Origin: Candidatus Bathyarchaeota archaeon
GTDB lineage: Archaea > Thermoproteota > Bathyarchaeia > TCS64
Length of the DNA: 55,125 nt
Assembly: GCA_016783455.1 (NCBI GenBank)
Contig: JADHWN010000012.1
Location: 1-55,125 of the forward strand
Direction: 5' to 3'
A program made the translations under genes and the position numbers. The notes under the pieces were generated by a model that had not been told where the DNA came from, searched no databases, and saw only the letters and a list, made by a program, of their open reading frames with translations. Positions 1 to 55,125 of the stretch are shown in pieces; within the stretch, counting starts at the first letter, position 1; each line of letters begins with the position of its first letter.

Positions 1-119
1 CACGAATACGATGCACCCGCCTCTTTGGCAGCCCTGTACTTAGTCAGTGTCCCCGTTGGGTTATTGAGAAGAGTCCGTATTATCCTCTCCTTGACGTAAC
101 CTCTCTTCGTTAGCGACAC
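1..119 (-). CDS. Winged-helix/HTH protein, 5' part only (runs off window)
   Basis: Reading from the GTG at 117-119 toward position 1, the frame stays open to the window edge and gives VSLTKRGYVKERIIRTLLNN, then PTGTLTKYRAAKEAGASYSW. The pattern of a basic helix, 'NPTGTLTKYRAAKEAG' and an aromatic residue is typical of the recognition-helix part of archaeal winged-helix regulators. A TATA-like TATTTAAAG lies about 25 nt upstream of the GTG, which suggests leaderless initiation. The promoter is embedded in a 37-bp repeat carrying a perfect palindrome, so autoregulation is plausible (inference). The C-terminal part and any ligand domain are outside the window. Confidence 0.6.
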   Translation of the reverse strand, partial: MSLTKRGYVKERIIRTLLNNPTGTLTKYRAAKEAGASYS

Positions 120-205
120 CCCATATATCGGTAAACAAGTCACTTTAAATACTTAACCGATATATCGGTAAAATCGTCTTTATAAATACTCAACCGATAT
201 ATGCA
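120..205. promoter_or_regulatory. 37-bp tandem repeat, each unit an operator palindrome plus TATA box
   Basis: The palindrome CCGATATATCGG is perfect at 157-168 and imperfect at 120-131 (CCCATATATCGG) and 194-205 (CCGATATATGCA). The starts are exactly 37 bp apart. The spacers are also alike, each carrying GTAAA, a TATA-like TTTAAATAC or TTTATAAATAC, and a terminal AA, so the whole 37-bp block is duplicated. Read on the minus strand, each block supplies a TATA box followed by an operator, and the last operator abuts the GTG start of the HTH gene. This looks like a strongly repressed or autoregulated promoter. Confidence 0.7.
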
Positions 206-614
206 ACAGAGCTCAGGGACGAGTTCAGCCAACGAAGTACATATTATTTCTTTACAGTTTATTAATACCTGACGATTCAACCCTCCGGTATTAAAAAAAA
301 GGTAGGGGGGGTCAAGCATCCACCTGTGAAAAACCCGCCAAACCACGAAAGCAACCCGAATAACCCGCCAACCCGACTCCATTCCAGGTAAAAACACTGG
401 CAATTCCAAGAAAAACCATGGCGAGGGAGTCATACATTAGAGCTAGAAAACCCCTCCTCAAACAAAAGGAACCCTAAAAAAATCCTAAACACGACCAGAT
501 TGCCACCAAAAAGAGTATCTATTCCTGCCAAAAACACCCTGAACTCATAGAACCCTTCAACGGAGCAGATAACAATCTCGAAACCTCCATCACCACCTGC
601 AGACACGAAAAGAA
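206..614. other. Intergenic stretch without a supported gene
   Basis: The DNA between the HTH promoter and the tRNA is AC-rich on the plus strand. I see no ORF with a Shine-Dalgarno site and no conserved motif. The open frames here on the minus strand run through the tRNA and look spurious. The one recognisable element is the oligo-A run at 293-300 (oligo-T on the minus strand), annotated separately. Confidence 0.5.
290..310 (-). terminator. Oligo-T run downstream of the tRNA-Pro transcript
   Basis: On the minus strand a C-rich stretch is followed by eight T residues (A8 at 293-300 on the plus strand). Archaeal RNA polymerase terminates at such runs. It is the first strong T-run downstream of the minus-strand tRNA, about 315 nt away, so the assignment is tentative. 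Confidence 0.35.
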
Positions 615-690
615 TGGGGTCGCCCGGATTTGAACCGGGGATCTCGCGGACCCGAGCCGCGAATCTTAGACCAAGCTGGACCACGACCCC
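615..690 (-). tRNA. tRNA-Pro (anticodon CGG)
   Basis: The minus strand folds as a cloverleaf. The acceptor stem is GGGGTCG/CGACCCC (7 bp, no mismatch). The anticodon stem CGCGG/CCGCG closes the 7-nt loop CTCGGGT, with anticodon CGG (decodes CCG, proline). The T arm is CCGG-TTCAAAT-CCGG. The discriminator base is A and no 3' CCA is encoded, so it must be added by CCA-adding enzyme, as is usual in archaea. I see no intron in the anticodon loop. A TATA-like TTTTTAAGG lies about 30 nt upstream (717-727), between the tRNA and the phoU-like gene on the same strand. Confidence 0.95.
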
Positions 691-735
691 GCGACCAAAA
701 AACCGCCACCCCCGGACCTTAAAAACACTCCGGGC

Positions 736-1788
736 CTACTCCTCCCGGATCTCCCCCCCGATAGTCATGTTCATAACGATCTCAGCGATGTCCGAACCAT
801 ACTCCGCCGTCCTCATAATACTCTCAATAATCAACCTCAACGCCGCCACATCCCCCAGCGGAGAGTACTTGATGATCTTCTGAATCGCCCCAGCCTCAAG
901 CCCCCTCAACTCCTCCGCCCTCTGGAGCGCGCCATCGGCGGCCGAATAGTCATCGTCAAAGAGGGCCTCCACGGACGACTCGAAGACCTCCAACGCCGCC
1001 TCGCTCAGCATCCCAAGCTCTCCCAGAACCTCCTCCTCCATCCTCGACAACGTCAACGCCAGGCTGTTCCTCGCGATGTTCACGGCGTGATCAGCCATCC
1101 TCTCAATGGACTTCGTGATAAGCCTGTACCCCAGGCACTCCCTGGGAGACCTCAGCCCGCTCTCCCGGAGCACCAGGCTATCCGAGACCGCCACCTTCAG
1201 CAGCCTGATGCAGTAGAGGCTGAACCTGTCCACCTCGTCGTCCATCGAGATGACCTCCCGGGCCAGCGTCGAGTCATCCACACCGACGGCCAGCATGGCC
1301 TCCCGGTGCATCGACGCCGAAATGATCCCCATCCTCCGCAGCGCGTCCTTCACAGAGAGCTCAGCATAGCTCAGCAGCACCTGCAGCGTCAGCTCATTAG
1401 GAAGATCGGAAAGGATCTCCGTCCCCACAAGCTTCCTCCTGGTGAAGTCCTTCATCGCCAGCCGCTGAGTCGTATCGATCCGACTCTCAGGGTCGATCAC
1501 CTGAATAATGTTATACCCGACGAGATAAGCAGAGACAACGCGCCTGACGACGCTGTTGGGGTCATCATCATGGGAGACGCTGATGATAGCACGCCTCTGC
1601 CTGTCCCCCTTCTCCACCACCTTAGGCCTGATCCGGAGGGAGAGGTCATCGGCCTTCACTATGCTGACGAGGCTCCCCTTCTCCAGCCCCATCTGCTGAA
1701 CCCAGTCCTTAGGAAGGGAGACGATATATGTCGAACCCCCGGTCAGCTGTAACTTCCTCATCTCCTCTGCGGAGGACTTACCTGACAA
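736..1788 (-). CDS. AbrB/SpoVT-domain PhoU family phosphate-uptake regulator
   Basis: This 350-aa protein starts with a swapped-hairpin AbrB/SpoVT DNA-binding domain (residues about 8-52, with 'LTGGSTYIVSLPKDW' and 'GLEKGSLVSI'). Two PhoU-like helical repeats follow (about 125-225 and 240-335, with 'SMDDEVDRFSLYCIRLL' and 'SIERMADHAVNIARNS'). This fusion is characteristic of archaeal PhoU homologues. The PhoU repeats bind metal clusters and the AbrB domain suggests direct transcriptional control of phosphate transport, but no pst genes are in the window. The start ATG lies just downstream of an AT-rich divergent promoter region. The stop is TAG. Confidence 0.85.
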   Translation of the reverse strand: MSGKSSAEEMRKLQLTGGSTYIVSLPKDWVQQMGLEKGSLVSIVKADDLSLRIRPKVVEKGDRQRRAIISVSHDDDPNSVVRRVVSAYLVGYNIIQVIDPESRIDTTQRLAMKDFTRRKLVGTEILSDLPNELTLQVLLSYAELSVKDALRRMGIISASMHREAMLAVGVDDSTLAREVISMDDEVDRFSLYCIRLLKVAVSDSLVLRESGLRSPRECLGYRLITKSIERMADHAVNIARNSLALTLSRMEEEVLGELGMLSEAALEVFESSVEALFDDDYSAADGALQRAEELRGLEAGAIQKIIKYSPLGDVAALRLIIESIMRTAEYGSDIAEIVMNMTIGGEIREE

Positions 1789-1957
1789 TGCGATCGACCA
1801 CGTATATAGAGAAAAGAGTCAAATATACCTATCGAAAAACGCCATATAACCGGTCGAAATTATATAAACTACGTCAATATATATACTGGCTCTATGCCAT
1901 ATACGTAATCTATTTATTTTTTAGCAGTTAGCTACCAACCGCCTCAAAGGTGAAACG
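1789..1957. promoter_or_regulatory. AT-rich divergent promoter region of the PhoU-like gene and a small ORF
   Basis: This region is much more AT-rich than the flanking genes. On the minus strand CTCTATATACG sits about 20 nt upstream of the phoU-like ATG. On the plus strand ATTATATAAAC (about 1858-1868) and ATATATATAC are TATA-like. TATCGAAA and GGTCGAAA recur and may be operator half-sites. No operator can be assigned with confidence. Confidence 0.4.
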
Positions 1958-2125
1958 ATGAGCCACCGCAGACGGAGCATCAGACATAAAGAGATGACGG
2001 CGAACAAAACAGATTCCGCAGGAGGGGGGGAGGGGGGAGGTAACCCGTCCAAGAATGAAGCACCCTACGACAACGAAAAGAGACCTGAAAACGAATCCAA
2101 ATGGAGACCATTCATACCAAAATAG
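1958..2125 (+). CDS. Small basic/Gly-rich protein, 55 aa (hypothetical)
   Basis: ATG at 1958 is preceded by AAAGGTGAAACG, a good archaeal Shine-Dalgarno site (GGTGA, 4-nt spacer). The frame runs 55 codons to TAG at 2123. The product begins MSHRRRSIRHKEM, has a Gly/Glu-rich centre (GGGEGGG) and ends KWRPFIPK. It is probably disordered and I do not recognise it. It lies between the divergent promoter region and the Nudix gene on the same strand, with a 79-nt gap. The Shine-Dalgarno site and position favour a real small gene, but low complexity leaves doubt. Confidence 0.4.
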   Translation: MSHRRRSIRHKEMTANKTDSAGGGEGGGNPSKNEAPYDNEKRPENESKWRPFIPK

Positions 2126-2204
2126 TGCTCCTATGCCACGTATTCAGGTCAACACGACCTAAAGAATAAACACCATGAAACCAAACTACAAGGGTAATAA
2201 GCAG

Positions 2205-2669
2205 ATGACAACTCACGCCACGGTGACCATCCTCATGGACAACGATAGGGTCCTCCTCCAGAGGAAGACCCAGGGACGATTCGGAGAGGGGAAGTGGAAC
2301 GGCCCCGGGGGTAAGCTCAAGCCGGGCGAGACACCGGAGGAGTGCGCCGTGAGGGAGGTTATGGAGGAGACCGGCCTCAGGGTCAGAGACATCCAGCTCC
2401 ACGGCGCCCTCAAGCACTACTTCGGAGACGTCGACGAGCCCACGTGGGTCGTCTACCAGTTCGCCGCCACCGACTACCAGGGTAACCCCAAGGAGGGCGA
2501 GGAAGGAGAGCTCAGATGGTTCCCGGTGGACCAGATACCCTACGAGGAGATGTGGCAGGACGACGAGCACTGGCTGCCCCTCCTGCTGGAGGGCAAGCGG
2601 TTCGAGGGGGAATTCTACTTCAACGAGGACGCCACGGAGCTCCTGGATTACTCCATACGGGAGAAGTGA
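2205..2669 (+). CDS. Nudix hydrolase, MutT/8-oxo-dGTPase type
   Basis: The complete Nudix box G-x5-E-x7-RE-U-x-EE-x-G-U is visible: GGKLKPGETPEE followed by CAVREVMEETGL, with the Mg-binding glutamates in REVMEE. The rest has the MutT fold layout: a beta strand 'ATVTILMDNDRVLLQRKT', then 'KWNGPGG', and a C-terminal 'ELRWFPVDQIPYEEMWQDDEHWLPLLLEG'. That tail resembles the 8-oxo-dGTP diphosphatase/MTH1 group, so a nucleotide-pool sanitising role is likely; substrate specificity is inferred. Family alignment favours the ATG at 2205; an in-frame ATG at 2175 would add ten residues. Neither has a strong ribosome-binding site. Confidence 0.85.
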   Translation: MTTHATVTILMDNDRVLLQRKTQGRFGEGKWNGPGGKLKPGETPEECAVREVMEETGLRVRDIQLHGALKHYFGDVDEPTWVVYQFAATDYQGNPKEGEEGELRWFPVDQIPYEEMWQDDEHWLPLLLEGKRFEGEFYFNEDATELLDYSIREK

Positions 2670-2743
2670 ACGCGCAGCCTCTCAAAGGATATAAGGCGAA
2701 GGCTGAATGGAGATCTAGGTGAATTAGTATACCCTACATAAAG

Positions 2744-2992
2744 ATGGAGGACAGACCCAAGTATGAGAAGCCCCTCGGCGAGCTCATCTCCACGCTGAAG
2801 TCCCAGCCCGTGGAGAGCATCGACGGGGAGCTCAACTACATAATCACCCGCATCCTGAAGGAGTCCTACCCCCTCAGGTACTTCAACCTGAACAGGGCCA
2901 TGGGGGTCCTCGAATGCTGCAAACTCGAGTTCTACAGGAGGGTAGCCGCCCCCTACGAGGACACCAAGATAGAGCAGAACGGCGACGTCTGA
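2744..2992 (+). CDS. Small conserved protein of unknown function (DUF6899-like)
   Basis: This 82-aa protein has no signal peptide or membrane segment. The C-terminal half, '[20 protein letters not shown]' followed by 'NGDV', strongly resembles a widespread small family of bacteria, phages and archaea with the pattern 'IGVLECAKLELYRR..APYEDxKIxENGDVY'. I recall this as DUF6899, but the exact name is not certain. Function is unknown. It lies 74 nt downstream of the Nudix gene, on the same strand. Confidence 0.65.
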
Positions 2993-3121
2993 CCACAGAA
3001 AAGCAGTCTCTACACACCCCTTTTTCTAATTCAGGCGAAAAAAGACAGATAAAACCCATAAAATGCGTACGAAAAATCCAACAGACATATCTCCCACCTC
3101 AACGAATCTAACCTGAAGCCC

Positions 3122-4282
3122 ATGACAACCGATAAACGAGTGGTCATCTGCGCCGGACCACCCGGCAACGGAAGGGACGACATGCTCCTGGAGATGAAGG
3201 AGAGGCAGAGCTTCCACTACTACCACCTATTCGAGTACATAGTGAGAGAGGCGCGTCTGCAGGGCACAAACCTCACCAAGCTCAACATCCTCGACTTCTA
3301 CGACAGCCAGCCTGAGAAGATGAACCAGTACCACAAGGCGGCAGTGGAGAAGATCGTGGACGACATCAACGACCGCGGCGGCACCCACATAGTCAGCACA
3401 CCCCTCCACTTCGAGTGGAAGGGCAACAGGTTCAGCGGCCTCCACGAGGACGAGGTGAAGACCCTAGACCCCGACCTATTCGTCATAATATTCGACGACA
3501 TCGTCAGGGTGAAGAGGCGCCTCAGCGAGGACATCCAGTGGCAGGACCACAGATTCACCCTGGGAGAGATCGCCAACTGGCGCCGGGAGGAGGTCAACAG
3601 CGTCTACGACCTCGCCCGGCAGTTCACCCCCGCCAGGGAGATACAGCTCGTCGCCTACGAGAACGGCCCCCAGTTCCTCAAGGAGGTCATCTGGAGCAGG
3701 GGCAGGGAGAAGGTCTACCTCAGCCACCCCATAACCGGGGAGGGCCCCGACTTCTTCAGGAACATCACCAAGTTCGGGGACAGCCTCTCGGAGTACTACA
3801 TCGTATTCGACCCCTACATGATCAAGGACTGGGACATCGTCGAGTCCTGGAGGGCGATGGTCAACGACGCCATAGACAAGAAGGAGGAGCGGCCCTCCAA
3901 GCTCGTATTCTCCATGGACTACAGGGGAGGCCCCATAAAGGAGGAGATAGACAGCATCGAGATCGAGGCAGCCATCAAGAACCTCAGATTCCAGATAATC
4001 GATGTCGACTACAAGCTCATCGAGAACAGCCACGCAGTCGTCGTCTACCATCCCCGAGCCAGCATCTCCGCCGGCGTCATGTGCGAGATGGTATACGCTA
4101 AGTCTCTCGCCAAGATGGTCTACGTCTACTACCCCTACGAGCCGAGCCCGTTCTTCGAGTGGTACTCAACCAGGATATTCACGGAGGAGAACGAGCTCAA
4201 GGACTTCCTCATCAAGGAGTCCAAGGTCACCGGCCAGACCCCCCTCGACATCTACTCGGGGAAGGTACCTAGGGACAGCTAA
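3122..4282 (+). CDS. P-loop nucleotide kinase-like / nucleoside 2-deoxyribosyltransferase-like fusion
   Basis: In this 386-aa protein, residues 6-190 look like an adenylate/nucleoside-kinase P-loop domain (VVICAGPPGNGRDDML, then 'DPDLFVIIFDDIVRVKRRL'). The Walker A motif is degenerate: the lysine of GxxGxGK[ST] is replaced, giving GNGRDD. Residues about 200-370 resemble a nucleoside 2-deoxyribosyltransferase-like Rossmann domain: 'KVYLSHPIT', then 'DYKLIENSHAVVVYHP' and 'SAGVMCEMVYAKSLAK', the usual position of the catalytic glutamate. The protein probably binds nucleotides or nucleosides; catalysis by the N-terminal half is doubtful. It converges on the ABC permease gene with a 4-nt overlap. 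Confidence 0.7.
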   Translation: MTTDKRVVICAGPPGNGRDDMLLEMKERQSFHYYHLFEYIVREARLQGTNLTKLNILDFYDSQPEKMNQYHKAAVEKIVDDINDRGGTHIVSTPLHFEWKGNRFSGLHEDEVKTLDPDLFVIIFDDIVRVKRRLSEDIQWQDHRFTLGEIANWRREEVNSVYDLARQFTPAREIQLVAYENGPQFLKEVIWSRGREKVYLSHPITGEGPDFFRNITKFGDSLSEYYIVFDPYMIKDWDIVESWRAMVNDAIDKKEERPSKLVFSMDYRGGPIKEEIDSIEIEAAIKNLRFQIIDVDYKLIENSHAVVVYHPRASISAGVMCEMVYAKSLAKMVYVYYPYEPSPFFEWYSTRIFTEENELKDFLIKESKVTGQTPLDIYSGKVPRDS

Positions 4283-5991
4283 GCCCTGAACAGTTCCCCC
4301 ATACTCTTACCCAGCAGCTTATTCGCGGCCAGGAGACAGCCCGCAACCAGCACAGTCCCAACCATCCCCAGGGCACTGGCCACATAGGGTCCGTCCCCAA
4401 GCCTGAGGTTAAGACTGTATATCGCCTTCGTGATGGGATAGTACTCCTCCCGTAGAGCCAATATCATGCTGTCGCTCACCTCCATCATCGCCGCCGAGAA
4501 CGAGATGATCCCCCCTGCTAAAACATTCGCCATGATCAGAGGCCCCGTGATGGAGACCATCGTCCTCACGGGATTCGCCCCCACGCTCGACGACGCCTCC
4601 TCGAGGCTAACACTCGTCTGCTGGAAACCCGAGAACGCCGCCCTCACCGTATAGGGGAGCCTCCTCACCGAGTAGCTCAGGATAAGCAGGATCGTAGGAT
4701 CAATGAAAGGATCCAGAGAAGTCCCGCTGAAAGCAGCAACATACCCGAAGGCGATCACGATCCCGGGAATCGACAGAGGAAGCATCGAGATCGAGTCGAG
4801 GAGGTCCTTCCCCGGGAACTTCTTCCTGGCTAGGAGATATCCGATAAGCACCCCCAGTACAATGTCTATGGAGGTGCTAGCCAGGCTGAACTTCAGGCTG
4901 TTGATTATACTGGTCACAGTGACGGAGTGAGTGAACACCGTCCTGTAATAGTCGACCGTCCAGGTGGTGGGCAGAACCGTGAGGAACCACTCATCCGCGA
5001 AGGAGGTAATGATCACACTAAGCTGAGGTATGAGGGCCCCCAGAAGCATGATGAAAAGCAGCAGATAGACGAAAGGCAGCTTCCATCCGGTCACCCTTCT
5101 GGTCCTGGGCACGATATGCCCCCGCCCCATCATCTCGTAGTTCTTACGCCCCAGATATCTCCGAGAGATGACGACGAAGACCACGGCGATGACCAGCGTC
5201 AGCACCGTCAGCGCATAGCCCATCGGGTTCACCCAGATGTCCTTTACCATGGAGAAGATGATAGGAGGGACTACCTTCCGATATTCGAAGATCAGAGGTG
5301 TGCCCAAGTCAGTGAACGCCCAGATGAAGACGATGAGGGAACCAGCCAGGTACCCCGGCAACATAAGAGGAGCGGTCACCGTCCTGAAGAGGTGGAACCC
5401 ACTCGACCCCATGTTCTCAGCCTGCTCCTCTAACGTGGGATCAATATTCGCCAGCGAAGCAGAGAGGTTCAGGTAAAGAAACGGGTACAGGTGCAGGGCC
5501 TCCATAAGGATGACCCCCCAGAACCCACCTCCGAACCAGTCGACCGGCCTCTGGATAAGATTCAACTGCATCAGCAGCAGGTTCACGGAACCATATCGGG
5601 CGAAAAGCTGCTTCATTCCGATTGCCCCCACGAAGGGGGGCATCACCAACGGCACCAGGAGAATCCCCTGCATCAACCTCTTCCCAGGGAACTCGTACCT
5701 GACCATCAAATAGGCGAGGGGGATGCTGATGAGAGAGGTGACCAAGGTCGCGATGACCCCGATGACCACGCTGTTATAGATGCTCTCCTTGTAGAAAGGG
5801 TCTGTGAACATCAGCATAAAGTAGGTGAGAGTGAACCGACCCCCCTCGAAGAACGCCCCCTTGAAGACGTAGAGGATGGGGAGTATGAGGAAGGCTCCGA
5901 AGAAGACCATAAGACCGAGGAAGATGATGAAGGCATTCCGGTCCATATCCCTAAAGCTCTTCTTCAGAGACAACCCAGAGAAACCCAACAC
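4279..5991 (-). CDS. ABC importer permease, ferric-iron/FbpB type (two fused permease domains)
   Basis: The 570-aa protein has about 12 hydrophobic segments in two homologous halves. Each carries the cytoplasmic EAA loop that docks on the ATPase: 'LEEQAENMGSSGFHLFRTVT' in the first half and 'LEEASSSVGANPVRTMVSIT' in the second. Fused binding-protein-dependent permeases of this length are typical of the Fe3+/FbpB and 2-aminoethylphosphonate subfamilies. It is the last gene of a minus-strand operon (binding protein, ATPase, permease) with an 8-nt gap after the ATPase gene. The substrate is inferred from the subfamily, not proven. Confidence 0.9.
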   Translation of the reverse strand: MLGFSGLSLKKSFRDMDRNAFIIFLGLMVFFGAFLILPILYVFKGAFFEGGRFTLTYFMLMFTDPFYKESIYNSVVIGVIATLVTSLISIPLAYLMVRYEFPGKRLMQGILLVPLVMPPFVGAIGMKQLFARYGSVNLLLMQLNLIQRPVDWFGGGFWGVILMEALHLYPFLYLNLSASLANIDPTLEEQAENMGSSGFHLFRTVTAPLMLPGYLAGSLIVFIWAFTDLGTPLIFEYRKVVPPIIFSMVKDIWVNPMGYALTVLTLVIAVVFVVISRRYLGRKNYEMMGRGHIVPRTRRVTGWKLPFVYLLLFIMLLGALIPQLSVIITSFADEWFLTVLPTTWTVDYYRTVFTHSVTVTSIINSLKFSLASTSIDIVLGVLIGYLLARKKFPGKDLLDSISMLPLSIPGIVIAFGYVAAFSGTSLDPFIDPTILLILSYSVRRLPYTVRAAFSGFQQTSVSLEEASSSVGANPVRTMVSITGPLIMANVLAGGIISFSAAMMEVSDSMILALREEYYPITKAIYSLNLRLGDGPYVASALGMVGTVLVAGCLLAANKLLGKSMGELFRA

Positions 5992-5999
5992 ACTGCCTC

Positions 6000-7085
6000 C
6001 TAAAACGGAAACACATCCACATCCTCGGGGTCGAAGGCCATGAGGACACGCTCGCCGTCATCTCGCCTCTTCACGTCTGGATTAAAGTTTGTGACCTTAA
6101 CCTCCCTTCCACCGAAGCCCCTGACAATATAGTGCTCAATAACTCCGTAGTAGGCCATATGAAGTATCTCCCCCTCATGAACCTGACCCCCAGGAAGATC
6201 AGGGGAGACATCCATCAGACGTATATTCTCAGGCCTAACGGAGCAGAGGACCTCCTGTCCTACAGTGAAACGCCCATGGGGAACTCCGGCCAAGATCTCA
6301 TCACCAGATGAGGCTCTGATCGTCAAGAGGCCCTCCTCCTCTCTAATCGAACGGACCTCTCCCTCGATGAAGTTCGTCTCACCGATGAAGCCAGCCACGA
6401 AGCTGTTGATCGGCTTGCTGTAGATATCCCTCGGAGCCCCGATCTGCTCGATTCTCCCCTCGTTCATGATGGCAATATTATCCGCCATGGATAGGGCCTC
6501 TTCTTGATCGTGCGTGACGTAGATGGACGTGGTCCCCAGCTCCCTCTGGATACGCTTGATCTCATGGCGCGTCTCAACTCTGAGCTTAGCGTCCAGGTTA
6601 CTCAGCGGCTCGTCTAGGAGAAGCACATCCGGCTCGGTGACGATCGCTCTCGCCAACGCAATCCTCTGCTGCTGCCCACCGGAGAGCTGGTTGGGATACC
6701 TCGTAGCAAAACCCCGCATCTGCACGATGTCAAGGGCCTCCCGAGCCCTCCTCACCCGCTCAGAGACGGGAACCTTCCTGACCTTAAGCCCGTAGATCAC
6801 ATTGTCGTACGCGGTCATATGGGGCCAGAGAGCATAATTCTGAAAGACCATTCCCACGTTCCTCCGGTAAGGGGGGATATCATTGATGAGCCTGTCGTCG
6901 AAGTAAACACTCCCCCTATCTGGCTTGTAGAAACCGGCTATCACCCTCAGGGTTGTGGTCTTCCCACATCCCGAAGGGCCTAGTAGGAAGAAGAGCTCAC
7001 CTTCATTGACTTGAAGGTCAATGTCGTCAACTGCCTTTACGTCCCCGAAAAACTTTGAGACCCCACTCAGAGAAACTTTAACCGT
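6000..7085 (-). CDS. ABC importer ATP-binding protein with TOBE domain; non-standard start
   Basis: The NBD is complete: Walker [11 protein letters not shown] (about 6960-6995), Q-loop '[15 protein letters not shown]', signature [14 protein letters not shown], Walker [13 protein letters not shown] and H-loop '[10 protein letters not shown]'. A C-terminal TOBE domain follows, as in CUT1/Fe3+ ATPases. The only ATG/GTG/TTG in frame is the GTG at 6942-6944, downstream of Walker A, so the true start must be upstream. ACG at 7083-7085 gives (M)[19 protein letters not shown], the expected family N-terminus, and has GAGG 8 nt upstream. CTG (7068-7070) and ATT (7122-7124) are alternatives. The frame is the same as that of the preceding binding-protein gene, whose TAA is the upstream stop. 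Confidence 0.88.
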
Positions 7086-7144
7086 TTTTGAGCCCTCTTT
7101 TGAACCTAGTTCTAAATAAGAAATGATCCGTAGGATATTAAATT

Positions 7145-7156
7145 TTAAAAAAGGGG
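7145..7156 (-). terminator. Oligo-T run between binding-protein and ATPase genes
   Basis: On the minus strand CCCCTTTTTT immediately follows the binding-protein stop codon. It could terminate part of the transcripts and so give more binding protein than ATPase and permease. The downstream genes would then depend on read-through. Confidence 0.45.
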
Positions 7157-7166
7157 AAGATAGTGT

Positions 7167-8777
7167 TTATGCTTCTACGGCTGCAACCTCGCTCTTTCTT
7201 GACATGTAGTAGGCGATGGCGTATCCGATAACCGCACCGACCACTAACCCGCCACCAAGCCCCATGTATAGGTTGTTCTGTGTCTGTGCCTTTACTTCAT
7301 CTAGCTGAGCCTCGTACTGGGCGATCAACGCCTCACGTTCACTCCTCAACTGAGTGGACAGCTCAGTTCTGGCTGCTGCCGCCAGACCCGTAGCGCTGTC
7401 ATATTTCTCCAGTGCGAACGTGTGCCATTCGGAGATGTACTCGTTCCTGATCTCTGCGTCGCTCCAATCCTCCGCAGCAGCTAGGGCCTCTGCAGATGAC
7501 AGGGGCACCTCTCCAAGCTTGTCCTTGGCCGCCTCTATGTTCATTGATGTGATCCCAGCTTCTTCGAGGGTGCTCTCGGTAGCGATAATATCGACCCAAG
7601 CAGCTACCAAGTCCTCGTGGCTGTCAATTACCATTGAGCCGAAGAGGTCGTTTACGAATGAATAGCGTATTGAACCCAAGTCAGCATCGTAGTCCAGTGA
7701 GGACTCCACTTCAAAGGGGTTGATGGGCACGACTGTGATATCCGCAAGTTCATCGAAAAGGCTCGGTATCACGCACATACGTCCAAGCAGGTAATCCGTT
7801 GGTCCACCTTCGGCACCCACATCGAGCATCCAGAGTTTCTGTCCAGCTTCAGACAGCGCGTATTCCACGAATCTCTGTGCAACCTCCAGGTTTGGTGCCC
7901 CCTTGAGGATAGCGATGCTGTCCGGGTTGATCACCGTCAGCCCCGAAGGCATGACGTAGCCGATCTTATCGGCCCCAACCTTTGAGACCTCGGACCATGC
8001 GTAGAAGTCGATGGCTAGTCCATATGCGACGTCTCCGGCACCTACAGATTTAGGAACTGCACTTGAGCTTGAGGGGAAGCTCTTGATGTTGGCGCCCATT
8101 AAAGTCGCCAGCTTCACACCTTCCTCCCAGCCATATGCCTGCAGAATGATCTCGTACATCATGTGAGTGCTGCCACTGTGACGTGGATCTGCGGAACCTA
8201 CCCAGCCCTTGAGCTGCGGATCCGTCAGATCCTCCCAGGTCTCTGGCACGGGTAATCCCTCCAACTCAAGCAACGCCTTATTGTAGATGATGCCGAAGCC
8301 GGAGAGAGCAGAACCGTACCACGTGTAATCAGGATCATACATGGGTACACCAGCTATAGTCGCAGGTATCTTGCTTAGGACCGCCTCGCTGACCTCATAT
8401 GCTTGAAATTGTCCTTTTTCCTTTGCGGCTATGAATGGGTCGACGCCACCGCCCCAGAAAACATCTATGCCGATACTTTCTGGAGTTGCTTCAAAGGCAG
8501 AGTCAACATACTTGATAACATCTGAAGTACCACCGACATCGAGCCATTGGATATTGACTATATCACCGAATGTCTCAAGGTAGTAGGCTTCGAAGGCAGC
8601 TTCATACTCTTTTCTGATGCCTTCCCAGTGAGGGGTTATGATAACTAGATCAACATCGGGGTTCGCTTGTACTATGCCGACGACTCCCGACACTGCGAGT
8701 GTCGTCGTCAACAGCATACATAGGATGAATACTTCTTTCTTTTTCACTTCCGTTTTCCTCCATTGACTATTAGTCAA
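7167..8777 (-). CDS. Membrane-anchored ABC solute-binding protein, Fe3+-type
   Basis: The 536-aa protein has an N-terminal hydrophobic segment (about residues 16-38), then a type 2 periplasmic-binding fold (about 40-370, with 'DLVIITPHWEGIRKEYEAAF', 'VPETWEDLTDP' and 'GWVGSADPRHSGSTHMMYEI') resembling FbpA/Fe3+ and related binding proteins. The C-terminal region has a coiled coil (about 455-500) and a membrane segment 'LGGGLVVGAVIGYAIAYYMS' with a basic cytoplasmic tail, so the receptor is tethered at both ends. It is the first gene of the importer operon. A 17-bp perfect palindrome sits just upstream, probably overlapping the transcription start. Confidence 0.88.
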   Translation of the reverse strand: MTNSQWRKTEVKKKEVFILCMLLTTTLAVSGVVGIVQANPDVDLVIITPHWEGIRKEYEAAFEAYYLETFGDIVNIQWLDVGGTSDVIKYVDSAFEATPESIGIDVFWGGGVDPFIAAKEKGQFQAYEVSEAVLSKIPATIAGVPMYDPDYTWYGSALSGFGIIYNKALLELEGLPVPETWEDLTDPQLKGWVGSADPRHSGSTHMMYEIILQAYGWEEGVKLATLMGANIKSFPSSSSAVPKSVGAGDVAYGLAIDFYAWSEVSKVGADKIGYVMPSGLTVINPDSIAILKGAPNLEVAQRFVEYALSEAGQKLWMLDVGAEGGPTDYLLGRMCVIPSLFDELADITVVPINPFEVESSLDYDADLGSIRYSFVNDLFGSMVIDSHEDLVAAWVDIIATESTLEEAGITSMNIEAAKDKLGEVPLSSAEALAAAEDWSDAEIRNEYISEWHTFALEKYDSATGLAAAARTELSTQLRSEREALIAQYEAQLDEVKAQTQNNLYMGLGGGLVVGAVIGYAIAYYMSRKSEVAAVEA

Positions 8778-8778
8778 C

Positions 8779-8795
8779 CTAAGCTCCTAGCTTAG
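8779..8795. promoter_or_regulatory. Operator palindrome upstream of the ABC importer operon
   Basis: CTAAGCT-CCT-AGCTTAG is a perfect 7-bp inverted repeat with a 3-bp centre, 2 nt upstream of the binding-protein start. A TATA-like GGTTAATAGG lies just beyond it (about 8799-8810), so a bound repressor would cover the transcription start. The regulator is unknown; a metal-dependent (DtxR-type) repressor is a guess from the transporter class. Confidence 0.55.
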
Positions 8796-9082
8796 AACCT
8801 ATTAACCTTTTTTCGTAGACATGTGATGCAAGAGGGGCCCTCCAGAATTTCTTCTGTAAATAATAGCGATGTAATACCGCTAACCATTCCATAAACTACA
8901 TTATTAAATCATATTCCGAACTCACGGGAGTGAAGGGCCCGTGTACTACCCGTGCAACCGACGGTGGCACTATCACTCGCGACGTCCACAGGCCGCATGG
9001 GGGTACGCCCTTTGCGCGTGCACAAAATATTGTAACAAGATCTACAGTACCGACTGGGTTACGATGAGTCTTATCCTGAAGC
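8796..9082. other. Intergenic region between trmO 3' end and importer promoter
   Basis: About 290 nt without a supported gene. It holds the importer TATA region at its left end. An 84-codon open frame starts at 8941, but it has very high Cys/Arg/Pro content and no Shine-Dalgarno site, so I do not accept it. A GC-rich segment near 8935-9030 could fold, but I see no recognisable RNA family. Confidence 0.4.
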
Positions 9083-9502
9083 CTAAAGATGCCTCATGTA
9101 ACCCGGGACCTCTGCCTCCGGCACGCTGTCGCTGTCTGGGTTGTAGGGCTTCAGGTCGACTATCGGGGAACCCTCGAGGGCGTCCAAGCCACTGACCATG
9201 AGTTTGCATCCATCTATCCTCTCAAGCTTCACGACCGTCACTCCTATCGGATTCGGTCTAGAAGGGCTCCGACACGCGAAGACCCCGGTGAGCGGCGCCC
9301 CCTCGTGTCTGGGAGGGGTGACCTGGAGCGTCTTCCTGTGTTCAGGGTTATCGCGCAGGTGAAACCAGTAGAGCACGATCAGGTGTGAGTACCTCTCTAT
9401 TCCCAGAAGGGCTGGACAGAATTCAGTAAATATCCTGAGAGTTGAGGTCTCGCCCGTAGACTCAACTGTCCCCATGAACATGACATTTCCACGATCTACC
9501 AT
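9083..9502 (-). CDS. trmO: TrmO/TsaA-family tRNA (t6A37) N6-methyltransferase
   Basis: The compact single-domain beta-barrel protein carries the family hallmarks. 'GIERYSHLIVLYWFH' is the SAM-binding strand and loop, 'RSPSRPNPIGVTVVKL' is the signature loop, and 'LDALEGSPIVDLKPYNPDSD' is the conserved C-terminal strand. Members methylate N6-threonylcarbamoyladenosine at position 37 of ANN-decoding tRNAs. I chose ATG at 9500-9502, giving MVDRGNVMFMGTVEST; an upstream TTG at 9518-9520 would add six residues. A TATA-like ATTATAAATG lies at about 9533-9545. It is expressed divergently from the small prodomain-like gene. Confidence 0.85.
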   Translation of the reverse strand: MVDRGNVMFMGTVESTGETSTLRIFTEFCPALLGIERYSHLIVLYWFHLRDNPEHRKTLQVTPPRHEGAPLTGVFACRSPSRPNPIGVTVVKLERIDGCKLMVSGLDALEGSPIVDLKPYNPDSDSVPEAEVPGYMRHL

Positions 9503-9733
9503 TGCTCTCCTCAAATACAATTCATTGAATTCATTTATAATAATCCCCAGCTCCGACCAAGCATACGGCGAATCTGATAACTAACTGAAAAAATTGCGTT
9601 ATTTTACGTATATAATTAGAAAAAAAGGACTTTTTTAGTAATGGGTTTTAAAACATCTTATTCTTCTCATATATCACGTAAAAAAGATATAATATTTATC
9701 TAGGACCCCTTTCTAAGGTTCAATGGTGGTTTC

Positions 9734-9916
9734 TTGTCAGAGGATCTAAAAAAAACGAAGGAAGCCATAAGGAAGAAGGGGGCCAAGTGGAAGGCTGATG
9801 ACACGAGCATGTCAGAGCTCACACCTGAAGAGAGGGGAAAGCGTTTAGGCCTGCTGCCTTCTGAGGACGAGCTTGAGGAGTCTAAGAAAAAGGGCCTTCG
9901 AAAGGATAACGAATAG
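9734..9916 (+). CDS. Stand-alone cysteine-peptidase prodomain-like protein (candidate inhibitor)
   Basis: The 60-aa protein starts at TTG 9734 with GGTGGT 4 nt upstream and a TATA-like TATTTAT at about 9691. It aligns along most of its length with the first ~55 residues of the papain-like peptidase encoded at 10407-11537. Shared blocks are KGAKW, then a threonine/serine-rich loop, 'LTPEERGKRLGLLP' versus 'LSTEEKAQRLGLLP', and a Gly-Leu pair after them. Having no catalytic domain, it is comparable in concept to free papain-prodomain inhibitors (crammer, CTLA-2); that role is inference. It converges on the peptidase operon from its own promoter. Confidence 0.75.
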   Translation: MSEDLKKTKEAIRKKGAKWKADDTSMSELTPEERGKRLGLLPSEDELEESKKKGLRKDNE

Positions 9917-10003
9917 CTCCGACTTAGATGGGTGCGGAGCCAACATTATTCTCAGGTGATTCTGGGTCCCCGTTATTAGAAAAAAGGTGGAGAGATTGGG
10001 AGG

Positions 10004-10396
10004 CTAGTACTTCTTCCAGCATCTGACGAAGTTTATCGTGTTGTTAGACCACCAGACGTCCAGTCTGTCGGCCTCCATGACCACCTTAGCTATCCCGGTT
10101 ACCTGGGCTTCGTTGATGTTCCTGCCCCTCCAGCTGCCCCCGACGTAGGCCCAAAGCCGCCGAACCGCAGATGTGAAAACGTAGTCCACTAGGGCGTGTG
10201 TTGCGGTTCCGCTCTGGGCGGCTGAGATGCCCAGCACCTGGACGAGCTCCGGTTCCTTACCGTAGGCTTCCACTGACGCCTGCGCCAGCTCCGCTTCCAT
10301 GGGAACCTGTGCTACTGGTATCATACCTGCCTCCATGGACGCGTAGAGTTTCTGCGCCTCCTCCTCAAGCTCCTTGAATATCTTCTCCTCACTCAT
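10004..10396 (-). CDS. Protein sharing the C-terminal module of the adjacent papain-like peptidase
   Basis: The 130-aa protein has an N-terminal half that is helical and acidic ('EEKIFKELEEEAQKLYASME'). Residues 64-130 match the last ~65 residues of the upstream peptidase: 'THALVDYVFTSAVRRLWAYV' against 'SHLLVDYSFTSGARTLWAYA', then W-R, 'AKVVMEADRLDVWW' against 'AKLLMEASKIWVCW', and a shared basic end. The module is small, aromatic-rich and probably beta-rich. I know of no assigned function; recruitment or ligand binding is a guess. The gene follows the peptidase gene by 10 nt and is probably co-transcribed. Confidence 0.75.
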   Translation of the reverse strand: MSEEKIFKELEEEAQKLYASMEAGMIPVAQVPMEAELAQASVEAYGKEPELVQVLGISAAQSGTATHALVDYVFTSAVRRLWAYVGGSWRGRNINEAQVTGIAKVVMEADRLDVWWSNNTINFVRCWKKY

Positions 10397-10406
10397 GCTC
10401 TATCAC

Positions 10407-11537
10407 CTACTTCACGGCCCTCGCGAAGGTCATCTCACCGTCCTTCCAGCAGACCCAGATCTTGCTGGCCTCCATGAGCAGCTTCGCTATGCTGTTCACC
10501 TGCGACTCCGTTATTCTCCTGTATCTCCACTTGTTTCCAGCGTACGCCCAGAGGGTTCTTGCCCCCGACGTGAAGGAGTAGTCCACCAGCAGGTGGCTGG
10601 CCCAGCCGCATCCAGAGGGCTTCGGGACGACCATGTTCCACATACCAAAGATGTCCTTTATGCCACACTGACCGTACTTTATCCTGAACCAGCCTCGTTC
10701 ACCGGCATAGGCCTCTCCCCAGCCCTTGCCCCAGCTGTTCTTACATATCCAGCACTCGTTCTGGTCGTCGTAGCCCACGACGGCCACGCAGTGGTAGCCG
10801 GCTAGGCCGCCGCTGACATGCTCGTAGATGCCGCCGGAGTAGCTGAAGAAGTCCTGATAGACCGCCATGCCTGTGATCTGGGGGCCGTTGTCGATGAGGT
10901 TCCTCTTCATCTGCTCCACGTCCTTGGTGTTGGTCCAGCTCGGGATCTTCGTGTGGCCTATCCGTGACATCCAGTCGGAGCACGTCGTGCAGGACTTTGT
11001 GCTCAGGCCGTGTGCGTATGGGAAGCAGGCCTCGTCTGGCACCCCGTTGGCCTTGAGGTAGTTGCAGGCGTGGTTCATGTGCCATCCGTTGCAGCTCCCG
11101 CCGCCACAGAACTGGAGGTGGGCCTCGGAGAGGTCGATGTTCTTGTTCGGGTCGTTGTAGCATCTCCTCCGAAGGAGGGTATCCAGGGCTGCGATGGTTC
11201 CGAAGGCCACGCATGAGCCACAGCTACCTTGGTCCTTGATGGAGGTCGTCCAGTTTACGCCGCTCACGTTCCTCCAGTCGATCTTCGAGGGGAGCCCCGC
11301 GGAGCCGGGGTTGGAGGTTTTACTAGTCTTCTTGGAGCTGCTTTTATTGGTTAGAGGTTTGTCGAGGCCTAGTTCCGTTGCGAGGCTCGTCTCCATCTCC
11401 GTGGGGAGCAGCCCGAGCCTCTGGGCCTTCTCCTCTGTGGAGAGCAGCGTGAGGGTGGTCTCCTCTGGAGTCCATTTTGCGCCTTTGTCTTTTACTGCTG
11501 ATTTCAGTGTCTCTAGGGAAATTTCCTCTTGGTCCAT
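10407..11537 (-). CDS. Papain-like (C1A) cysteine peptidase with N- and C-terminal accessory modules
   Basis: The 376-aa protein has three parts. Residues 1-58 form a prodomain-like module ('KDKGAKWTPEETTL', 'RLGLLP'). A Ser/Lys-rich linker follows. The C1A catalytic domain starts at about 85 with 'LPSKIDWRNVSGVNWTTSIK'. The triad is intact: Cys109 in DQGSCGSCVAFG, His249 in 'GLAGYHCVAVVGYDD' and Asn267 in CKNSWGKGWGE; Gln103 can form the oxyanion hole. Residues about 312-376 are the module also found in the next gene. There is no signal peptide, so the enzyme is probably cytosolic unless exported another way. The catalytic core has many Cys residues and likely disulfides or metal sites. Confidence 0.9.
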   Translation of the reverse strand: MDQEEISLETLKSAVKDKGAKWTPEETTLTLLSTEEKAQRLGLLPTEMETSLATELGLDKPLTNKSSSKKTSKTSNPGSAGLPSKIDWRNVSGVNWTTSIKDQGSCGSCVAFGTIAALDTLLRRRCYNDPNKNIDLSEAHLQFCGGGSCNGWHMNHACNYLKANGVPDEACFPYAHGLSTKSCTTCSDWMSRIGHTKIPSWTNTKDVEQMKRNLIDNGPQITGMAVYQDFFSYSGGIYEHVSGGLAGYHCVAVVGYDDQNECWICKNSWGKGWGEAYAGERGWFRIKYGQCGIKDIFGMWNMVVPKPSGCGWASHLLVDYSFTSGARTLWAYAGNKWRYRRITESQVNSIAKLLMEASKIWVCWKDGEMTFARAVK

Positions 11538-11674
11538 GTAGTTTTAGAATAAATCAAATGTTCAGATAGCTTCGTTGTAACCGTTACAGGCCTCCGTATT
11601 CTACATGGACGTTATATAATGTGCCCACAGGAGAGGGATGGTTTAAGAAATATCTGGAGGGAGGTCTTGGGACC

Positions 11675-12802
11675 TCACTTAAGGAAGTAGTCGTCCAGTA
11701 CGTCCTTGGCCTTCTCCCTCTTCTCCTGGAAGTCGACCAGGAAGCGGCCTATGACCTTCGCCAGCCTCGCCTTGCAGTCTCCGCAGATGAGGGCCCCGGA
11801 CCTGCAATCGTTCTCCAGTTCCACCAGTCTGCCGTCGTCCTCCTCGAACAGGAAGTAGTAGTAGGCGTAGATGCTGCAGATGGTGGGGTCTCCCCCCTTC
11901 TCCCTCTGCTCCCTCACGGTGGGCTGACCGCCCGTGAACGCGCCCATGATCTTATTCTCAGCCACCTCCGGGGGATCTTTCGTGAAGATTGCCGTCTCAG
12001 GCTGACTCGCCGACATCTTTCCACCCTGGCCTAGACCCGGGAGGAACTTGGCGTGGATCTGGGCTGGCTTTGAGTAGCCCAGCTTCTCGGCGATGTCTCT
12101 GGTCATCCTCCAGTAGGGGTCCTGGTCGATGGCGGCGGGGATGAGGCAGGGGATGTTGGCGCCCTCCCTCTCCGACTGGAGGAAGCAGGTCATGGCCTGC
12201 ATCGCCGGGTACCAGATCATGCCGATGTTGTCGCTGTCCTTGAAGCCGAATACGGCCTTCGCTGTGCTGTACGTGACCCTCTTCGCCACATTGAGGGCGA
12301 TCTTGTACAGATGGCTGATGTCCTCGGTGTCGCTGAATATGTGTGTCTTCTCGGCGTCGAAGCCGCAGGCGATGACGTCCAGGGCGTTGTCGTAGCCGTT
12401 AGCCACGGTCTGCTCCAGCGTCAGGTTGTAGGGGAACACGAACTTTTCGTCGTCCGTCATCTGGAAGTAGAGGTCTGCGTCGAATGCGTCCTGCAGGTAC
12501 TTGGTGAAGAACCATGGCAGCATGTGGCCCAGGTGGACGTTGCCCGACGGGCCTCGGCCTGTGTAGAGCCCCACCTTCTTCCCTTTTTCATATTCATCGA
12601 GCCACCAGTCGACATCCCTGTGGCTCAGGTAGATCCCGCGCCTCAGCTGCAGGTGCTTGAAGCCGGCCTGTTTAGCTATTCTCTCAGGGATGTCGGGCGT
12701 CATTCGCTGGACCCCGAACTGCTCTATCAGCCTGTCGTAGTCCATGTCCCCGGAGACATCCCAGGGGGTGACGACCATCTCTTCCTTTTTTTCTTTGCTC
12801 AT
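11675..12802 (-). CDS. trpS: Tryptophanyl-tRNA synthetase, archaeal/eukaryal type
   Basis: The 375-aa class Ic synthetase charges tRNA-Trp. The HIGH equivalent is PSGNVHLGHMLPW (residues about 84-96) and the KMSKS loop is GGKMSASQPETA. The N-terminal 'VTPWDVSGDMDYDRLIEQFG' and 'DADLYFQMTDDEKFVF' are typical of the archaeal/eukaryal subfamily, which extends past the bacterial length. The start ATG has GAGGAG about 8 nt upstream. A 137-nt stretch separates it from a 13-codon leader ORF containing one Trp codon (12939-12980), which suggests control by Trp-tRNA availability. A 64-codon frame overlapping the leader ends in ATGA with the trpS start. Confidence 0.95.
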   Translation of the reverse strand: MSKEKKEEMVVTPWDVSGDMDYDRLIEQFGVQRMTPDIPERIAKQAGFKHLQLRRGIYLSHRDVDWWLDEYEKGKKVGLYTGRGPSGNVHLGHMLPWFFTKYLQDAFDADLYFQMTDDEKFVFPYNLTLEQTVANGYDNALDVIACGFDAEKTHIFSDTEDISHLYKIALNVAKRVTYSTAKAVFGFKDSDNIGMIWYPAMQAMTCFLQSEREGANIPCLIPAAIDQDPYWRMTRDIAEKLGYSKPAQIHAKFLPGLGQGGKMSASQPETAIFTKDPPEVAENKIMGAFTGGQPTVREQREKGGDPTICSIYAYYYFLFEEDDGRLVELENDCRSGALICGDCKARLAKVIGRFLVDFQEKREKAKDVLDDYFLK

Positions 12803-12932
12803 TTTATATCTCCTCGTTCGGCCTCGGGATCTGGGATTATGGCATCAAGTAGGGTAATGACCGTATAAATTGGGTGCCATCTCTCCCGGTGGAGGCCCTT
12901 TGATTTCTTCTTATAACTAGGATTGATCTCTA

Positions 12933-12946
12933 CCCCTGTCACGGGG
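12933..12946 (-). promoter_or_regulatory. Hairpin holding the stop codon of the trpS leader ORF
   Basis: On the minus strand CCCC (12946-12943), loop G-UGAC-A, then GGGG (12936-12933). The leader's UGA stop is inside the loop. The hairpin at 22112-22131 has the same UGAC loop but a different, still paired stem, which argues that base pairing is conserved. Two to three further C residues allow register slippage. Confidence 0.5.
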
Positions 12947-12980
12947 GGGCTAATATCCAGTCCGAGTGATACACACTCAT
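12939..12980 (-). CDS. Leader peptide upstream of trpS (13 aa, one Trp)
   Basis: ATG at 12978-12980 opens a 13-codon frame, MSVYHSDWILAPP, ending in TGA. AAGGAGG lies directly upstream (1 nt before the ATG, 7 nt before the in-frame GTG codon 3, which may be the real start). A TATA box (13013-13022) places transcription start about 10-15 nt before the leader. The same arrangement and the same residues V-Y-H-S-D-W occur at 22081-22122, with a 21-nt identical core, an equal codon count before and after Trp, and a stop in a hairpin loop. The target gene is tryptophanyl-tRNA synthetase, so a Trp-sensing leader peptide is the natural reading (inference). Confidence 0.6.
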   Translation of the reverse strand: MSVYHSDWILAPP

Positions 12981-13012
12981 GCCTCCTTGGCACATCTGAT
13001 ATCCATGTGCTT

Positions 13013-13022
13013 GTTTTAAAGT
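13013..13022 (-). promoter_or_regulatory. TATA box of the trpS leader transcript
   Basis: On the minus strand ACTTTAAAAC lies 34 nt (counted from TTTAAA) before the leader ATG, so the predicted 5' leader is only about 10 nt. The second leader copy has CCTTTTAAAC at 22031-22040 in an equivalent place. Confidence 0.55.
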
Positions 13023-13054
13023 ATTACCTATCCGGGCTCCATGGGTTTCTGGTC

Positions 13055-13606
13055 TTACTCTGAGAGCTCCTTGGACATCATGACCGCGTCGATGTAGGCT
13101 CCATCTCTTTTTACTGCCTTGGGCCAGGTTCCTACCTCTCGGTATCCCACTTTCTCGTTGACGTGTCTGGCTCTCTTGTTTGTACCGAATACCTCAAGGT
13201 TCAGTATCTCCAGTCCTAGTCGTCTAGATTGGTTCTCCGCCTCTTTCATGAGCTCTGTGCCGATCCCGATCTCTCGGAAACCGTCCTTCAGGGCGATGCC
13301 GAGGACTCCTACGTGCTTTGAGTTCATGTTCCTTTTGGTGACCTCGACCTGGCCCACGAATCTTCCGCCCACCTCCGCGACGACGACCGACATCTCGTCT
13401 TTCTCGAGCCTGGTGAGGAGACGTGCGAGCCAGTCGACCTCTTGCTCTCTTGTCTGCCTTGTATCCATCATTATGTCAGCTCCTTCGTCCACTAGGGCGT
13501 TGATGAATTCGAGCATGTCATCAAGATCGTCCCATTTCGGCGCCCTGAGGGTTACCTCCCTGCCGTCCTTAGCCTTAAATTCTCTGATCATGGTGCCTGC
13601 TTTCAT
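13055..13606 (-). CDS. GNAT-family N-acetyltransferase
   Basis: The 183-aa protein has the GNAT fold. Strand 4 is 'VGVLGIALKDGFREIGIGTE', with the acetyl-CoA pyrophosphate loop R-x-x-G-I-G, followed by helix 3. The end of the motif B region is 'NLEVFGTNKRARHVNEKVGY', giving the usual N..A...Y-x-K-x-GF/Y pattern. The C-terminal 'VGTWPKAVKRDGAYIDAVMM' resembles RimL/SpeG-like members. The acceptor cannot be told from sequence. It is a single-gene minus-strand unit between trpS and the thioredoxin-like gene. Confidence 0.8.
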   Translation of the reverse strand: MKAGTMIREFKAKDGREVTLRAPKWDDLDDMLEFINALVDEGADIMMDTRQTREQEVDWLARLLTRLEKDEMSVVVAEVGGRFVGQVEVTKRNMNSKHVGVLGIALKDGFREIGIGTELMKEAENQSRRLGLEILNLEVFGTNKRARHVNEKVGYREVGTWPKAVKRDGAYIDAVMMSKELSE

Positions 13607-13675
13607 TTTCTCACCCTTTTTCCATCTAGTGATAATTATCGGATATATCAGGAATTAAAGTCCTGCAGGTTGGGT

Positions 13676-14143
13676 CTAACTCTTCTTAAGGATGTCCAGG
13701 AGGGCTTTTTCCAAGGTAATGCCCTCCGGAGGGTTCTCAATTATCTCCCCTAGCTTCTCTCCATCCTTATTGAGGACTATGATGAGGGGAATCTTGATGA
13801 CATTGAATGTCTTGACCTCGGGCGGAGAGGGAGGTATAGCCCACTTCTCGTCAGGGTCCTTGACGTTCCTCATAAGGTGTCCGAACACCCTCACCTCAAG
13901 GCCGGCCTCCTCGCTTATGAGGCCCAGCAAGGGGACATTCCTGAAGCAATCGGGACACCATTCCGCTGAAAATACCACCACAACGGTGCTGCCTATGTAA
14001 GACTTGATCTTCGTTATAGTTTCCCTATTCAGCTTGTACGCGGCTTTCCGCTCTGCGAATCTCGGTGTCTTCTCTTCAGAGGATTTGAGGTATTCGGCGA
14101 CCGATTCGGAGTTTCTCATAATGGCTTCGAGATCGTATCTCAT
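13676..14143 (-). CDS. Thioredoxin-like protein with CPDC active site
   Basis: The 155-aa protein has the active-site strand and helix 'VVVVFSAEWCPDCFRNVPLL', so a CxxC (Cys-Pro-Asp-Cys) motif is intact. The cis-proline region is probably 'FNVIKIPLIIVLNKDGEKLG'. There is no signal peptide, so it is cytosolic. A roughly 50-residue helical N-terminal extension precedes the fold. This size and motif match thioredoxin-family proteins of archaea and Firmicutes that reduce protein disulfides; the partner is unknown. Confidence 0.8.
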   Translation of the reverse strand: MRYDLEAIMRNSESVAEYLKSSEEKTPRFAERKAAYKLNRETITKIKSYIGSTVVVVFSAEWCPDCFRNVPLLGLISEEAGLEVRVFGHLMRNVKDPDEKWAIPPSPPEVKTFNVIKIPLIIVLNKDGEKLGEIIENPPEGITLEKALLDILKKS

Positions 14144-14255
14144 GGGCTTCAGAGAGTCTACCGAACCGGCGCTTATATTCTATTCTGCTTTTTTAGAGGG
14201 TTGACCCAGGATTTAGTAATAATTAGATACGGAAAAAGGGAGGTTCGTGGGTGTT

Positions 14256-16535
14256 TTACTCATTCAGGAATTGAGCGCGCGTATCGTTCAGTCTTTCCTC
14301 TGAGAGGTAGTATTTTCCGTCGACCTCGCTGAATATCCCGGACTGGCCCATAGGGCTCCGCATCATCATCCTGAACCTGGGGGGCAACCCGAGCTCCTCC
14401 AATGATAGGGCTCCCTCCGGTGACGTGGCGCCCTTCTCCCTGAAGGCCTTCACTATCTCCATCATCCTCCCCATCATGTCGGGCATGCCAGGCCCACCTC
14501 GCATGCTTCCATGACCACTGAGCTCAGCTGTGTTGCCTCTGTCTCCTGGGTTATCCGTTGAGCCCATGCTGCGCATGCCGCCCATTCCACCAATACCACT
14601 CATTCCACCCATACCGGGCATGCCCCTCTGGGAGAACTGGGGGGCGGTCTGCTCTGCGGGTATCAGCCTTATGGGCTCGACGTCGCTGCCGTTGGTTCCC
14701 TTGAACTGGCTCATGTAGACCCTGTAGTAGAAGCCCTTCTTCTCAATGAGCTCCTCGTGGGTTCCACGTTCGATGATCTCGCCGTTGTTTATGACGAGGA
14801 CCATGTCTGCTCTTCGGATGGTGCTGAGCCTGTGGGCTATGACGAAGCTCGTCCTCCCACTCATGAGCCTCCGGAAGGCCTCCTGTATCTGTATCTCGGT
14901 GCGCGTGTCGACGCTGCTCGTGGCCTCGTCCAGGACAAGTATAGCCGGGTCGGCGACCAGGGCCCTTGCGATGCTTATGAGTTGCCTCTGCCCCTGGCTG
15001 ATGTTCCCGGCCCTCTCGCTGAGCTCCGTGTCGTATCCCTTGGGGAGCCGCCGTATGAAGCCGTCCGCGTTCGCCAGCTCCGCCGCGTGTACGCACTCCT
15101 CGTCCGTTGCGTCCAGCTTACCGTACCTGATGTTGTCCATCACCGTGCCGCTGAATAGGAACACGTCCTGGAGGACTATGCCCAGCTGCCGTCGGAGGTC
15201 GTCCATCTTTATCTTCCTGATGTCTGTCTCGTCTATCTTGATGCTGCCGTCGTTGATGTCGTAGAACCTCGTGAGCAGGTTAACGATGGTCGTCTTACCA
15301 GCTCCCGTGGGGCCCACGAGGGCGATGGTCTGACCTGGCTCGGCCTTCAGGCTGATATTCTTGAGCACAGGGACGCCGGGGACGTACTCGAAGTCCACGT
15401 TCTCGAACTCGACGTACCCATCGAAGTCGTTTACACCTATCGCGTTGGAGGCGTCCTTGAGTTCTGGCTCAGTGTCGATCACCTCGAATATGCGCTCGGC
15501 CCCCGCTAGGGCTGACTGGATGCTGTTGTAGATGTTGCCAAACTGCCGAAGGGGGTCCGCGAACCGCCTGCTGTACATTATGAAGGTGGCTATGAGTCCC
15601 ACTGTCGCCATTCCCTGGAGAGTCATCCAGGCCCCCAGGCCGGCAACGATGGCTATGTTGGCGTTGGTTAGTATCCCCATCAGGGGCATCATCATCATCG
15701 AGTAGGTGTTCGTCTTGATGCTGATGGCCTTGACCTCGTCGTTAGTCGCCGTGAACTTTCGGTTAACTGACTCCTGCTGTTCGAAAGCTATCACAACGCG
15801 TTGCCCTGTGATTGTCTCCTGCATGACGCCGTTCAGGGAGCCCATTTTTGTCATGAGGGCCATGAACCCCGCTCGCGTCTTCCCTCCGATGAAGGCCGTG
15901 ATGTAAACCATGATCGGGAACACGAGTAGACTGGCTGAGGCCAGCCAGACGTTGAGGCTGAACATCATCACGAGGATACCGACCAGCGAGATGGAGCTGC
16001 TCATGAGCGTCGTGACGTTCGAGGAAATTGCCATACCGATGGAGTCCACGTCGTTGGTGAGTCGGCTCATCAGGTCGCCCGCCAACCGCTTATCGAAGAA
16101 GCTGAGGCTCAGGGTCTGGATGTGCTCGAAGAGTTCCTTCCTTAGCTTCTTCAGGCTTCTTTGGCTGATTATCGCCATGACCCAACCCGATGCCATGGAG
16201 ACCAGGGCACTGAAGAGGTACACACCAGCGAGGAGTAGAGAAATCCTCACGAGCCCCGGAATATCACCAGCAAGAATCATGTTGTCAATCGCCACTCCCA
16301 TGAGGTAAGGCCCAGCCAGCGCCATTAGTGAGCTCACCACCGTGAGTAGGGCGATGATCAAAAGCTGGACCTTGTAGTCGCCTAGATATCTGATGAGCCT
16401 GTTCAGGGCTCCGCGGGCATCCTTGGGCTTCTCGATGTTACCCATAGCATGGGGTCCACGACCCATCATACGCCGAGGCTGGGGCTGCTGCGGTTCGCTG
16501 CCTCCTCGGTCTCCCTGTCGTCCCGTTCCGCTCAT
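14256..16535 (-). CDS. Heterodimeric ABC exporter subunit with Met/Gly-rich C-terminal extension
   Basis: The 759-aa protein has a six-helix exporter domain (about 50-340) and an NBD (about 380-610) with Walker A GPTGAGKTTI, signature NISQGQRQLISIARAL, Walker B ILVLDEATSSVD (catalytic Glu present) and the H-loop 'SFVIAHRLSTIRRADM'. The signature reads ISQGQ instead of LSGGQ, as in the partner-dependent subunits of TM287/288-like exporters. After the NBD comes a linker rich in GMGGM repeats (about 650-700) and a small terminal module ('GALSLEELGLPPRF', 'VDGKYYLSEERL') resembling small archaeal stand-alone domains. It overlaps the upstream exporter gene by 4 nt (ATGA). Confidence 0.92.
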   Translation of the reverse strand: MSGTGRQGDRGGSEPQQPQPRRMMGRGPHAMGNIEKPKDARGALNRLIRYLGDYKVQLLIIALLTVVSSLMALAGPYLMGVAIDNMILAGDIPGLVRISLLLAGVYLFSALVSMASGWVMAIISQRSLKKLRKELFEHIQTLSLSFFDKRLAGDLMSRLTNDVDSIGMAISSNVTTLMSSSISLVGILVMMFSLNVWLASASLLVFPIMVYITAFIGGKTRAGFMALMTKMGSLNGVMQETITGQRVVIAFEQQESVNRKFTATNDEVKAISIKTNTYSMMMMPLMGILTNANIAIVAGLGAWMTLQGMATVGLIATFIMYSRRFADPLRQFGNIYNSIQSALAGAERIFEVIDTEPELKDASNAIGVNDFDGYVEFENVDFEYVPGVPVLKNISLKAEPGQTIALVGPTGAGKTTIVNLLTRFYDINDGSIKIDETDIRKIKMDDLRRQLGIVLQDVFLFSGTVMDNIRYGKLDATDEECVHAAELANADGFIRRLPKGYDTELSERAGNISQGQRQLISIARALVADPAILVLDEATSSVDTRTEIQIQEAFRRLMSGRTSFVIAHRLSTIRRADMVLVINNGEIIERGTHEELIEKKGFYYRVYMSQFKGTNGSDVEPIRLIPAEQTAPQFSQRGMPGMGGMSGIGGMGGMRSMGSTDNPGDRGNTAELSGHGSMRGGPGMPDMMGRMMEIVKAFREKGATSPEGALSLEELGLPPRFRMMMRSPMGQSGIFSEVDGKYYLSEERLNDTRAQFLNE

Positions 16536-18289
16536 GCCTCAGCACCTCCGTCGCCGAGCTGGCTGTCATATATTTCCTGGTAGAGGGGACTGGTCTCCAT
16601 GAGCTCCTCATGATTGCCCTGAGCAGCGATCCTTCCGTTGTCCAGCACAAGTATCTTGTCCGCCTTGAGGACGGTGCTGATCCTCTGGGCAACGATGAAG
16701 CTCGTCGTGTCGCTCATTAGTTCTTCGAGGGCGTTCTCGATCTCTGCCTCTGTCTCAACGTCCACGGCGCTGGTGCTGTCGTCTAATATGAGTATCTTGG
16801 GCTTTACTAGAAGTGCACGGGCGATTGCTAGGCGCTGCTTCTGACCACCACTCAGGTTCACTCCCCGCTGTCCCACCATTGTGTCGTAACCTTCGGGGAA
16901 GGTCATGATGAACTCGTGGGCTTGGGCGATCTTGGCCGCCTCAACGACCTTCTCGTCGGAGGCATCGGGTCGCCCGTAGCGTATGTTGTCCCTGATGGTA
17001 CCGCTGAATAGAATCGCCTCCTGGAGGCTGAAGCCGATGTGCCTCCTTAGGTTACTCATCTCTATTTCCTTAACATCGTAACCATCGATGGTTACACGCC
17101 CCAAGTTAGCATCATAGAACCTAGGGATCAGGTTGATGAGGCTGGACTTGCCCGACCCGGTCTGCCCGAGAAGGGCGACCTTCTCACCAGGCTCTGCGGT
17201 GAAGCTGATATCTGTGAGGACGGGGTCGCCACCGTCGTCCCTATAGCTGAAGGTCACGCTCTCAAATACCACTTTCCCCTGGATCTCGTCCAATCTGATT
17301 GCTTCCGGGCTGTCCTGGATCTCAGGCACCGCGTCGAGAACCTCCATTATACGTGAGGCCGACGCGCTCGCTGCCGAGATCTGCCCTGCCATCATGGAGA
17401 GCATTAGCACGGGGAACATTGTGCTGAACAGGTAGTTGGTGAAGGCCATTATCTGGCCCACGGAGGTCTTGCCCACGAAGACCTGGAGCCCACCATAGTA
17501 GATGATGGCGACGGTGCCCAGGTTCATCAGCATCATGACGATGGGGAAGAAGATGCTGGTGTACTGTCTCATCTTGAGGGATGTCTCGTAGAGCTCCATG
17601 TTGGCTTTCTCGAACCTCTTGTTCTCGTAGTCGCTCCTCACGAAGGCTTTTACCACCCGGATGCCTGAGAGGTTCTCCTGGAGGACTTGGTTCAGGTAGT
17701 CGAGGCGCTCTTGGACCTGGGTGAAGAGAGGCCTCACGAACCGTATGAAGAATGTCACCAAAAGGAACGTGACCGGAAGGAGGGAGAGTATCACGGTCAC
17801 AAGGTCTGGATTGATGGCGAACATGATGCCGAAACTGCCAATGAACATAAGCGGGGCCCTGATAAACATTCGAAGCCCCATGGATATGATCATCTGGACC
17901 TGGGTTAGGTCGCTCGTCAGCCTAGTCAAGAGCTGCCCAGTGTTGAGGTCATCCAGGTTCCCGAAGCTGAAGGTCTGTATCTTCTTGAAGATGGCCTCCC
18001 TGAGATCAGCTTCGAAGCCCCGTGAAACCTTCACTGAGTAGAGCGTATTTGCTATTGAGAGCACTGCCTCTAGTATACTCACACCAATCATGAGCAAGCT
18101 GGTCGTGAGAACGACGTTCATGTCCCTCTGTGCGACACCATCGTCTATGATTACTTGAATGAGCCTAGGAATATAGAGATCCGCTAACACCACCAAGCCC
18201 AGGAACACTGTGGCGATGGCCACCTCTCTCTTATAGGGTGAGAGGAAGCGTGTGACTCTTCGTAGATCGCTCATGGCGCTATGAATCAA
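16532..18289 (-). CDS. Heterodimeric ABC exporter subunit (degenerate catalytic site)
   Basis: The 585-aa exporter half-transporter has six membrane helices (about 18-310) and an NBD with Walker A GQTGSGKSSL, signature VNLSGGQKQRLAIARALL and Walker B ILILDDSTSAVD. The catalytic glutamate after Walker B is aspartate (LDD), which marks the degenerate-site subunit of heterodimeric exporters, while its signature LSGGQ completes the active site with the partner's Walker A. The two subunits thus complement each other. It overlaps the padR gene by 11 nt and the next exporter gene by 4 nt, forming one operon under PadR control. Substrates are probably drugs or lipophilic compounds. Confidence 0.93.
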   Translation of the reverse strand: MIHSAMSDLRRVTRFLSPYKREVAIATVFLGLVVLADLYIPRLIQVIIDDGVAQRDMNVVLTTSLLMIGVSILEAVLSIANTLYSVKVSRGFEADLREAIFKKIQTFSFGNLDDLNTGQLLTRLTSDLTQVQMIISMGLRMFIRAPLMFIGSFGIMFAINPDLVTVILSLLPVTFLLVTFFIRFVRPLFTQVQERLDYLNQVLQENLSGIRVVKAFVRSDYENKRFEKANMELYETSLKMRQYTSIFFPIVMMLMNLGTVAIIYYGGLQVFVGKTSVGQIMAFTNYLFSTMFPVLMLSMMAGQISAASASASRIMEVLDAVPEIQDSPEAIRLDEIQGKVVFESVTFSYRDDGGDPVLTDISFTAEPGEKVALLGQTGSGKSSLINLIPRFYDANLGRVTIDGYDVKEIEMSNLRRHIGFSLQEAILFSGTIRDNIRYGRPDASDEKVVEAAKIAQAHEFIMTFPEGYDTMVGQRGVNLSGGQKQRLAIARALLVKPKILILDDSTSAVDVETEAEIENALEELMSDTTSFIVAQRISTVLKADKILVLDNGRIAAQGNHEELMETSPLYQEIYDSQLGDGGAEA

Positions 18290-18779
18290 TCTCCTTTATC
18301 TTGGATGCTGCCACGTCCAGGGCGGCCTTTAGTTTCTTGGAGACCTCTACGTCTTCCTTGTGCCCCGTGTAGACGTCCTCGAGGGCGTCCAGCAGGTCCC
18401 TTAGGCTGTCGTAGAGCTCCTCCGTCATCCCAGCATGGAGCTTCCAGTACAGCTTCCGGATACTGCGGTTACGCTCCCTCATTTGATCACTATGAGCCAA
18501 CATCTCCTCCGTGTGGGCTCTCCCCTTCTCGGTCAACTCAAAACGCTTGAGTGTGGGGTCCGCGTCCATGTGAGGCCTAATGAGCCCAACCTCCTGCATG
18601 TGGGAGAGCAGGGGGTAGATGCTGCCGGGGCTGGGCCTCCAGTCCGTGTACTCCTCGATCTTGTCCACTATCTCGCTGCCCGACATGGTTTCCTCCTTGA
18701 GGAACTGGAAGGTGAGATGTCTAAGCAGCCCCCTTGGCACCCCTATCCTTCGACGTCTATTTAGATTTCTTTCACCCAT
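18279..18779 (-). CDS. PadR-family transcriptional regulator
   Basis: The 166-aa protein has an N-terminal winged helix typical of PadR ('GVPRGLLRHLTFQFLKEETM', 'WRPSPGSIYPLLSHMQEVGL', 'LTEKGRAHTEEML') and a C-terminal dimerisation coil. PadR proteins repress transporter genes and are released by the transported ligand. The gene heads the exporter operon and its promoter holds five 12-bp phased repeats just downstream of the TATA box, so autorepression is likely (inference). Confidence 0.9.
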   Translation of the reverse strand: MGERNLNRRRRIGVPRGLLRHLTFQFLKEETMSGSEIVDKIEEYTDWRPSPGSIYPLLSHMQEVGLIRPHMDADPTLKRFELTEKGRAHTEEMLAHSDQMRERNRSIRKLYWKLHAGMTEELYDSLRDLLDALEDVYTGHKEDVEVSKKLKAALDVAASKIKEIDS

Positions 18780-18781
18780 TG

Positions 18782-18845
18782 AATATCACTTCCGATATCG
18801 AATGTGCTATCATATCCGATATCAAGTCCGATACTCTCTTATAAA
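18782..18845 (-). promoter_or_regulatory. PadR-operon promoter with five 12-bp phased repeats
   Basis: Plus-strand hexamers AATATC (18782), GATATC (18794), GCTATC (18806), GATATC (18818) and GATACT (18830) start exactly 12 bp apart. The two best blocks extend to GATATCANNTCC. On the minus strand the TATA box TTTATAAG (about 18838-18845) precedes the array, so the repeats lie between TATA and the padR start, over the expected transcription start. This fits repression by an oligomeric or multi-dimer regulator. Confidence 0.65.
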
Positions 18846-18880
18846 GGTTCCCAGAATGCAATTAGACACTTGATCGTTAC

Positions 18881-19750
18881 CTATCTCCTCAGCTGTACCA
18901 CGAGGGCACCAACGAAGACCAGCGCCATCGGGACGAGCTTCGCCACGGTGAGCTGCTCCCCGAGGAACATCCAGGAGAGGACCGCAATCTGCACCAGCAT
19001 AGTGTTCTGGAGCACCGAGATCTCGAAGGCCTCCAACCTCTGGAGGGCGTGGTTCCAAAGGAAGAAGGCGAGAGCAGTGTTGACGACCCCCAACCAGATG
19101 ATGATGCCCCACCCAGTCAGCGAGACCGATGGGAGCCCCTCCACGGAGAAGGCCACCAAAGCCAGAAGCAGCGTCCCAAAGCCCATGGAGAACGCCGTCA
19201 GCCCCAAGGGGTCCAACTCGTCCCTGACGAAGAGGAGCCTACCCAGCACCAGATAGGACCCCCAGCCTATCCCCGAGACGAGGGTGATCCCCACGCCGAG
19301 GAGGCTGTTGCCCCCAAGGGGAGCGTTGAAGTACATGTAGGCACCGACAAGCACGAGGCCCATCCCGGCAAGCTGATGGAGACGGGGGTACTCCTTCAGG
19401 GCGACGACCCCGAGGACTGCCACGATCAACGGGGTGAAGTTGAGGATGAAGGTCACCGAGACGGCGGGGAGGTAGGACAGCCCCAGGCACTGCAGCCCCT
19501 GGGCCACGGTGTACCCGGAGAGTCCGAGGGCCGCCATCTTCACGACGTTCCTCGAGTCCCTCAGTAACTCTCCCTCCCCCTTCCTGAGGGCGAGGGGAAG
19601 AAGGATGAGGGAGGCAACCACGTAGCGGAGGGCGACGAGGGACAGGGGCGACATCTCCGTGAGCCCCACCTTCACGAGGACGTACGACGAGGACCACAGG
19701 AATGTCACGAAGAGCGCCTCGAGGAGGGCGACGAGATGGTCCCTGGACAT
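18881..19750 (-). CDS. EamA/DMT-superfamily transporter
   Basis: The 289-aa protein has ten predicted membrane helices in two EamA repeats (about 5-140 and 150-285). Each repeat ends with the usual Gly/Pro-rich helix pair ('LGLSYLPAVSVTFILNFTPL' and 'NHALQRLEAFEISVLQNTML'). DMT transporters export metabolites or amino acids, but the substrate cannot be told. It is a single minus-strand gene with a basic C-terminus ('VVQLRR'). Confidence 0.85.
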   Translation of the reverse strand: MSRDHLVALLEALFVTFLWSSSYVLVKVGLTEMSPLSLVALRYVVASLILLPLALRKGEGELLRDSRNVVKMAALGLSGYTVAQGLQCLGLSYLPAVSVTFILNFTPLIVAVLGVVALKEYPRLHQLAGMGLVLVGAYMYFNAPLGGNSLLGVGITLVSGIGWGSYLVLGRLLFVRDELDPLGLTAFSMGFGTLLLALVAFSVEGLPSVSLTGWGIIIWLGVVNTALAFFLWNHALQRLEAFEISVLQNTMLVQIAVLSWMFLGEQLTVAKLVPMALVFVGALVVQLRR

Positions 19751-19835
19751 AGCCTGCTCACGAGAGTGATACCGCTATCTCAACTTGGGTAATTAAAATG
19801 ATCTAAAAGGAGGAAAAGGTGTATGCAGGCGTTGG

Positions 19836-20129
19836 TTATCCAGAGGACTTTCTCAGGGCGTTTATCACGATGAGGGCGCCGAAGGCCACGGCGAAGATAG
19901 CGGCGACATTGAAGTCTATACCCACGAGCTCGGAGAGCCCCCATAGGACTATCACGGCCCCGATGAGGAGGCCCCACAAGCTGCCGGACATGGGGACGCC
20001 GAAGCACATCTCACGATCATATCGGCTACGCCTGTGGACCGTTGATCTGCCCGTCAGTGAAGCACCGCATTTGACGCAGTACTCTGTCCCTTCCTCGTTG
20101 CTCTCACCGCATTTGGTACAGTAGACCAT
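19836..20129 (-). CDS. Zinc-ribbon membrane protein (small)
   Basis: Starting at ATG 20127-20129 the product is 97 aa. The N-terminal zinc ribbon is 'MVYCTKCGESNEEGTEYCVKCGASL' in outline (CxxC ... CxxC), then a basic stretch and two to three hydrophobic segments ('GSLWGLLIGAVIVLWGLSEL' and 'VAAIFAVAFGALIVI'). The frame is open further upstream to 20186, but the zinc ribbon conventionally starts at the chosen methionine. Proteins of this layout are common in archaea and their function is unknown. Confidence 0.75.
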   Translation of the reverse strand: MVYCTKCGESNEEGTEYCVKCGASLTGRSTVHRRSRYDREMCFGVPMSGSLWGLLIGAVIVLWGLSELVGIDFNVAAIFAVAFGALIVINALRKSSG

Positions 20130-20192
20130 ATGGAATCCACGGATGTCTAGGGTTAATCTGTTTTTAATAGTTTCCGAAAAACGCATTAGAAC

Positions 20193-20358
20193 CGAGGGGG
20201 AGGTTCGCCGGGACGGGAGGCGGTGCTATTACAGGGTTCGACCGCTACTATGGCACAACGTTGCGGTGGTGCCCTGGTTAACCTCCCGAGCCCGGCATCC
20301 GTAGGTCTTTGGGATTTGTTGAGGCAGGTTTTCCCTTTTCCCTTCGGTGCTTCCCTCG
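20193..20358. ncRNA. Candidate structured RNA (~166 nt), strand uncertain
   Basis: There is no supported ORF in this gap, yet it holds nested complementary segments. The ends pair, CGAGGG 20193-20198 with CCCTCG 20353-20358. Inside are GCCGGG 20207-20212 with CCCGGC 20291-20296, GGGAGG 20215-20220 with CCTCCC 20282-20287, CAGGG 20232-20236 with CCCTG 20272-20276, and ACCGC 20241-20245 with GCGGT 20263-20267. This makes a rod with a closing helix and a second, less clear domain (20297-20352). Sequence composition changes sharply at the flanks. The minus strand has a TATA-like CTTATTTATC just outside (about 20378-20388). I could not match it to SRP RNA, RNase P RNA or another family. Confidence 0.4.
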
Positions 20359-20420
20359 CAGCCCGAACAGTATCAGTGATAAATAAGGTCTTTATGTATC
20401 TTTGATCCATCGTGCCCAGT

Positions 20421-20435
20421 CCATTTTAAATAAGG
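20421..20435 (+). promoter_or_regulatory. TATA box upstream of pyruvate kinase
   Basis: CCATTTTAAATAAGG is a good archaeal TATA box. It would start transcription near 20450, giving an approximately 120-nt 5' leader, unusually long for this window. The leader contains a GAAGGT/ACCTTC hairpin (20460-20476) and a short upstream ORF. Confidence 0.45.
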
Positions 20436-20457
20436 TCAGAGCTTGGTCCTTCAGGTT

Positions 20458-20562
20458 ATGAAGGTGAAGTACCTTCGTTTCACGGAGCGACGCGATCTTG
20501 AGTGTCCTTTATCCCCTCATTCGAGCCGCTTAAATGGGTCGAACATCAAGTTCCCTTCTTGA
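20458..20562 (+). CDS. Possible upstream ORF in the pyruvate kinase leader (34 aa)
   Basis: ATG at 20458 opens 34 codons (begins MKVKYLRFTERRDLE, ends NIKFPS) and its TGA (20560-20562) overlaps the GAGG ribosome-binding site of the pyruvate kinase ATG at 20570. That geometry would allow translational coupling. There is no strong Shine-Dalgarno site for the upstream ATG and no recognisable homology, so it may be chance. Confidence 0.22.
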   Translation: MKVKYLRFTERRDLECPLSPHSSRLNGSNIKFPS

Positions 20563-20569
20563 GGAAGAC

Positions 20570-22030
20570 ATGGAAGGAGACCACTTCGTCAGGGCCAAGA
20601 TAGTCTGCACAATCGGGCCAGCCTCCGACGCCCCGGAGACCCTCTGGGCCATGGCGGAGGCAGGGATGGACGTCGCCAGGATAAACTTCTCCCACGGCGA
20701 CCCCATGAGCCACAAGAGCATATTCGACGCCCTCGAGGGCATAGACAGCGTCTCGACCCTCCTCGACCTGCCCGGCCCCAAGATCAGGCTGGGCGATGTG
20801 GACGGAAGCGTGAACCTGAAGGAGGGCCAGGACATCCACTTCACGACACACTCCGTATTAGGCAACGTTGATGAGCTACCCGTAAGCTATGGACGGCTCC
20901 CCCGGGAGGTGAGGGTCGGAGGCAGCCTCTTCATCAACGACGGCCTCATCGAGGTGAAGGTAACCTCCGTCGACGGTGATCACAAGGGATTCCAGGGAAC
21001 GGTAGTATCAGGCGGGGAGGTGGTCAGCCAAAAAGGCGTGAACGTCCCAGGCGCCGAGCTCTCCATCAGGCCCCCCACAGACGCCGATCTGAGGGGCATC
21101 CAGTTCGGGGCGGGAATCTGCGACTGGTTCGCCATCTCCTTCGTAAGGGACAGGCGGGACGTTGAGAACGTCAGGAGCGCCATCCAAGAGGCCGGGGGAG
21201 ACCAGCCCGTCATCTCCAAGATAGAGCACAGGGAGGCGATAGAGAACATCGACGAGATCGTCGAGGCCAGCGACGGCATCATGGTCGCCCGCGGCGACCT
21301 TGGCATAGAAGTGCTCCCCTGGGAGGTTCCCCTCCTCCAGAAGCGGATCATAAACAAGTGCAACGAGGCGGGAAAGCCAGTTATCGTCGCCACCCAGATG
21401 CTGGAGTCCATGGTAACCCACCCCAGACCAACACGGGCGGAGGCCAGCGACGTCGCCAACGCCATCATCGACGGGGCGGACGCCGTCATGCTCTCAGAGG
21501 AGACCGCCATCGGCCTCTTCCCCGTCCACGCGGTGAGGGCCATGAACAGCATCAGCCGGACCGTGGAGATGAAGGCTCAGGATGAGCGGCCGATGCCTCA
21601 GGCCGTCGAGGGCTCCATAGCCGAGGTAATTGGGAGCCTCGCCTCGAGGGCAGCTAGGACGGTGGACCCCGCGGCCATCATCGTCGTGACCAGGAGCGGC
21701 TTCAGCGTCCGGATGGTCTCAAAGTACCGGCCCAGGGCCAGAATATTGGCGGTCACCCAGAACACCAAGATAGGAAAGAGGAGCCGGCTCTATTGGGGCG
21801 TCGAGCCCTTGGACGTCCCCTGGAGGGATGACCGGGAGGAGCTCCTGATCAGCGCCGTGGAGAGGAGCCTTGAACTGGGATATATAGGTAGAGAAGACAG
21901 GGTGATGATCGTCTCAGGCTCGAATCTGGAAGCCCCAGGGAGGACGAGCACCCTTGAGATCCTCAACGTGAATGACGTGATCCACCACGCTTCACAAAGA
22001 GAAAGAACCTCAACCGTAAGGGCACAATAA
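20570..22030 (+). CDS. pyk: Pyruvate kinase
   Basis: The protein converts phosphoenolpyruvate and ADP to pyruvate and ATP in glycolysis. The N-terminal strand is 'RAKIVCTIGPASDAPETLWA', followed by 'GMDVARINFSHGD', with the conserved Arg/Asn/Ser of the active site. The substrate helix carries MVARGDLGIEV and the metal-site Glu lies in 'DQPVISKIEHREAIENIDEI'. 'ATQMLESMVTHPRPTRAEAS' and 'DGADAVMLSEETAIG' follow. A C-terminal regulatory domain is present ('AIIVVTRSGFSVRMVSKYRP'). About 486 aa from the ATG at 20570 (GAGG, 5-nt spacer); an upstream in-frame ATG at 20534 would add 12 non-conserved residues. Confidence 0.95.
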   Translation: MEGDHFVRAKIVCTIGPASDAPETLWAMAEAGMDVARINFSHGDPMSHKSIFDALEGIDSVSTLLDLPGPKIRLGDVDGSVNLKEGQDIHFTTHSVLGNVDELPVSYGRLPREVRVGGSLFINDGLIEVKVTSVDGDHKGFQGTVVSGGEVVSQKGVNVPGAELSIRPPTDADLRGIQFGAGICDWFAISFVRDRRDVENVRSAIQEAGGDQPVISKIEHREAIENIDEIVEASDGIMVARGDLGIEVLPWEVPLLQKRIINKCNEAGKPVIVATQMLESMVTHPRPTRAEASDVANAIIDGADAVMLSEETAIGLFPVHAVRAMNSISRTVEMKAQDERPMPQAVEGSIAEVIGSLASRAARTVDPAAIIVVTRSGFSVRMVSKYRPRARILAVTQNTKIGKRSRLYWGVEPLDVPWRDDREELLISAVERSLELGYIGREDRVMIVSGSNLEAPGRTSTLEILNVNDVIHHASQRERTSTVRAQ

Positions 22031-22040
22031 CCTTTTAAAC
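22031..22040 (+). promoter_or_regulatory. TATA box of the second trp-type leader transcript
   Basis: CCTTTTAAAC directly follows the pyruvate kinase stop codon and lies 41 nt (counted from TTTAAA) before the leader ATG at 22081. It matches the position and sequence of the TATA box before the trpS leader. Confidence 0.5.
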
Positions 22041-22080
22041 AAAAAGGCGGATGTAGAGGGCACCCAAATAGTTCGGAGGT

Positions 22081-22122
22081 ATGTGTGTGTATCACTCGGA
22101 CTGGACAGGAAGATCCTCCTGA
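22081..22122 (+). CDS. Leader peptide, second copy (13 aa, one Trp)
   Basis: The frame gives MCVYHSDWTGRSS then TGA. GGAGG (22075-22079) lies 1 nt before the ATG and 7 nt before the in-frame GTG at codon 3, exactly as in the trpS leader copy. The block 22085-22105 is identical to 12956-12976 (minus strand). Trp is codon 8 in both and the stop is codon 14 in both, although the five codons in between share no sequence. The UGA sits in a hairpin loop whose 3' arm contains a GGAGG Shine-Dalgarno motif. Confidence 0.6.
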   Translation: MCVYHSDWTGRSS

Positions 22123-22319
22123 CGGAGGATCAGATAACCAAGAATTGGAACTGCGTTTTACCGGACCTCTCTCGATCCCTGCAACCCTTCCTTAACCCAG
22201 AGACACTCGAGCCAGTAGATCCTAAGATGCTCGAGGCCATCTTCCCAAGGGAGCTTCTTAAGCAGGTTATGAGCGCGTTTAGAGGTCCTCTCCGCGCGAA
22301 AAATAAGGGAGGAGTGTAA
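22083..22319 (+). pseudogene. Truncated tryptophan synthase beta-2 (TrpB2) N-terminal remnant
   Basis: The frame starts at GTG 22083, overlapping the leader ORF in another frame. Residues about 9-62 match the N-terminal segment of TrpB2-type tryptophan synthase beta chains: 'KILLTEDQITKNWNCVLPDL', then 'LNPETLEPVDPKMLEAIFPR' and ELLKQ. In TrpB2 this segment is followed by 'EVS.ER..IPEEV' and about 350 catalytic residues. Here it changes to an unrelated 16-residue tail and stops at 22317-22319, with no PLP lysine domain in any frame downstream. It is therefore a decayed trpB2 or a retained N-terminal fragment. A GTG or AUA (22134) start is possible. Confidence 0.65.
22112..22131 (+). promoter_or_regulatory. 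Hairpin sequestering a Shine-Dalgarno motif after the leader stop
   Basis: GATCCTCC (22112-22119), loop TGAC (22120-22123), GGAGGATC (22124-22131): a perfect 8-bp stem. The leader stop UGA is in the loop and the 3' arm is GGAGG, a ribosome-binding motif for the TrpB2-like frame. A ribosome paused on the Trp codon (22102-22104) would reach into the 5' arm and open the stem; one that finishes at UGA would let it refold. This is a mechanistic inference from geometry. Confidence 0.6.
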
Positions 22320-22320
22320 G

Positions 22321-22590
22321 ACGCAGGACCTGAAGATAGTCGTGAAGGAGATAAAGGGCTTCTGTGACACCATCGAGATCGGAGACTACTTCATCGTCAG
22401 GGGAGGGAGGATAAGCATCCCCGAGGGCCACTTCTGCTACTGGGCACTCAACAGCATCATCCCCCTCCTGCCGGCGAAACAGAGGAAGCTCGACGAGCCG
22501 GACGACTGGATGCCCCGGACATGGCTCGTGGAGTGCCCCGACCCCAACGGACAGGTGATCATGGAGATAGTCCCCATAGACCCCGAATGA
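22321..22590 (+). CDS. TIGR04076 family protein; probable ACG start
   Basis: The small protein shows the family pattern: 'DLKIVVKEIKGFCDTIEIGD', then YFIVRGGRISIPEG, 'FCYWALNSIIPLLPAKQR' and, near the end, 'VECPDPNGQV'. Function is unknown; Cys-rich members are widespread in anaerobes. The first ATG/GTG/TTG in frame is GTG 22342, but the conserved strand 'DLKIVV' lies upstream of it. GGGAGGAG (22307-22314) places the ribosome on ACG 22321, 8 nt after GGAGG. It follows the TrpB2 remnant directly and may be part of the leader-controlled transcript. Confidence 0.7.
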   Translation, partial: TQDLKIVVKEIKGFCDTIEIGDYFIVRGGRISIPEGHFCYWALNSIIPLLPAKQRKLDEPDDWMPRTWLVECPDPNGQVIMEIVPIDPE

Positions 22591-22642
22591 AGACGGGATC
22601 TAATCCTATTTTTATAAACCCTTTTTTTGATTGAGAACTTCG

Positions 22643-23752
22643 CTAGAGTCCGTTCACCCAGTCGTAGAACTCCTGAGTGCTCCCGAACTCCACGCAGGTG
22701 TCCCTGTCGAACACGCTGGTGACCCTCATGTTAGCCTCCCCCCAGTCGTTGAACCAGTTCGGGATTGTGTACTCCGCAGGGTGTTCGAGGAGGCTCCCTA
22801 TCTCCTTCCCCGTGTAGTAACCGCTCTCCGGGTCCAGGATCGTCGTCCTACCACCTCCAACCATCATTGCAGCTGAGCGCATCGACGTGTCAGAACTGGC
22901 GCGGATAACCCAGTAGCCAGTGTCCCCATCATATGCCTGCAGCATGCTTGCGAGTAGGACGGCCTGGTCCTCGTCGTCCCCACGTCCCTCGGCCAGCGTC
23001 TCGTTGGGGTATCTGTATGTCTCGCTTTCCCACTGAGGGCTCACCGAGGCATCCTCCGAGAGCACGGGATGGGGGGAGTCATAGGTGTAATCGATGTTTG
23101 CTTCAACCCAGTCGTAGAGGTCTCTGATGTCGTTCCACTTTACCATCTCGGATTTCCCATCGCCCGTGGTGATCGTGACATCCAATGTGGCGCTCACAAC
23201 CGTCGCGTCCTCGGGGGTAATCATGCGCCCCTTGAGGGCTCCCAACCCCGCCCGCGCGTTGATCTCACCCACGATGCCCAGGTAGTTGTCGCGATGCTCC
23301 TGGTACTCCGCCTCGAGGCTCGACTTGTCCGCCTCGAGCGAGTCGTAGGCAGCCTGAGTGTCCCTGTAGTTGTCCCAGAGGCTGTTATAGTCACCTTGGA
23401 GCTCTTGTAGCTCTTCCGAGGTCTCCCCGTGCTCGCTCTCGAGGGCCGTGAAGTCGTTCAGGACCACTGCGTAGCTCTCATCCGTCTCGTTCTTCTCCAC
23501 CATGAAGTCTTCGTAGGTCTGCTGGAGCCTGTCGTGTTCGTTGGTCAGTGCGGTGTGCTCCATCTTCAGCTCGTTCAGGTCCTCGATGAGCTCGATGTTA
23601 GCGTTCAGCTGCTCGGTGTACTCTGAGTAGATGACATCGATGGATCCGGGGAACCTTCCCGTCAGTCCCTGCATCGTCAGTGCTATGTAGACTCCCTCGA
23701 CTGCGGCTATGGAGGCTAGAACGATGATAGCCGCAAGTATCTTACGGTCCAT
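22643..23752 (-). CDS. Membrane-anchored coiled-coil protein with inactive transglutaminase-like domain
   Basis: The 369-aa protein has an N-terminal anchor or signal (residues 5-27), a long coiled coil (about 40-160, rich in Glu/Leu heptads such as 'EELQELQGDYNSLWDNYRDT') and an extracytoplasmic transglutaminase-like domain (about 195-369) with 'YPNETLAEGRGDDEDQAVLL', 'GYWVIRAS' and 'TTILDPESGYY'. In active members the motif is GDCED; here the Cys is Asp260, and no His occupies the usual position, while the Asp (LDP) remains. The protein is therefore probably a non-catalytic binding or structural cell-surface protein. Confidence 0.7.
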   Translation of the reverse strand: MDRKILAAIIVLASIAAVEGVYIALTMQGLTGRFPGSIDVIYSEYTEQLNANIELIEDLNELKMEHTALTNEHDRLQQTYEDFMVEKNETDESYAVVLNDFTALESEHGETSEELQELQGDYNSLWDNYRDTQAAYDSLEADKSSLEAEYQEHRDNYLGIVGEINARAGLGALKGRMITPEDATVVSATLDVTITTGDGKSEMVKWNDIRDLYDWVEANIDYTYDSPHPVLSEDASVSPQWESETYRYPNETLAEGRGDDEDQAVLLASMLQAYDGDTGYWVIRASSDTSMRSAAMMVGGGRTTILDPESGYYTGKEIGSLLEHPAEYTIPNWFNDWGEANMRVTSVFDRDTCVEFGSTQEFYDWVNGL

Positions 23753-23890
23753 TAGTGAGACCCGCCCTGTAAACGATAAATTGGTTATGAAGGGTTAAAC
23801 AAGACTGAGAATGTAGTTTACTAAGAGGAATTTCAGGGTAATAATCATGCTTTAAATGGTCAATCGGGTTTATTCGCGTTATTAAAACAG

Positions 23891-23914
23891 TAAATCCATT
23901 TATTTGAGGATTTA
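23891..23914. terminator. Inverted repeat between aspartate kinase and coiled-coil gene
   Basis: TAAATCC (23891-23897) and GGATTTA (23908-23914) form a 7-bp stem with a 10-nt loop in an AT-rich intergenic region. It lies about 70 nt past the aspartate kinase stop and 140 nt upstream of the coiled-coil gene. It could be a terminator or an operator. The rest of 23753-23982 shows nothing clear apart from AT-rich promoter-like DNA. Confidence 0.3.
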
Positions 23915-23982
23915 TTAGATAAAAATAGCCATCTCAGGACGTGATACGTTTCCCCTTTCCTCCCGCGCGATTCTCCTCTGGA

Positions 23983-25191
23983 TTACCCCTTTAACGTGGC
24001 TTTCACAATTTCGACAGCCTCCTCAACCCTATGGTGATCCACGAGGAGGCTGAACCAGGAGTGGCCGACCTGCACCCAGGGCACTTTCACGCCTATGCCT
24101 GTAAGCGCCTTCTTCGCCTTGCTCACCTCCTCTGTCGCGTCAAGTCCCCGCCCTTTGACGGAAAGATAGGCGAGGTCCTCGGTGCAAGATACCGCTTTTA
24201 CTTCTCTGGATTCCACGAGCTTGTGGGCTCCATTGAGGGTTTCCAAGGGGTCGCCGTCGACCACCAACAGGGTCGACTCCCCGTTTCCTTTGAGCCCCAG
24301 GCTTCGCCCTCCGGCGGCCTCCACCGCCTCGGTGACACGAGTTAGGCTACTGGGCTTGGAGACGATGTCTCCGACCAGGTTGAGCATGAAGACTGGGCTC
24401 TCATATGTTTCAACCGAATGTTTAGGTAGTGTTCCATCTATCATAGTACCATCCCCATCCAGGGGTCCATGCTTCGAGACTATTCGAATTGGGAGGTCTC
24501 CGGGCTTGTACTTGAAGACCTTGTCGTGGAGGACCTCGGCCCCCGCCGACGCCATCAGGTTTGCCTCCCATGCGCTGAGCCGCCCGATGGGCCTAGCGGA
24601 CTCAACCTTCTTGGGGTCAGCGGAGTAGACTCCGGCCACGTCCTTGACCAGGACGACCTCATCGGCGCCGAGGCAGCGGCCCAGGATCACGGCGGTTGTG
24701 TCGCTTCCGCCGCGGCCCAGGGTGGTGATGTTCCCCGCGGGGCTCCTGCCCGTGAATCCGCAGACTACTGGTATTCTTCCTCTCTCGACCAGGGGTTTGA
24801 GCCCTAGCTCCACGTTGCTCAGGCACTCCTCGACGATGGGCTCCGCGTCGCCGTAGGTCTCGTCGGTGACGATGGGCCAGCTGGGGGAGTCGGGCGTGAT
24901 CTCCACGGCGTCCACCCCCATGCCCTTCAGGGCCGAGGCCATGAGCCGGGCGCTCTGCTCCTCCCCGAGGCCGATGATGTGGTCGATGACGTCCCTGGGC
25001 GTGTCCGGGGAGATGTCCTCTGCGACGCCCAGGAGCTGGTCGGTCACCCCCTTCAGTGCTGAGACTACGACCACGACCCCCACCCCTCGCTCGCACTCGG
25101 CCTTGACCGCCTCTGCGGCATTCCTGAAGGCCAGCCCGTCCTCAAGCACCGAGCCGCCGTACTTCACGACGATGATCTTCTTCGAGGCCAT
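23983..25191 (-). CDS. lysC: Aspartate kinase
   Basis: The 402-aa enzyme phosphorylates aspartate, the first step to homoserine, methionine, threonine and lysine. The N-terminal kinase core has KYGGSVLEDG (the KFGGTS equivalent), 'PVVCGFTGRSPAGNITTLGR' and GRGGSDTTAVILG; two ACT domains (about 265-402) include 'GDIVSKPSSLTRVTEAVEAA'. The start ATG is immediately adjacent to the stop of the COG2122 gene. Its place at the end of the homocysteine operon suggests that it feeds aspartate semialdehyde into sulfide-dependent homocysteine formation. Confidence 0.93.
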   Translation of the reverse strand: MASKKIIVVKYGGSVLEDGLAFRNAAEAVKAECERGVGVVVVVSALKGVTDQLLGVAEDISPDTPRDVIDHIIGLGEEQSARLMASALKGMGVDAVEITPDSPSWPIVTDETYGDAEPIVEECLSNVELGLKPLVERGRIPVVCGFTGRSPAGNITTLGRGGSDTTAVILGRCLGADEVVLVKDVAGVYSADPKKVESARPIGRLSAWEANLMASAGAEVLHDKVFKYKPGDLPIRIVSKHGPLDGDGTMIDGTLPKHSVETYESPVFMLNLVGDIVSKPSSLTRVTEAVEAAGGRSLGLKGNGESTLLVVDGDPLETLNGAHKLVESREVKAVSCTEDLAYLSVKGRGLDATEEVSKAKKALTGIGVKVPWVQVGHSWFSLLVDHHRVEEAVEIVKATLKG

Positions 25192-25938
25192 CTAGCGTGC
25201 CTCCCTGGAGACGGGCTCCTCATCGGGATTCACGCCTATTATGGTCGGGACCTCCCCTCCGAGGCCGACGTGTCCCCTGTAGAGGATGAAGACTCCCCGG
25301 ACGCCTTCGATGGTGAGCCCGAGCTCGACGGCCTCCTCGACGATCCTCTCCTCGTCGTCGCCTTTCACTGTGTTCGCGACGGCGGTCGCAGCGGCGTCGG
25401 CGATGCCGGCGTTCTCCGCGAAGATGGTTACTGCCTCGGCCTCCCCGAAGCTGAGGGCGTGGCTGAAGAGGCCGGAGCTGGTGGCCACGCCGATGGGGAA
25501 CTCCTCGAGCCTGAAGCCCACCCTCTTTGACAGGGGCGTCTCTCCGGCCTTGATGGCTATGTCCATTGGCCTATCCGAGATGAAGTAGGCCTCGCCCCCG
25601 TTCTCTACCACAGCGACCTTTGCCCCGGCTCTAATCATCTCCTCTACGGCGAGGTCTGCCAGTACCCCTGCCACCGCCGCCATGGGACCCACGCCGGCTC
25701 TCCTGGAGGCTTTGGCCATGAGCTCCACCGCCTCTGGTCCCTCATCCACGTCGATGGGGTCCAGAGCCATCTGGAAGACGGGTGTCCCCTTGATGTACTC
25801 CTCCAGCTCGGTGCGGTGGCTCTTTATGGCCGAAACTGCGGCCTTTAGGGCTTCGAGACTGTCCGTTATGATGGTGCACTGGGACTCCCTGAGCTGGTAC
25901 CTCAGCCTGTGCAGCCCTTCAGTCTCGGACGAGATCAT
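25192..25938 (-). CDS. UPF0280 / COG2122 ApbE-like protein (homocysteine synthesis)
   Basis: The 248-aa protein has the family motifs 'GVGPMAAVAGVLADLAVEEM' and 'VVENGGEAYFIS', plus 'IGVATSSGLFSHALSFGEAE' and 'NAGIADAAATAVAN'. COG2122 is distantly related to the FAD/flavin transferase ApbE. Genetic work in Methanosarcina acetivorans linked this family, with the DUF39 and NIL/ferredoxin proteins, to homocysteine formation from inorganic sulfide. Here it sits in one operon with both partners and aspartate kinase. Confidence 0.88.
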   Translation of the reverse strand: MISSETEGLHRLRYQLRESQCTIITDSLEALKAAVSAIKSHRTELEEYIKGTPVFQMALDPIDVDEGPEAVELMAKASRRAGVGPMAAVAGVLADLAVEEMIRAGAKVAVVENGGEAYFISDRPMDIAIKAGETPLSKRVGFRLEEFPIGVATSSGLFSHALSFGEAEAVTIFAENAGIADAAATAVANTVKGDDEERIVEEAVELGLTIEGVRGVFILYRGHVGLGGEVPTIIGVNPDEEPVSREAR

Positions 25939-25980
25939 TTCCTCGAAGCCTCCTTTAATGTAGAAAAAAATGGATTTCTC

Positions 25981-26382
25981 TTATCCGAGGAGCCTTATGG
26001 CCCTCGTGGTGCAGGCGTCGACGCAGAGGCCGCATGTTATGCCGTTGCACTTCTCCTCGTCTAGGACGACCGTGTGGGCCTCATCGAAGGTGAGGGCGTC
26101 CATGGGGCAGATGGAGACGCATGCCCCGCAGTCGATGCACTTGTCGTCGTCCTTCTCGACTAGCTTCCTGACGTCGACGGTGACGCCCTTGTCTCTGAAG
26201 GCCTTGATCACCTTGTCAGCGTGAGCCGACTCGATGTCCACCAGGATCTCGCCGCCCTGCTGGTTCATGTGGGCGCTCAGTATGTTCACGGGCGTCCCCT
26301 GCTCCAGGATGACCTGGGATGTGATGGGCCTGTCGACGATCTCCTTGGAGAACCTCAGCATCACCCTAACCAGATCTGGCAC
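25981..26382 (-). CDS. NIL-domain ferredoxin of homocysteine synthesis
   Basis: The 133-aa protein has an NIL (ACT-like) domain (residues 4-76, 'PITSQVILEQGTPVNILSAH') followed by a two-cluster ferredoxin. The first cluster motif is CIDCGACVSICP. The second reads CNGITCGLCVDAC, which has four rather than two residues between the first and second Cys and lacks the final Pro, so cluster II may be atypical or absent. Homologues act with DUF39 proteins in reductive sulfur transfer to aspartate semialdehyde. The gene overlaps the DUF39 gene by 17 nt. Confidence 0.9.
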   Translation of the reverse strand: MPDLVRVMLRFSKEIVDRPITSQVILEQGTPVNILSAHMNQQGGEILVDIESAHADKVIKAFRDKGVTVDVRKLVEKDDDKCIDCGACVSICPMDALTFDEAHTVVLDEEKCNGITCGLCVDACTTRAIRLLG

Positions 26383-27853
26383 CTCCTAGCAGTCTGGATA
26401 TGTCCTCGGACGTCACTATCCCTAGGACCCTTCTCTCGCCGTCTACCACCGGCAGGGCTGAGATGTTGTGCTGAGCCAGGGTCCGAGACGCCGTCTCCAG
26501 GGGGTCGTTGAGGGAGGTCGTGTGGACGTTCCTGACGATGATGTCCTTCAACGTCTTCTTCCCGTTCGCGATGGACTTGGTGATGTCCCAGGAGGTGACG
26601 ATCCCCGACAGCTTTCCCTGTCCGTCGACGACCACGACGTGGTTGACTGACCGGTTCACAAGCCGCTGAGCGACCTCCTCGATCCTCTCGTCCTCACGGC
26701 AGGTGACTGCCTCGTGCACGATGCTCTCCACGAAGGCCGTCTCACCTGTCTGCTTCATGGGTTTGAAGACCGTGTCTGTAGGGAGCTTCTCCACGTGCTG
26801 GGACAGGTAGAAAGAGGCTCCTTCTATCCAGGTCTTCAGGGTCTCCGTGATCTTGTGGGCTGTCTTGAGGCTAGAGAGGCTGGTGACCTTGACGTCCCTG
26901 CCGTTGATGTCTATCCTCCCCGACTTCAGCTCCTTGTAGTTGGTATCCCTAATGGCCCCCTTGTCCCTGCGGGGTATACCGTAGTCCACAATATCCGTGA
27001 CGATCTCCTCGTCCCTGATGGAGGCCTTCTTGGCTATACCCTCGTTGAGCAGCGGGATCGGGATGCCTATGCCGACGTAGAGGCTGGTGCCGTAGTTGGT
27101 GAAGCTGGCTCCCCTGATGAACTCGGGGCTCATCTTCTTGGCGTCCCCCCTCACCGAGATGGTGCCCAGTCTGCTCTTGGGGTTGTGCTGTGTCCCCTCT
27201 CCTATGACGTATCCCTGGCCCCCTCCCAGGAATATCCTGGTGCCGAGGCCGATGGTCTCATAGTCCGGGTCGTTGGTGAGGGGGTTGAGCTCCCCTGCTC
27301 CTGAGTAGGTGGCGTTCCTGTATCGGGGCAGAAGCTTCCCCATATAGGTGTAGATGGTCTCGTCCCTGCCGTTTGTGGCGCAGGAGTACCTCTGGTAGCC
27401 GTTCCTGAAGTTGAGCAGGTAGAACTGGTTGAGGTCCTCCTTGGTCAGCGTCGTCTCGATGCGGGTCCTCGGGTAACAGTCCGTACCGTACGCCGTCGCC
27501 CTGAGCTCCACCTCCTTGCCCCTTATCAGGTCCTCGATGACGTGGGCTCCCCCGTACTCAGATGGCTTGGTCTCAGAACCAATCGTGGCCCCGATGTAGA
27601 GGTCCACGGCCGCCCCCGGGTGGGGGATGGGCACGTCGTTCAACCAAGCGTTCTGGATCTTTATTGGCGGGTCGGCATGGCCGAGATTTATGATCGCCCC
27701 TGAGGAGCACATGGCTCCGAAGGTGCCGGTGGTGACGACGTCAACCTCCTTGTAGGCTACCTGGACGCCGCTGCTCTCCACCAGGTCTTTGAACTTAGAA
27801 GCTGTTAGAACCTGAACGTCTCCGTTCCGGATCTTCTCGTTAATCTCGGATAT
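26366..27853 (-). CDS. DUF39 homocysteine biosynthesis protein with C-terminal CBS pair; start uncertain
   Basis: DUF39 proteins convert aspartate semialdehyde plus sulfide to homocysteine in methanogens. The core is recognisable: 'YKEVDVVTTGTFGAMCSSGA', then INLGHADPPIK, and 'LGGGQGYVIGEGTQHNPKSR' further on. A CBS domain pair forms the last ~125 residues ('VQ..TGETAFVESIVHEAVT'-like start, 'GILTS/GIVTSEDISRLLGG' end). The first ATG/GTG/TTG in frame is GTG 27781, but conserved N-terminal sequence (SISEINEKIRNGDVQVLTAS) extends upstream to a TAG at 27905-27907 with no standard start. ATA 27851-27853 or ATT 27842-27844 fit by homology. Confidence 0.85.
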   Translation of the reverse strand: MSEINEKIRNGDVQVLTASKFKDLVESSGVQVAYKEVDVVTTGTFGAMCSSGAIINLGHADPPIKIQNAWLNDVPIPHPGAAVDLYIGATIGSETKPSEYGGAHVIEDLIRGKEVELRATAYGTDCYPRTRIETTLTKEDLNQFYLLNFRNGYQRYSCATNGRDETIYTYMGKLLPRYRNATYSGAGELNPLTNDPDYETIGLGTRIFLGGGQGYVIGEGTQHNPKSRLGTISVRGDAKKMSPEFIRGASFTNYGTSLYVGIGIPIPLLNEGIAKKASIRDEEIVTDIVDYGIPRRDKGAIRDTNYKELKSGRIDINGRDVKVTSLSSLKTAHKITETLKTWIEGASFYLSQHVEKLPTDTVFKPMKQTGETAFVESIVHEAVTCREDERIEEVAQRLVNRSVNHVVVVDGQGKLSGIVTSWDITKSIANGKKTLKDIIVRNVHTTSLNDPLETASRTLAQHNISALPVVDGERRVLGIVTSEDISRLLGGARSG

Positions 27854-27935
27854 CGACCGCCCGTTCTTCCCCTTAGAAGATATATTTGTGAGGTCTTTTC
27901 CCTCCTAATCGTGAAACTAGAGTCCCTTATTCTTG

Positions 27936-27975
27936 TATAAATAAATATTTGTCAGGAATATTCCCTGGGGAATAT
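27936..27975 (-). promoter_or_regulatory. Promoter and palindromic operator of the homocysteine operon
   Basis: The minus-strand TATA box TATTTATTTATAC covers about 27937-27949. Next to it, on the upstream side, are the perfect palindrome GGAATATTCC (27955-27964) and a second GGAATAT starting 14 bp later (27969). Their position upstream of TATA suits an activator or a BRE-blocking repressor. The rest of 27976-28169 shows nothing else I can name. Confidence 0.5.
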
Positions 27976-28169
27976 GAGCTTGGGGCCTCCCTGAGAACAT
28001 GGATCGCTTGAAGGGTGTAGATCAAAGAAGAGGTACCAAGACGCTCCTTCTCTACGTAAGCTGCGCGCGCGGACATTAGGGGGCACATCAGAGGTTGGAG
28101 AGGGAACCATCTCCACGATGACCCTTCCCATCAGAAAGACGGCAGAAAACGGAAAAGAGGAGGGTTAGA

Positions 28170-29819
28170 TTATCCCCTCACCCATCCCCCGAAGACAGGG
28201 TACATGCAGCAGATCACCTCGATGAACGCCGGCCTACCCGACTCGTTCTCCTTCAACGCCCTCTTCAGTGCGGGTGCCACCTCGTCAGGGTCATCGACCC
28301 TCTCAGAGTGGATGCCTAAGCCCTCCACGGACTTGGCCGTGCTCTGCCTCTCCGAGGTTGTCACCTTGTACGTGTGCGGGGAGTGGCCGGGCCCCCAGAA
28401 GCCGGGGCCGTATCCGCTGAACCCTGAGTTGTTGATGTGGACGGTCGTGACCCCCATCCCGTTCCTCATGAGGGCCTCGTAGTTGCCCAGCTGGTAGCCG
28501 ACGCCGGCGTCGCCCGTTACGCTCACCACCTGCCTCTCGGGGAAGGCCAGCTTCGCGCCCATGGCGGCCCCGAGGCCGAAGCCCAGGGTGGTGACGTTTC
28601 CCCAGCCCATGAAGCCATGGGGGATGAGTGCCTCGTAGACGGTGCTCAGCTGGTCCCGGGTGCCCCCTGACTCATGGGTTACGAAGGAGTTCCCCCTGTC
28701 CAGGACCTCCATCAGTTCCCCGTAGACCCTGTAGGGGTTGATAGGGGACTCGTCCGAGGAGAGGAGCGGTCCATACTTCTCCGCCTTCGCCCTTTTAGCC
28801 TCCTCCAGCTCCTCCATGAGCCCCTCCCTGTCACCGGGCAGTCCCCGACTCATCACCCCGTCTATCATCTGCTTGAGCACCAGCTTGGCGTCCCCGAGGA
28901 TGGCGTGGTCCGTCCAGTAGCTCCTGTTGATATCCGCCTCGTCCACGGTGCAGTGGATTATGGTCTTACCCCCTGGATCCGGGATCACGTGGCCGAAGTG
29001 CCCGGGAGAGAAGCCGCAGCCGATCGCGAATATGAGGTCGGCCTTGTGGAGGAACCTCTCGGCTGGGGCGCCCCTGACGCCCAGTGAGAGGGGGTGGTTC
29101 TCGGGGAAGCAGCTCTTCCCCTTGAGGGTCGTGAGCACCGGGGCTTGGACCGAACCGGCGAACTTCAGAAGCTCGTCGCATGCGTCCGCGTAGAAGACGC
29201 CCTGGCCAGCGTAGATGATGGGCCTCCTCGCCGAGAGGATAGCCCTGACCGCGACCTCCACATCCCTGGCGTCGCCCTGGGACCTCCAGCCCTTCACCGG
29301 AGTGTACGGGTGCTCCTCTTCGTTATACTCCCCGAGTCCCCGTGGTAGCTGGAGGAGCACGGGGGCGGGCCTCCCCGAGCGGAGGTGGGTGAAGGCTCGC
29401 CTCATGTACTCAGGGACCCTGTCCGCCCTGTTGATGTACCCGCTCCACTTGGTGACGCTCTGGAAGGCGTCGTCGATGTTGAACCTCTCCACGCCGCTTG
29501 ACCCTGTCGGCACACCGTCGGTCAGGCAGAGGAGGGGCGTCCCGTCCTCATAGGCCTGGGCGAGGGCGCCGTAGGCCATCTGGATGCCAGCGGCGTTGAG
29601 GCCTCCCATGACGGAGCAGACGCCAAAGCTCTTCCCATTGGAGACACGGGAGTAGCCGTCCGCGACGGCCACGGCGTAGCGCTCGTCACGTACCATGACA
29701 TTCGGTACGCCCTCCTCCCCGCAGGCGTTGTTGAATATATTTGTGGGGAATGTACTGACGCCCTCAACGCCCTCGGCTTTCAGTATCCTGACGAGGCCGT
29801 TGGCTGCTTTAACCTTCAA
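28170..29819 (-). CDS. Thiamine-diphosphate-dependent enzyme, acetolactate-synthase-like
   Basis: The 549-aa protein has the three TPP-enzyme domains. The Pyr domain has the catalytic Glu in 'VMVRDERYAVAVADGYSRVS', the central domain 'ARRPIIYAGQGVFYADACDE', and the PP domain 'VSVTGDAGVGYQLGNYEALM' with the Mg/TPP motif GDA...NN (third residue Ala rather than Gly). Overall similarity is to acetolactate synthase/benzoylformate decarboxylase-like 'TPP-requiring proteins' whose substrates are unknown. No small regulatory ilvN subunit and no other ilv genes are nearby, so branched-chain synthesis is not supported. Confidence 0.82.
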   Translation of the reverse strand: MKVKAANGLVRILKAEGVEGVSTFPTNIFNNACGEEGVPNVMVRDERYAVAVADGYSRVSNGKSFGVCSVMGGLNAAGIQMAYGALAQAYEDGTPLLCLTDGVPTGSSGVERFNIDDAFQSVTKWSGYINRADRVPEYMRRAFTHLRSGRPAPVLLQLPRGLGEYNEEEHPYTPVKGWRSQGDARDVEVAVRAILSARRPIIYAGQGVFYADACDELLKFAGSVQAPVLTTLKGKSCFPENHPLSLGVRGAPAERFLHKADLIFAIGCGFSPGHFGHVIPDPGGKTIIHCTVDEADINRSYWTDHAILGDAKLVLKQMIDGVMSRGLPGDREGLMEELEEAKRAKAEKYGPLLSSDESPINPYRVYGELMEVLDRGNSFVTHESGGTRDQLSTVYEALIPHGFMGWGNVTTLGFGLGAAMGAKLAFPERQVVSVTGDAGVGYQLGNYEALMRNGMGVTTVHINNSGFSGYGPGFWGPGHSPHTYKVTTSERQSTAKSVEGLGIHSERVDDPDEVAPALKRALKENESGRPAFIEVICCMYPVFGGWVRG

Positions 29820-29958
29820 AACTAGAACCTCGAATAATATTGACCGTACGCCCGGAAAAAACCTTCTATACGTAAACTAGCGGGATCTAGGGAACGGTTT
29901 ATAACAGAGTTGAGATACCTAAGCAGAGCTTCAACCGTAGACTGAAGAAGGTATCGAG

Positions 29959-31200
29959 TTGCAGGTGGTGCAGAGGTCCCGTGAGTTCCTGAGGAGGCAG
30001 AACCACAACTACAGGATGCTCCTCGTCCGGGCCTCCGGGGCCACATTCCTGATGAACCTCACGAACAGCTACCAGTCCATCTACACGACGGCGCTCGGTG
30101 CCGACCCTGTGACCCTGGGCACTATGAGCAGCATAGGCAGCGCCATCAACATGGTCATCTCCCTGCCCTCGGGCTGGATCTCCGACAGGTACGACCTCAA
30201 GAAGGTGATGGGCATCGGGATGGCGTTCCAGGTGCTCATGATCGCCCTCTACGCCCTCGCCCAGGACTGGACCTGGATACTGGTGGCGATGATGGTGAAC
30301 CCCTTCACGATGGCGCTGATGATGCGGAGCCAGAGCGTCATGTTCTCCAGGGCTCTGAAGGACGAGGAGCGGGCTCAGGGATTCGCGCTACGCCAGGTCA
30401 TCGCCTCTACCATCGGCATAGTGGCCCCCATCCCTGCCGCCCTCCTCATCGACTACTTCGGTGGTCTGAATGTCCAGGGCATCAGGCCCATGTACTACAT
30501 CCGGTTCATCGGACTGGTGATCGTCTACGGCTACGTCTACATGAAGCTTGATAGCGTTCCGCCCATGCCAAGGCCGAAAGAGGAAAAGACGAACTTCCTC
30601 CGTGACATCCGGGAGGTCTTCAGCGAGGGGGAGGGCCTCAAGGCCTTCCTTGTGGTGAGCGGTCTGGGATCCTTCATAATGGGGATGACGATGTCCTTCA
30701 TATTTCTCTACGCCGCAGAAATCAAGGGGGCGGACACCCTAACCCTGGGCCTCCTAAGCACTGCCTCGACCCTCTCATCGATAGTCTTCGCCCTCCCAAT
30801 GAGCAGGCTGGCAGACACCAGGGGCAGGAAGCTGGCGTTCCTATTGACCAGGCCCGCCCGGTTCCTGTTCTTCCTGATCTTGGTGTATGCGCCCCATCCC
30901 TCCTGGCTCATCCTCGCCTGGGCCTGCCGGGGGATAAGCATGGCCGGGAGCTCCTACCAGACGTGGATGCTTGAGCTTGTTCCCGCGGAGAAGAGGGGTA
31001 GATGGCTCGGTGTCACCAACACCATCAACTCGTTGGTCAGGATTCCCGCCCCCATCATAGGCGGGATGCTTTACGAGAGCGTGAACCCCGGCCTCCTCTT
31101 CCTATTACCCGTGATCCTTGAGGCCGTAATCAGGCTCCCAATCATCTACTTCAAAATTCCTGAGACACTGAAGAAGAGATCCGTTGCACTCAACGACTGA
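29959..31200 (+). CDS. Major facilitator superfamily transporter
   Basis: The 413-aa protein has 12 predicted membrane helices. The MFS loop 2-3 signature appears as 'LPSGWISDRYDLKKVMGIGM' and is repeated in the second half as 'LPMSRLADTRGRKLAFLLT'. The start is TTG at 29959; the first ~20 residues are basic and cytosolic. It is transcribed divergently from the TPP enzyme (139-nt shared region), which hints at a common substrate, but nothing in the sequence identifies it. Confidence 0.88.
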   Translation: MQVVQRSREFLRRQNHNYRMLLVRASGATFLMNLTNSYQSIYTTALGADPVTLGTMSSIGSAINMVISLPSGWISDRYDLKKVMGIGMAFQVLMIALYALAQDWTWILVAMMVNPFTMALMMRSQSVMFSRALKDEERAQGFALRQVIASTIGIVAPIPAALLIDYFGGLNVQGIRPMYYIRFIGLVIVYGYVYMKLDSVPPMPRPKEEKTNFLRDIREVFSEGEGLKAFLVVSGLGSFIMGMTMSFIFLYAAEIKGADTLTLGLLSTASTLSSIVFALPMSRLADTRGRKLAFLLTRPARFLFFLILVYAPHPSWLILAWACRGISMAGSSYQTWMLELVPAEKRGRWLGVTNTINSLVRIPAPIIGGMLYESVNPGLLFLLPVILEAVIRLPIIYFKIPETLKKRSVALND

Positions 31201-31222
31201 TAAAAAAGGGTGTAAAGGGAGG

Positions 31223-32116
31223 CTACCCTTTCTTCTCTGGCCTGAGACCTAGGCGGTAGGCGATGTTCGCCTTATCGTCCTCGACTGGCACAAGTTTTCC
31301 GGGGTAGCCTGACATGATAGGCGACACTCCCGGTCCGTGACCCGTTGAGAAGCTGGCGCCGTGTGAGACGACGCCGATGGTCACCGCCCCGGGGTGGATG
31401 CCCCTGGCGTAGTGGGAGAGCATGTCCTTGATCCCGACGATGTCACCTATCCGGACTTCTGACAGACCGTAGCTCTCGGTGAGTTCGGGGCTTGTGCTCT
31501 GGATATCGAAGTCGCCCAGGTCGGGTATGCCCCCGCTTCCCCCGCCTATTCCGGAGCCCATCATCCTGCCCTCGACGATCTTCGCCACAGGCACCACCAG
31601 CCCATCCCCTTCCTCGCGGATCTCCATGGCCTCGAGGAGCTTCGGGGAGAGGGACATCATCCGGACGTCCTCGCGGCCCTCGATCTCCAGACCCACGCCC
31701 CAGCCGGTGACCTGTATCTTGTCCCCAATTGTCAAATTCTCCAAGGTCTCGAGGGGGAAGTCCACGAATGTCTTGGAATAGCCGTGCTTCCCCGTGACGG
31801 TGCCCTTCTCCCCCTTCGCCTCGCCCGTCACGACCCTCCCCTCGTTCCCGATGCAGGCGAGGGCGTTGAGGGCCGTGAACTGCCTCACGGAGCCCCGGTT
31901 CTGGAGGCAGACGCCTGGCTCGAAGTGGTCAGCGACCCAGCCGTAGGCACAGTCGCCGACCCTGAAGTTGAGCTTGATCCCCGATCCCCCGGGGCTGAGC
32001 CGAGGGACACCGTCGAAACCGGTCCTGTAGCTCCCCGTCGTGGAGGGGTGGGAGATCTCCCCCATGACCGAGACCTGGACCAGCCTGTCCTTGTTCGTCT
32101 TCAGCATCTTCACCAC
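31223..32116 (-). CDS. DUF4438 domain protein, paralogue A
   Basis: The 297-aa protein has the DUF4438 pattern: 'TNKDRLVQVSVMGEISHPST', 'VGDCAYGWVADHFEPGV', 'CIGNEGRVVTGEAKGEKGTV', 'DIQSTSPELTESYGLSEVRI' and, toward the end, 'VSHGASFSTGHGPGVSPIMS'. It is a soluble protein with many conserved Gly, Asp and His residues, so it may be an enzyme, but its function is unknown. The start overlaps the stop of paralogue B by 7 nt, so the two are translationally coupled and may form a heteromer. Confidence 0.85.
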   Translation of the reverse strand: MVKMLKTNKDRLVQVSVMGEISHPSTTGSYRTGFDGVPRLSPGGSGIKLNFRVGDCAYGWVADHFEPGVCLQNRGSVRQFTALNALACIGNEGRVVTGEAKGEKGTVTGKHGYSKTFVDFPLETLENLTIGDKIQVTGWGVGLEIEGREDVRMMSLSPKLLEAMEIREEGDGLVVPVAKIVEGRMMGSGIGGGSGGIPDLGDFDIQSTSPELTESYGLSEVRIGDIVGIKDMLSHYARGIHPGAVTIGVVSHGASFSTGHGPGVSPIMSGYPGKLVPVEDDKANIAYRLGLRPEKKG

Positions 32117-33039
32117 TCCAGGTCTCCTCTCAGGTCGAGGTAGTAGGCGACGTTCGCCTTCGGATCGATGACCGGCTTGAGCCTCTCCTTGCTTCCCGAG
32201 AAGATGGTGGCTAAGCCGGGTCCGTGTCCGCCGATCTCGCTTTCTCCGTGTGAGACGACTCCCACGACTATCCCCCCCTCGAAGACGCCGTTGCCGTACT
32301 CGGAGGTGACGTCGGTGACCGCGACGAGGTCCCCAAACCTGAGACTATCCAGCCCCAGTTCATCGTTGAGCTCCGGGCTGCAGGACTGGATGTCCCAGGC
32401 CCCCGCGTGGGATCCCCCTCGCCCCACCCCTGTCCCCATGATGCTGCCGGGGACGATCTTCACAACGGGAACCGTCAGCTTCCCGTCCTCGATGCCCACA
32501 TCGATCTTCTCCAGCAGGTCGGGCGCGAGGGAGGGTATCCTCACGTCCTCGAAGCCCTCTATGACGAGGCCGGTCCCCCAGGCCTCAATCTCGATCTTAT
32601 CGCCTATCGTAAGCTTCGCCCTGTCCTCTGGCTTGAAGTCGACGACGAGCCTGTACGAGCGCCCCGCGAAGAAGTAGGTCTTGCCGACCACGACGCCCTT
32701 GGCTCCCTTCGCCTCCCCTGACAGGACCTTAGCGGGGTTCCCGATGCAGGAGAAGACGTTCACGCCCTGTGCCTTTGAGGAGTCGGGGTCCGAGACGGCC
32801 ACGCCGGCGTTGAGGTGGTCGGCGTACCAGCCGAAGACGGGGTCCCCCACTCTCACGTTGTGGACTATGCCTCCGATGCCCACGGTGAGCTTTGGTCTCC
32901 CGTCCCATGTGGTCACGAAGCCCCTCTCTACCCAGAGCTCGGGGTGGATGATCTCCCCCTTCACCTTCATCTTGACGAGTGAGTCAACGTTGGTCTTCAA
33001 CTCATGTTCACCAGTTGCACCATAATTCACCCTAACCAT
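32110..33039 (-). CDS. DUF4438 domain protein, paralogue B
   Basis: The 309-aa paralogue of the next gene shares 'VGDPVFGWYADHLNAGV', 'SCIGNPAKVLSGEAKGAKGV', 'DIQSCSPELNDELGLDSLRF' and 'VSHGESEIGGHGPGLATIFS'. It is the first gene of the pair. Retention of two coupled, clearly diverged copies suggests either a hetero-oligomer or two substrate variants. Confidence 0.85.
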   Translation of the reverse strand: MVRVNYGATGEHELKTNVDSLVKMKVKGEIIHPELWVERGFVTTWDGRPKLTVGIGGIVHNVRVGDPVFGWYADHLNAGVAVSDPDSSKAQGVNVFSCIGNPAKVLSGEAKGAKGVVVGKTYFFAGRSYRLVVDFKPEDRAKLTIGDKIEIEAWGTGLVIEGFEDVRIPSLAPDLLEKIDVGIEDGKLTVPVVKIVPGSIMGTGVGRGGSHAGAWDIQSCSPELNDELGLDSLRFGDLVAVTDVTSEYGNGVFEGGIVVGVVSHGESEIGGHGPGLATIFSGSKERLKPVIDPKANVAYYLDLRGDLEW

Positions 33040-33121
33040 GTAAAAATGGAGGGGTTCGATCCCACGGTTTAATCAGAACCTTTAATTCGACCCATCCTAG
33101 TGTGATAAAAAGGTAGTAAAA

Positions 33122-33835
33122 TTGCCTTACTGTCCAAAATGTGGAGCCCAGGTCGAGGAGGAATACGCGGTCTGCCCGATCTGCCGTGAACATCTTAAGG
33201 GTCCGAAGCGCCAAGCCCGACCTACGGGGGCGAGGGCCTCAGATCATCTTTCGCTGGGCTACAGGATAGCCTCCTCGAAGCCCATGGTCTTCGCGCCGGT
33301 CCTGTTAGGTTCTCTGATCTCGACGCTGATTAACCCCGAGGGGTGGTCCCCCCTGGACCCCAGTTCCTACTCTCCTGTGTTCTTCGTTGCTGCGCTCCTC
33401 TCCCTCGCTGGCTCTATTCTGGTCTACCTGCTGAACTTCGCCTCCATCGATATGGCTCGGGACGCCTACGTCGGTGAGAGGCTGGACCTCGGCGCCAGCA
33501 TGAACTACGTGATCGGGAGGATAGGGACATTCATCGTCGCCTCCATCGTCGGCGTCCTGTTGTCCATAACCATCCTCCTGATCCCCGTCTCCATCTTCAT
33601 GTTCGTGATAATCGTCATGGACGAGACCAGCGTCGGGACCGCCATCTCCAGGGCCTGGAGCGTCATCACGAGGGACATCGGTGACGTCACCGTCATCATC
33701 CTCGCCTCGATAGTCGGGACCATATTACTGAGCTTCGTGCCCTGGATCGGGGGGCTCCTCACCGTCTGTCTCGACGTGGTGATCCAACTTGCCTTCATCA
33801 GCGTCTACGAGAAATACAGAAGCGAGGCGTACTAG
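33122..33835 (+). CDS. Zinc-ribbon membrane protein, polytopic
   Basis: The 237-aa protein starts at TTG 33122. An N-terminal zinc ribbon ('PYCPKCGAQVEEEYAVCPIC') is followed by a basic linker and about five hydrophobic segments from residue 55 on, including a duplicated Gly-rich pair ('GTFIVASIVGVLLSITILLI', 'DVTVIILASIVGTILLSFVP'). Proteins with this layout are common in archaea and lack an assigned function. Confidence 0.75.
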   Translation: MPYCPKCGAQVEEEYAVCPICREHLKGPKRQARPTGARASDHLSLGYRIASSKPMVFAPVLLGSLISTLINPEGWSPLDPSSYSPVFFVAALLSLAGSILVYLLNFASIDMARDAYVGERLDLGASMNYVIGRIGTFIVASIVGVLLSITILLIPVSIFMFVIIVMDETSVGTAISRAWSVITRDIGDVTVIILASIVGTILLSFVPWIGGLLTVCLDVVIQLAFISVYEKYRSEAY

Positions 33836-33869
33836 TTTAAAATAAAAAGAGGAATCGATTTTCCTTTCT

Positions 33870-34790
33870 TTACATGGCCTTAAGCCGCTTAATCCGCTCA
33901 TCGATGGGTGGGTGGGTGGCGTAGAGGCTGTCCAGGGCGCTCCTGTTGGGATCCGCTATGAAGAGGTGGCTCACCGCCTCGCTGACGTCCATGTCGCCCC
34001 TGTTGTTCTCCCTGATCTTCTCAAGGGCCGAGGCCAGCCCGTCAGGGTAGCGGGTGAGCTCTGCACCTGACGCGTCCGCGAGGTACTCCCGCTTCCTGGA
34101 GACGGTGAACTGGACTATCCGCGTGAGAAGGGGGGCGAAGATGGCGAGGATGAACCCGAATGCAAGTATAGCCACACCGAGGCCCCCGCGATCCCTGTCC
34201 CTGCCCCCCCTTCGGCTACGACCCCCAGTGTAAGATCTGAACCTGTATGTCCTGAGGATGATGTGACTGAGGATGGCTGCGAGGCCGACGAGGACGGCGA
34301 CGAGGGTCATGAAGGTGACATCCCTGTTCCTGACGTGTGAGATCTCGTGGGCGATGACCCCCTCCAGCTCCTGCCTGTCAAGGGCCGCCATGAGCCCCGT
34401 CGTGACGGTGACGCTTGCGTGCTCCGGGTCACGGCCCGTCGCGAAGGCGTTTATCTCGTCGCTCTCGATGACGTAGACCTTGGGCTTAGGTGTGCCGGCA
34501 GCTATGCTGAGGCCCTCAACCGTATCGTTGAGGTAGACATAGTCCCGCCCCTCGGCTGGGATGGCTCCCGTGGCTGAGAGGACGACCCGGTCGCCGTACA
34601 TGTAGGAGCTGTAGGAGTAGATCACCATGAAGATGAGGGTCAAGGGGAGGACGTAGAAGACCACCTCAGGGGCGAAGAGGTAGGATAGGGTGACGGCCAG
34701 AACCAGGATTATGACTGTGAGGGTCGACGCGAGGAGGATGGAGCTCCGCCTGTTCCTCGCTATCTCCTCGTGGAAGCTGCGTCGTTCCAT
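33870..34790 (-). CDS. htpX: HtpX-like M48 metalloprotease
   Basis: The 306-aa membrane protease has two N-terminal membrane helices (about 18-60), the zinc motif HEISH in 'LEGVIAHEISHVRNRDVTFM', two further helices (about 165-180 and 208-225) and the third ligand Glu in 'VSRKREYLADASGAELT'. HtpX homologues degrade misfolded membrane proteins, with the active site facing the cytosol. The start ATG overlaps the lemA stop, so LemA-HtpX is a translational pair, a common archaeal arrangement. Confidence 0.92.
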   Translation of the reverse strand: MERRSFHEEIARNRRSSILLASTLTVIILVLAVTLSYLFAPEVVFYVLPLTLIFMVIYSYSSYMYGDRVVLSATGAIPAEGRDYVYLNDTVEGLSIAAGTPKPKVYVIESDEINAFATGRDPEHASVTVTTGLMAALDRQELEGVIAHEISHVRNRDVTFMTLVAVLVGLAAILSHIILRTYRFRSYTGGRSRRGGRDRDRGGLGVAILAFGFILAIFAPLLTRIVQFTVSRKREYLADASGAELTRYPDGLASALEKIRENNRGDMDVSEAVSHLFIADPNRSALDSLYATHPPIDERIKRLKAM

Positions 34791-35410
34791 CAGAACTCCA
34801 CTTTGGGCGTCTCACGGCTCTCCTCGGGGATCTCCAGGTAATCGTGGGGCTTCCTGCCGCCGGCGAACCATACGCCGGGTATCGTGGTTATCAGGTTGTT
34901 GAAGTTGAGCACCGAGCTGTTGTAGTACTGCCTGGAGTAGGCGATCTTGTTCTCGATCCCCTCCAGCTGCTCCTGGAAGAGCTTGAAGTTCTCGGCCGCC
35001 TTCAGGTCGGGATATGCCTCGGCCACCGCGAAGAGGCGACCCAGGGCTCCAGTCAGCATGTCCGATGAGGCCATCCGCTCCTGGGGACTCCCTGCGACCA
35101 TCCCGGCCCTCGCCGCGGCGATGCTCTCGAAGATCTCCCGTTCGTGGGAGGCATAGCCTTTAACCGTCTCCACGAGGTTCGGCACCAGGTCAAATCTCTT
35201 CTTCAGCTGGACGTCGATCTGGGACCAGGCCTCGTCGATACGGTTGGATAGGACCTTTATCTTGTTGTAGTAGGAGATGGCTGTTAGGATACCGGCTCCA
35301 ATGACTACTGCGATTAATAAAATCCATTGCCACACTTTGTGTGCACCAATGTATATTGTTCCAAGTTTTCTTATTAAGTTATTGAATTTTAGGGGGTGGT
35401 TCCCGTTCAT
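34790..35410 (-). CDS. lemA: LemA family protein
   Basis: The 206-aa protein has one membrane helix (about 28-46, 'WILLIAVVIGAGILTAISYY') and a cytosolic or external helical bundle with the LemA signature 'KIKVLSNRIDEAWSQIDVQL' and 'KKRFDLVPNLVETVKGYASH'. The C-terminal 'NSSVLNFNNLITTIPGVWFA' is typical. The annotated ATG overlaps the alaX stop by 4 nt; an internal GTG at residue 26 would give the more usual short N-terminus. LemA usually pairs with membrane proteases or stress systems, here HtpX. Confidence 0.9.
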   Translation of the reverse strand: MNGNHPLKFNNLIRKLGTIYIGAHKVWQWILLIAVVIGAGILTAISYYNKIKVLSNRIDEAWSQIDVQLKKRFDLVPNLVETVKGYASHEREIFESIAAARAGMVAGSPQERMASSDMLTGALGRLFAVAEAYPDLKAAENFKLFQEQLEGIENKIAYSRQYYNSSVLNFNNLITTIPGVWFAGGRKPHDYLEIPEESRETPKVEF

Positions 35411-36126
35411 TTGAGATGGAACTCGACCGTTCTCCTCCCCTTCTTCCCCGCGGAGAACCTCAGCTCAGATAGATGGCCTATGTCACCCGTGCTCCTGATG
35501 TGGGTGCCGAAGCAGAACGTCAGGGCGTAGGGTGGGATCTCCACCATCCTCAACGTGTCCACAGCCTTGGGTATTTTCTCAAGGAAGCTTTTCTTCCTCT
35601 CATCCTCCTCGCCCGCCAGCTCCTCCCGGGATGTGTAGTAGATGTGGAGGGGGATATCCGCGTCGATGATCTCGTCGAACTCCTTTCCGACCCGCTCAAC
35701 AGTCTCCTCCGTCAGCTCGGAGGGCTTGAACTCGAGTTTCGTGAGGTCCGAGTAGACCTTGGGCCCCGACCCCTCTCTCTCGAAGAGGCCGGTTAGGAGG
35801 TGCTCGCCGCTGTGGCGCCTCATGTTGTAGAACCTGGCCTCCCAGTCGATGGAGCCGTGGACCTTCGTGCCGACGGGTATGTCCGCTCTCAGGTAGTGGA
35901 AGATGTCCCTCCCCCTCTTCATCACCTTGTGGACCTCGGTCTCCCCCCCGTCCCATCGGATCACCCCGGTGTCTGATGGTTGCCCCCCCGACTCCGGATA
36001 GAATGCGGTCTTGTCGAGGACAACGAACTTTGGCCCTGCCTTTACGACCTCGGCGTCGAAATCCCTCAAATAACAGTCTCTCACGTATAGTGGAGTCGAT
36101 GAAAAGTAATCGTGTACGTCCGACAT
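35407..36126 (-). CDS. alaX: Trans-acting alanyl-tRNA editing protein (AlaX)
   Basis: The 239-aa protein hydrolyses Ser- or Gly-tRNA-Ala mischarged by alanyl-tRNA synthetase. It carries the AlaRS-editing hallmarks 'FYPESGGQPSDTGVIRWDGG', the zinc ligands HSGEH (in 'RRHSGEHLLTGLFE') and CxxxH ('CFGTHIRSTGDIGHL'). Length and the N-terminal glycine-rich region match AlaX-M. It heads the alaX-lemA-htpX overlapping operon. Confidence 0.92.
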   Translation of the reverse strand: MSDVHDYFSSTPLYVRDCYLRDFDAEVVKAGPKFVVLDKTAFYPESGGQPSDTGVIRWDGGETEVHKVMKRGRDIFHYLRADIPVGTKVHGSIDWEARFYNMRRHSGEHLLTGLFEREGSGPKVYSDLTKLEFKPSELTEETVERVGKEFDEIIDADIPLHIYYTSREELAGEEDERKKSFLEKIPKAVDTLRMVEIPPYALTFCFGTHIRSTGDIGHLSELRFSAGKKGRRTVEFHLK

Positions 36127-36217
36127 GTTAATTCCCCTGCTACTCCGTGTTTAGTGAATTGGCTAAAAATAAGTCTAGTTGTGAGCGCACTACTACCTGC
36201 TTGTATTTAATAGAAAA

Positions 36218-38251
36218 GTGTTTAAAAAATACTTGTTTCATCTTATATACGTGTTAGCTAAGAAGCAATATCTATCATTTCTGTTTGTCATTTCATTTTG
36301 TCTGTCTATTTACATATCTCCGGTCCAAGCCCAATCGGCAGTTGAGAGGGTGATCATTATCTCCGTGGACTCGATGAACAACGACTTCATCTTCAACGAG
36401 AATGAGAACCCCGACTTCAGTATCACCCCGAACATCGGCTCGCTGGTGAAGAATGGGGCGTCATTCACCATGGCTGAGGCGGTGATGCCGACAAAGACAC
36501 AGGTCAACCACGTGACCATAGTATCGGGTTCATATGCCGACAACATCGGGATAGTGGGCAACTACGTCTTCGATCCCTCAAAGAATAGCAAGGCTTACAT
36601 GGGGAACATCGACTTCCCATGGAAGAATCCCTCGCTGATCAAGGCTGACACCATTTTCAAGGCGATGGAGAGGGAGGACTCAGACTACACGTCTCTGATA
36701 GTGGCGGGGAAGAACTACGTTGGTCGCCCCATCTGGGCTGACTATCAGTCTTGCCCGGCATATACTTCCGATAACGCCGAGAAGCTTGGCGTGATGAAGT
36801 TCCCCGAGATCATGCTCTGGGACTCTCCGGACGAATGGGTCATGGACAACGCCCTTCTGCTGCTGGACGAGGTGGACCCCGACATCACCCTCATCAACCT
36901 GCCCTTCCTGGATCCCGTGCAGCACTCCTTCGGCCACGGCTCCATGGAGTCATGGGCGGCGTTGGCCTGGGCTGATTACCAGATCGGTAGGCTGCTCCAG
37001 TATCTCATCGAATCTGGGAAGCTGGAGAGCACGCTGCTCGTCGTCACAGCCGACCACGGGCAGACCAACACCTGGGAGAGGGTTAACCTACAGAAGATCC
37101 TAAGATCGGAGGGATTGGATGCGAACGTGATCTCCGACGGCGCGTTCGCCAGCGTGTTCCTCACGAACGAGGCGGATTTAGATGAGGCGGTGGATCTCCT
37201 CAGCGGTTTAGAGTACATCGATGGCATCTGGTACGGCGACGGCTTCGACGACATCCACATCAGGACACCGTACACGGGGGACATCGCCGTCTCCATGGCC
37301 CCACCTTACGAAGCGTTCTCAAGGATCAGACCTCCGTTCATGGGGATCCATGGAGGGCTACAGCAGAGGTTCGTTCCTCTGATTTTTTTTGGTCCCAACG
37401 TGGAGAGAGGTCTTCTTCTGGAGAAAGCGTCCCTGACTGATATAGTCCCCACGATCTGTGAGATCACAGGGTACCCCCTCCCCCTAGACTCTCAGGGTAA
37501 CGTGCTTCCGGTGATAGACCGAACCCAGGGAGAGGCACCACCAATAACACCAAAGTTCGTTGAGTACCCGAGGTATACACTGGCATATATTCCAGTGATA
37601 TTTCTGTTCCTCTCGGTGTTGACCCTCATCCCCGCCCTGGTTCTCCAGAAGAACTACGGCTACTTCATGGTGGAGATCTCCCCCGGGAATCTCTCCAACA
37701 TCATCCCATCCCTCCTCATGAACACAGGCGTAATCTTCGCCATAGCCGCCTCATTTTACTCATACATCGTCAACCTCTACGCCGTCCCTGGGATCCAGCC
37801 CGACTCGTTCCTGACAGCCATGGACTTCGGAATCCTCGGCTCCTTCCTCATCTCCATCTCCCTATCATTGATAATTCTCTGGTACGCACCCCTGGCACTA
37901 CGCTTCGGCGTACAGAAGATCAGTCGGAGGCCCCTCAGCATCAAGACCATACCCTTCGCCACCGTCTTCCTCTTCATCTCCCAGATCATCTTCACCACCT
38001 TTAACCTCCTCGTCCGGATACCTTTCAGCATCGCCTTCCACGTCTTCATGACCTTCTTCTTCGGCGGCTTAGGGCTATCCTATGTCTACAGGATCTACAT
38101 GGTGAATAAATACGTGGAGAGGAGGAAGCGCATAGCACTGATCGCCACCATCGCTTCAGGGGTGCTGGTGGCGGTCATCTGGTTCTACGTGATGATGTTT
38201 CTCTTGTTCCCGAGCTATCTCTACGAAATGGGGATAACGGGTATAATATGA
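36218..38251 (+). CDS. Membrane-anchored alkaline-phosphatase-superfamily phosphodiesterase
   Basis: The 677-aa protein has an N-terminal signal (about 1-38, ending ISPVQAQ) and an extracellular nucleotide pyrophosphatase/phosphodiesterase domain (about 42-430). Metal ligands are visible: Asp in 'VIIISVDSMNNDF', the nucleophile Thr in 'AVMPTKTQVNHVTIVSG', Asp/His in 'DPVQHSFGHGS' and Asp-His in 'LVVTADHGQTNTWE'. About six membrane helices follow (about 445-677). The start is GTG at 36218. The domain belongs to the type I phosphodiesterase family; a role in cell-surface lipid or glycan phosphoester chemistry is a guess. Codon use near the start is more AT-rich than in neighbours. Confidence 0.85.
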   Translation: MFKKYLFHLIYVLAKKQYLSFLFVISFCLSIYISPVQAQSAVERVIIISVDSMNNDFIFNENENPDFSITPNIGSLVKNGASFTMAEAVMPTKTQVNHVTIVSGSYADNIGIVGNYVFDPSKNSKAYMGNIDFPWKNPSLIKADTIFKAMEREDSDYTSLIVAGKNYVGRPIWADYQSCPAYTSDNAEKLGVMKFPEIMLWDSPDEWVMDNALLLLDEVDPDITLINLPFLDPVQHSFGHGSMESWAALAWADYQIGRLLQYLIESGKLESTLLVVTADHGQTNTWERVNLQKILRSEGLDANVISDGAFASVFLTNEADLDEAVDLLSGLEYIDGIWYGDGFDDIHIRTPYTGDIAVSMAPPYEAFSRIRPPFMGIHGGLQQRFVPLIFFGPNVERGLLLEKASLTDIVPTICEITGYPLPLDSQGNVLPVIDRTQGEAPPITPKFVEYPRYTLAYIPVIFLFLSVLTLIPALVLQKNYGYFMVEISPGNLSNIIPSLLMNTGVIFAIAASFYSYIVNLYAVPGIQPDSFLTAMDFGILGSFLISISLSLIILWYAPLALRFGVQKISRRPLSIKTIPFATVFLFISQIIFTTFNLLVRIPFSIAFHVFMTFFFGGLGLSYVYRIYMVNKYVERRKRIALIATIASGVLVAVIWFYVMMFLLFPSYLYEMGITGII

Positions 38252-38262
38252 GAGCCATTTTT

Positions 38263-39009
38263 CTATTTCAACAATAGGACTAGCAGGACGGAGACTAGAC
38301 CTGTCAGATATACGCCGTCGAAGGTTCCCGCACCCCCGATGCTGACCGATGGAGCCTGGAGCTGGCCGAGCTTGGGGAGGTTGAGGATGTCCGCTCCGAT
38401 GAGGGCTCCCAGGGTCCCGCCTACGTAGGCTATTTGCGTGGGACATGTCACGGGGCTGATCCAGTTGATGAGGAACGTGATAAACGCCGTCATCGAGGGA
38501 GGCCCAAAAGCCGGGGTCGCGATGCCCATCCCTTTGACGATCACAGAGCTGTTGTATGTGGAGATGGTTACCACGATGAGTATCACCAGCGCCTTGATGT
38601 ATGTGGCGAGGAGGTCGGGGGAGTTACTGGGGATGGAGTAGAGCAGCAAGTAGAGGGAGATAAGGATGGGCACTACGCCTCCTCCAACGTTGATTGTAAG
38701 CAGCGTCCTCATCTTTCCCACATGGACCTGGGGTATCACCTAGTCGACCCCGAACTTGTTCACCTGGTCCAGATAGACTATGGGGTTATCAACCTCCAAG
38801 GTCTTGAGGGGGATGTTGATGAAACTCCCGACGAGGCTCAGGAAGAGTATGGCGCTGAAAAACTCCGGGGGTACACCGACACCCTGTATGAGGAGATCCC
38901 GGAAGTAGACATATGCTGATGAAGCCACGGTTAAGAGGAGGAAGAGCAGAAATCCCCAGTAGAGCAGGGAGAATGGTCTGAGGATGACGGTTCTGACGTT
39001 CTTAATCAT
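38263..39009 (-). pseudogene. DUF1614 membrane protein interrupted by one in-frame TAG
   Basis: Two frames in the same phase abut at TAG 38740-38742. The upstream 89 codons (start 39009) give 'MIKNVRTVILRPFSLLYWGF' and 'LFLSLVGSFINIPLKTLEVD', ending FGVD. The next codon after TAG is GTG, starting 'VIPQVHVGKMRTLLTINVGG' through to 38263. Joined, they make one 248-residue DUF1614 protein; in the family the TAG position is usually aromatic ('FGVRY.VP'). So the gene has a nonsense codon, is read through, or works as two coupled halves (TAG-GTG with GGGGT just upstream). Many other genes here use TAG as a normal stop, which argues against general pyrrolysine decoding. Confidence 0.7.
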
Positions 39010-39113
39010 CTGACTAACCTACAGATATCTGTTAGACTATTACAAATATTTCTATTGACGAATTCTTGGGAAAATGATAAAACGACCGTAGAGGCTCTAA
39101 ATAGTGACTATTC

Positions 39114-39926
39114 TTGACGACCCTTGAGAGTCTTTCAACCCTCTTCCCGTGGCTGTACGCCAACGTCGACAACTTCGTTATCTCCATCATCTTCCTGATT
39201 CTGGCATATGGATTCTACCGTTTCTCGTCTGGTCAGATAGGCCGCCTCTCAAGAGAGGGCAAGCTCGACGAGACGGGGGCCTCCCTCCTCCGGAGGCTGT
39301 TCCGCTGGGGGGTCATCCTCGCCATCCTGGCCTTCACCTTCTCCCAGCTAGGGATACAGATAGATCTCTTGGCGGGGCTCCTTGTGCTTGCGGGGGGTAC
39401 CGTGCTAGGCTTCGCGGCGATGAATACCTTGGGGAACGCCATAGCGGGCTTCATCCTCATGGTCAGTAGGCCCTTCAGGATTGGGGACAGGCTCTACATT
39501 GAGGGGCAGTTCATGGATGTCGAGGACATAGACCTCATCTTCACACGTATGAGGACCCCGGATAACGTCAACATAGCCATCCCAAACCAGAAGCTCCTCC
39601 AGACCGATGTGATGGACTTCGGAAAGGAGAGGGTCATCAGGCGGCGCCACGCCATAACCGCGGGATACGGCGACCCACGCGAGAAGGTCGAGGCAGCCCT
39701 TCTCGAGGCAGCCGGGAGGGTCGAGGGGCTTCTTGATGATCCGGGGCCATACGTCTGGATAACCGAATTCCAGAACTACGCAGTCGAGTACACTCTCTTC
39801 GTCTTCATCAACGAGCCTAGGAGGGTTCAGGAGATAGACGCCCTAGTCAGGAGAGAGATAATGATCGCCTGCGACAAGTATCAGATCGATCTCAGCACGC
39901 CGACTCTGATTAAGACGATACGTTGA
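39114..39926 (+). CDS. mscS: Small-conductance mechanosensitive channel (MscS family)
   Basis: The 270-aa protein has three membrane helices (about 22-36, 58-75, 80-110). TM3 is Gly/Ala-rich: 'VLAGGTVLGFAAMNTLGNAI', followed by 'AGFILMVSRPFRIGDRLYIE', the signature of the beta domain. A C-terminal alpha/beta domain follows ('RRRHAITAGYGDPREKVEAA'). The start is TTG 39114. It acts as a tension valve against hypo-osmotic shock; an mscL gene lies 200 nt away on the other strand. Confidence 0.92.
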   Translation: MTTLESLSTLFPWLYANVDNFVISIIFLILAYGFYRFSSGQIGRLSREGKLDETGASLLRRLFRWGVILAILAFTFSQLGIQIDLLAGLLVLAGGTVLGFAAMNTLGNAIAGFILMVSRPFRIGDRLYIEGQFMDVEDIDLIFTRMRTPDNVNIAIPNQKLLQTDVMDFGKERVIRRRHAITAGYGDPREKVEAALLEAAGRVEGLLDDPGPYVWITEFQNYAVEYTLFVFINEPRRVQEIDALVRREIMIACDKYQIDLSTPTLIKTIR

Positions 39927-40000
39927 CTTGGCGGGGATTTCCCCTTATGGCTGTTGAGGATTTGACGTCGAAGTGGCTTTAGCAGGATAAATTAAAAACG

Positions 40001-40090
40001 TCACTCTGTAAATGTCTCGACCTTATCTATGGTGACCTCCTTTCCGCTGTTCTTCTTCGCCAGGACATCTATCCTATTCTTGAGTTCCAT
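40001..40090 (-). CDS. Possible small protein, 29 aa
   Basis: ATG at 40088-40090 opens MELKNRIDVLAKKNSGKEVT, then IDKVETFTE and TGA. A TATA-like CTTTTTAAAAG lies about 15 nt upstream, too close for a separate leader, so it would be leaderless. Composition is that of a small soluble helix. It has no recognised homologue; codon use matches the neighbours. Confidence 0.3.
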   Translation of the reverse strand: MELKNRIDVLAKKNSGKEVTIDKVETFTE

Positions 40091-40141
40091 CTGTTCTTAA
40101 CTTTTAAAAAGGGGGAAAAGGTTCGCTTGGATGAGCTTACT

Positions 40142-40531
40142 CTATTTTATTGGAGCCTTCTTCAGTTGCTTCATGAGGACGAAGACGACCACAGCGATTA
40201 TTATGAAATCGAGCAGAGCCCCTGCGAAGTGTCCCACAAGCAGCTGGATGGGCCCCAGCCTTAGAATGGCGCTCTGCCACTCACCTTCAGGGATGAAGAA
40301 GGTGATCATGGGCATGATGATGTCCTTCACCAGGGCCGAGACGAGGCTGCTCACAGCCCCGCCCATGATGAAGGCGATGGCCAGGCCCACGACCCCGTAC
40401 TTGTTCAGGAACTGGACGAACTCGTCAACCAAGCCCCTTGGAGGCGGCGAGGGAGCTGGCTTCACCGTCAGTGCCTCCCTGATCCCCTTTAGCTCCTGAA
40501 GAATCAGCGTTTGGGTTTCATCCTCGGACGT
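40142..40531 (-). CDS. mscL: Large-conductance mechanosensitive channel (MscL); possible ACG start
   Basis: The core is MscL: 'FVQFLNKYGVVGLAIAFIMG', then GAVSSLVSALVKDIIMPMITF and a second membrane helix 'LLDFIIIAVVVFVLMKQLKK'. The periplasmic loop is short, as in archaeal forms. The first standard start is GTG 40463-40465, but a helical N-terminus typical of archaeal MscL-like proteins ('DETQTLILQELKGIREALTV') lies upstream in frame, bounded by TGA at 40547-40549. ACG 40529-40531 with GGTGG 6 nt upstream is the best start in that segment. GTG remains possible because the channel core would be intact. Confidence 0.82.
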   Translation of the reverse strand, partial: TSEDETQTLILQELKGIREALTVKPAPSPPPRGLVDEFVQFLNKYGVVGLAIAFIMGGAVSSLVSALVKDIIMPMITFFIPEGEWQSAILRLGPIQLLVGHFAGALLDFIIIAVVVFVLMKQLKKAPIK

Positions 40532-40594
40532 ATCAAACCACCAACTTCAATTGACAAATAGTGGTAAATGAAGTATGTGTTTTCAGCCGACCGT

Positions 40595-41671
40595 CTAGTC
40601 GATGTGGCAGCGGAGCATCTCCTTCCCGAAGACATCTCGACCGCTGCAGGCCCCGCAGGAGGTACAGGTAGCCTCGGCTTGACCTCCCTCCAGCTTCCTG
40701 ACTATGTCGGGCTCCCTGACAAAGGGCCTGCTCATGGAGATCAGGTCCGCCAGGCCCTTATCCACGATGGTCTGCATGCAGCCCAGGCTCCTGATGCCGT
40801 TGACGAGGGCCATCGTCGTGGGCTTCGTAGCCTCCCTGATCTTCACGGCGTGCCCGGCGAAGATGGCCTCCGCGACCTCGGGGTCGTCAGACCTCGCCCT
40901 CTCGTAGAGATCGTCCCTCCTGCCGAAGCCCCCGCCGCTTATCTCCACCGCTTCGAGCCCCCTCTTGCAGATGGCTTGGGCGACCTCGGCGCTCTCCTCC
41001 ACGGTGAAGCCGTCGAGGGAGAAGTCGTCGCTGTTCATCTTCAGGAGGACGGGTACGTCTCTCCCTATCCTGGAGCGTATCTCGTCGTAGACCTCCATTA
41101 GGAGGCGCATCCTGTTCTCCAGGCTTCCCCCGTAGTCGTCCTCCCTCTTGTTAGCCTCTTTCGAGAGGAACTGGGAGATGAGGTAGCCGTGGGCGCCGTG
41201 GATCTGGATCCCGTCGAAGCCTGCCTCCAGGGACCTCTCAGCCGCGTCGCCGAAGGCCTCGACGACCTCGTGGAGCTCCTCCACGGAGAGGGCCCTCGCG
41301 TTCCAGCTCTCCCCCCTGTAGTATGAGGGCCCGGCCTTCTCGGATATGCTGTTGTACCCCCCGTGGTTGAGCTGTGTGACGATCTTTCCCCCGTGCTCGT
41401 GGACGGCATCCGTGAGCTCCTTGAGCCTGGGGACATGGTAGTCGTGGCTGATCCCCGCCATGCCCTCGTGGGCTTTTCCCGAGTCCATGACGTATAGGTG
41501 GCCCTTGACTATGAGGCCGACGCCCCCCTCCGCCAGCCTCCTGTAGAGCCTGATGTTCTCGTCCCTGACGAAACCCCTCTCGTCGGACCAGTAGGAGGTG
41601 GTCGCGGACCTCATGAAGCGGTTCCTTATCTCCAGGGGACCGAGACTATAGGGCTTGAAGAGTACAGACAT
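40595..41671 (-). CDS. Old yellow enzyme family NADH:flavin oxidoreductase, short form with Cys cluster
   Basis: The approximately 358-aa TIM barrel binds FMN: 'MSVLFKPYSLGPLEIRNRFM', 'HEHGGKIVTQLNHGG', 'GFDGIQIHGAHGYLISQFLS' and 'RMRLLMEVYDEIRSRIGRDV'. The C-terminus carries a Cys cluster CTSCGACSGRDVFGKEMLRC, the 4Fe-4S ligand pattern of 2,4-dienoyl-CoA reductase-like enzymes. Their FAD/NADH domain is missing, so electrons must come from another protein, possibly the divergently encoded CoA-disulfide reductase-like flavoprotein. I placed the start at the Met before SVLFKPY; an ATG 30 nt upstream is possible. Confidence 0.85.
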   Translation of the reverse strand: MSVLFKPYSLGPLEIRNRFMRSATTSYWSDERGFVRDENIRLYRRLAEGGVGLIVKGHLYVMDSGKAHEGMAGISHDYHVPRLKELTDAVHEHGGKIVTQLNHGGYNSISEKAGPSYYRGESWNARALSVEELHEVVEAFGDAAERSLEAGFDGIQIHGAHGYLISQFLSKEANKREDDYGGSLENRMRLLMEVYDEIRSRIGRDVPVLLKMNSDDFSLDGFTVEESAEVAQAICKRGLEAVEISGGGFGRRDDLYERARSDDPEVAEAIFAGHAVKIREATKPTTMALVNGIRSLGCMQTIVDKGLADLISMSRPFVREPDIVRKLEGGQAEATCTSCGACSGRDVFGKEMLRCHID

Positions 41672-41759
41672 GGCACAGGTAAAAAGAAGTAGATCCATCA
41701 TTTAAGACGTTGCGGAAGGTTAATTTTTTGAACCCATCGGGCAATGTATCTAGATTCCA

Positions 41760-43457
41760 TTGGCCAAGAACAGGATCGTCATAATCGGGGGCGTCGCCAC
41801 GGGTCCCAAGACCGCAGCGCGATGCCGGAGGCTCGACCAGGAGGCCGAGATCACCATGGTGGAGAGAGGGGACCTCCTCAGCTACGCAGGGTGCGGCATG
41901 CCCTTCTACATCGAGGGAGTTGTCGAGTTCGAGACCCTCCTGAAGACCTCCGTGGGAGTCACCCGGGACGCCGACTACTTCGAGAACGGCATGGGCATCC
42001 GGGTCATGGATAGAACCGAGGCCGTCAAGATCAACAGGAACTCCAAGACGATCACCGTCAAGGACCTCAAAACCGGGGAGACCGCCGATCTACCCTACGA
42101 CAAGCTCGTGCTGGCGACTGGGGCGGGTCCCTTCGTGCCAAGGATGGAGGGCGTCGACTTGGAGGGAGTGCACAGGCTCTACAACCCCCATCAGGCGAAG
42201 GCCATCCGTGATGCCCTGGACATGGGGGCCAAGAAGGTCGCCATCGTGGGAGGCGGGCTCATCGGGATGGAGATCTGCGGGGCCTTCCTGGAGAGGGGCT
42301 GCGAGGTCACCATCCTGGAGATGATGCCCCGCCTTGTGCCCGCCCTCATGGACGAGGAGATGGCCCTCTTACTGGAGAGCTACCTAAAGAAGAACGGCGT
42401 CCAGGTCGTGACCGGGAGCCCCGTCAGCAGGATAGTGGACGATGGCTCAGGCAAGGTCGCCGGCGTCGAGACCGCCGACGGGAGGAGGTTCGAGGCCGAG
42501 TTGGTGATAGTGGCGATAGGCGTCCGCCCGAACGTGGGGCTCGCCGTGGAGGCCGGCTTGGAGATCGGGCCGACGAGGGCCATAGCGGTGAACGAGCATC
42601 TCCAGACAAGCGACCCTGACATATACGCTGGGGGGGACTGCGTCGAGTGCACCCATCTGGTGACGGGTGAGAAGGTCTACGCGCCCATGGGGAGCACCGC
42701 CAACAAGCACGGCAGGATCATCGCCAACAACATCAACGGGATGGAGACAGACTTCCCTGGGGTGACCACCTCGGCTGTCTTCAAGATACTGGACTACAAC
42801 TGCGGTTGCACCGGAATCACCGAGCGAAGGGCCAAGGAGCTGGGATATGAAGTGGAGACCTCGCTGTGCCCCCAGAGGGACTACAGCTTCTTCATGCCCG
42901 GGGCCGGAATGTTCGTCGCCAAGCTGGTGGCGGAGAAGGCGTCCGGGAAGATCCTAGGCTGCCAGGTAATGGGCACGGGAGACGGGGTGAAGCGCATCGA
43001 CGTCGTGGCCACGGCGCTGAAGTACGGCGGCAGCGTGAAGGACCTCGCCGACCTGGACCTTGCCTACGCCCCCCCCTTCAGTCAGGCTATCGACGCGATA
43101 GCCCACGCCGCCAACGTCGTCAGGAACAAGATGGACGGTCTGGCCCACGGCGTCTCTCCCATAGAGATAAAGGGGAGGCTGGAGAGCGACGACGACTTCC
43201 TGTTCGTGGACTGCCGGGGGAGGGCTGCCTTCGAGGCGGAGACCATCACTGACCGGCGCACCGTCAACATCTCCATGGAAGAGCTGCTGGAGAGGCTGGA
43301 CGGGGAGCCCAGGGACAGGGAGATCATCCTCTTCTGCAACACGAGCATAACGGCCTACAGGGCAGAGAGGATCCTGAAGGCCCGGGGATACAAGGACATC
43401 AAGTTCCTGGACGGCAGCCTCAGGGCCTGGCCCTACCCCCTGAAGGCCCCCTTCTAG
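41760..43457 (+). CDS. CoA-disulfide/persulfide reductase with C-terminal rhodanese domain
   Basis: The 565-aa FAD/NAD(P)H enzyme has the dinucleotide motif 'RIVIIGGVATGPKTAARCRR' (variant GxGxxG), the redox Cys in 'LLSYAGCGMPFYIEG', a second nucleotide motif 'KKVAIVGGGLIGMEICGAFL', 'VNEHLQTSDPDIYAGGDCVE' and a dimerisation domain. Residues about 475-565 form a rhodanese domain with active Cys in 'EIILFCNTSITAYRAERILK'. This fusion is known as CoADR-RHD/NADH-dependent persulfide reductase, acting on CoA persulfides or polysulfide. The start is TTG 41760. It is divergent from the OYE-like gene. Confidence 0.9.
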   Translation: MAKNRIVIIGGVATGPKTAARCRRLDQEAEITMVERGDLLSYAGCGMPFYIEGVVEFETLLKTSVGVTRDADYFENGMGIRVMDRTEAVKINRNSKTITVKDLKTGETADLPYDKLVLATGAGPFVPRMEGVDLEGVHRLYNPHQAKAIRDALDMGAKKVAIVGGGLIGMEICGAFLERGCEVTILEMMPRLVPALMDEEMALLLESYLKKNGVQVVTGSPVSRIVDDGSGKVAGVETADGRRFEAELVIVAIGVRPNVGLAVEAGLEIGPTRAIAVNEHLQTSDPDIYAGGDCVECTHLVTGEKVYAPMGSTANKHGRIIANNINGMETDFPGVTTSAVFKILDYNCGCTGITERRAKELGYEVETSLCPQRDYSFFMPGAGMFVAKLVAEKASGKILGCQVMGTGDGVKRIDVVATALKYGGSVKDLADLDLAYAPPFSQAIDAIAHAANVVRNKMDGLAHGVSPIEIKGRLESDDDFLFVDCRGRAAFEAETITDRRTVNISMEELLERLDGEPRDREIILFCNTSITAYRAERILKARGYKDIKFLDGSLRAWPYPLKAPF

Positions 43458-43882
43458 CCTACTCTCTCCCTTATTCTCTCGGCGATGTCCAGCATCGCTT
43501 CACCGCTCGGACGCCCTGTTGTGCGCACCAAGCCCTGCATGATCCCGCCTCTGTCCCCCCTGGTTCTCGGGATGATGTGGATGTGGACGTGGGGGACCTC
43601 CTGCCCCGACTCGGGGCCGTTGTTTATCCCGATGGTGCTCGAGGGGACCTCCATGGCGTCCTGTATACCGCCCACCAGCCTGTGGAGGGTCCTGAAGAGG
43701 GCCTCGGCGTCCTCCTCGGACAGGTCCTCTACACGGGTGACGTGCGCCTTGGGGATGATGAGTGTATGGCCGGGGGCGGAGGGGTTGATGTCAAGGAAGG
43801 CGAGGGTCCTCTCGTCCTCGTAGATCTTGTAGGATGGGATCTCGCCCCTGATTATCCTGCAGAAGATGCAGCTCTCCGACAT
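43454..43882 (-). CDS. HIT-family nucleotide hydrolase/transferase
   Basis: The 142-aa protein has the histidine triad in 'VPHVHIHIIPRTRGDRGG' (H-V-H-I-H). The N-terminal 'CIFCRIIRGEIPSYKIYEDE' has the zinc Cys pair, followed by 'TLAFLDINPSAPGHTLIIPK'. HIT proteins hydrolyse AMP-lysine, Ap4A or related phosphoramidates. It converges on the rhodanese-fusion gene with a 4-nt overlap. Confidence 0.92.
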   Translation of the reverse strand: MSESCIFCRIIRGEIPSYKIYEDERTLAFLDINPSAPGHTLIIPKAHVTRVEDLSEEDAEALFRTLHRLVGGIQDAMEVPSSTIGINNGPESGQEVPHVHIHIIPRTRGDRGGIMQGLVRTTGRPSGEAMLDIAERIRERVG

Positions 43883-43895
43883 TGCTCCCGAGTCT

Positions 43896-44987
43896 CTAGG
43901 GGTCCACTGTCCTTATAGCCGTGAGGGCGCCGTTGGGGCAGAGCTCGATGCAGCAGAAGCATTGGATGCAGAGCTCGTCATTGACCTCAGCGGTTCCATC
44001 TACGGCGATGGCGTTCGCCGGGCAGACAGTAGAACAGATACCGCAGCCGGTGCACCTCTCCCCGTCACACTCGATGGGCATCCTGATGTCGATGAAGGGC
44101 TGTCCGTCCTGGTGGGTCTTCGGCTTCTCGAATGTTCTGGCCACCTCCTCGATGGGGGCTCCGAGCACCTCGATCTCGTCCAGTGAGGCGGGCTTCAGCC
44201 CCCTCTCAACGGCGATGAAGTTCGTCCCCACCTCCATGGGGTCCCATCCGATGATCTGGGAGACGACCAGATCGACAGCCAGGGGGGTGTCTCCCGCGAT
44301 TATCAGCCCCAGGTCCACGGGGTTGCCCGTCGTGGGGCCCTCCCCCTCCATTCCCACCACGGCGTCAACGACTGTGAGGATGATCTGTTCCCGTATGGTC
44401 TGGTAGAGGTCGATGAGGAGTCGGCTGAACCTCTCGGGGTCGTTCTCGGTCACGACGTGGTAGTGGGCCTTCTGCCCGCCCTGCTGGAGGCCGTAGAGGT
44501 TCTTGACGGCGCAGGTGAGGGTGGTGAGGACGTGGGTTTTGAGCTTGGGTAGATTGATGACGCCGTCGCAGTCGAGGGCGAACTCGGGGAACCAGAACTC
44601 GCCGACCACCTCAGCCTCCGGGTTCTCCACCTTCACCGGGGGCTCCCTGTCCAAGACGTTCAGCTCCACGCCAATCTCCTCGCAGAGATCTCTCACCCCC
44701 AGGCCGTCGAAGACGATGTCAGGCCTTGCGTAGGAGGCCATGGCGGGGCACTCACCGACGACGGGCGTGGCGTTGGCCTCCTTCAGCATCTCGGCGACGG
44801 CCTTGATCACCCGGAGGTCGGTGGTGGCCCCTTCCTCAGCAGTCTTGGTCGTGAAGAGGTTCGGCTTGACGAGGTATGTGCCTCCGGGCTTCGCGAACGC
44901 CTCGATCCCACCCAGAAGGTTGATGGCCTCCCTGACTGCTGCCTCCACGTCTTCCTCGACGCTGACGATGGCTACCCGTGGCTTCAT
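43896..44987 (-). CDS. DUF362 protein with C-terminal 2[4Fe-4S] ferredoxin domain
   Basis: The 363-aa protein has a DUF362 core ('KPGGTYLVKPNLFTTKTAEE', 'DCDGVINLPKLKTHVLTTLT' and 'CAVKNLYGLQQGGQKAHYHV') and a ferredoxin tail with CTGCGICSTVCP and CIQCFCCIELCP. The second motif has the unusual residues F-C between its first Cys residues. DUF362/ferredoxin proteins are iron-sulfur proteins of unresolved function, probably electron carriers or scaffold-like enzymes. It is followed by the HIT gene after 13 nt on the same strand. Confidence 0.88.
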   Translation of the reverse strand: MKPRVAIVSVEEDVEAAVREAINLLGGIEAFAKPGGTYLVKPNLFTTKTAEEGATTDLRVIKAVAEMLKEANATPVVGECPAMASYARPDIVFDGLGVRDLCEEIGVELNVLDREPPVKVENPEAEVVGEFWFPEFALDCDGVINLPKLKTHVLTTLTCAVKNLYGLQQGGQKAHYHVVTENDPERFSRLLIDLYQTIREQIILTVVDAVVGMEGEGPTTGNPVDLGLIIAGDTPLAVDLVVSQIIGWDPMEVGTNFIAVERGLKPASLDEIEVLGAPIEEVARTFEKPKTHQDGQPFIDIRMPIECDGERCTGCGICSTVCPANAIAVDGTAEVNDELCIQCFCCIELCPNGALTAIRTVDP

Positions 44988-45049
44988 TGCCTTGGGTGAT
45001 GCGATGGGCGTATTAAAGATGAGTGGCGGCGTACCCAGAAGATGGTTGT

Positions 45050-45062
45050 ATTAAAAAAGGGA
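45050..45062 (-). terminator. Oligo-T terminator after creatininase paralogue A
   Basis: On the minus strand CCCTTTTTTAATAC follows the stop codon of the creatininase gene by about 15 nt. A short T-run in this position is the usual archaeal intrinsic terminator. Confidence 0.5.
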
Positions 45063-45076
45063 GAAGGGAGGGAGAT

Positions 45077-45922
45077 CTAGTCCAGGAATGCGGGGGGAAT
45101 AGGGATGGTCTTCCAGACCCTGATGAACTCCACCATGAAGTCCACCCGCTCCTTTAGGCGCTTGGCGTACTCCCCGGCGTCGGCGAGGTTCGGGTCTCCT
45201 GTGCCGTAGATGCCGTCCTTGGTAAAGTCGATGTTCACCGGAGGCGTGCAGGCACCCCTTACCTGGCTCACGATCTCGTAGTCGTCCCTGTCGACGTCGA
45301 AGAACTTGTTGAGTTCGGTTCCCAGGTCTAGTGTGGGCTTCCATCCCTCAAGCCTGTACATCTCCACGAGCTCGGGGAACATGACAAGGGCGGCGGCTGT
45401 CTCGTTAATTCCCGAGTGTACGTCCCAGTGGCGCTTGGAGATATCGGCCTGCTTCTTCGCCAGCTCTGTACCGCTGGGCCCCGTCGGGGACGAGACCATG
45501 ACGTTGTAGTACCTCTTGGCCATCCGCATGGCCAGCTTGTATATCTCGGCGTTCCCGCCGTGGTGGTTCGTAAGCATGAACCTCTTGATCCCGTGGTCGG
45601 CGAGGCTGCTGATAGTGTCAAGGATGACGTTGAGGAGGGTGTCCTCGCTGAACGTGATGGTTCCCCTGAACTTCATGTGATGGGGCGAGTAGCCGGGCCA
45701 GCAGGGATGCACGCAGACGCTGTTGCTCTTGCTGGCGATCTCGTGGATGAAGTACCGGGCGGCGAGGGAGTCCATCCCCAGTGGCAGATGGGGCCCGTGC
45801 TGCTCGATGGAACCTATGCCGATGATTACCACCGGGGCTTGCTCGTTATCCACCCAGTCCTCAAAGGCGGGGCGCGTCAGCTCCTGAATCCAGAACTTGC
45901 TAAGCTTTCCGTTCTCGGACAG
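45077..45922 (-). CDS. Creatininase-family amidohydrolase, paralogue A; CTG start
   Basis: The 281-aa protein is a close paralogue of 52071-52916. Metal-binding motifs are 'GSIEQHGPHLPLGMDSLAAR' (E-Q-H-G-P-H-L) and 'LTNHHGGNAEIYKLAMRMAK', with a further Glu/His-containing stretch 'VHSGINETAAALVMFPEL'. The first ATG/GTG/TTG in frame (GTG 45853) would cut off 23 conserved residues. CTG at 45920-45922 gives (M)SENGKLSKFWIQELTR, matching paralogue B, which starts with TTG at the same place, and GGTGA lies 6 nt upstream; TGA lies two codons before CTG, so no earlier start is possible. Substrate is unknown (cyclic amide/formamide type). Confidence 0.88.
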   Translation of the reverse strand: MSENGKLSKFWIQELTRPAFEDWVDNEQAPVVIIGIGSIEQHGPHLPLGMDSLAARYFIHEIASKSNSVCVHPCWPGYSPHHMKFRGTITFSEDTLLNVILDTISSLADHGIKRFMLTNHHGGNAEIYKLAMRMAKRYYNVMVSSPTGPSGTELAKKQADISKRHWDVHSGINETAAALVMFPELVEMYRLEGWKPTLDLGTELNKFFDVDRDDYEIVSQVRGACTPPVNIDFTKDGIYGTGDPNLADAGEYAKRLKERVDFMVEFIRVWKTIPIPPAFLD

Positions 45923-46036
45923 TTTATTTCACCGTAGATAATTGGGCGCGGTCCAGATTTAACAGGTTCCACGCAACTTGGGGCATGAGGAAAAGGGTTA
46001 TACTCGTTTCGACAGAAGGACCCATCGGAGAGCGGA

Positions 46037-47437
46037 TTGAAGAAGTCTAAGGTTCACCCATACATCCCCAACTCCGTGCCCGAGGTCAAGGAGGAGATGC
46101 TCAGGGAGGTCGGAGCCCGGGACGCCGAGGAGCTCTACTCCCGGATGATCCCCGAGAGGCTCCTCATGAAGAGGCCCATGGACCTCCCGGAGCCCCTGCT
46201 CTCAGAGCTGGATCTGAGGAGGCACGTCGAAGGAATACTGGAGGGAGACTGGGACTGCTCCGAATACCTGAGTTTCCTCGGCGGAGGGTGCTGGAACCAC
46301 TACGTTCCTGAGGTCTGCGACGTCATCGCCTCGAGATCAGAGTTCCTGACTGCCTACGCGGGCGGGGTCTACTCCGACCTGGGTAGGTTCCAGGCTATTT
46401 ACGAGTTCCAGAGTCTTATCGGGGAGCTCGTCGACATGGACGTCTCCTGCATCCCCACGTACGACTGGGGTGCCGCAGCCGGGAACGCCGTCCGAATGGC
46501 CTCTCGGGTGACAGGCAGGAAGGAGATACTGGTACCCAAGACCATTAGCCCTGCTAGGCTGTCCATAATCAGCAACTTCTGTGACTCGGTTCACAAGCCC
46601 GATAGCATCAACGTCAAGACAGTTGACTACGACCGGGAGACGGGGGCCCTCGACATCGGGGACCTTGAGGGTAAGATCTCGGAGAGCACTGCAGGCGTCT
46701 ATTTCGAGAATCCCACCTACCTTGGGGTCATCGAGCCCCAATGCGCGGAGATTACGAGCATCGCCCATGAACACGGCGCGTTTGCGGTGGCGGGCGTCGA
46801 CCCCATCTCCCTGGGGGTGCTTTCTCCTCCTGGCGAGTACGGTGCTGATATCTGCTGCGGCGAGGCCCAGCCCCTCGGCATCCACATGCTGGCCGGTGGG
46901 GGCTCCTGCGGCTTCCTGGCGTCGAAGGACGAGGAGAGGCTCGTGGGGGAGTACCCGGCCCGCATGCTGAGCATCACCGACACGGAGGTCGAGGGGGAGT
47001 ACGGCTTCGGGCAGGCCAAATACGAGAGGACGAGCTACATAGCCCGGGAGAGCGCCAAGGACTGGGTGGGGACGACCACGGGCCTGTGGGCCATCGTCTC
47101 AGCGGTCTACATGAGCCTCATGGGGCCCCAGGGTATGAGGGAGCTGGGCGAGGGGATCCTCCAGAGGTCCCACTACGCGGCCAGGCTCCTCGAGGAGGTC
47201 GAAGGCGTGTCGGTGCCCTTCAGGGGCTTCTTCAAGGAGTTCCCGGTCAACTTCGACGCAACAGGCAAGAAGGTCTCCGAGATCAACAGATTGCTCCTGG
47301 ACAAAAAAATCTTCGGGGGCACGGACGTGTCCGGAGAGTTCCCTGAGCTGGGCCAGAGTGGCCTCTACTGCGTCACGGAGAGACACACCAAGTCGGACCT
47401 GGATAGGCTGGTGGAAGCCTTGAGGGAGGTACTATAG
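46037..47437 (+). CDS. Glycine dehydrogenase subunit 1-like PLP-fold protein (GcvPA-like)
   Basis: The 466-aa protein has fold type I. It resembles the GcvPA half of P-protein: 'HPYIPNSVPEVKEEMLREVG', 'EYLSFLGGGCWNHYVPEVCD', 'GRFQAIYEFQSLIGELVDMD' and 'CSEYLSFLGGG'. But the usual 'YTPYQ.E.SQG' segment reads 'AYAGGVYSDLGRFQ' and 'YDGA.A' reads 'TYDWGAAAGNAV', so it is diverged from canonical GcvPA. The start is TTG 46037 with GGAG 6 nt upstream. It is the first gene of a plus-strand operon; no gcvT or gcvH is nearby. Confidence 0.75.
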   Translation: MKKSKVHPYIPNSVPEVKEEMLREVGARDAEELYSRMIPERLLMKRPMDLPEPLLSELDLRRHVEGILEGDWDCSEYLSFLGGGCWNHYVPEVCDVIASRSEFLTAYAGGVYSDLGRFQAIYEFQSLIGELVDMDVSCIPTYDWGAAAGNAVRMASRVTGRKEILVPKTISPARLSIISNFCDSVHKPDSINVKTVDYDRETGALDIGDLEGKISESTAGVYFENPTYLGVIEPQCAEITSIAHEHGAFAVAGVDPISLGVLSPPGEYGADICCGEAQPLGIHMLAGGGSCGFLASKDEERLVGEYPARMLSITDTEVEGEYGFGQAKYERTSYIARESAKDWVGTTTGLWAIVSAVYMSLMGPQGMRELGEGILQRSHYAARLLEEVEGVSVPFRGFFKEFPVNFDATGKKVSEINRLLLDKKIFGGTDVSGEFPELGQSGLYCVTERHTKSDLDRLVEALREVL

Positions 47438-48988
47438 ATGGGTGGAGAAGCGCCTCGGAGATATCATGCGCCCGTCTGGAGCGAGCCATTGATAATGGAG
47501 ATGACCAACCCCGGCGAGCGGGGGATCGTGACCCCTGCGGTTGACGAGGAGATCAAGAATGCCGTCGGGGACGCCTCTTCCCTCGTGCCGGCCTCCGCCA
47601 TGCGTAAGAGGGCGCCGGGGCTCCCCGAGCTCTCCCAGGCCCAGGTGCTCAGGCACTACCTTAGGCTCTCCCAGATGACCCTCGGCATGGAGCTCGACAT
47701 CGACTTGGGCGTCGGCACCTGCACCATGAAGTACAGCCCCAAGGTGAACGAGAGGCTGGTCGCAGGCATGGCAGACGTCCACCCGCTGCAGGACGAGGAG
47801 ACGATGCAGGGGCTCTTGGAGATCGTCTACAAGTTCGGCCACGTCTTCCTCAGGGAGATCTCTGGCATGGACGCGTTCTCCTTCCAGCCCCCCGGGGGCT
47901 CAGCGGCGGTCTACAACAACGCCGTGATCATGAGGAAGTACCACGAGGTCAACGGGGAGCTGGAGCAGAGGAACGAGATCATCACCACCATCTTCAGCCA
48001 CCCATGCGACGCCGCCTGCCCAGCTACGGCCGGATTCAACCTGGTCACCATCTACCCAGACCCGGAGACCGGACTCCCGGACACGGAGGCGCTGAAGGCA
48101 GCGGTGTCGGAGCGCACGGCGGGGATGTTCATCACGAACCCCGAGGACACCGGGATCTTCAACCCCGAGATAGACGAGTGGACGAAGATGGTCCACGAGG
48201 TCGGCGGCCTCTGCAGCTACGACCAGGCGAACGCCAACGCCATCATGGGGGTGACCCGTGCCCGGGAGGCGGGTTTCGACATGTGCTTCTTTAACCTCCA
48301 TAAGACCTTCAGCAGCCCCCACGGCTCATCGGGCCCCGGTTGCGGGGGCGTGGGCGTCGTCGAGGAGCTGGAGGAGTTCCTCCCGGTCCCCGTCGTAGTG
48401 CACAGGGACGGGAAGTATCATCTGGACTACGACAGGCCCAATAGCATCGGCAGGGTCAGGGACTTCATGGGGAACGTACAGGTCGTGCTTCGGTCATACG
48501 CGTGGTGCATGGCCATGGGCGCCAGGGGCCTCAGGGAGGCGGCGGAGGTCTCCATGATCAACAACCAGTACCTCGAGAAGAAGCTCCTGGAGGTCCGGGG
48601 CGTGACGAAGCCATATAGCACCGAGGGGAGGATAGACCAGATCCGGTGGAGCCTGGAGAAGATGAAGGAGGAGACGGGAGTCGGGGTAGGCGACCTCAAC
48701 AGGCGGGTCATAGACTACGGGGTCCAGAGCTTCTTCACGAGCCACCACCCGTGGATCGTGCCTGAGCCCTTCACCCCGGAGCCCTGCGAGACCTACTCGA
48801 AGGCGGACATCGACTACTGGGTCTCCGTGGTGCAGCGGGTCTCGGACGAGGCGTACAGCGACCCCGAGCTGGTCAGGAGCGCCCCCCACAACGCGGCCAT
48901 CCATAAGATAAGGTCGACACCGTTCGATGATCCGGACAGGTGGGCCATGACCTGGAGGGCCTACCTCAAGAAGAGGGGAAAGATATGA
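47438..48988 (+). CDS. Glycine dehydrogenase subunit 2-like PLP enzyme (GcvPB-like)
   Basis: The 516-aa partner begins directly after the subunit 1 stop (TAG-ATG). It has 'LGVGTCTMKYSPKVNERL', 'HPLQDEETMQGLLEIVYKFG', 'FSFQPPGGSAAVYNNAVIM' and the PLP-lysine motif 'FFNLHKTFSSPHGSSGPGCG' with conserved Lys after His. The family decarboxylates glycine onto the lipoyl arm of GcvH. The absence of gcvT, gcvH and lipoate genes, and the divergence of both subunits, leave open a related but different amine substrate. Confidence 0.8.
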   Translation: MGGEAPRRYHAPVWSEPLIMEMTNPGERGIVTPAVDEEIKNAVGDASSLVPASAMRKRAPGLPELSQAQVLRHYLRLSQMTLGMELDIDLGVGTCTMKYSPKVNERLVAGMADVHPLQDEETMQGLLEIVYKFGHVFLREISGMDAFSFQPPGGSAAVYNNAVIMRKYHEVNGELEQRNEIITTIFSHPCDAACPATAGFNLVTIYPDPETGLPDTEALKAAVSERTAGMFITNPEDTGIFNPEIDEWTKMVHEVGGLCSYDQANANAIMGVTRAREAGFDMCFFNLHKTFSSPHGSSGPGCGGVGVVEELEEFLPVPVVVHRDGKYHLDYDRPNSIGRVRDFMGNVQVVLRSYAWCMAMGARGLREAAEVSMINNQYLEKKLLEVRGVTKPYSTEGRIDQIRWSLEKMKEETGVGVGDLNRRVIDYGVQSFFTSHHPWIVPEPFTPEPCETYSKADIDYWVSVVQRVSDEAYSDPELVRSAPHNAAIHKIRSTPFDDPDRWAMTWRAYLKKRGKI

Positions 48989-49791
48989 ACAGGCTCAAAG
49001 ACAGGGTCGCCTTGGTCACGGGGGCGGCGCAGGGCATCGGCGCCGGGGTCTCCCGGGTCCTCGCGGAGCACGGGGCCACGGTAATCCTCACGGACATATC
49101 CGAGGCGGTGAAGGCGACCGCCAAGGAGATCACCGACAGGGGCGGGAAAGCTGAGTCCTACAAGATGGACATCACCGACACCGGGGAGGTGAATCGCGTC
49201 GTGGAGGAGGTCCTGGGCAGCCACGGGAAGGTCGATATCCTCGTCAACAACGCGGGGATCTACCCCCGGAGGAAGCTCGTGGAGATGCCCGAGGAGTTCC
49301 TCATGAAGATGTTCGACATCAACGTCTTCGGCATCTTCCGGTGCACCAAGGCCGTCCTCCCTTCGATGATGGAGAGGCGCTACGGGAAGATCATAAACAT
49401 GTCCAGCGTCACCGGCCCCATGGTGGGCAGCCCCGCAGGGGGTCAGACGGCCTACGCGTCATCCAAGTCGGCGGTCCACGGCTTCACCGTGGGCCTGGCC
49501 TTGGAGGTCGCCCAGTACGGGATCAATGTCAACAGCATCATGCCCGGGTACGTCCACTCCCCAAGCGCGTTCGGCACGAGGGGGGCGGCCGAGGGCAGGG
49601 ACGCCGAGGAGGCGATGAGGGAGTTCGGCCTCAGGATCCCGATGTTGAGGCAGGGGACGCCGGAGGACGTGGGCAACGCGGTGCTGTTCCTCGCCTCGGA
49701 TGAGTCCAGCTACCTGACCGGGATCTACATAGTGGTGGACGGCGGGAACATCCTCCAGGAGGAGTTCCTGGGGCCCTACGAGCCTAAGTAG
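48985..49791 (+). CDS. Short-chain dehydrogenase/reductase
   Basis: Starting at ATG 48985 (ATGA overlap with the preceding stop), the 268-aa classical SDR has the NAD(P) motif 'VALVTGAAQGIGAGVSRVLA', 'DILVNNAGIYPRRKLV' and the catalytic Ser...Tyr-x3-Lys in 'NMSSVTGPMVGSPAGGQTAY' followed by ASSKSAVHG. The acidic 'TDISEAVK' at strand 2 suggests NAD preference. The C-terminal 'YLTGIYIVVDGGNIL' is typical. It is the third gene of the GcvPA/B-like operon. Confidence 0.88.
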   Translation: MNRLKDRVALVTGAAQGIGAGVSRVLAEHGATVILTDISEAVKATAKEITDRGGKAESYKMDITDTGEVNRVVEEVLGSHGKVDILVNNAGIYPRRKLVEMPEEFLMKMFDINVFGIFRCTKAVLPSMMERRYGKIINMSSVTGPMVGSPAGGQTAYASSKSAVHGFTVGLALEVAQYGINVNSIMPGYVHSPSAFGTRGAAEGRDAEEAMREFGLRIPMLRQGTPEDVGNAVLFLASDESSYLTGIYIVVDGGNILQEEFLGPYEPK

Positions 49792-50911
49792 AGCCCCCTG
49801 CCTTCACCCTGTAGACGACCCTCCTCCCGTACTCGGTCACGACCTTGGCGTAGCCGACGAGCATCTCGTCCACCTCGGGGTCACCCGTGTCGACGAGGAG
49901 CGGCCTGCCCTGGAGCGCCGCCAGCTTTCCAGGGGTGGCTATGATGGTTATGTTCTCGACACCCACGGACCGTATCACCTGGGGGCTGATCTGCTGGTTA
50001 CCCCTCCCAAGGACGAAGCCCTGGCCCCCGATGACCGTCACTATTATCCTCGCCTCTTTCCCGTCAATGAGCTCCAGAAGCTTCTCCTCGTTCGCGTCAG
50101 CTGCGATGAGCTCTCCGTTGAGCACCACGTCGACGCCCAGGAGGGTCTTCGACAGGCCCAGCCTCTCCGCAATTTGCCTCACGGTGGTCCCCGGTCCCAG
50201 GACGTAGAGGACGTCCCTCTCCATCTCCTCCACGATATCCGCTGCGATGCCCTCGAGGCTGAACTCGTCGGTGGTCGCGCTCCCCGACTTGGTGTTCTGG
50301 ATCATTGCCTCCTCGTAGGGCACCTTCAGGTAGCCGTAGAGCCGGGCCGAGAGCCTGTCGTCCCTGAACGCCTCCTCGTCGATGTCCATGACCTCGAGCT
50401 CACGGAGCTTCACGGGGCCCCCCTCCAGGTACAGCGCTGCCAGCTCCCCCGCGTCCGCCGGGTTTATCGCGAAGACGCCCGAGTGTATCTTCACCCCCGC
50501 TGGGATCCCGAGCACGGGGACTTCTCCGTCCACCGCCTCGACCAGGTCCCTGGCCGTCCCGTCGCCCCCCGCGAACATGATGAGATCTACCCCCATCTCA
50601 GCCATCGTCCTCGCGGCCTCGACGGTATCCTCCCTTGTGGTGCTATTGTGAGCGATGGAGCCTATAACCGTGGGCTGGAACCCCGCCTCCCTCACCTCGT
50701 CCTCCCCCATCTCGCCAGGATACGTGATGACCTCGACCTGTTCTCTGATTCTGGCGATCCTCCGGAGCGCATCGACCGCCCTCCCCGGGGAGAGCTTGAC
50801 TGCTCCGAGTTCAACGGCTCGTTTTATTATGGCCTCCCCGTCGCTTCCCTTCAGCCCGACCCGTCCTCCCATCCCTGCAACGGGGTTCACGATGAGACCG
50901 AGGCGCTTCAT
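49784..50911 (-). CDS. ATP-NAD kinase/AcoX-like protein
   Basis: The 375-aa protein has the kinase core motif 'DLIMFAGGDGTARDLVEAVD' (GGDGT) and the N-terminal 'RLGLIVNPVAGMGGRVGLKG' of ATP-NAD/AcoX-family kinases. The C-terminal half is longer than in classical NAD kinases ('LYVLGPGTTVRQIAERLGLS', 'VIGGQGFVLGRGNQQISPQV'). Enzymes of this COG3199 group are poorly characterised. It converges on the SDR gene with an 8-nt overlap. Confidence 0.85.
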   Translation of the reverse strand: MKRLGLIVNPVAGMGGRVGLKGSDGEAIIKRAVELGAVKLSPGRAVDALRRIARIREQVEVITYPGEMGEDEVREAGFQPTVIGSIAHNSTTREDTVEAARTMAEMGVDLIMFAGGDGTARDLVEAVDGEVPVLGIPAGVKIHSGVFAINPADAGELAALYLEGGPVKLRELEVMDIDEEAFRDDRLSARLYGYLKVPYEEAMIQNTKSGSATTDEFSLEGIAADIVEEMERDVLYVLGPGTTVRQIAERLGLSKTLLGVDVVLNGELIAADANEEKLLELIDGKEARIIVTVIGGQGFVLGRGNQQISPQVIRSVGVENITIIATPGKLAALQGRPLLVDTGDPEVDEMLVGYAKVVTEYGRRVVYRVKAGGST

Positions 50912-51000
50912 GGTGTCGTCTCCAGAATACTCTCCTAATTACATGTAAGTGTTCCACGGAAAAGAGTTAAGATGCCCTGGAGACTGAAGAGGTCAGAGGG

Positions 51001-52035
51001 GTGCCATTGAAGGCTGTCGTTAAGAGCAGGCCGGAGCCGGGTGTCGAGGTCGTCGATCTGCCCGTCCCAGAGGTTGGCGTAGGTGAGGTGTTGATCAAGG
51101 TCAGGGCTGCAGCCATCTGCGGGAGCGACCTCGGGATCTACTACTACACGCCGGCCTACTCGGAGATGAAGCTGCCCGTCGTCATGGGCCACGAGTTCGC
51201 GGGGGAGGTCGCTGAGGTGGGTTCAGGGGTAGAGGGGTTCTCCGTCGGCGACCGTGTCCTCAGCGAGTCCGTGAAGGCGTGCGGCTCATGTCGTTACTGT
51301 CTTGAGGGTATGAGTAACCTCTGCGAGGGCTCCACACTGTTCGGCATCCACGCGGACGGCGGGTTCGCCGAGTACGTGGCCGTCCCCCACGAGCTCCTGC
51401 ACCGGGTGCCCGAGGGCATGTCCTTCGAGGAGGCCGCCGTCGTGGAGCCCCTCAGCAACGCCCTCCACTTCGTGAGGGATATCACCCCCGTCAGCCCGGG
51501 GGACCTCGCAGTGGTCCATGGGATAGGGCCCATCGGCCTCTTCTCGGCCCAGCTCTTCAGGCTGGCGGGGGCCCGGGTGCTCCTGACGGGGATCGGCGTC
51601 GACACCGAGAGGTTCAGGATCGCAGCGGGTCTGGGGTTCGAGGCGGTGAACGTCGAGGAGGAGGACCTGGTGGAGAAGGTCATGGATATAACCGGGGGGT
51701 CCGGGGCCGACATCGCCTTCGTCGCCGTCGGAGCGGCGTCCGCCTTGCACCAGGCCGTCCAGCTCGTGAGGAAGAGGGGTCACGTGACGGTTGTGGGGAT
51801 CTTCCCCGGCGACGTCGAGCTGCCCATGACCCGCATCGTCAGGAGGGAGATCACGCTCGCCGGCGCCTACGATGCGAGGCCCGTGAACTTCCCTGAGGCC
51901 ATCAAGCTTCTGGAGAGCGGCGCCGTGAACGCAAGGGACATCATCACCCACAGGTTTTCACTGGACGAGGCCGAGGAGGCCTTCGGGGTCGCCATCTCCA
52001 AGAAGGGGGGCAAGGTCCTCTTCGTGAACAACTGA
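51001..52035 (+). CDS. Zinc-dependent medium-chain alcohol/sorbitol-type dehydrogenase
   Basis: The 344-aa MDR enzyme has the catalytic zinc Cys in 'RAAAICGSDLGIYYYTP', 'GHEFAGEVAEVGSGVEGFSV', 'GDRVLSESVKACGSCRYCLE' leading into a structural-zinc Cys set (CxxCxxC...C), and the NAD domain 'PGDLAVVHGIGPIGLFSAQL'. The second catalytic ligand is the His/Glu of GHEF. The substrate is a polyol or amino alcohol by subfamily (sorbitol/threonine dehydrogenase). It starts at GTG 51001 and converges on creatininase paralogue B. Confidence 0.9.
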   Translation: MPLKAVVKSRPEPGVEVVDLPVPEVGVGEVLIKVRAAAICGSDLGIYYYTPAYSEMKLPVVMGHEFAGEVAEVGSGVEGFSVGDRVLSESVKACGSCRYCLEGMSNLCEGSTLFGIHADGGFAEYVAVPHELLHRVPEGMSFEEAAVVEPLSNALHFVRDITPVSPGDLAVVHGIGPIGLFSAQLFRLAGARVLLTGIGVDTERFRIAAGLGFEAVNVEEEDLVEKVMDITGGSGADIAFVAVGAASALHQAVQLVRKRGHVTVVGIFPGDVELPMTRIVRREITLAGAYDARPVNFPEAIKLLESGAVNARDIITHRFSLDEAEEAFGVAISKKGGKVLFVNN

Positions 52036-52055
52036 GCACGGTCTGATCAAGAATT

Positions 52056-52072
52056 AAAAAAGGGGGGTTTTT
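52056..52072. terminator. Bidirectional terminator between ADH and creatininase B
   Basis: AAAAAA-GGGGGG-TTTTT lies between two convergent genes. The T5 serves the plus-strand alcohol dehydrogenase and the A6 (T6 on the minus strand) serves the creatininase gene. Confidence 0.6.
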
Positions 52073-52916
52073 AGTTCTCGAATGCCGGTGGTAGCGGTAT
52101 CGTCTTCCAGAGCTCTATGAAGTCAACGTAGAACTGCACCCGCTCCTCGAAGCGCGCCCTGTATAGCTCCGGGTCGGCCTCCCTGGGGTCGTTGATGCCG
52201 GCTATGCCGTCGGACGTGTAGTCGTCTAGGTCGGGCTCCCCGCAGGCCGCCCTCACCTGGCGGACCAGCTCGTAGTCCTCCCTGTCCGGGTCCATGAACT
52301 CCATGAGCTTGGGGTCCAGCTTCAGCTTCGGCGTCCAGTCGTCGAGGCGCCACATCTCCGCCAGCTCCGGGTTGTGGAGGAGGATCATCGCCGTCTCCGT
52401 GGGCCCGGAGTGGATGTCGTTGTACCGGGCGGAGAGCTCCGCTAGCTTCCTGGCCGTCTCCGAGCTGCTCGGTCCCCTTGGGTAGAATGTCATCACGTTG
52501 TGGTAGCGCTTCGCCATCTGCATCGCCAGGTTCAGGATCTGGCTGTTCCCGCCGTGGCCGCTGTAGAAGACGAACCTCTTCACACCGTGGTCTGCGAGGC
52601 TCCCCACGGTGTCCATGAGGATCCCCAGGAGGGTGTCCTCGCTGAAGGCGATGGTGCCCCTGAAGCCCATGTGGTGGGGCGAGTAGCCGGGCCAGCATGG
52701 GACCACGGCGAGGCTGTTGCTCCTCTTCGCCACCTCGTGGACCAGTGCCATGGCGTCGTAGGTGTCTGTCCCCAGGGGGAGGTGGGGGCCGTGCTGCTCC
52801 ACGGCGCCGATACCGATGACCACCACCGGGGTCGGGTCGTTATCCACCCAGTCCTCAAAGGCGGGGCGAGTGAGCTCGTGGATCCAGAACCTGCTCAGCT
52901 TTCCGTTCTCTGACAA
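52071..52916 (-). CDS. Creatininase-family amidohydrolase, paralogue B
   Basis: The 281-aa protein has the same metal-binding pattern as paralogue A: 'GAVEQHGPHLPLGTDTYDAM', 'FYSGHGGNSQILNLAMQMAK' and 'IHSGPTETAMILLHNPEL'. It starts with TTG (52914-52916) and MSENGKLSRFWIHELTRPAF. The family includes creatininase, 3-dehydro-scyllo-inosose hydrolase and MftE-type peptidases, so the substrate is open. The two paralogues bracket the GcvPA/B-like, SDR, ATP-NAD kinase and ADH genes. Confidence 0.88.
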   Translation of the reverse strand: MSENGKLSRFWIHELTRPAFEDWVDNDPTPVVVIGIGAVEQHGPHLPLGTDTYDAMALVHEVAKRSNSLAVVPCWPGYSPHHMGFRGTIAFSEDTLLGILMDTVGSLADHGVKRFVFYSGHGGNSQILNLAMQMAKRYHNVMTFYPRGPSSSETARKLAELSARYNDIHSGPTETAMILLHNPELAEMWRLDDWTPKLKLDPKLMEFMDPDREDYELVRQVRAACGEPDLDDYTSDGIAGINDPREADPELYRARFEERVQFYVDFIELWKTIPLPPAFEN

Positions 52917-53010
52917 ATTAGCACCGACCCTACTCCGTGCTCTAATGATTTAACGGATGCCACAAAGGTGAGCCGCAAGGCTAAAGTTACCCCGTTACAA
53001 GTACGGTGCG

Positions 53011-53367
53011 GTGGCGTCCTTGTCCGACAGCAACATGAAGGGAATGGCCGAGCTCCTAAGGTCCGGCGCGACGATGCTCAGCAGAAGCTGCCCCGAGTGC
53101 AGCTCCCCCCTGTTCCAGCTAAAGTCGGGGGAGATCTGGTGCGCCAACTGCCAGAGGAGGGTGGTCATCGTCCCCGAGGGGGAGGAGGCCACGGCGGAGG
53201 CGGGCCTGGAGCTGGAGTCCCTTGAGCGCGCCCTGGTGAAGAAGATCTCCGCAATGGAGGGGACCCTCGCGACGGAGGACACACCCGCGAAGTTGAAGGA
53301 GGTCGCCGAGGTGCTGGACGCCCTGCTGGCTTCACTTGAACGGCTGAGGCGCGTCAGGAAGGGCTGA
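53011..53367 (+). CDS. p27/Sjogren autoantigen-type zinc-ribbon protein
   Basis: The 118-aa protein has a helical N-terminus ('KGMAELLRSGATMLSRSCPE'), the treble-clef zinc ribbon CPECSSPLFQLKSGEIWCANC, and an acidic C-terminal coil ('ELESLERALVKKISAMEG'). The family is shared by archaea and eukaryotes and has no firm function. It starts with GTG 53011. Confidence 0.85.
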   Translation: MASLSDSNMKGMAELLRSGATMLSRSCPECSSPLFQLKSGEIWCANCQRRVVIVPEGEEATAEAGLELESLERALVKKISAMEGTLATEDTPAKLKEVAEVLDALLASLERLRRVRKG

Positions 53368-53369
53368 CC

Positions 53370-54227
53370 CTAGAAGATCGTTATCACCGTCGCCCCTGCC
53401 ACGATTGAGAGGCATCCCAGGGCGATTCTCATGTTTAGCCTCTCGGTGTCTCTCAGGAAGAGTAGGCTTAGGACGAGCGTGAAGAGGGGGCTTGTCCCGA
53501 TCAGGGCCGAGACCACGGAGACCTTCCCCAGGGCGAAGGCGCTGTACATGCTCAGCCATGCGACCGTCACGACGAGGCCCGACAATACGAAGAATTTCCG
53601 ACTTCCCTGGGTCAGCTTGAAGAGGCCGAGCTGCCCAGTCGCCACAAGGTAGATGGAGAACGAGGCGAGGCTCGTGGCGGCCCCGATCATGGCTCCGAAG
53701 GGGGCGTGGGGTATCAGGTCGACCCCGAGCTTCCTGAACACCGAGGATGCCCCGTAGGCAGCTGCCGCAATTATCGGCGTCAGAATCGCCGTGCTCAGGA
53801 GCTCCCTGACGTTTCCGTCCTTCAAACTGGTGATGGCCACCCCCCCGACGACCAGGACAGTCCCTACGAAAATAGAGAGAGTCACCTCCTCTGCGAGGAA
53901 GATCGCTGCGAATATGGTGGAGAAGAGGGGGCTGGAGCCTATTATCGTGGAGCTCATGGAGACGCCGAGCCTCTGGATTGAGGTGTAGTTGAGGAGGCGC
54001 CCCAAGGCCGAGGCTAAGAGCCCAGACGCAGCGAAGTAGGCGACCCCCATGAGGCTGATCTCCGCCGGGGGGTAGGCGGCGATGATCACGGATAGGGCGA
54101 GGACCTGGACGAGGGAGCCGACCATGGCCCCGGTCATGGGATTGGAGTCCCTCATACCCCATCGAGTCAATATCGAGCTGAAGCCGAAGCCGATAGCCGT
54201 CAGCAGTGAGAGTAGTTCCACGTACAT
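53370..54227 (-). CDS. EamA/DMT-superfamily transporter
   Basis: The approximately 285-aa protein has ten membrane helices in two EamA repeats ('SLLTAIGFGFSSILTRWGMR' at the start, 'VSVVSALIGTSPLFTLVLSL' near the end). I chose the ATG at MYVELLSLL (about 54227); the upstream frame to 54299 gives a basic, non-hydrophobic 24-residue extension unlikely to be real. Substrate is unknown. The gene lies 3 nt from the p27 gene, convergent. Confidence 0.85.
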   Translation of the reverse strand: MYVELLSLLTAIGFGFSSILTRWGMRDSNPMTGAMVGSLVQVLALSVIIAAYPPAEISLMGVAYFAASGLLASALGRLLNYTSIQRLGVSMSSTIIGSSPLFSTIFAAIFLAEEVTLSIFVGTVLVVGGVAITSLKDGNVRELLSTAILTPIIAAAAYGASSVFRKLGVDLIPHAPFGAMIGAATSLASFSIYLVATGQLGLFKLTQGSRKFFVLSGLVVTVAWLSMYSAFALGKVSVVSALIGTSPLFTLVLSLLFLRDTERLNMRIALGCLSIVAGATVITIF

Positions 54228-54279
54228 AGCACTTCTTCCGCGGGTCCCTGATGTATCTCGGAGGGGTAATAAAAACGTA

Positions 54280-54897
54280 TCACGGCCCGGGCTTGGCATT
54301 TCGGCGCTCGACGAGGTCCTGGATCATGGAGAGGAGCTCCCCCTGGACGACCCTCTTCGGCCTGTCCGCGTCGACCTTCACGAGCTCCCCCTCGTTCACA
54401 AGCCTGATGTAGATGTCCCTCACCTTGCGCAGGTAGTCCGAGTCCTCGTAGATGCTCCGCCGCCTCTTCAGCCTGTGGAGGCTGTACTCCGGCAGGATGT
54501 CGAGGAGGACCGCCAGGTCAGGCCTCAGGGCGAATCGGTTCATCTCCCTTATCCAGTCGAGGTCGACGCCCACCGCCCCCTGATACGCCATGCTCGAGTA
54601 GTAGTAGCGCACGGAGATGACTATCTGATCCCTGAGGAGGGCCGGCGTAATCACGTTCTTCACATGGTCGAAGCGGTCAGAGGCGTAGAGGAGGGCCTCC
54701 GACTCGGCCGGGAGCCGCTCCTCGTTCATCTTCGCGTACCTCTTGAGAAATGTGCCCACCCTGTCCCTGCTGGGCTCGGCGGTCTCAACGACCGTGTAGC
54801 CGAGCTCCCGCAGCTCCTTCGCAAGGAACTTGAGGTGGGTGTCCTTGCCGCTGCCGTCTATGCCCTCGAGGACGATGAAGAGCCCCTTCCCAGCCAT
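54280..54897 (-). CDS. tmk: Thymidylate kinase
   Basis: The 205-aa enzyme phosphorylates dTMP to dTDP. The P-loop is 'FIVLEGIDGSGKDTHLKFLA', the 'EPSRDRVG' region is the substrate loop, and 'VRYYYSSMAYQGA' corresponds to the DRY/SSxAYQG motif. The Asp of DRY is Val here while the Arg is kept. The LID-type region follows at about 135 with 'RRRSIYEDSDYLRKVRDIYI'. It is the only nucleotide kinase of this type in the window. Confidence 0.92.
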   Translation of the reverse strand: MAGKGLFIVLEGIDGSGKDTHLKFLAKELRELGYTVVETAEPSRDRVGTFLKRYAKMNEERLPAESEALLYASDRFDHVKNVITPALLRDQIVISVRYYYSSMAYQGAVGVDLDWIREMNRFALRPDLAVLLDILPEYSLHRLKRRRSIYEDSDYLRKVRDIYIRLVNEGELVKVDADRPKRVVQGELLSMIQDLVERRNAKPGP

Positions 54898-54952
54898 CCC
54901 AGAAGAGAGTAGCGGGCCGGCGTTAAATGGCTTTTGAGAAGAAAATTGGGGG

Positions 54953-55125
54953 TTAGAGCTGGAACTGCTCCCGGTCGTAGTTGGTCAGGAACTCGGCCTT
55001 GTCCCCCTTGACGAGGACCATGTCCTCCACCCGGAGGTAGTACTCGCCGTGGTTCAGGAGCTTCGGCTCGAGGCACATCACCATCCCCGCCTCCAGCAGG
55101 TGCTCATTCTCGGGCCTCAGCCACG
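54953..55125 (-). CDS. M24 metallopeptidase (Xaa-Pro aminopeptidase type), 3' part
   Basis: The open frame reaching the window end gives 'WLRPENEHLLEAGMVMCLEP', then KLLNHGEYYLRVEDMVLV and a tail 'GDKAEFLTNYDREQFQL' ending in TAA. 'AGMV.C.EP' followed by 'RVEDMVLV' is the C-terminal metal-site segment (Glu ligands E..and E) of the M24 pita-bread fold. The N-terminal part is outside the window. Confidence 0.8.
   Translation of the reverse strand, partial: WLRPENEHLLEAGMVMCLEPKLLNHGEYYLRVEDMVLVKGDKAEFLTNYDREQFQL

Follow-up and report, generated by a model that had tools for sequence, protein, structure and literature searches.

A 60-aa protein encoded beside a papain-like cysteine peptidase in a Candidatus Bathyarchaeota genome is a free-standing papain-family prodomain, without a catalytic domain or a signal peptide, and we consider it likely to be a trans-acting inhibitor of the neighbouring cytosolic enzyme. 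The genes lie in a window of 55,125 nt (assembly GCA_016783455.1, contig JADHWN010000012.1, positions 1 to 55,125 of the forward strand), and related free modules are found in one genome of the Hermodarchaeota and three of the Halobacteriota. An original prediction made from the letters of the window had proposed a peptidase paired with a free prodomain-like protein, and the evidence presented below bears on each part of that proposal.

The peptidase cassette

The peptidase and the small protein are encoded on opposite strands, as originally proposed, with a gene for a 130-aa protein between them, whose copy of the peptidase C-terminal module the original prediction missed (Table 1). The peptidase belongs to family C1A, carrying both the PF00112 domain and the Gln, Cys, His and Asn active-site residues, and it is the only C1 peptidase found in its genome. 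It is built of three parts, an N-terminal module, a catalytic domain and a C-terminal module, and has no hydrophobic signal peptide. The original prediction also gave the small gene its own promoter. A separate archaeal promoter is plausible, since a TATA-like element of archaeal type and a GGTGG motif precede the ORF, the former recognized by its match to the consensus.

Table 1. Features of the peptidase cassette in the window
Feature	Position (nt)	Strand	Remarks
TATA-like element ATATAATATTTAT	about 9687..9699	+	Upstream of the free prodomain gene, in an intergenic stretch of 30% GC; consensus match only
GGTGG, possible ribosome-binding (Shine–Dalgarno-like) site	9725..9729	+	4 nt before the TTG; read from the sequence
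60-aa free prodomain protein	9734..9916	+	TTG start; conserved W19, L29, E33, R37-L38-G39-L40, P42
130-aa protein	10004..10396	-	About 10 nt behind the peptidase; residues 58–130 repeat the peptidase C-terminal module
376-aa papain-family (C1A) peptidase	10407..11537	-	No signal peptide; active-site Q103, C109, H249, N267
Peptidase C-terminal module, residues 306–376	10410..10622	-	Predicted beta/alpha, low confidence
Peptidase_C1 catalytic domain, residues 82–296	10650..11294	-	Pfam PF00112, E = 5.3e-40
Fused N-terminal prodomain module, residues 5–55	11373..11525	-	Alignment, AlphaFold model, Foldseek

Evidence for a papain-family prodomain

First, the 60-aa protein is homologous to residues 5–55 of the peptidase. 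When it was searched against its own genome (2.19 Mb in 83 contigs, 75% complete), only the protein itself and the peptidase N terminus were found with confidence, the latter with an E value of 4.2e-9 and 43% identity over 53 residues (residues 5–57). The next match had an E value of 0.34, so the resemblance that the original prediction had pointed out is not due to chance. The small protein adds about 10 charged residues to the prodomain and has no second domain, and no remnant of a catalytic domain lies nearby. Searches of Pfam, NCBIfam and the PDB with the single 60-aa sequence gave no matches, the Pfam search extending to E values of 1 and including Propeptide_C1 (PF08127) and Inhibitor_I29.

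Second, the module shared by the two proteins is a genuine papain-family prodomain, as had been surmised. An initial scan of named genomes gave 32 relatives across bacteria and archaea, the nearest with the same module belonging to a Bathyarchaeota MAG of the same family (G015). Sixty-five distinct ORFs carry the module together with a C1 catalytic domain, always with the module in front and, in secreted peptidases, after the signal peptide; a main occurrence in proteins unrelated to peptidases, which would have spoken against the proposal, is not what we observe. A profile of 27 modules, compared with 177,635 PDB sequences, found the Drosophila inhibitor crammer (2L95) as its best match (E = 1.2e-5), covering only residues 38–79 of the 80-residue chain; crammer was reached by this profile only, not by the single 60-aa sequence. 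Propeptide_C1, the Pfam family of the cathepsin B propeptide, matched 9 of the 27 modules (best E = 8.8e-5), and Inhibitor_I29 matched none of the modules tested. A profile of whole peptidases aligned with procathepsin L and cathepsin C along their propeptides as well.

Third, structure prediction points to a zymogen-like arrangement of the fused copy. AlphaFold, given a 45-sequence alignment (the Deinococcus plasmid protein described below was left out of the alignments for folding), modelled the peptidase with a pLDDT of 86 and a pTM of 0.81, the N-terminal module reaching a pLDDT of 93–97. The best Foldseek matches to this model were the procathepsin B zymogens 4i04, 1pbh and 1mir, over 332–356 columns and ahead of mature enzymes, and the modelled prodomain is arranged as in papain-family zymogens. 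The isolated 60-aa protein was modelled with middling confidence (pLDDT 75, pTM 0.40), and Foldseek returned nothing usable for it. A strand at residues 21–24 of the peptidase model is missing from the isolated model, as would be expected if the strand forms by docking; we infer that it may arise when the module pairs with the catalytic domain, in the way known zymogens do.

Fourth, residues that matter for inhibition by animal prodomain homologues are retained in the 60-aa protein (W19, G39 and RLGLLP). The module Trp is invariant in 45 of 45 aligned peptidases, equal in this to the catalytic Gln, and in the alignment of the module profile with crammer it falls on W53. The crammer W53A variant keeps its fold and loses inhibition of cathepsin B; W53 presumably contacts the prosegment-binding loop (PMC3551606). 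The nearly invariant module Gly (G39 in the 60-aa protein) aligns with crammer G73, whose replacement by Ala raises Ki from 4.7 nM to over 1000 nM (PMC4089206). The silkworm inhibitor BCPI ends in RLGLRLP and a short tail, and deletion from LGLR onward abolishes its inhibition (PMC4089206); the RLGL of the 60-aa protein is identical to this segment. Full I29 prodomains have a first helix whose aromatic core is important to the inhibitory action of crammer (PMC3551606). The 60-aa protein is without this helix, and the absence, together with the middling isolated model and that model's lack of a Foldseek match, counts against the inhibitor reading.

Free prodomains in other genomes

A profile search for further free copies, which the original prediction had suggested as a check, found one in Hermodarchaeota and three in Halobacteriota. 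The Hermodarchaeota copy (JAEOTO010000011.1, L021/L122) is a free module of 61 aa, encoded divergently at a distance of 134 bp from the only C1 peptidase of its genome. It is the closest relative of the 60-aa protein of the window, with 49% identity across phyla. IMG/VR held no relative of these two free proteins, and phage records gave only distant C1 peptidases that aligned outside the N-terminal module. At the same locus, the fused prodomain of the peptidase (L021, 5995-7350, + strand) is strongly diverged and falls below the profile threshold, and it is the free copy that agrees with the family profile, as though it had replaced the fused prodomain.

The three Halobacteriota genomes (G1024, G1067 and G1085) encode free modules of 84–105 aa with a signal-peptide-like start, and their fused peptidases lie elsewhere in the genome. 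The free genes adjoin the gene for the tRNA methyltransferase aTrm56, directly upstream of it (L123, 7742-7996, + strand; L124, 8220-8474, + strand; L125, about 8094-8219, - strand), with no peptidase nearby at these three loci; this separation also counts against the inhibitor reading. Leaderless free copies thus accompany leaderless peptidases in two archaea and signal-like starts occur in the others, so that the start of the free protein matches the compartment. In four of the five genomes with a free copy, that copy agrees with the profile more closely than the fused module does; the contrast is sharpest in Hermodarchaeota. A tree of the modules (72 rows, with 47 columns that resolve little) requires the free form to have arisen at least twice. 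Free forms are rare, occurring in 1 of 228 genomes of the Hermodarchaeota phylum, 3 of 247 Halobacteriota, 1 of 257 of the window's class and 0 of 251 Chloroflexota. A different elaboration is seen in secreted Halobacteriota peptidases (L096, L113 and L130, the last in G1226), which have an apparent second, degenerate prodomain module ahead of the normal one.

These free copies also bear on whether the 60-aa ORF is a functionless fragment, decaying after a duplication of the peptidase gene. Its small size, its TTG start, its correspondence to part of the larger gene next to it and the rarity of the module in the class (a strong match in 2 of 257 genomes) would all fit such an origin, which we nevertheless regard as highly improbable: the ORF is intact and preceded by promoter-like and Shine–Dalgarno-like elements, its functional residues are kept, and its closest relative is itself a free copy from a different phylum. 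A search for catalytic-domain remnants found none beside any free gene in all five genomes, lending no support to decay. Further, the three Halobacteriota genomes keep the free copy in conserved synteny, with a dN of 0.02 against a dS of 0.07 in the closest pair, a comparison based on few changes.

Module copies and a possible inhibitor slot

The window cassette is modular at both ends. The gene for the 130-aa protein is probably co-transcribed with the peptidase, and the N-terminal part of its product, about 57 residues, belongs to no known family. That each end module of the peptidase also exists as a free copy suggests assembly by module exchange, and it is what would favour a role of the free prodomain as an adaptor that sits on the prosegment-binding loop and brings the peptidase to a partner, such as the 130-aa protein, leaving the cleft unblocked. 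We judge such a role very unlikely, as the free protein hardly extends beyond the prodomain and offers no second domain to a partner, and conservation of the cleft-spanning RLGL-P segment would be unnecessary.

A peptidase followed by a protein with a copy of the C-terminal module is a layout seen in the window and at two other loci (L116 and L053), and the order peptidase, C-terminal-module copy, chagasin occurs in Halobacteriota (G1089) and Deinococcus aetherius. The D. aetherius plasmid pDAETH-2 (L053, 2938-6084) encodes in a row a C1 peptidase with the N-terminal module, a C-terminal-module copy, a chagasin-family inhibitor and a caspase-family protein, an arrangement suggestive of a regulated protease system. 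Homology of the window C-terminal module to those of Deinococcus and the Halobacteriota locus was considered and not established (hhalign probability 0.5%; phmmer E of about 1e-3 in a tiny database).

A gene for chagasin (I42) usually accompanies comparable cytosolic peptidases: it lies close behind leaderless peptidases of this type in G015, G698, G1089, G1181, G1226 and a Deinococcus plasmid. No I42 gene was found at the two leaderless free-prodomain loci or across their genomes, that of the window (75% complete) and that of the Hermodarchaeota. Over 50 genomes, chagasin is present in none of 5 with a free prodomain and in 18 of 45 others, a difference that is not significant (p of about 0.1). 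The sharper contrast in a smaller set of 11 genomes (0 of 5 against 6 of 6) comes from a set picked partly after chagasin had been seen, and mutual exclusion is therefore only suggestive, a hint that free prodomain and chagasin occupy one and the same inhibitor slot. On contig 4 of G015 (L126), peptidase and chagasin genes are separated by one for an acidic protein of 152 aa whose internal repeats (ELEMTELMLELAPAEL...) are near-perfect.

A broader proposal, which we think unlikely, would make the cassette a cytosolic 'armed peptidase' module common to archaeal phyla and bacteria, with a slot for interchangeable inhibitors (occupied by chagasin at most loci and by a free prodomain in two archaeal phyla) and duplicated C-terminal modules as sensor or scaffold, acting in the manner of a toxin–antitoxin or regulated-suicide system. 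The caspase-family gene of the Deinococcus version hints at the toxin–antitoxin or suicide aspect.

Proposed mode of action

We propose that the peptidase, which has its own fused prodomain, is made as a zymogen, and that the separate copy would catch enzyme whose own prodomain had been lost or loosened. The segment around Trp19 would contribute a strand to the prosegment-binding loop of the enzyme, and the RLGL-P segment would thread the cleft in reverse, passing the catalytic Cys109. Release would come with removal of the small protein or its being titrated out. By catching loosened enzyme in this way, the separate copy would allow the cell to keep a potent peptidase in the cytosol and to release it.

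With a prodomain already fused to the window peptidase, a second one is not indispensable, a point that weighs against an inhibitor. Prodomains of the papain-type class can assist folding. The free copy might serve mainly as a trans-acting folding chaperone or stabilizer that keeps the peptidase folded rather than switched off, in line with the stabilization of cathepsin L at neutral pH by CTLA-2alpha and crammer (PMC4089206) and with the Hermodarchaeota locus, where a badly diverged fused module beside a free copy that fits the profile suggests that the free copy may have taken over a shared job. We hold a role chiefly in folding to be distinctly unlikely, given that the fused prodomain in the window is intact and that the best-conserved residues of the free copy are those tied to inhibition in animals.

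Relation to known inhibitors

Free prodomain homologues that inhibit cysteine peptidases are established in animals, as the original prediction stated: the I29 inhibitors crammer (Drosophila), BCPI (Bombyx) and CTLA-2alpha (mouse) are, like the 60-aa protein, free-standing homologues of papain prodomains. The 60-aa protein shares with them the Trp of crammer W53, the Gly of crammer G73 and the RLGL of BCPI. It differs from them in being about 25% shorter, in missing the first helix (the ERFNIN part), in giving no match to Pfam I29, in having no signal peptide and in being encoded beside the gene of its presumed target. With Propeptide_C1 (PF08127) it shares the short length and the W-x-AG...L-x-G pattern, and the peptidase model is closest to procathepsin B zymogens; the cathepsin B propeptide, however, is fused to its enzyme, whereas the 60-aa protein is free.

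The original prediction also held that an archaeal pair of this kind would be unusual. In the literature searched, no free prodomain inhibitor is reported from archaea or as the neighbour of a prokaryotic C1A peptidase, and passages of a 2023 survey of prokaryotic C1A peptidases, which describe widespread transfer from bacteria to archaea (PMC10380794), do not mention free prodomains. A prokaryotic precedent nonetheless exists: in Streptococcus pyogenes, the gene of the peptidase SpeB adjoins that of Spi, a free analogue of the propeptide by which SpeB is inhibited (cited in PMC2873492). The juxtaposition of a propeptide-analogue gene with a prokaryotic peptidase gene recurs in the window and, at 134 bp, in Hermodarchaeota, but SpeB is a bacterial C10 peptidase and secreted virulence factor, in contrast to the archaeal C1A enzyme. 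Chagasin beside prokaryotic C1A peptidases, including the nearest relatives of the window peptidase, is likewise a small inhibitor encoded next to the enzyme; it differs in its Ig-like fold, which is unrelated to the prodomain, and was not found in the window or Hermodarchaeota genomes. Already known, then, are free prodomain inhibitors from animals (I29) and an analogue for a streptococcal enzyme of another family; new would be a minimal, cytosolic version of cathepsin B propeptide length paired with an archaeal C1A peptidase.

If the 60-aa protein does inhibit its neighbour, the turning of an enzyme's own prodomain into a separate inhibitor would have arisen several times, including outside eukaryotes, and its 60 residues would provide a minimal inhibitor for dissecting how prodomains block cysteine cathepsins. 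For the uncultured sediment archaea that carry it, the cassette points to a tightly controlled cysteine peptidase in the cytosol.
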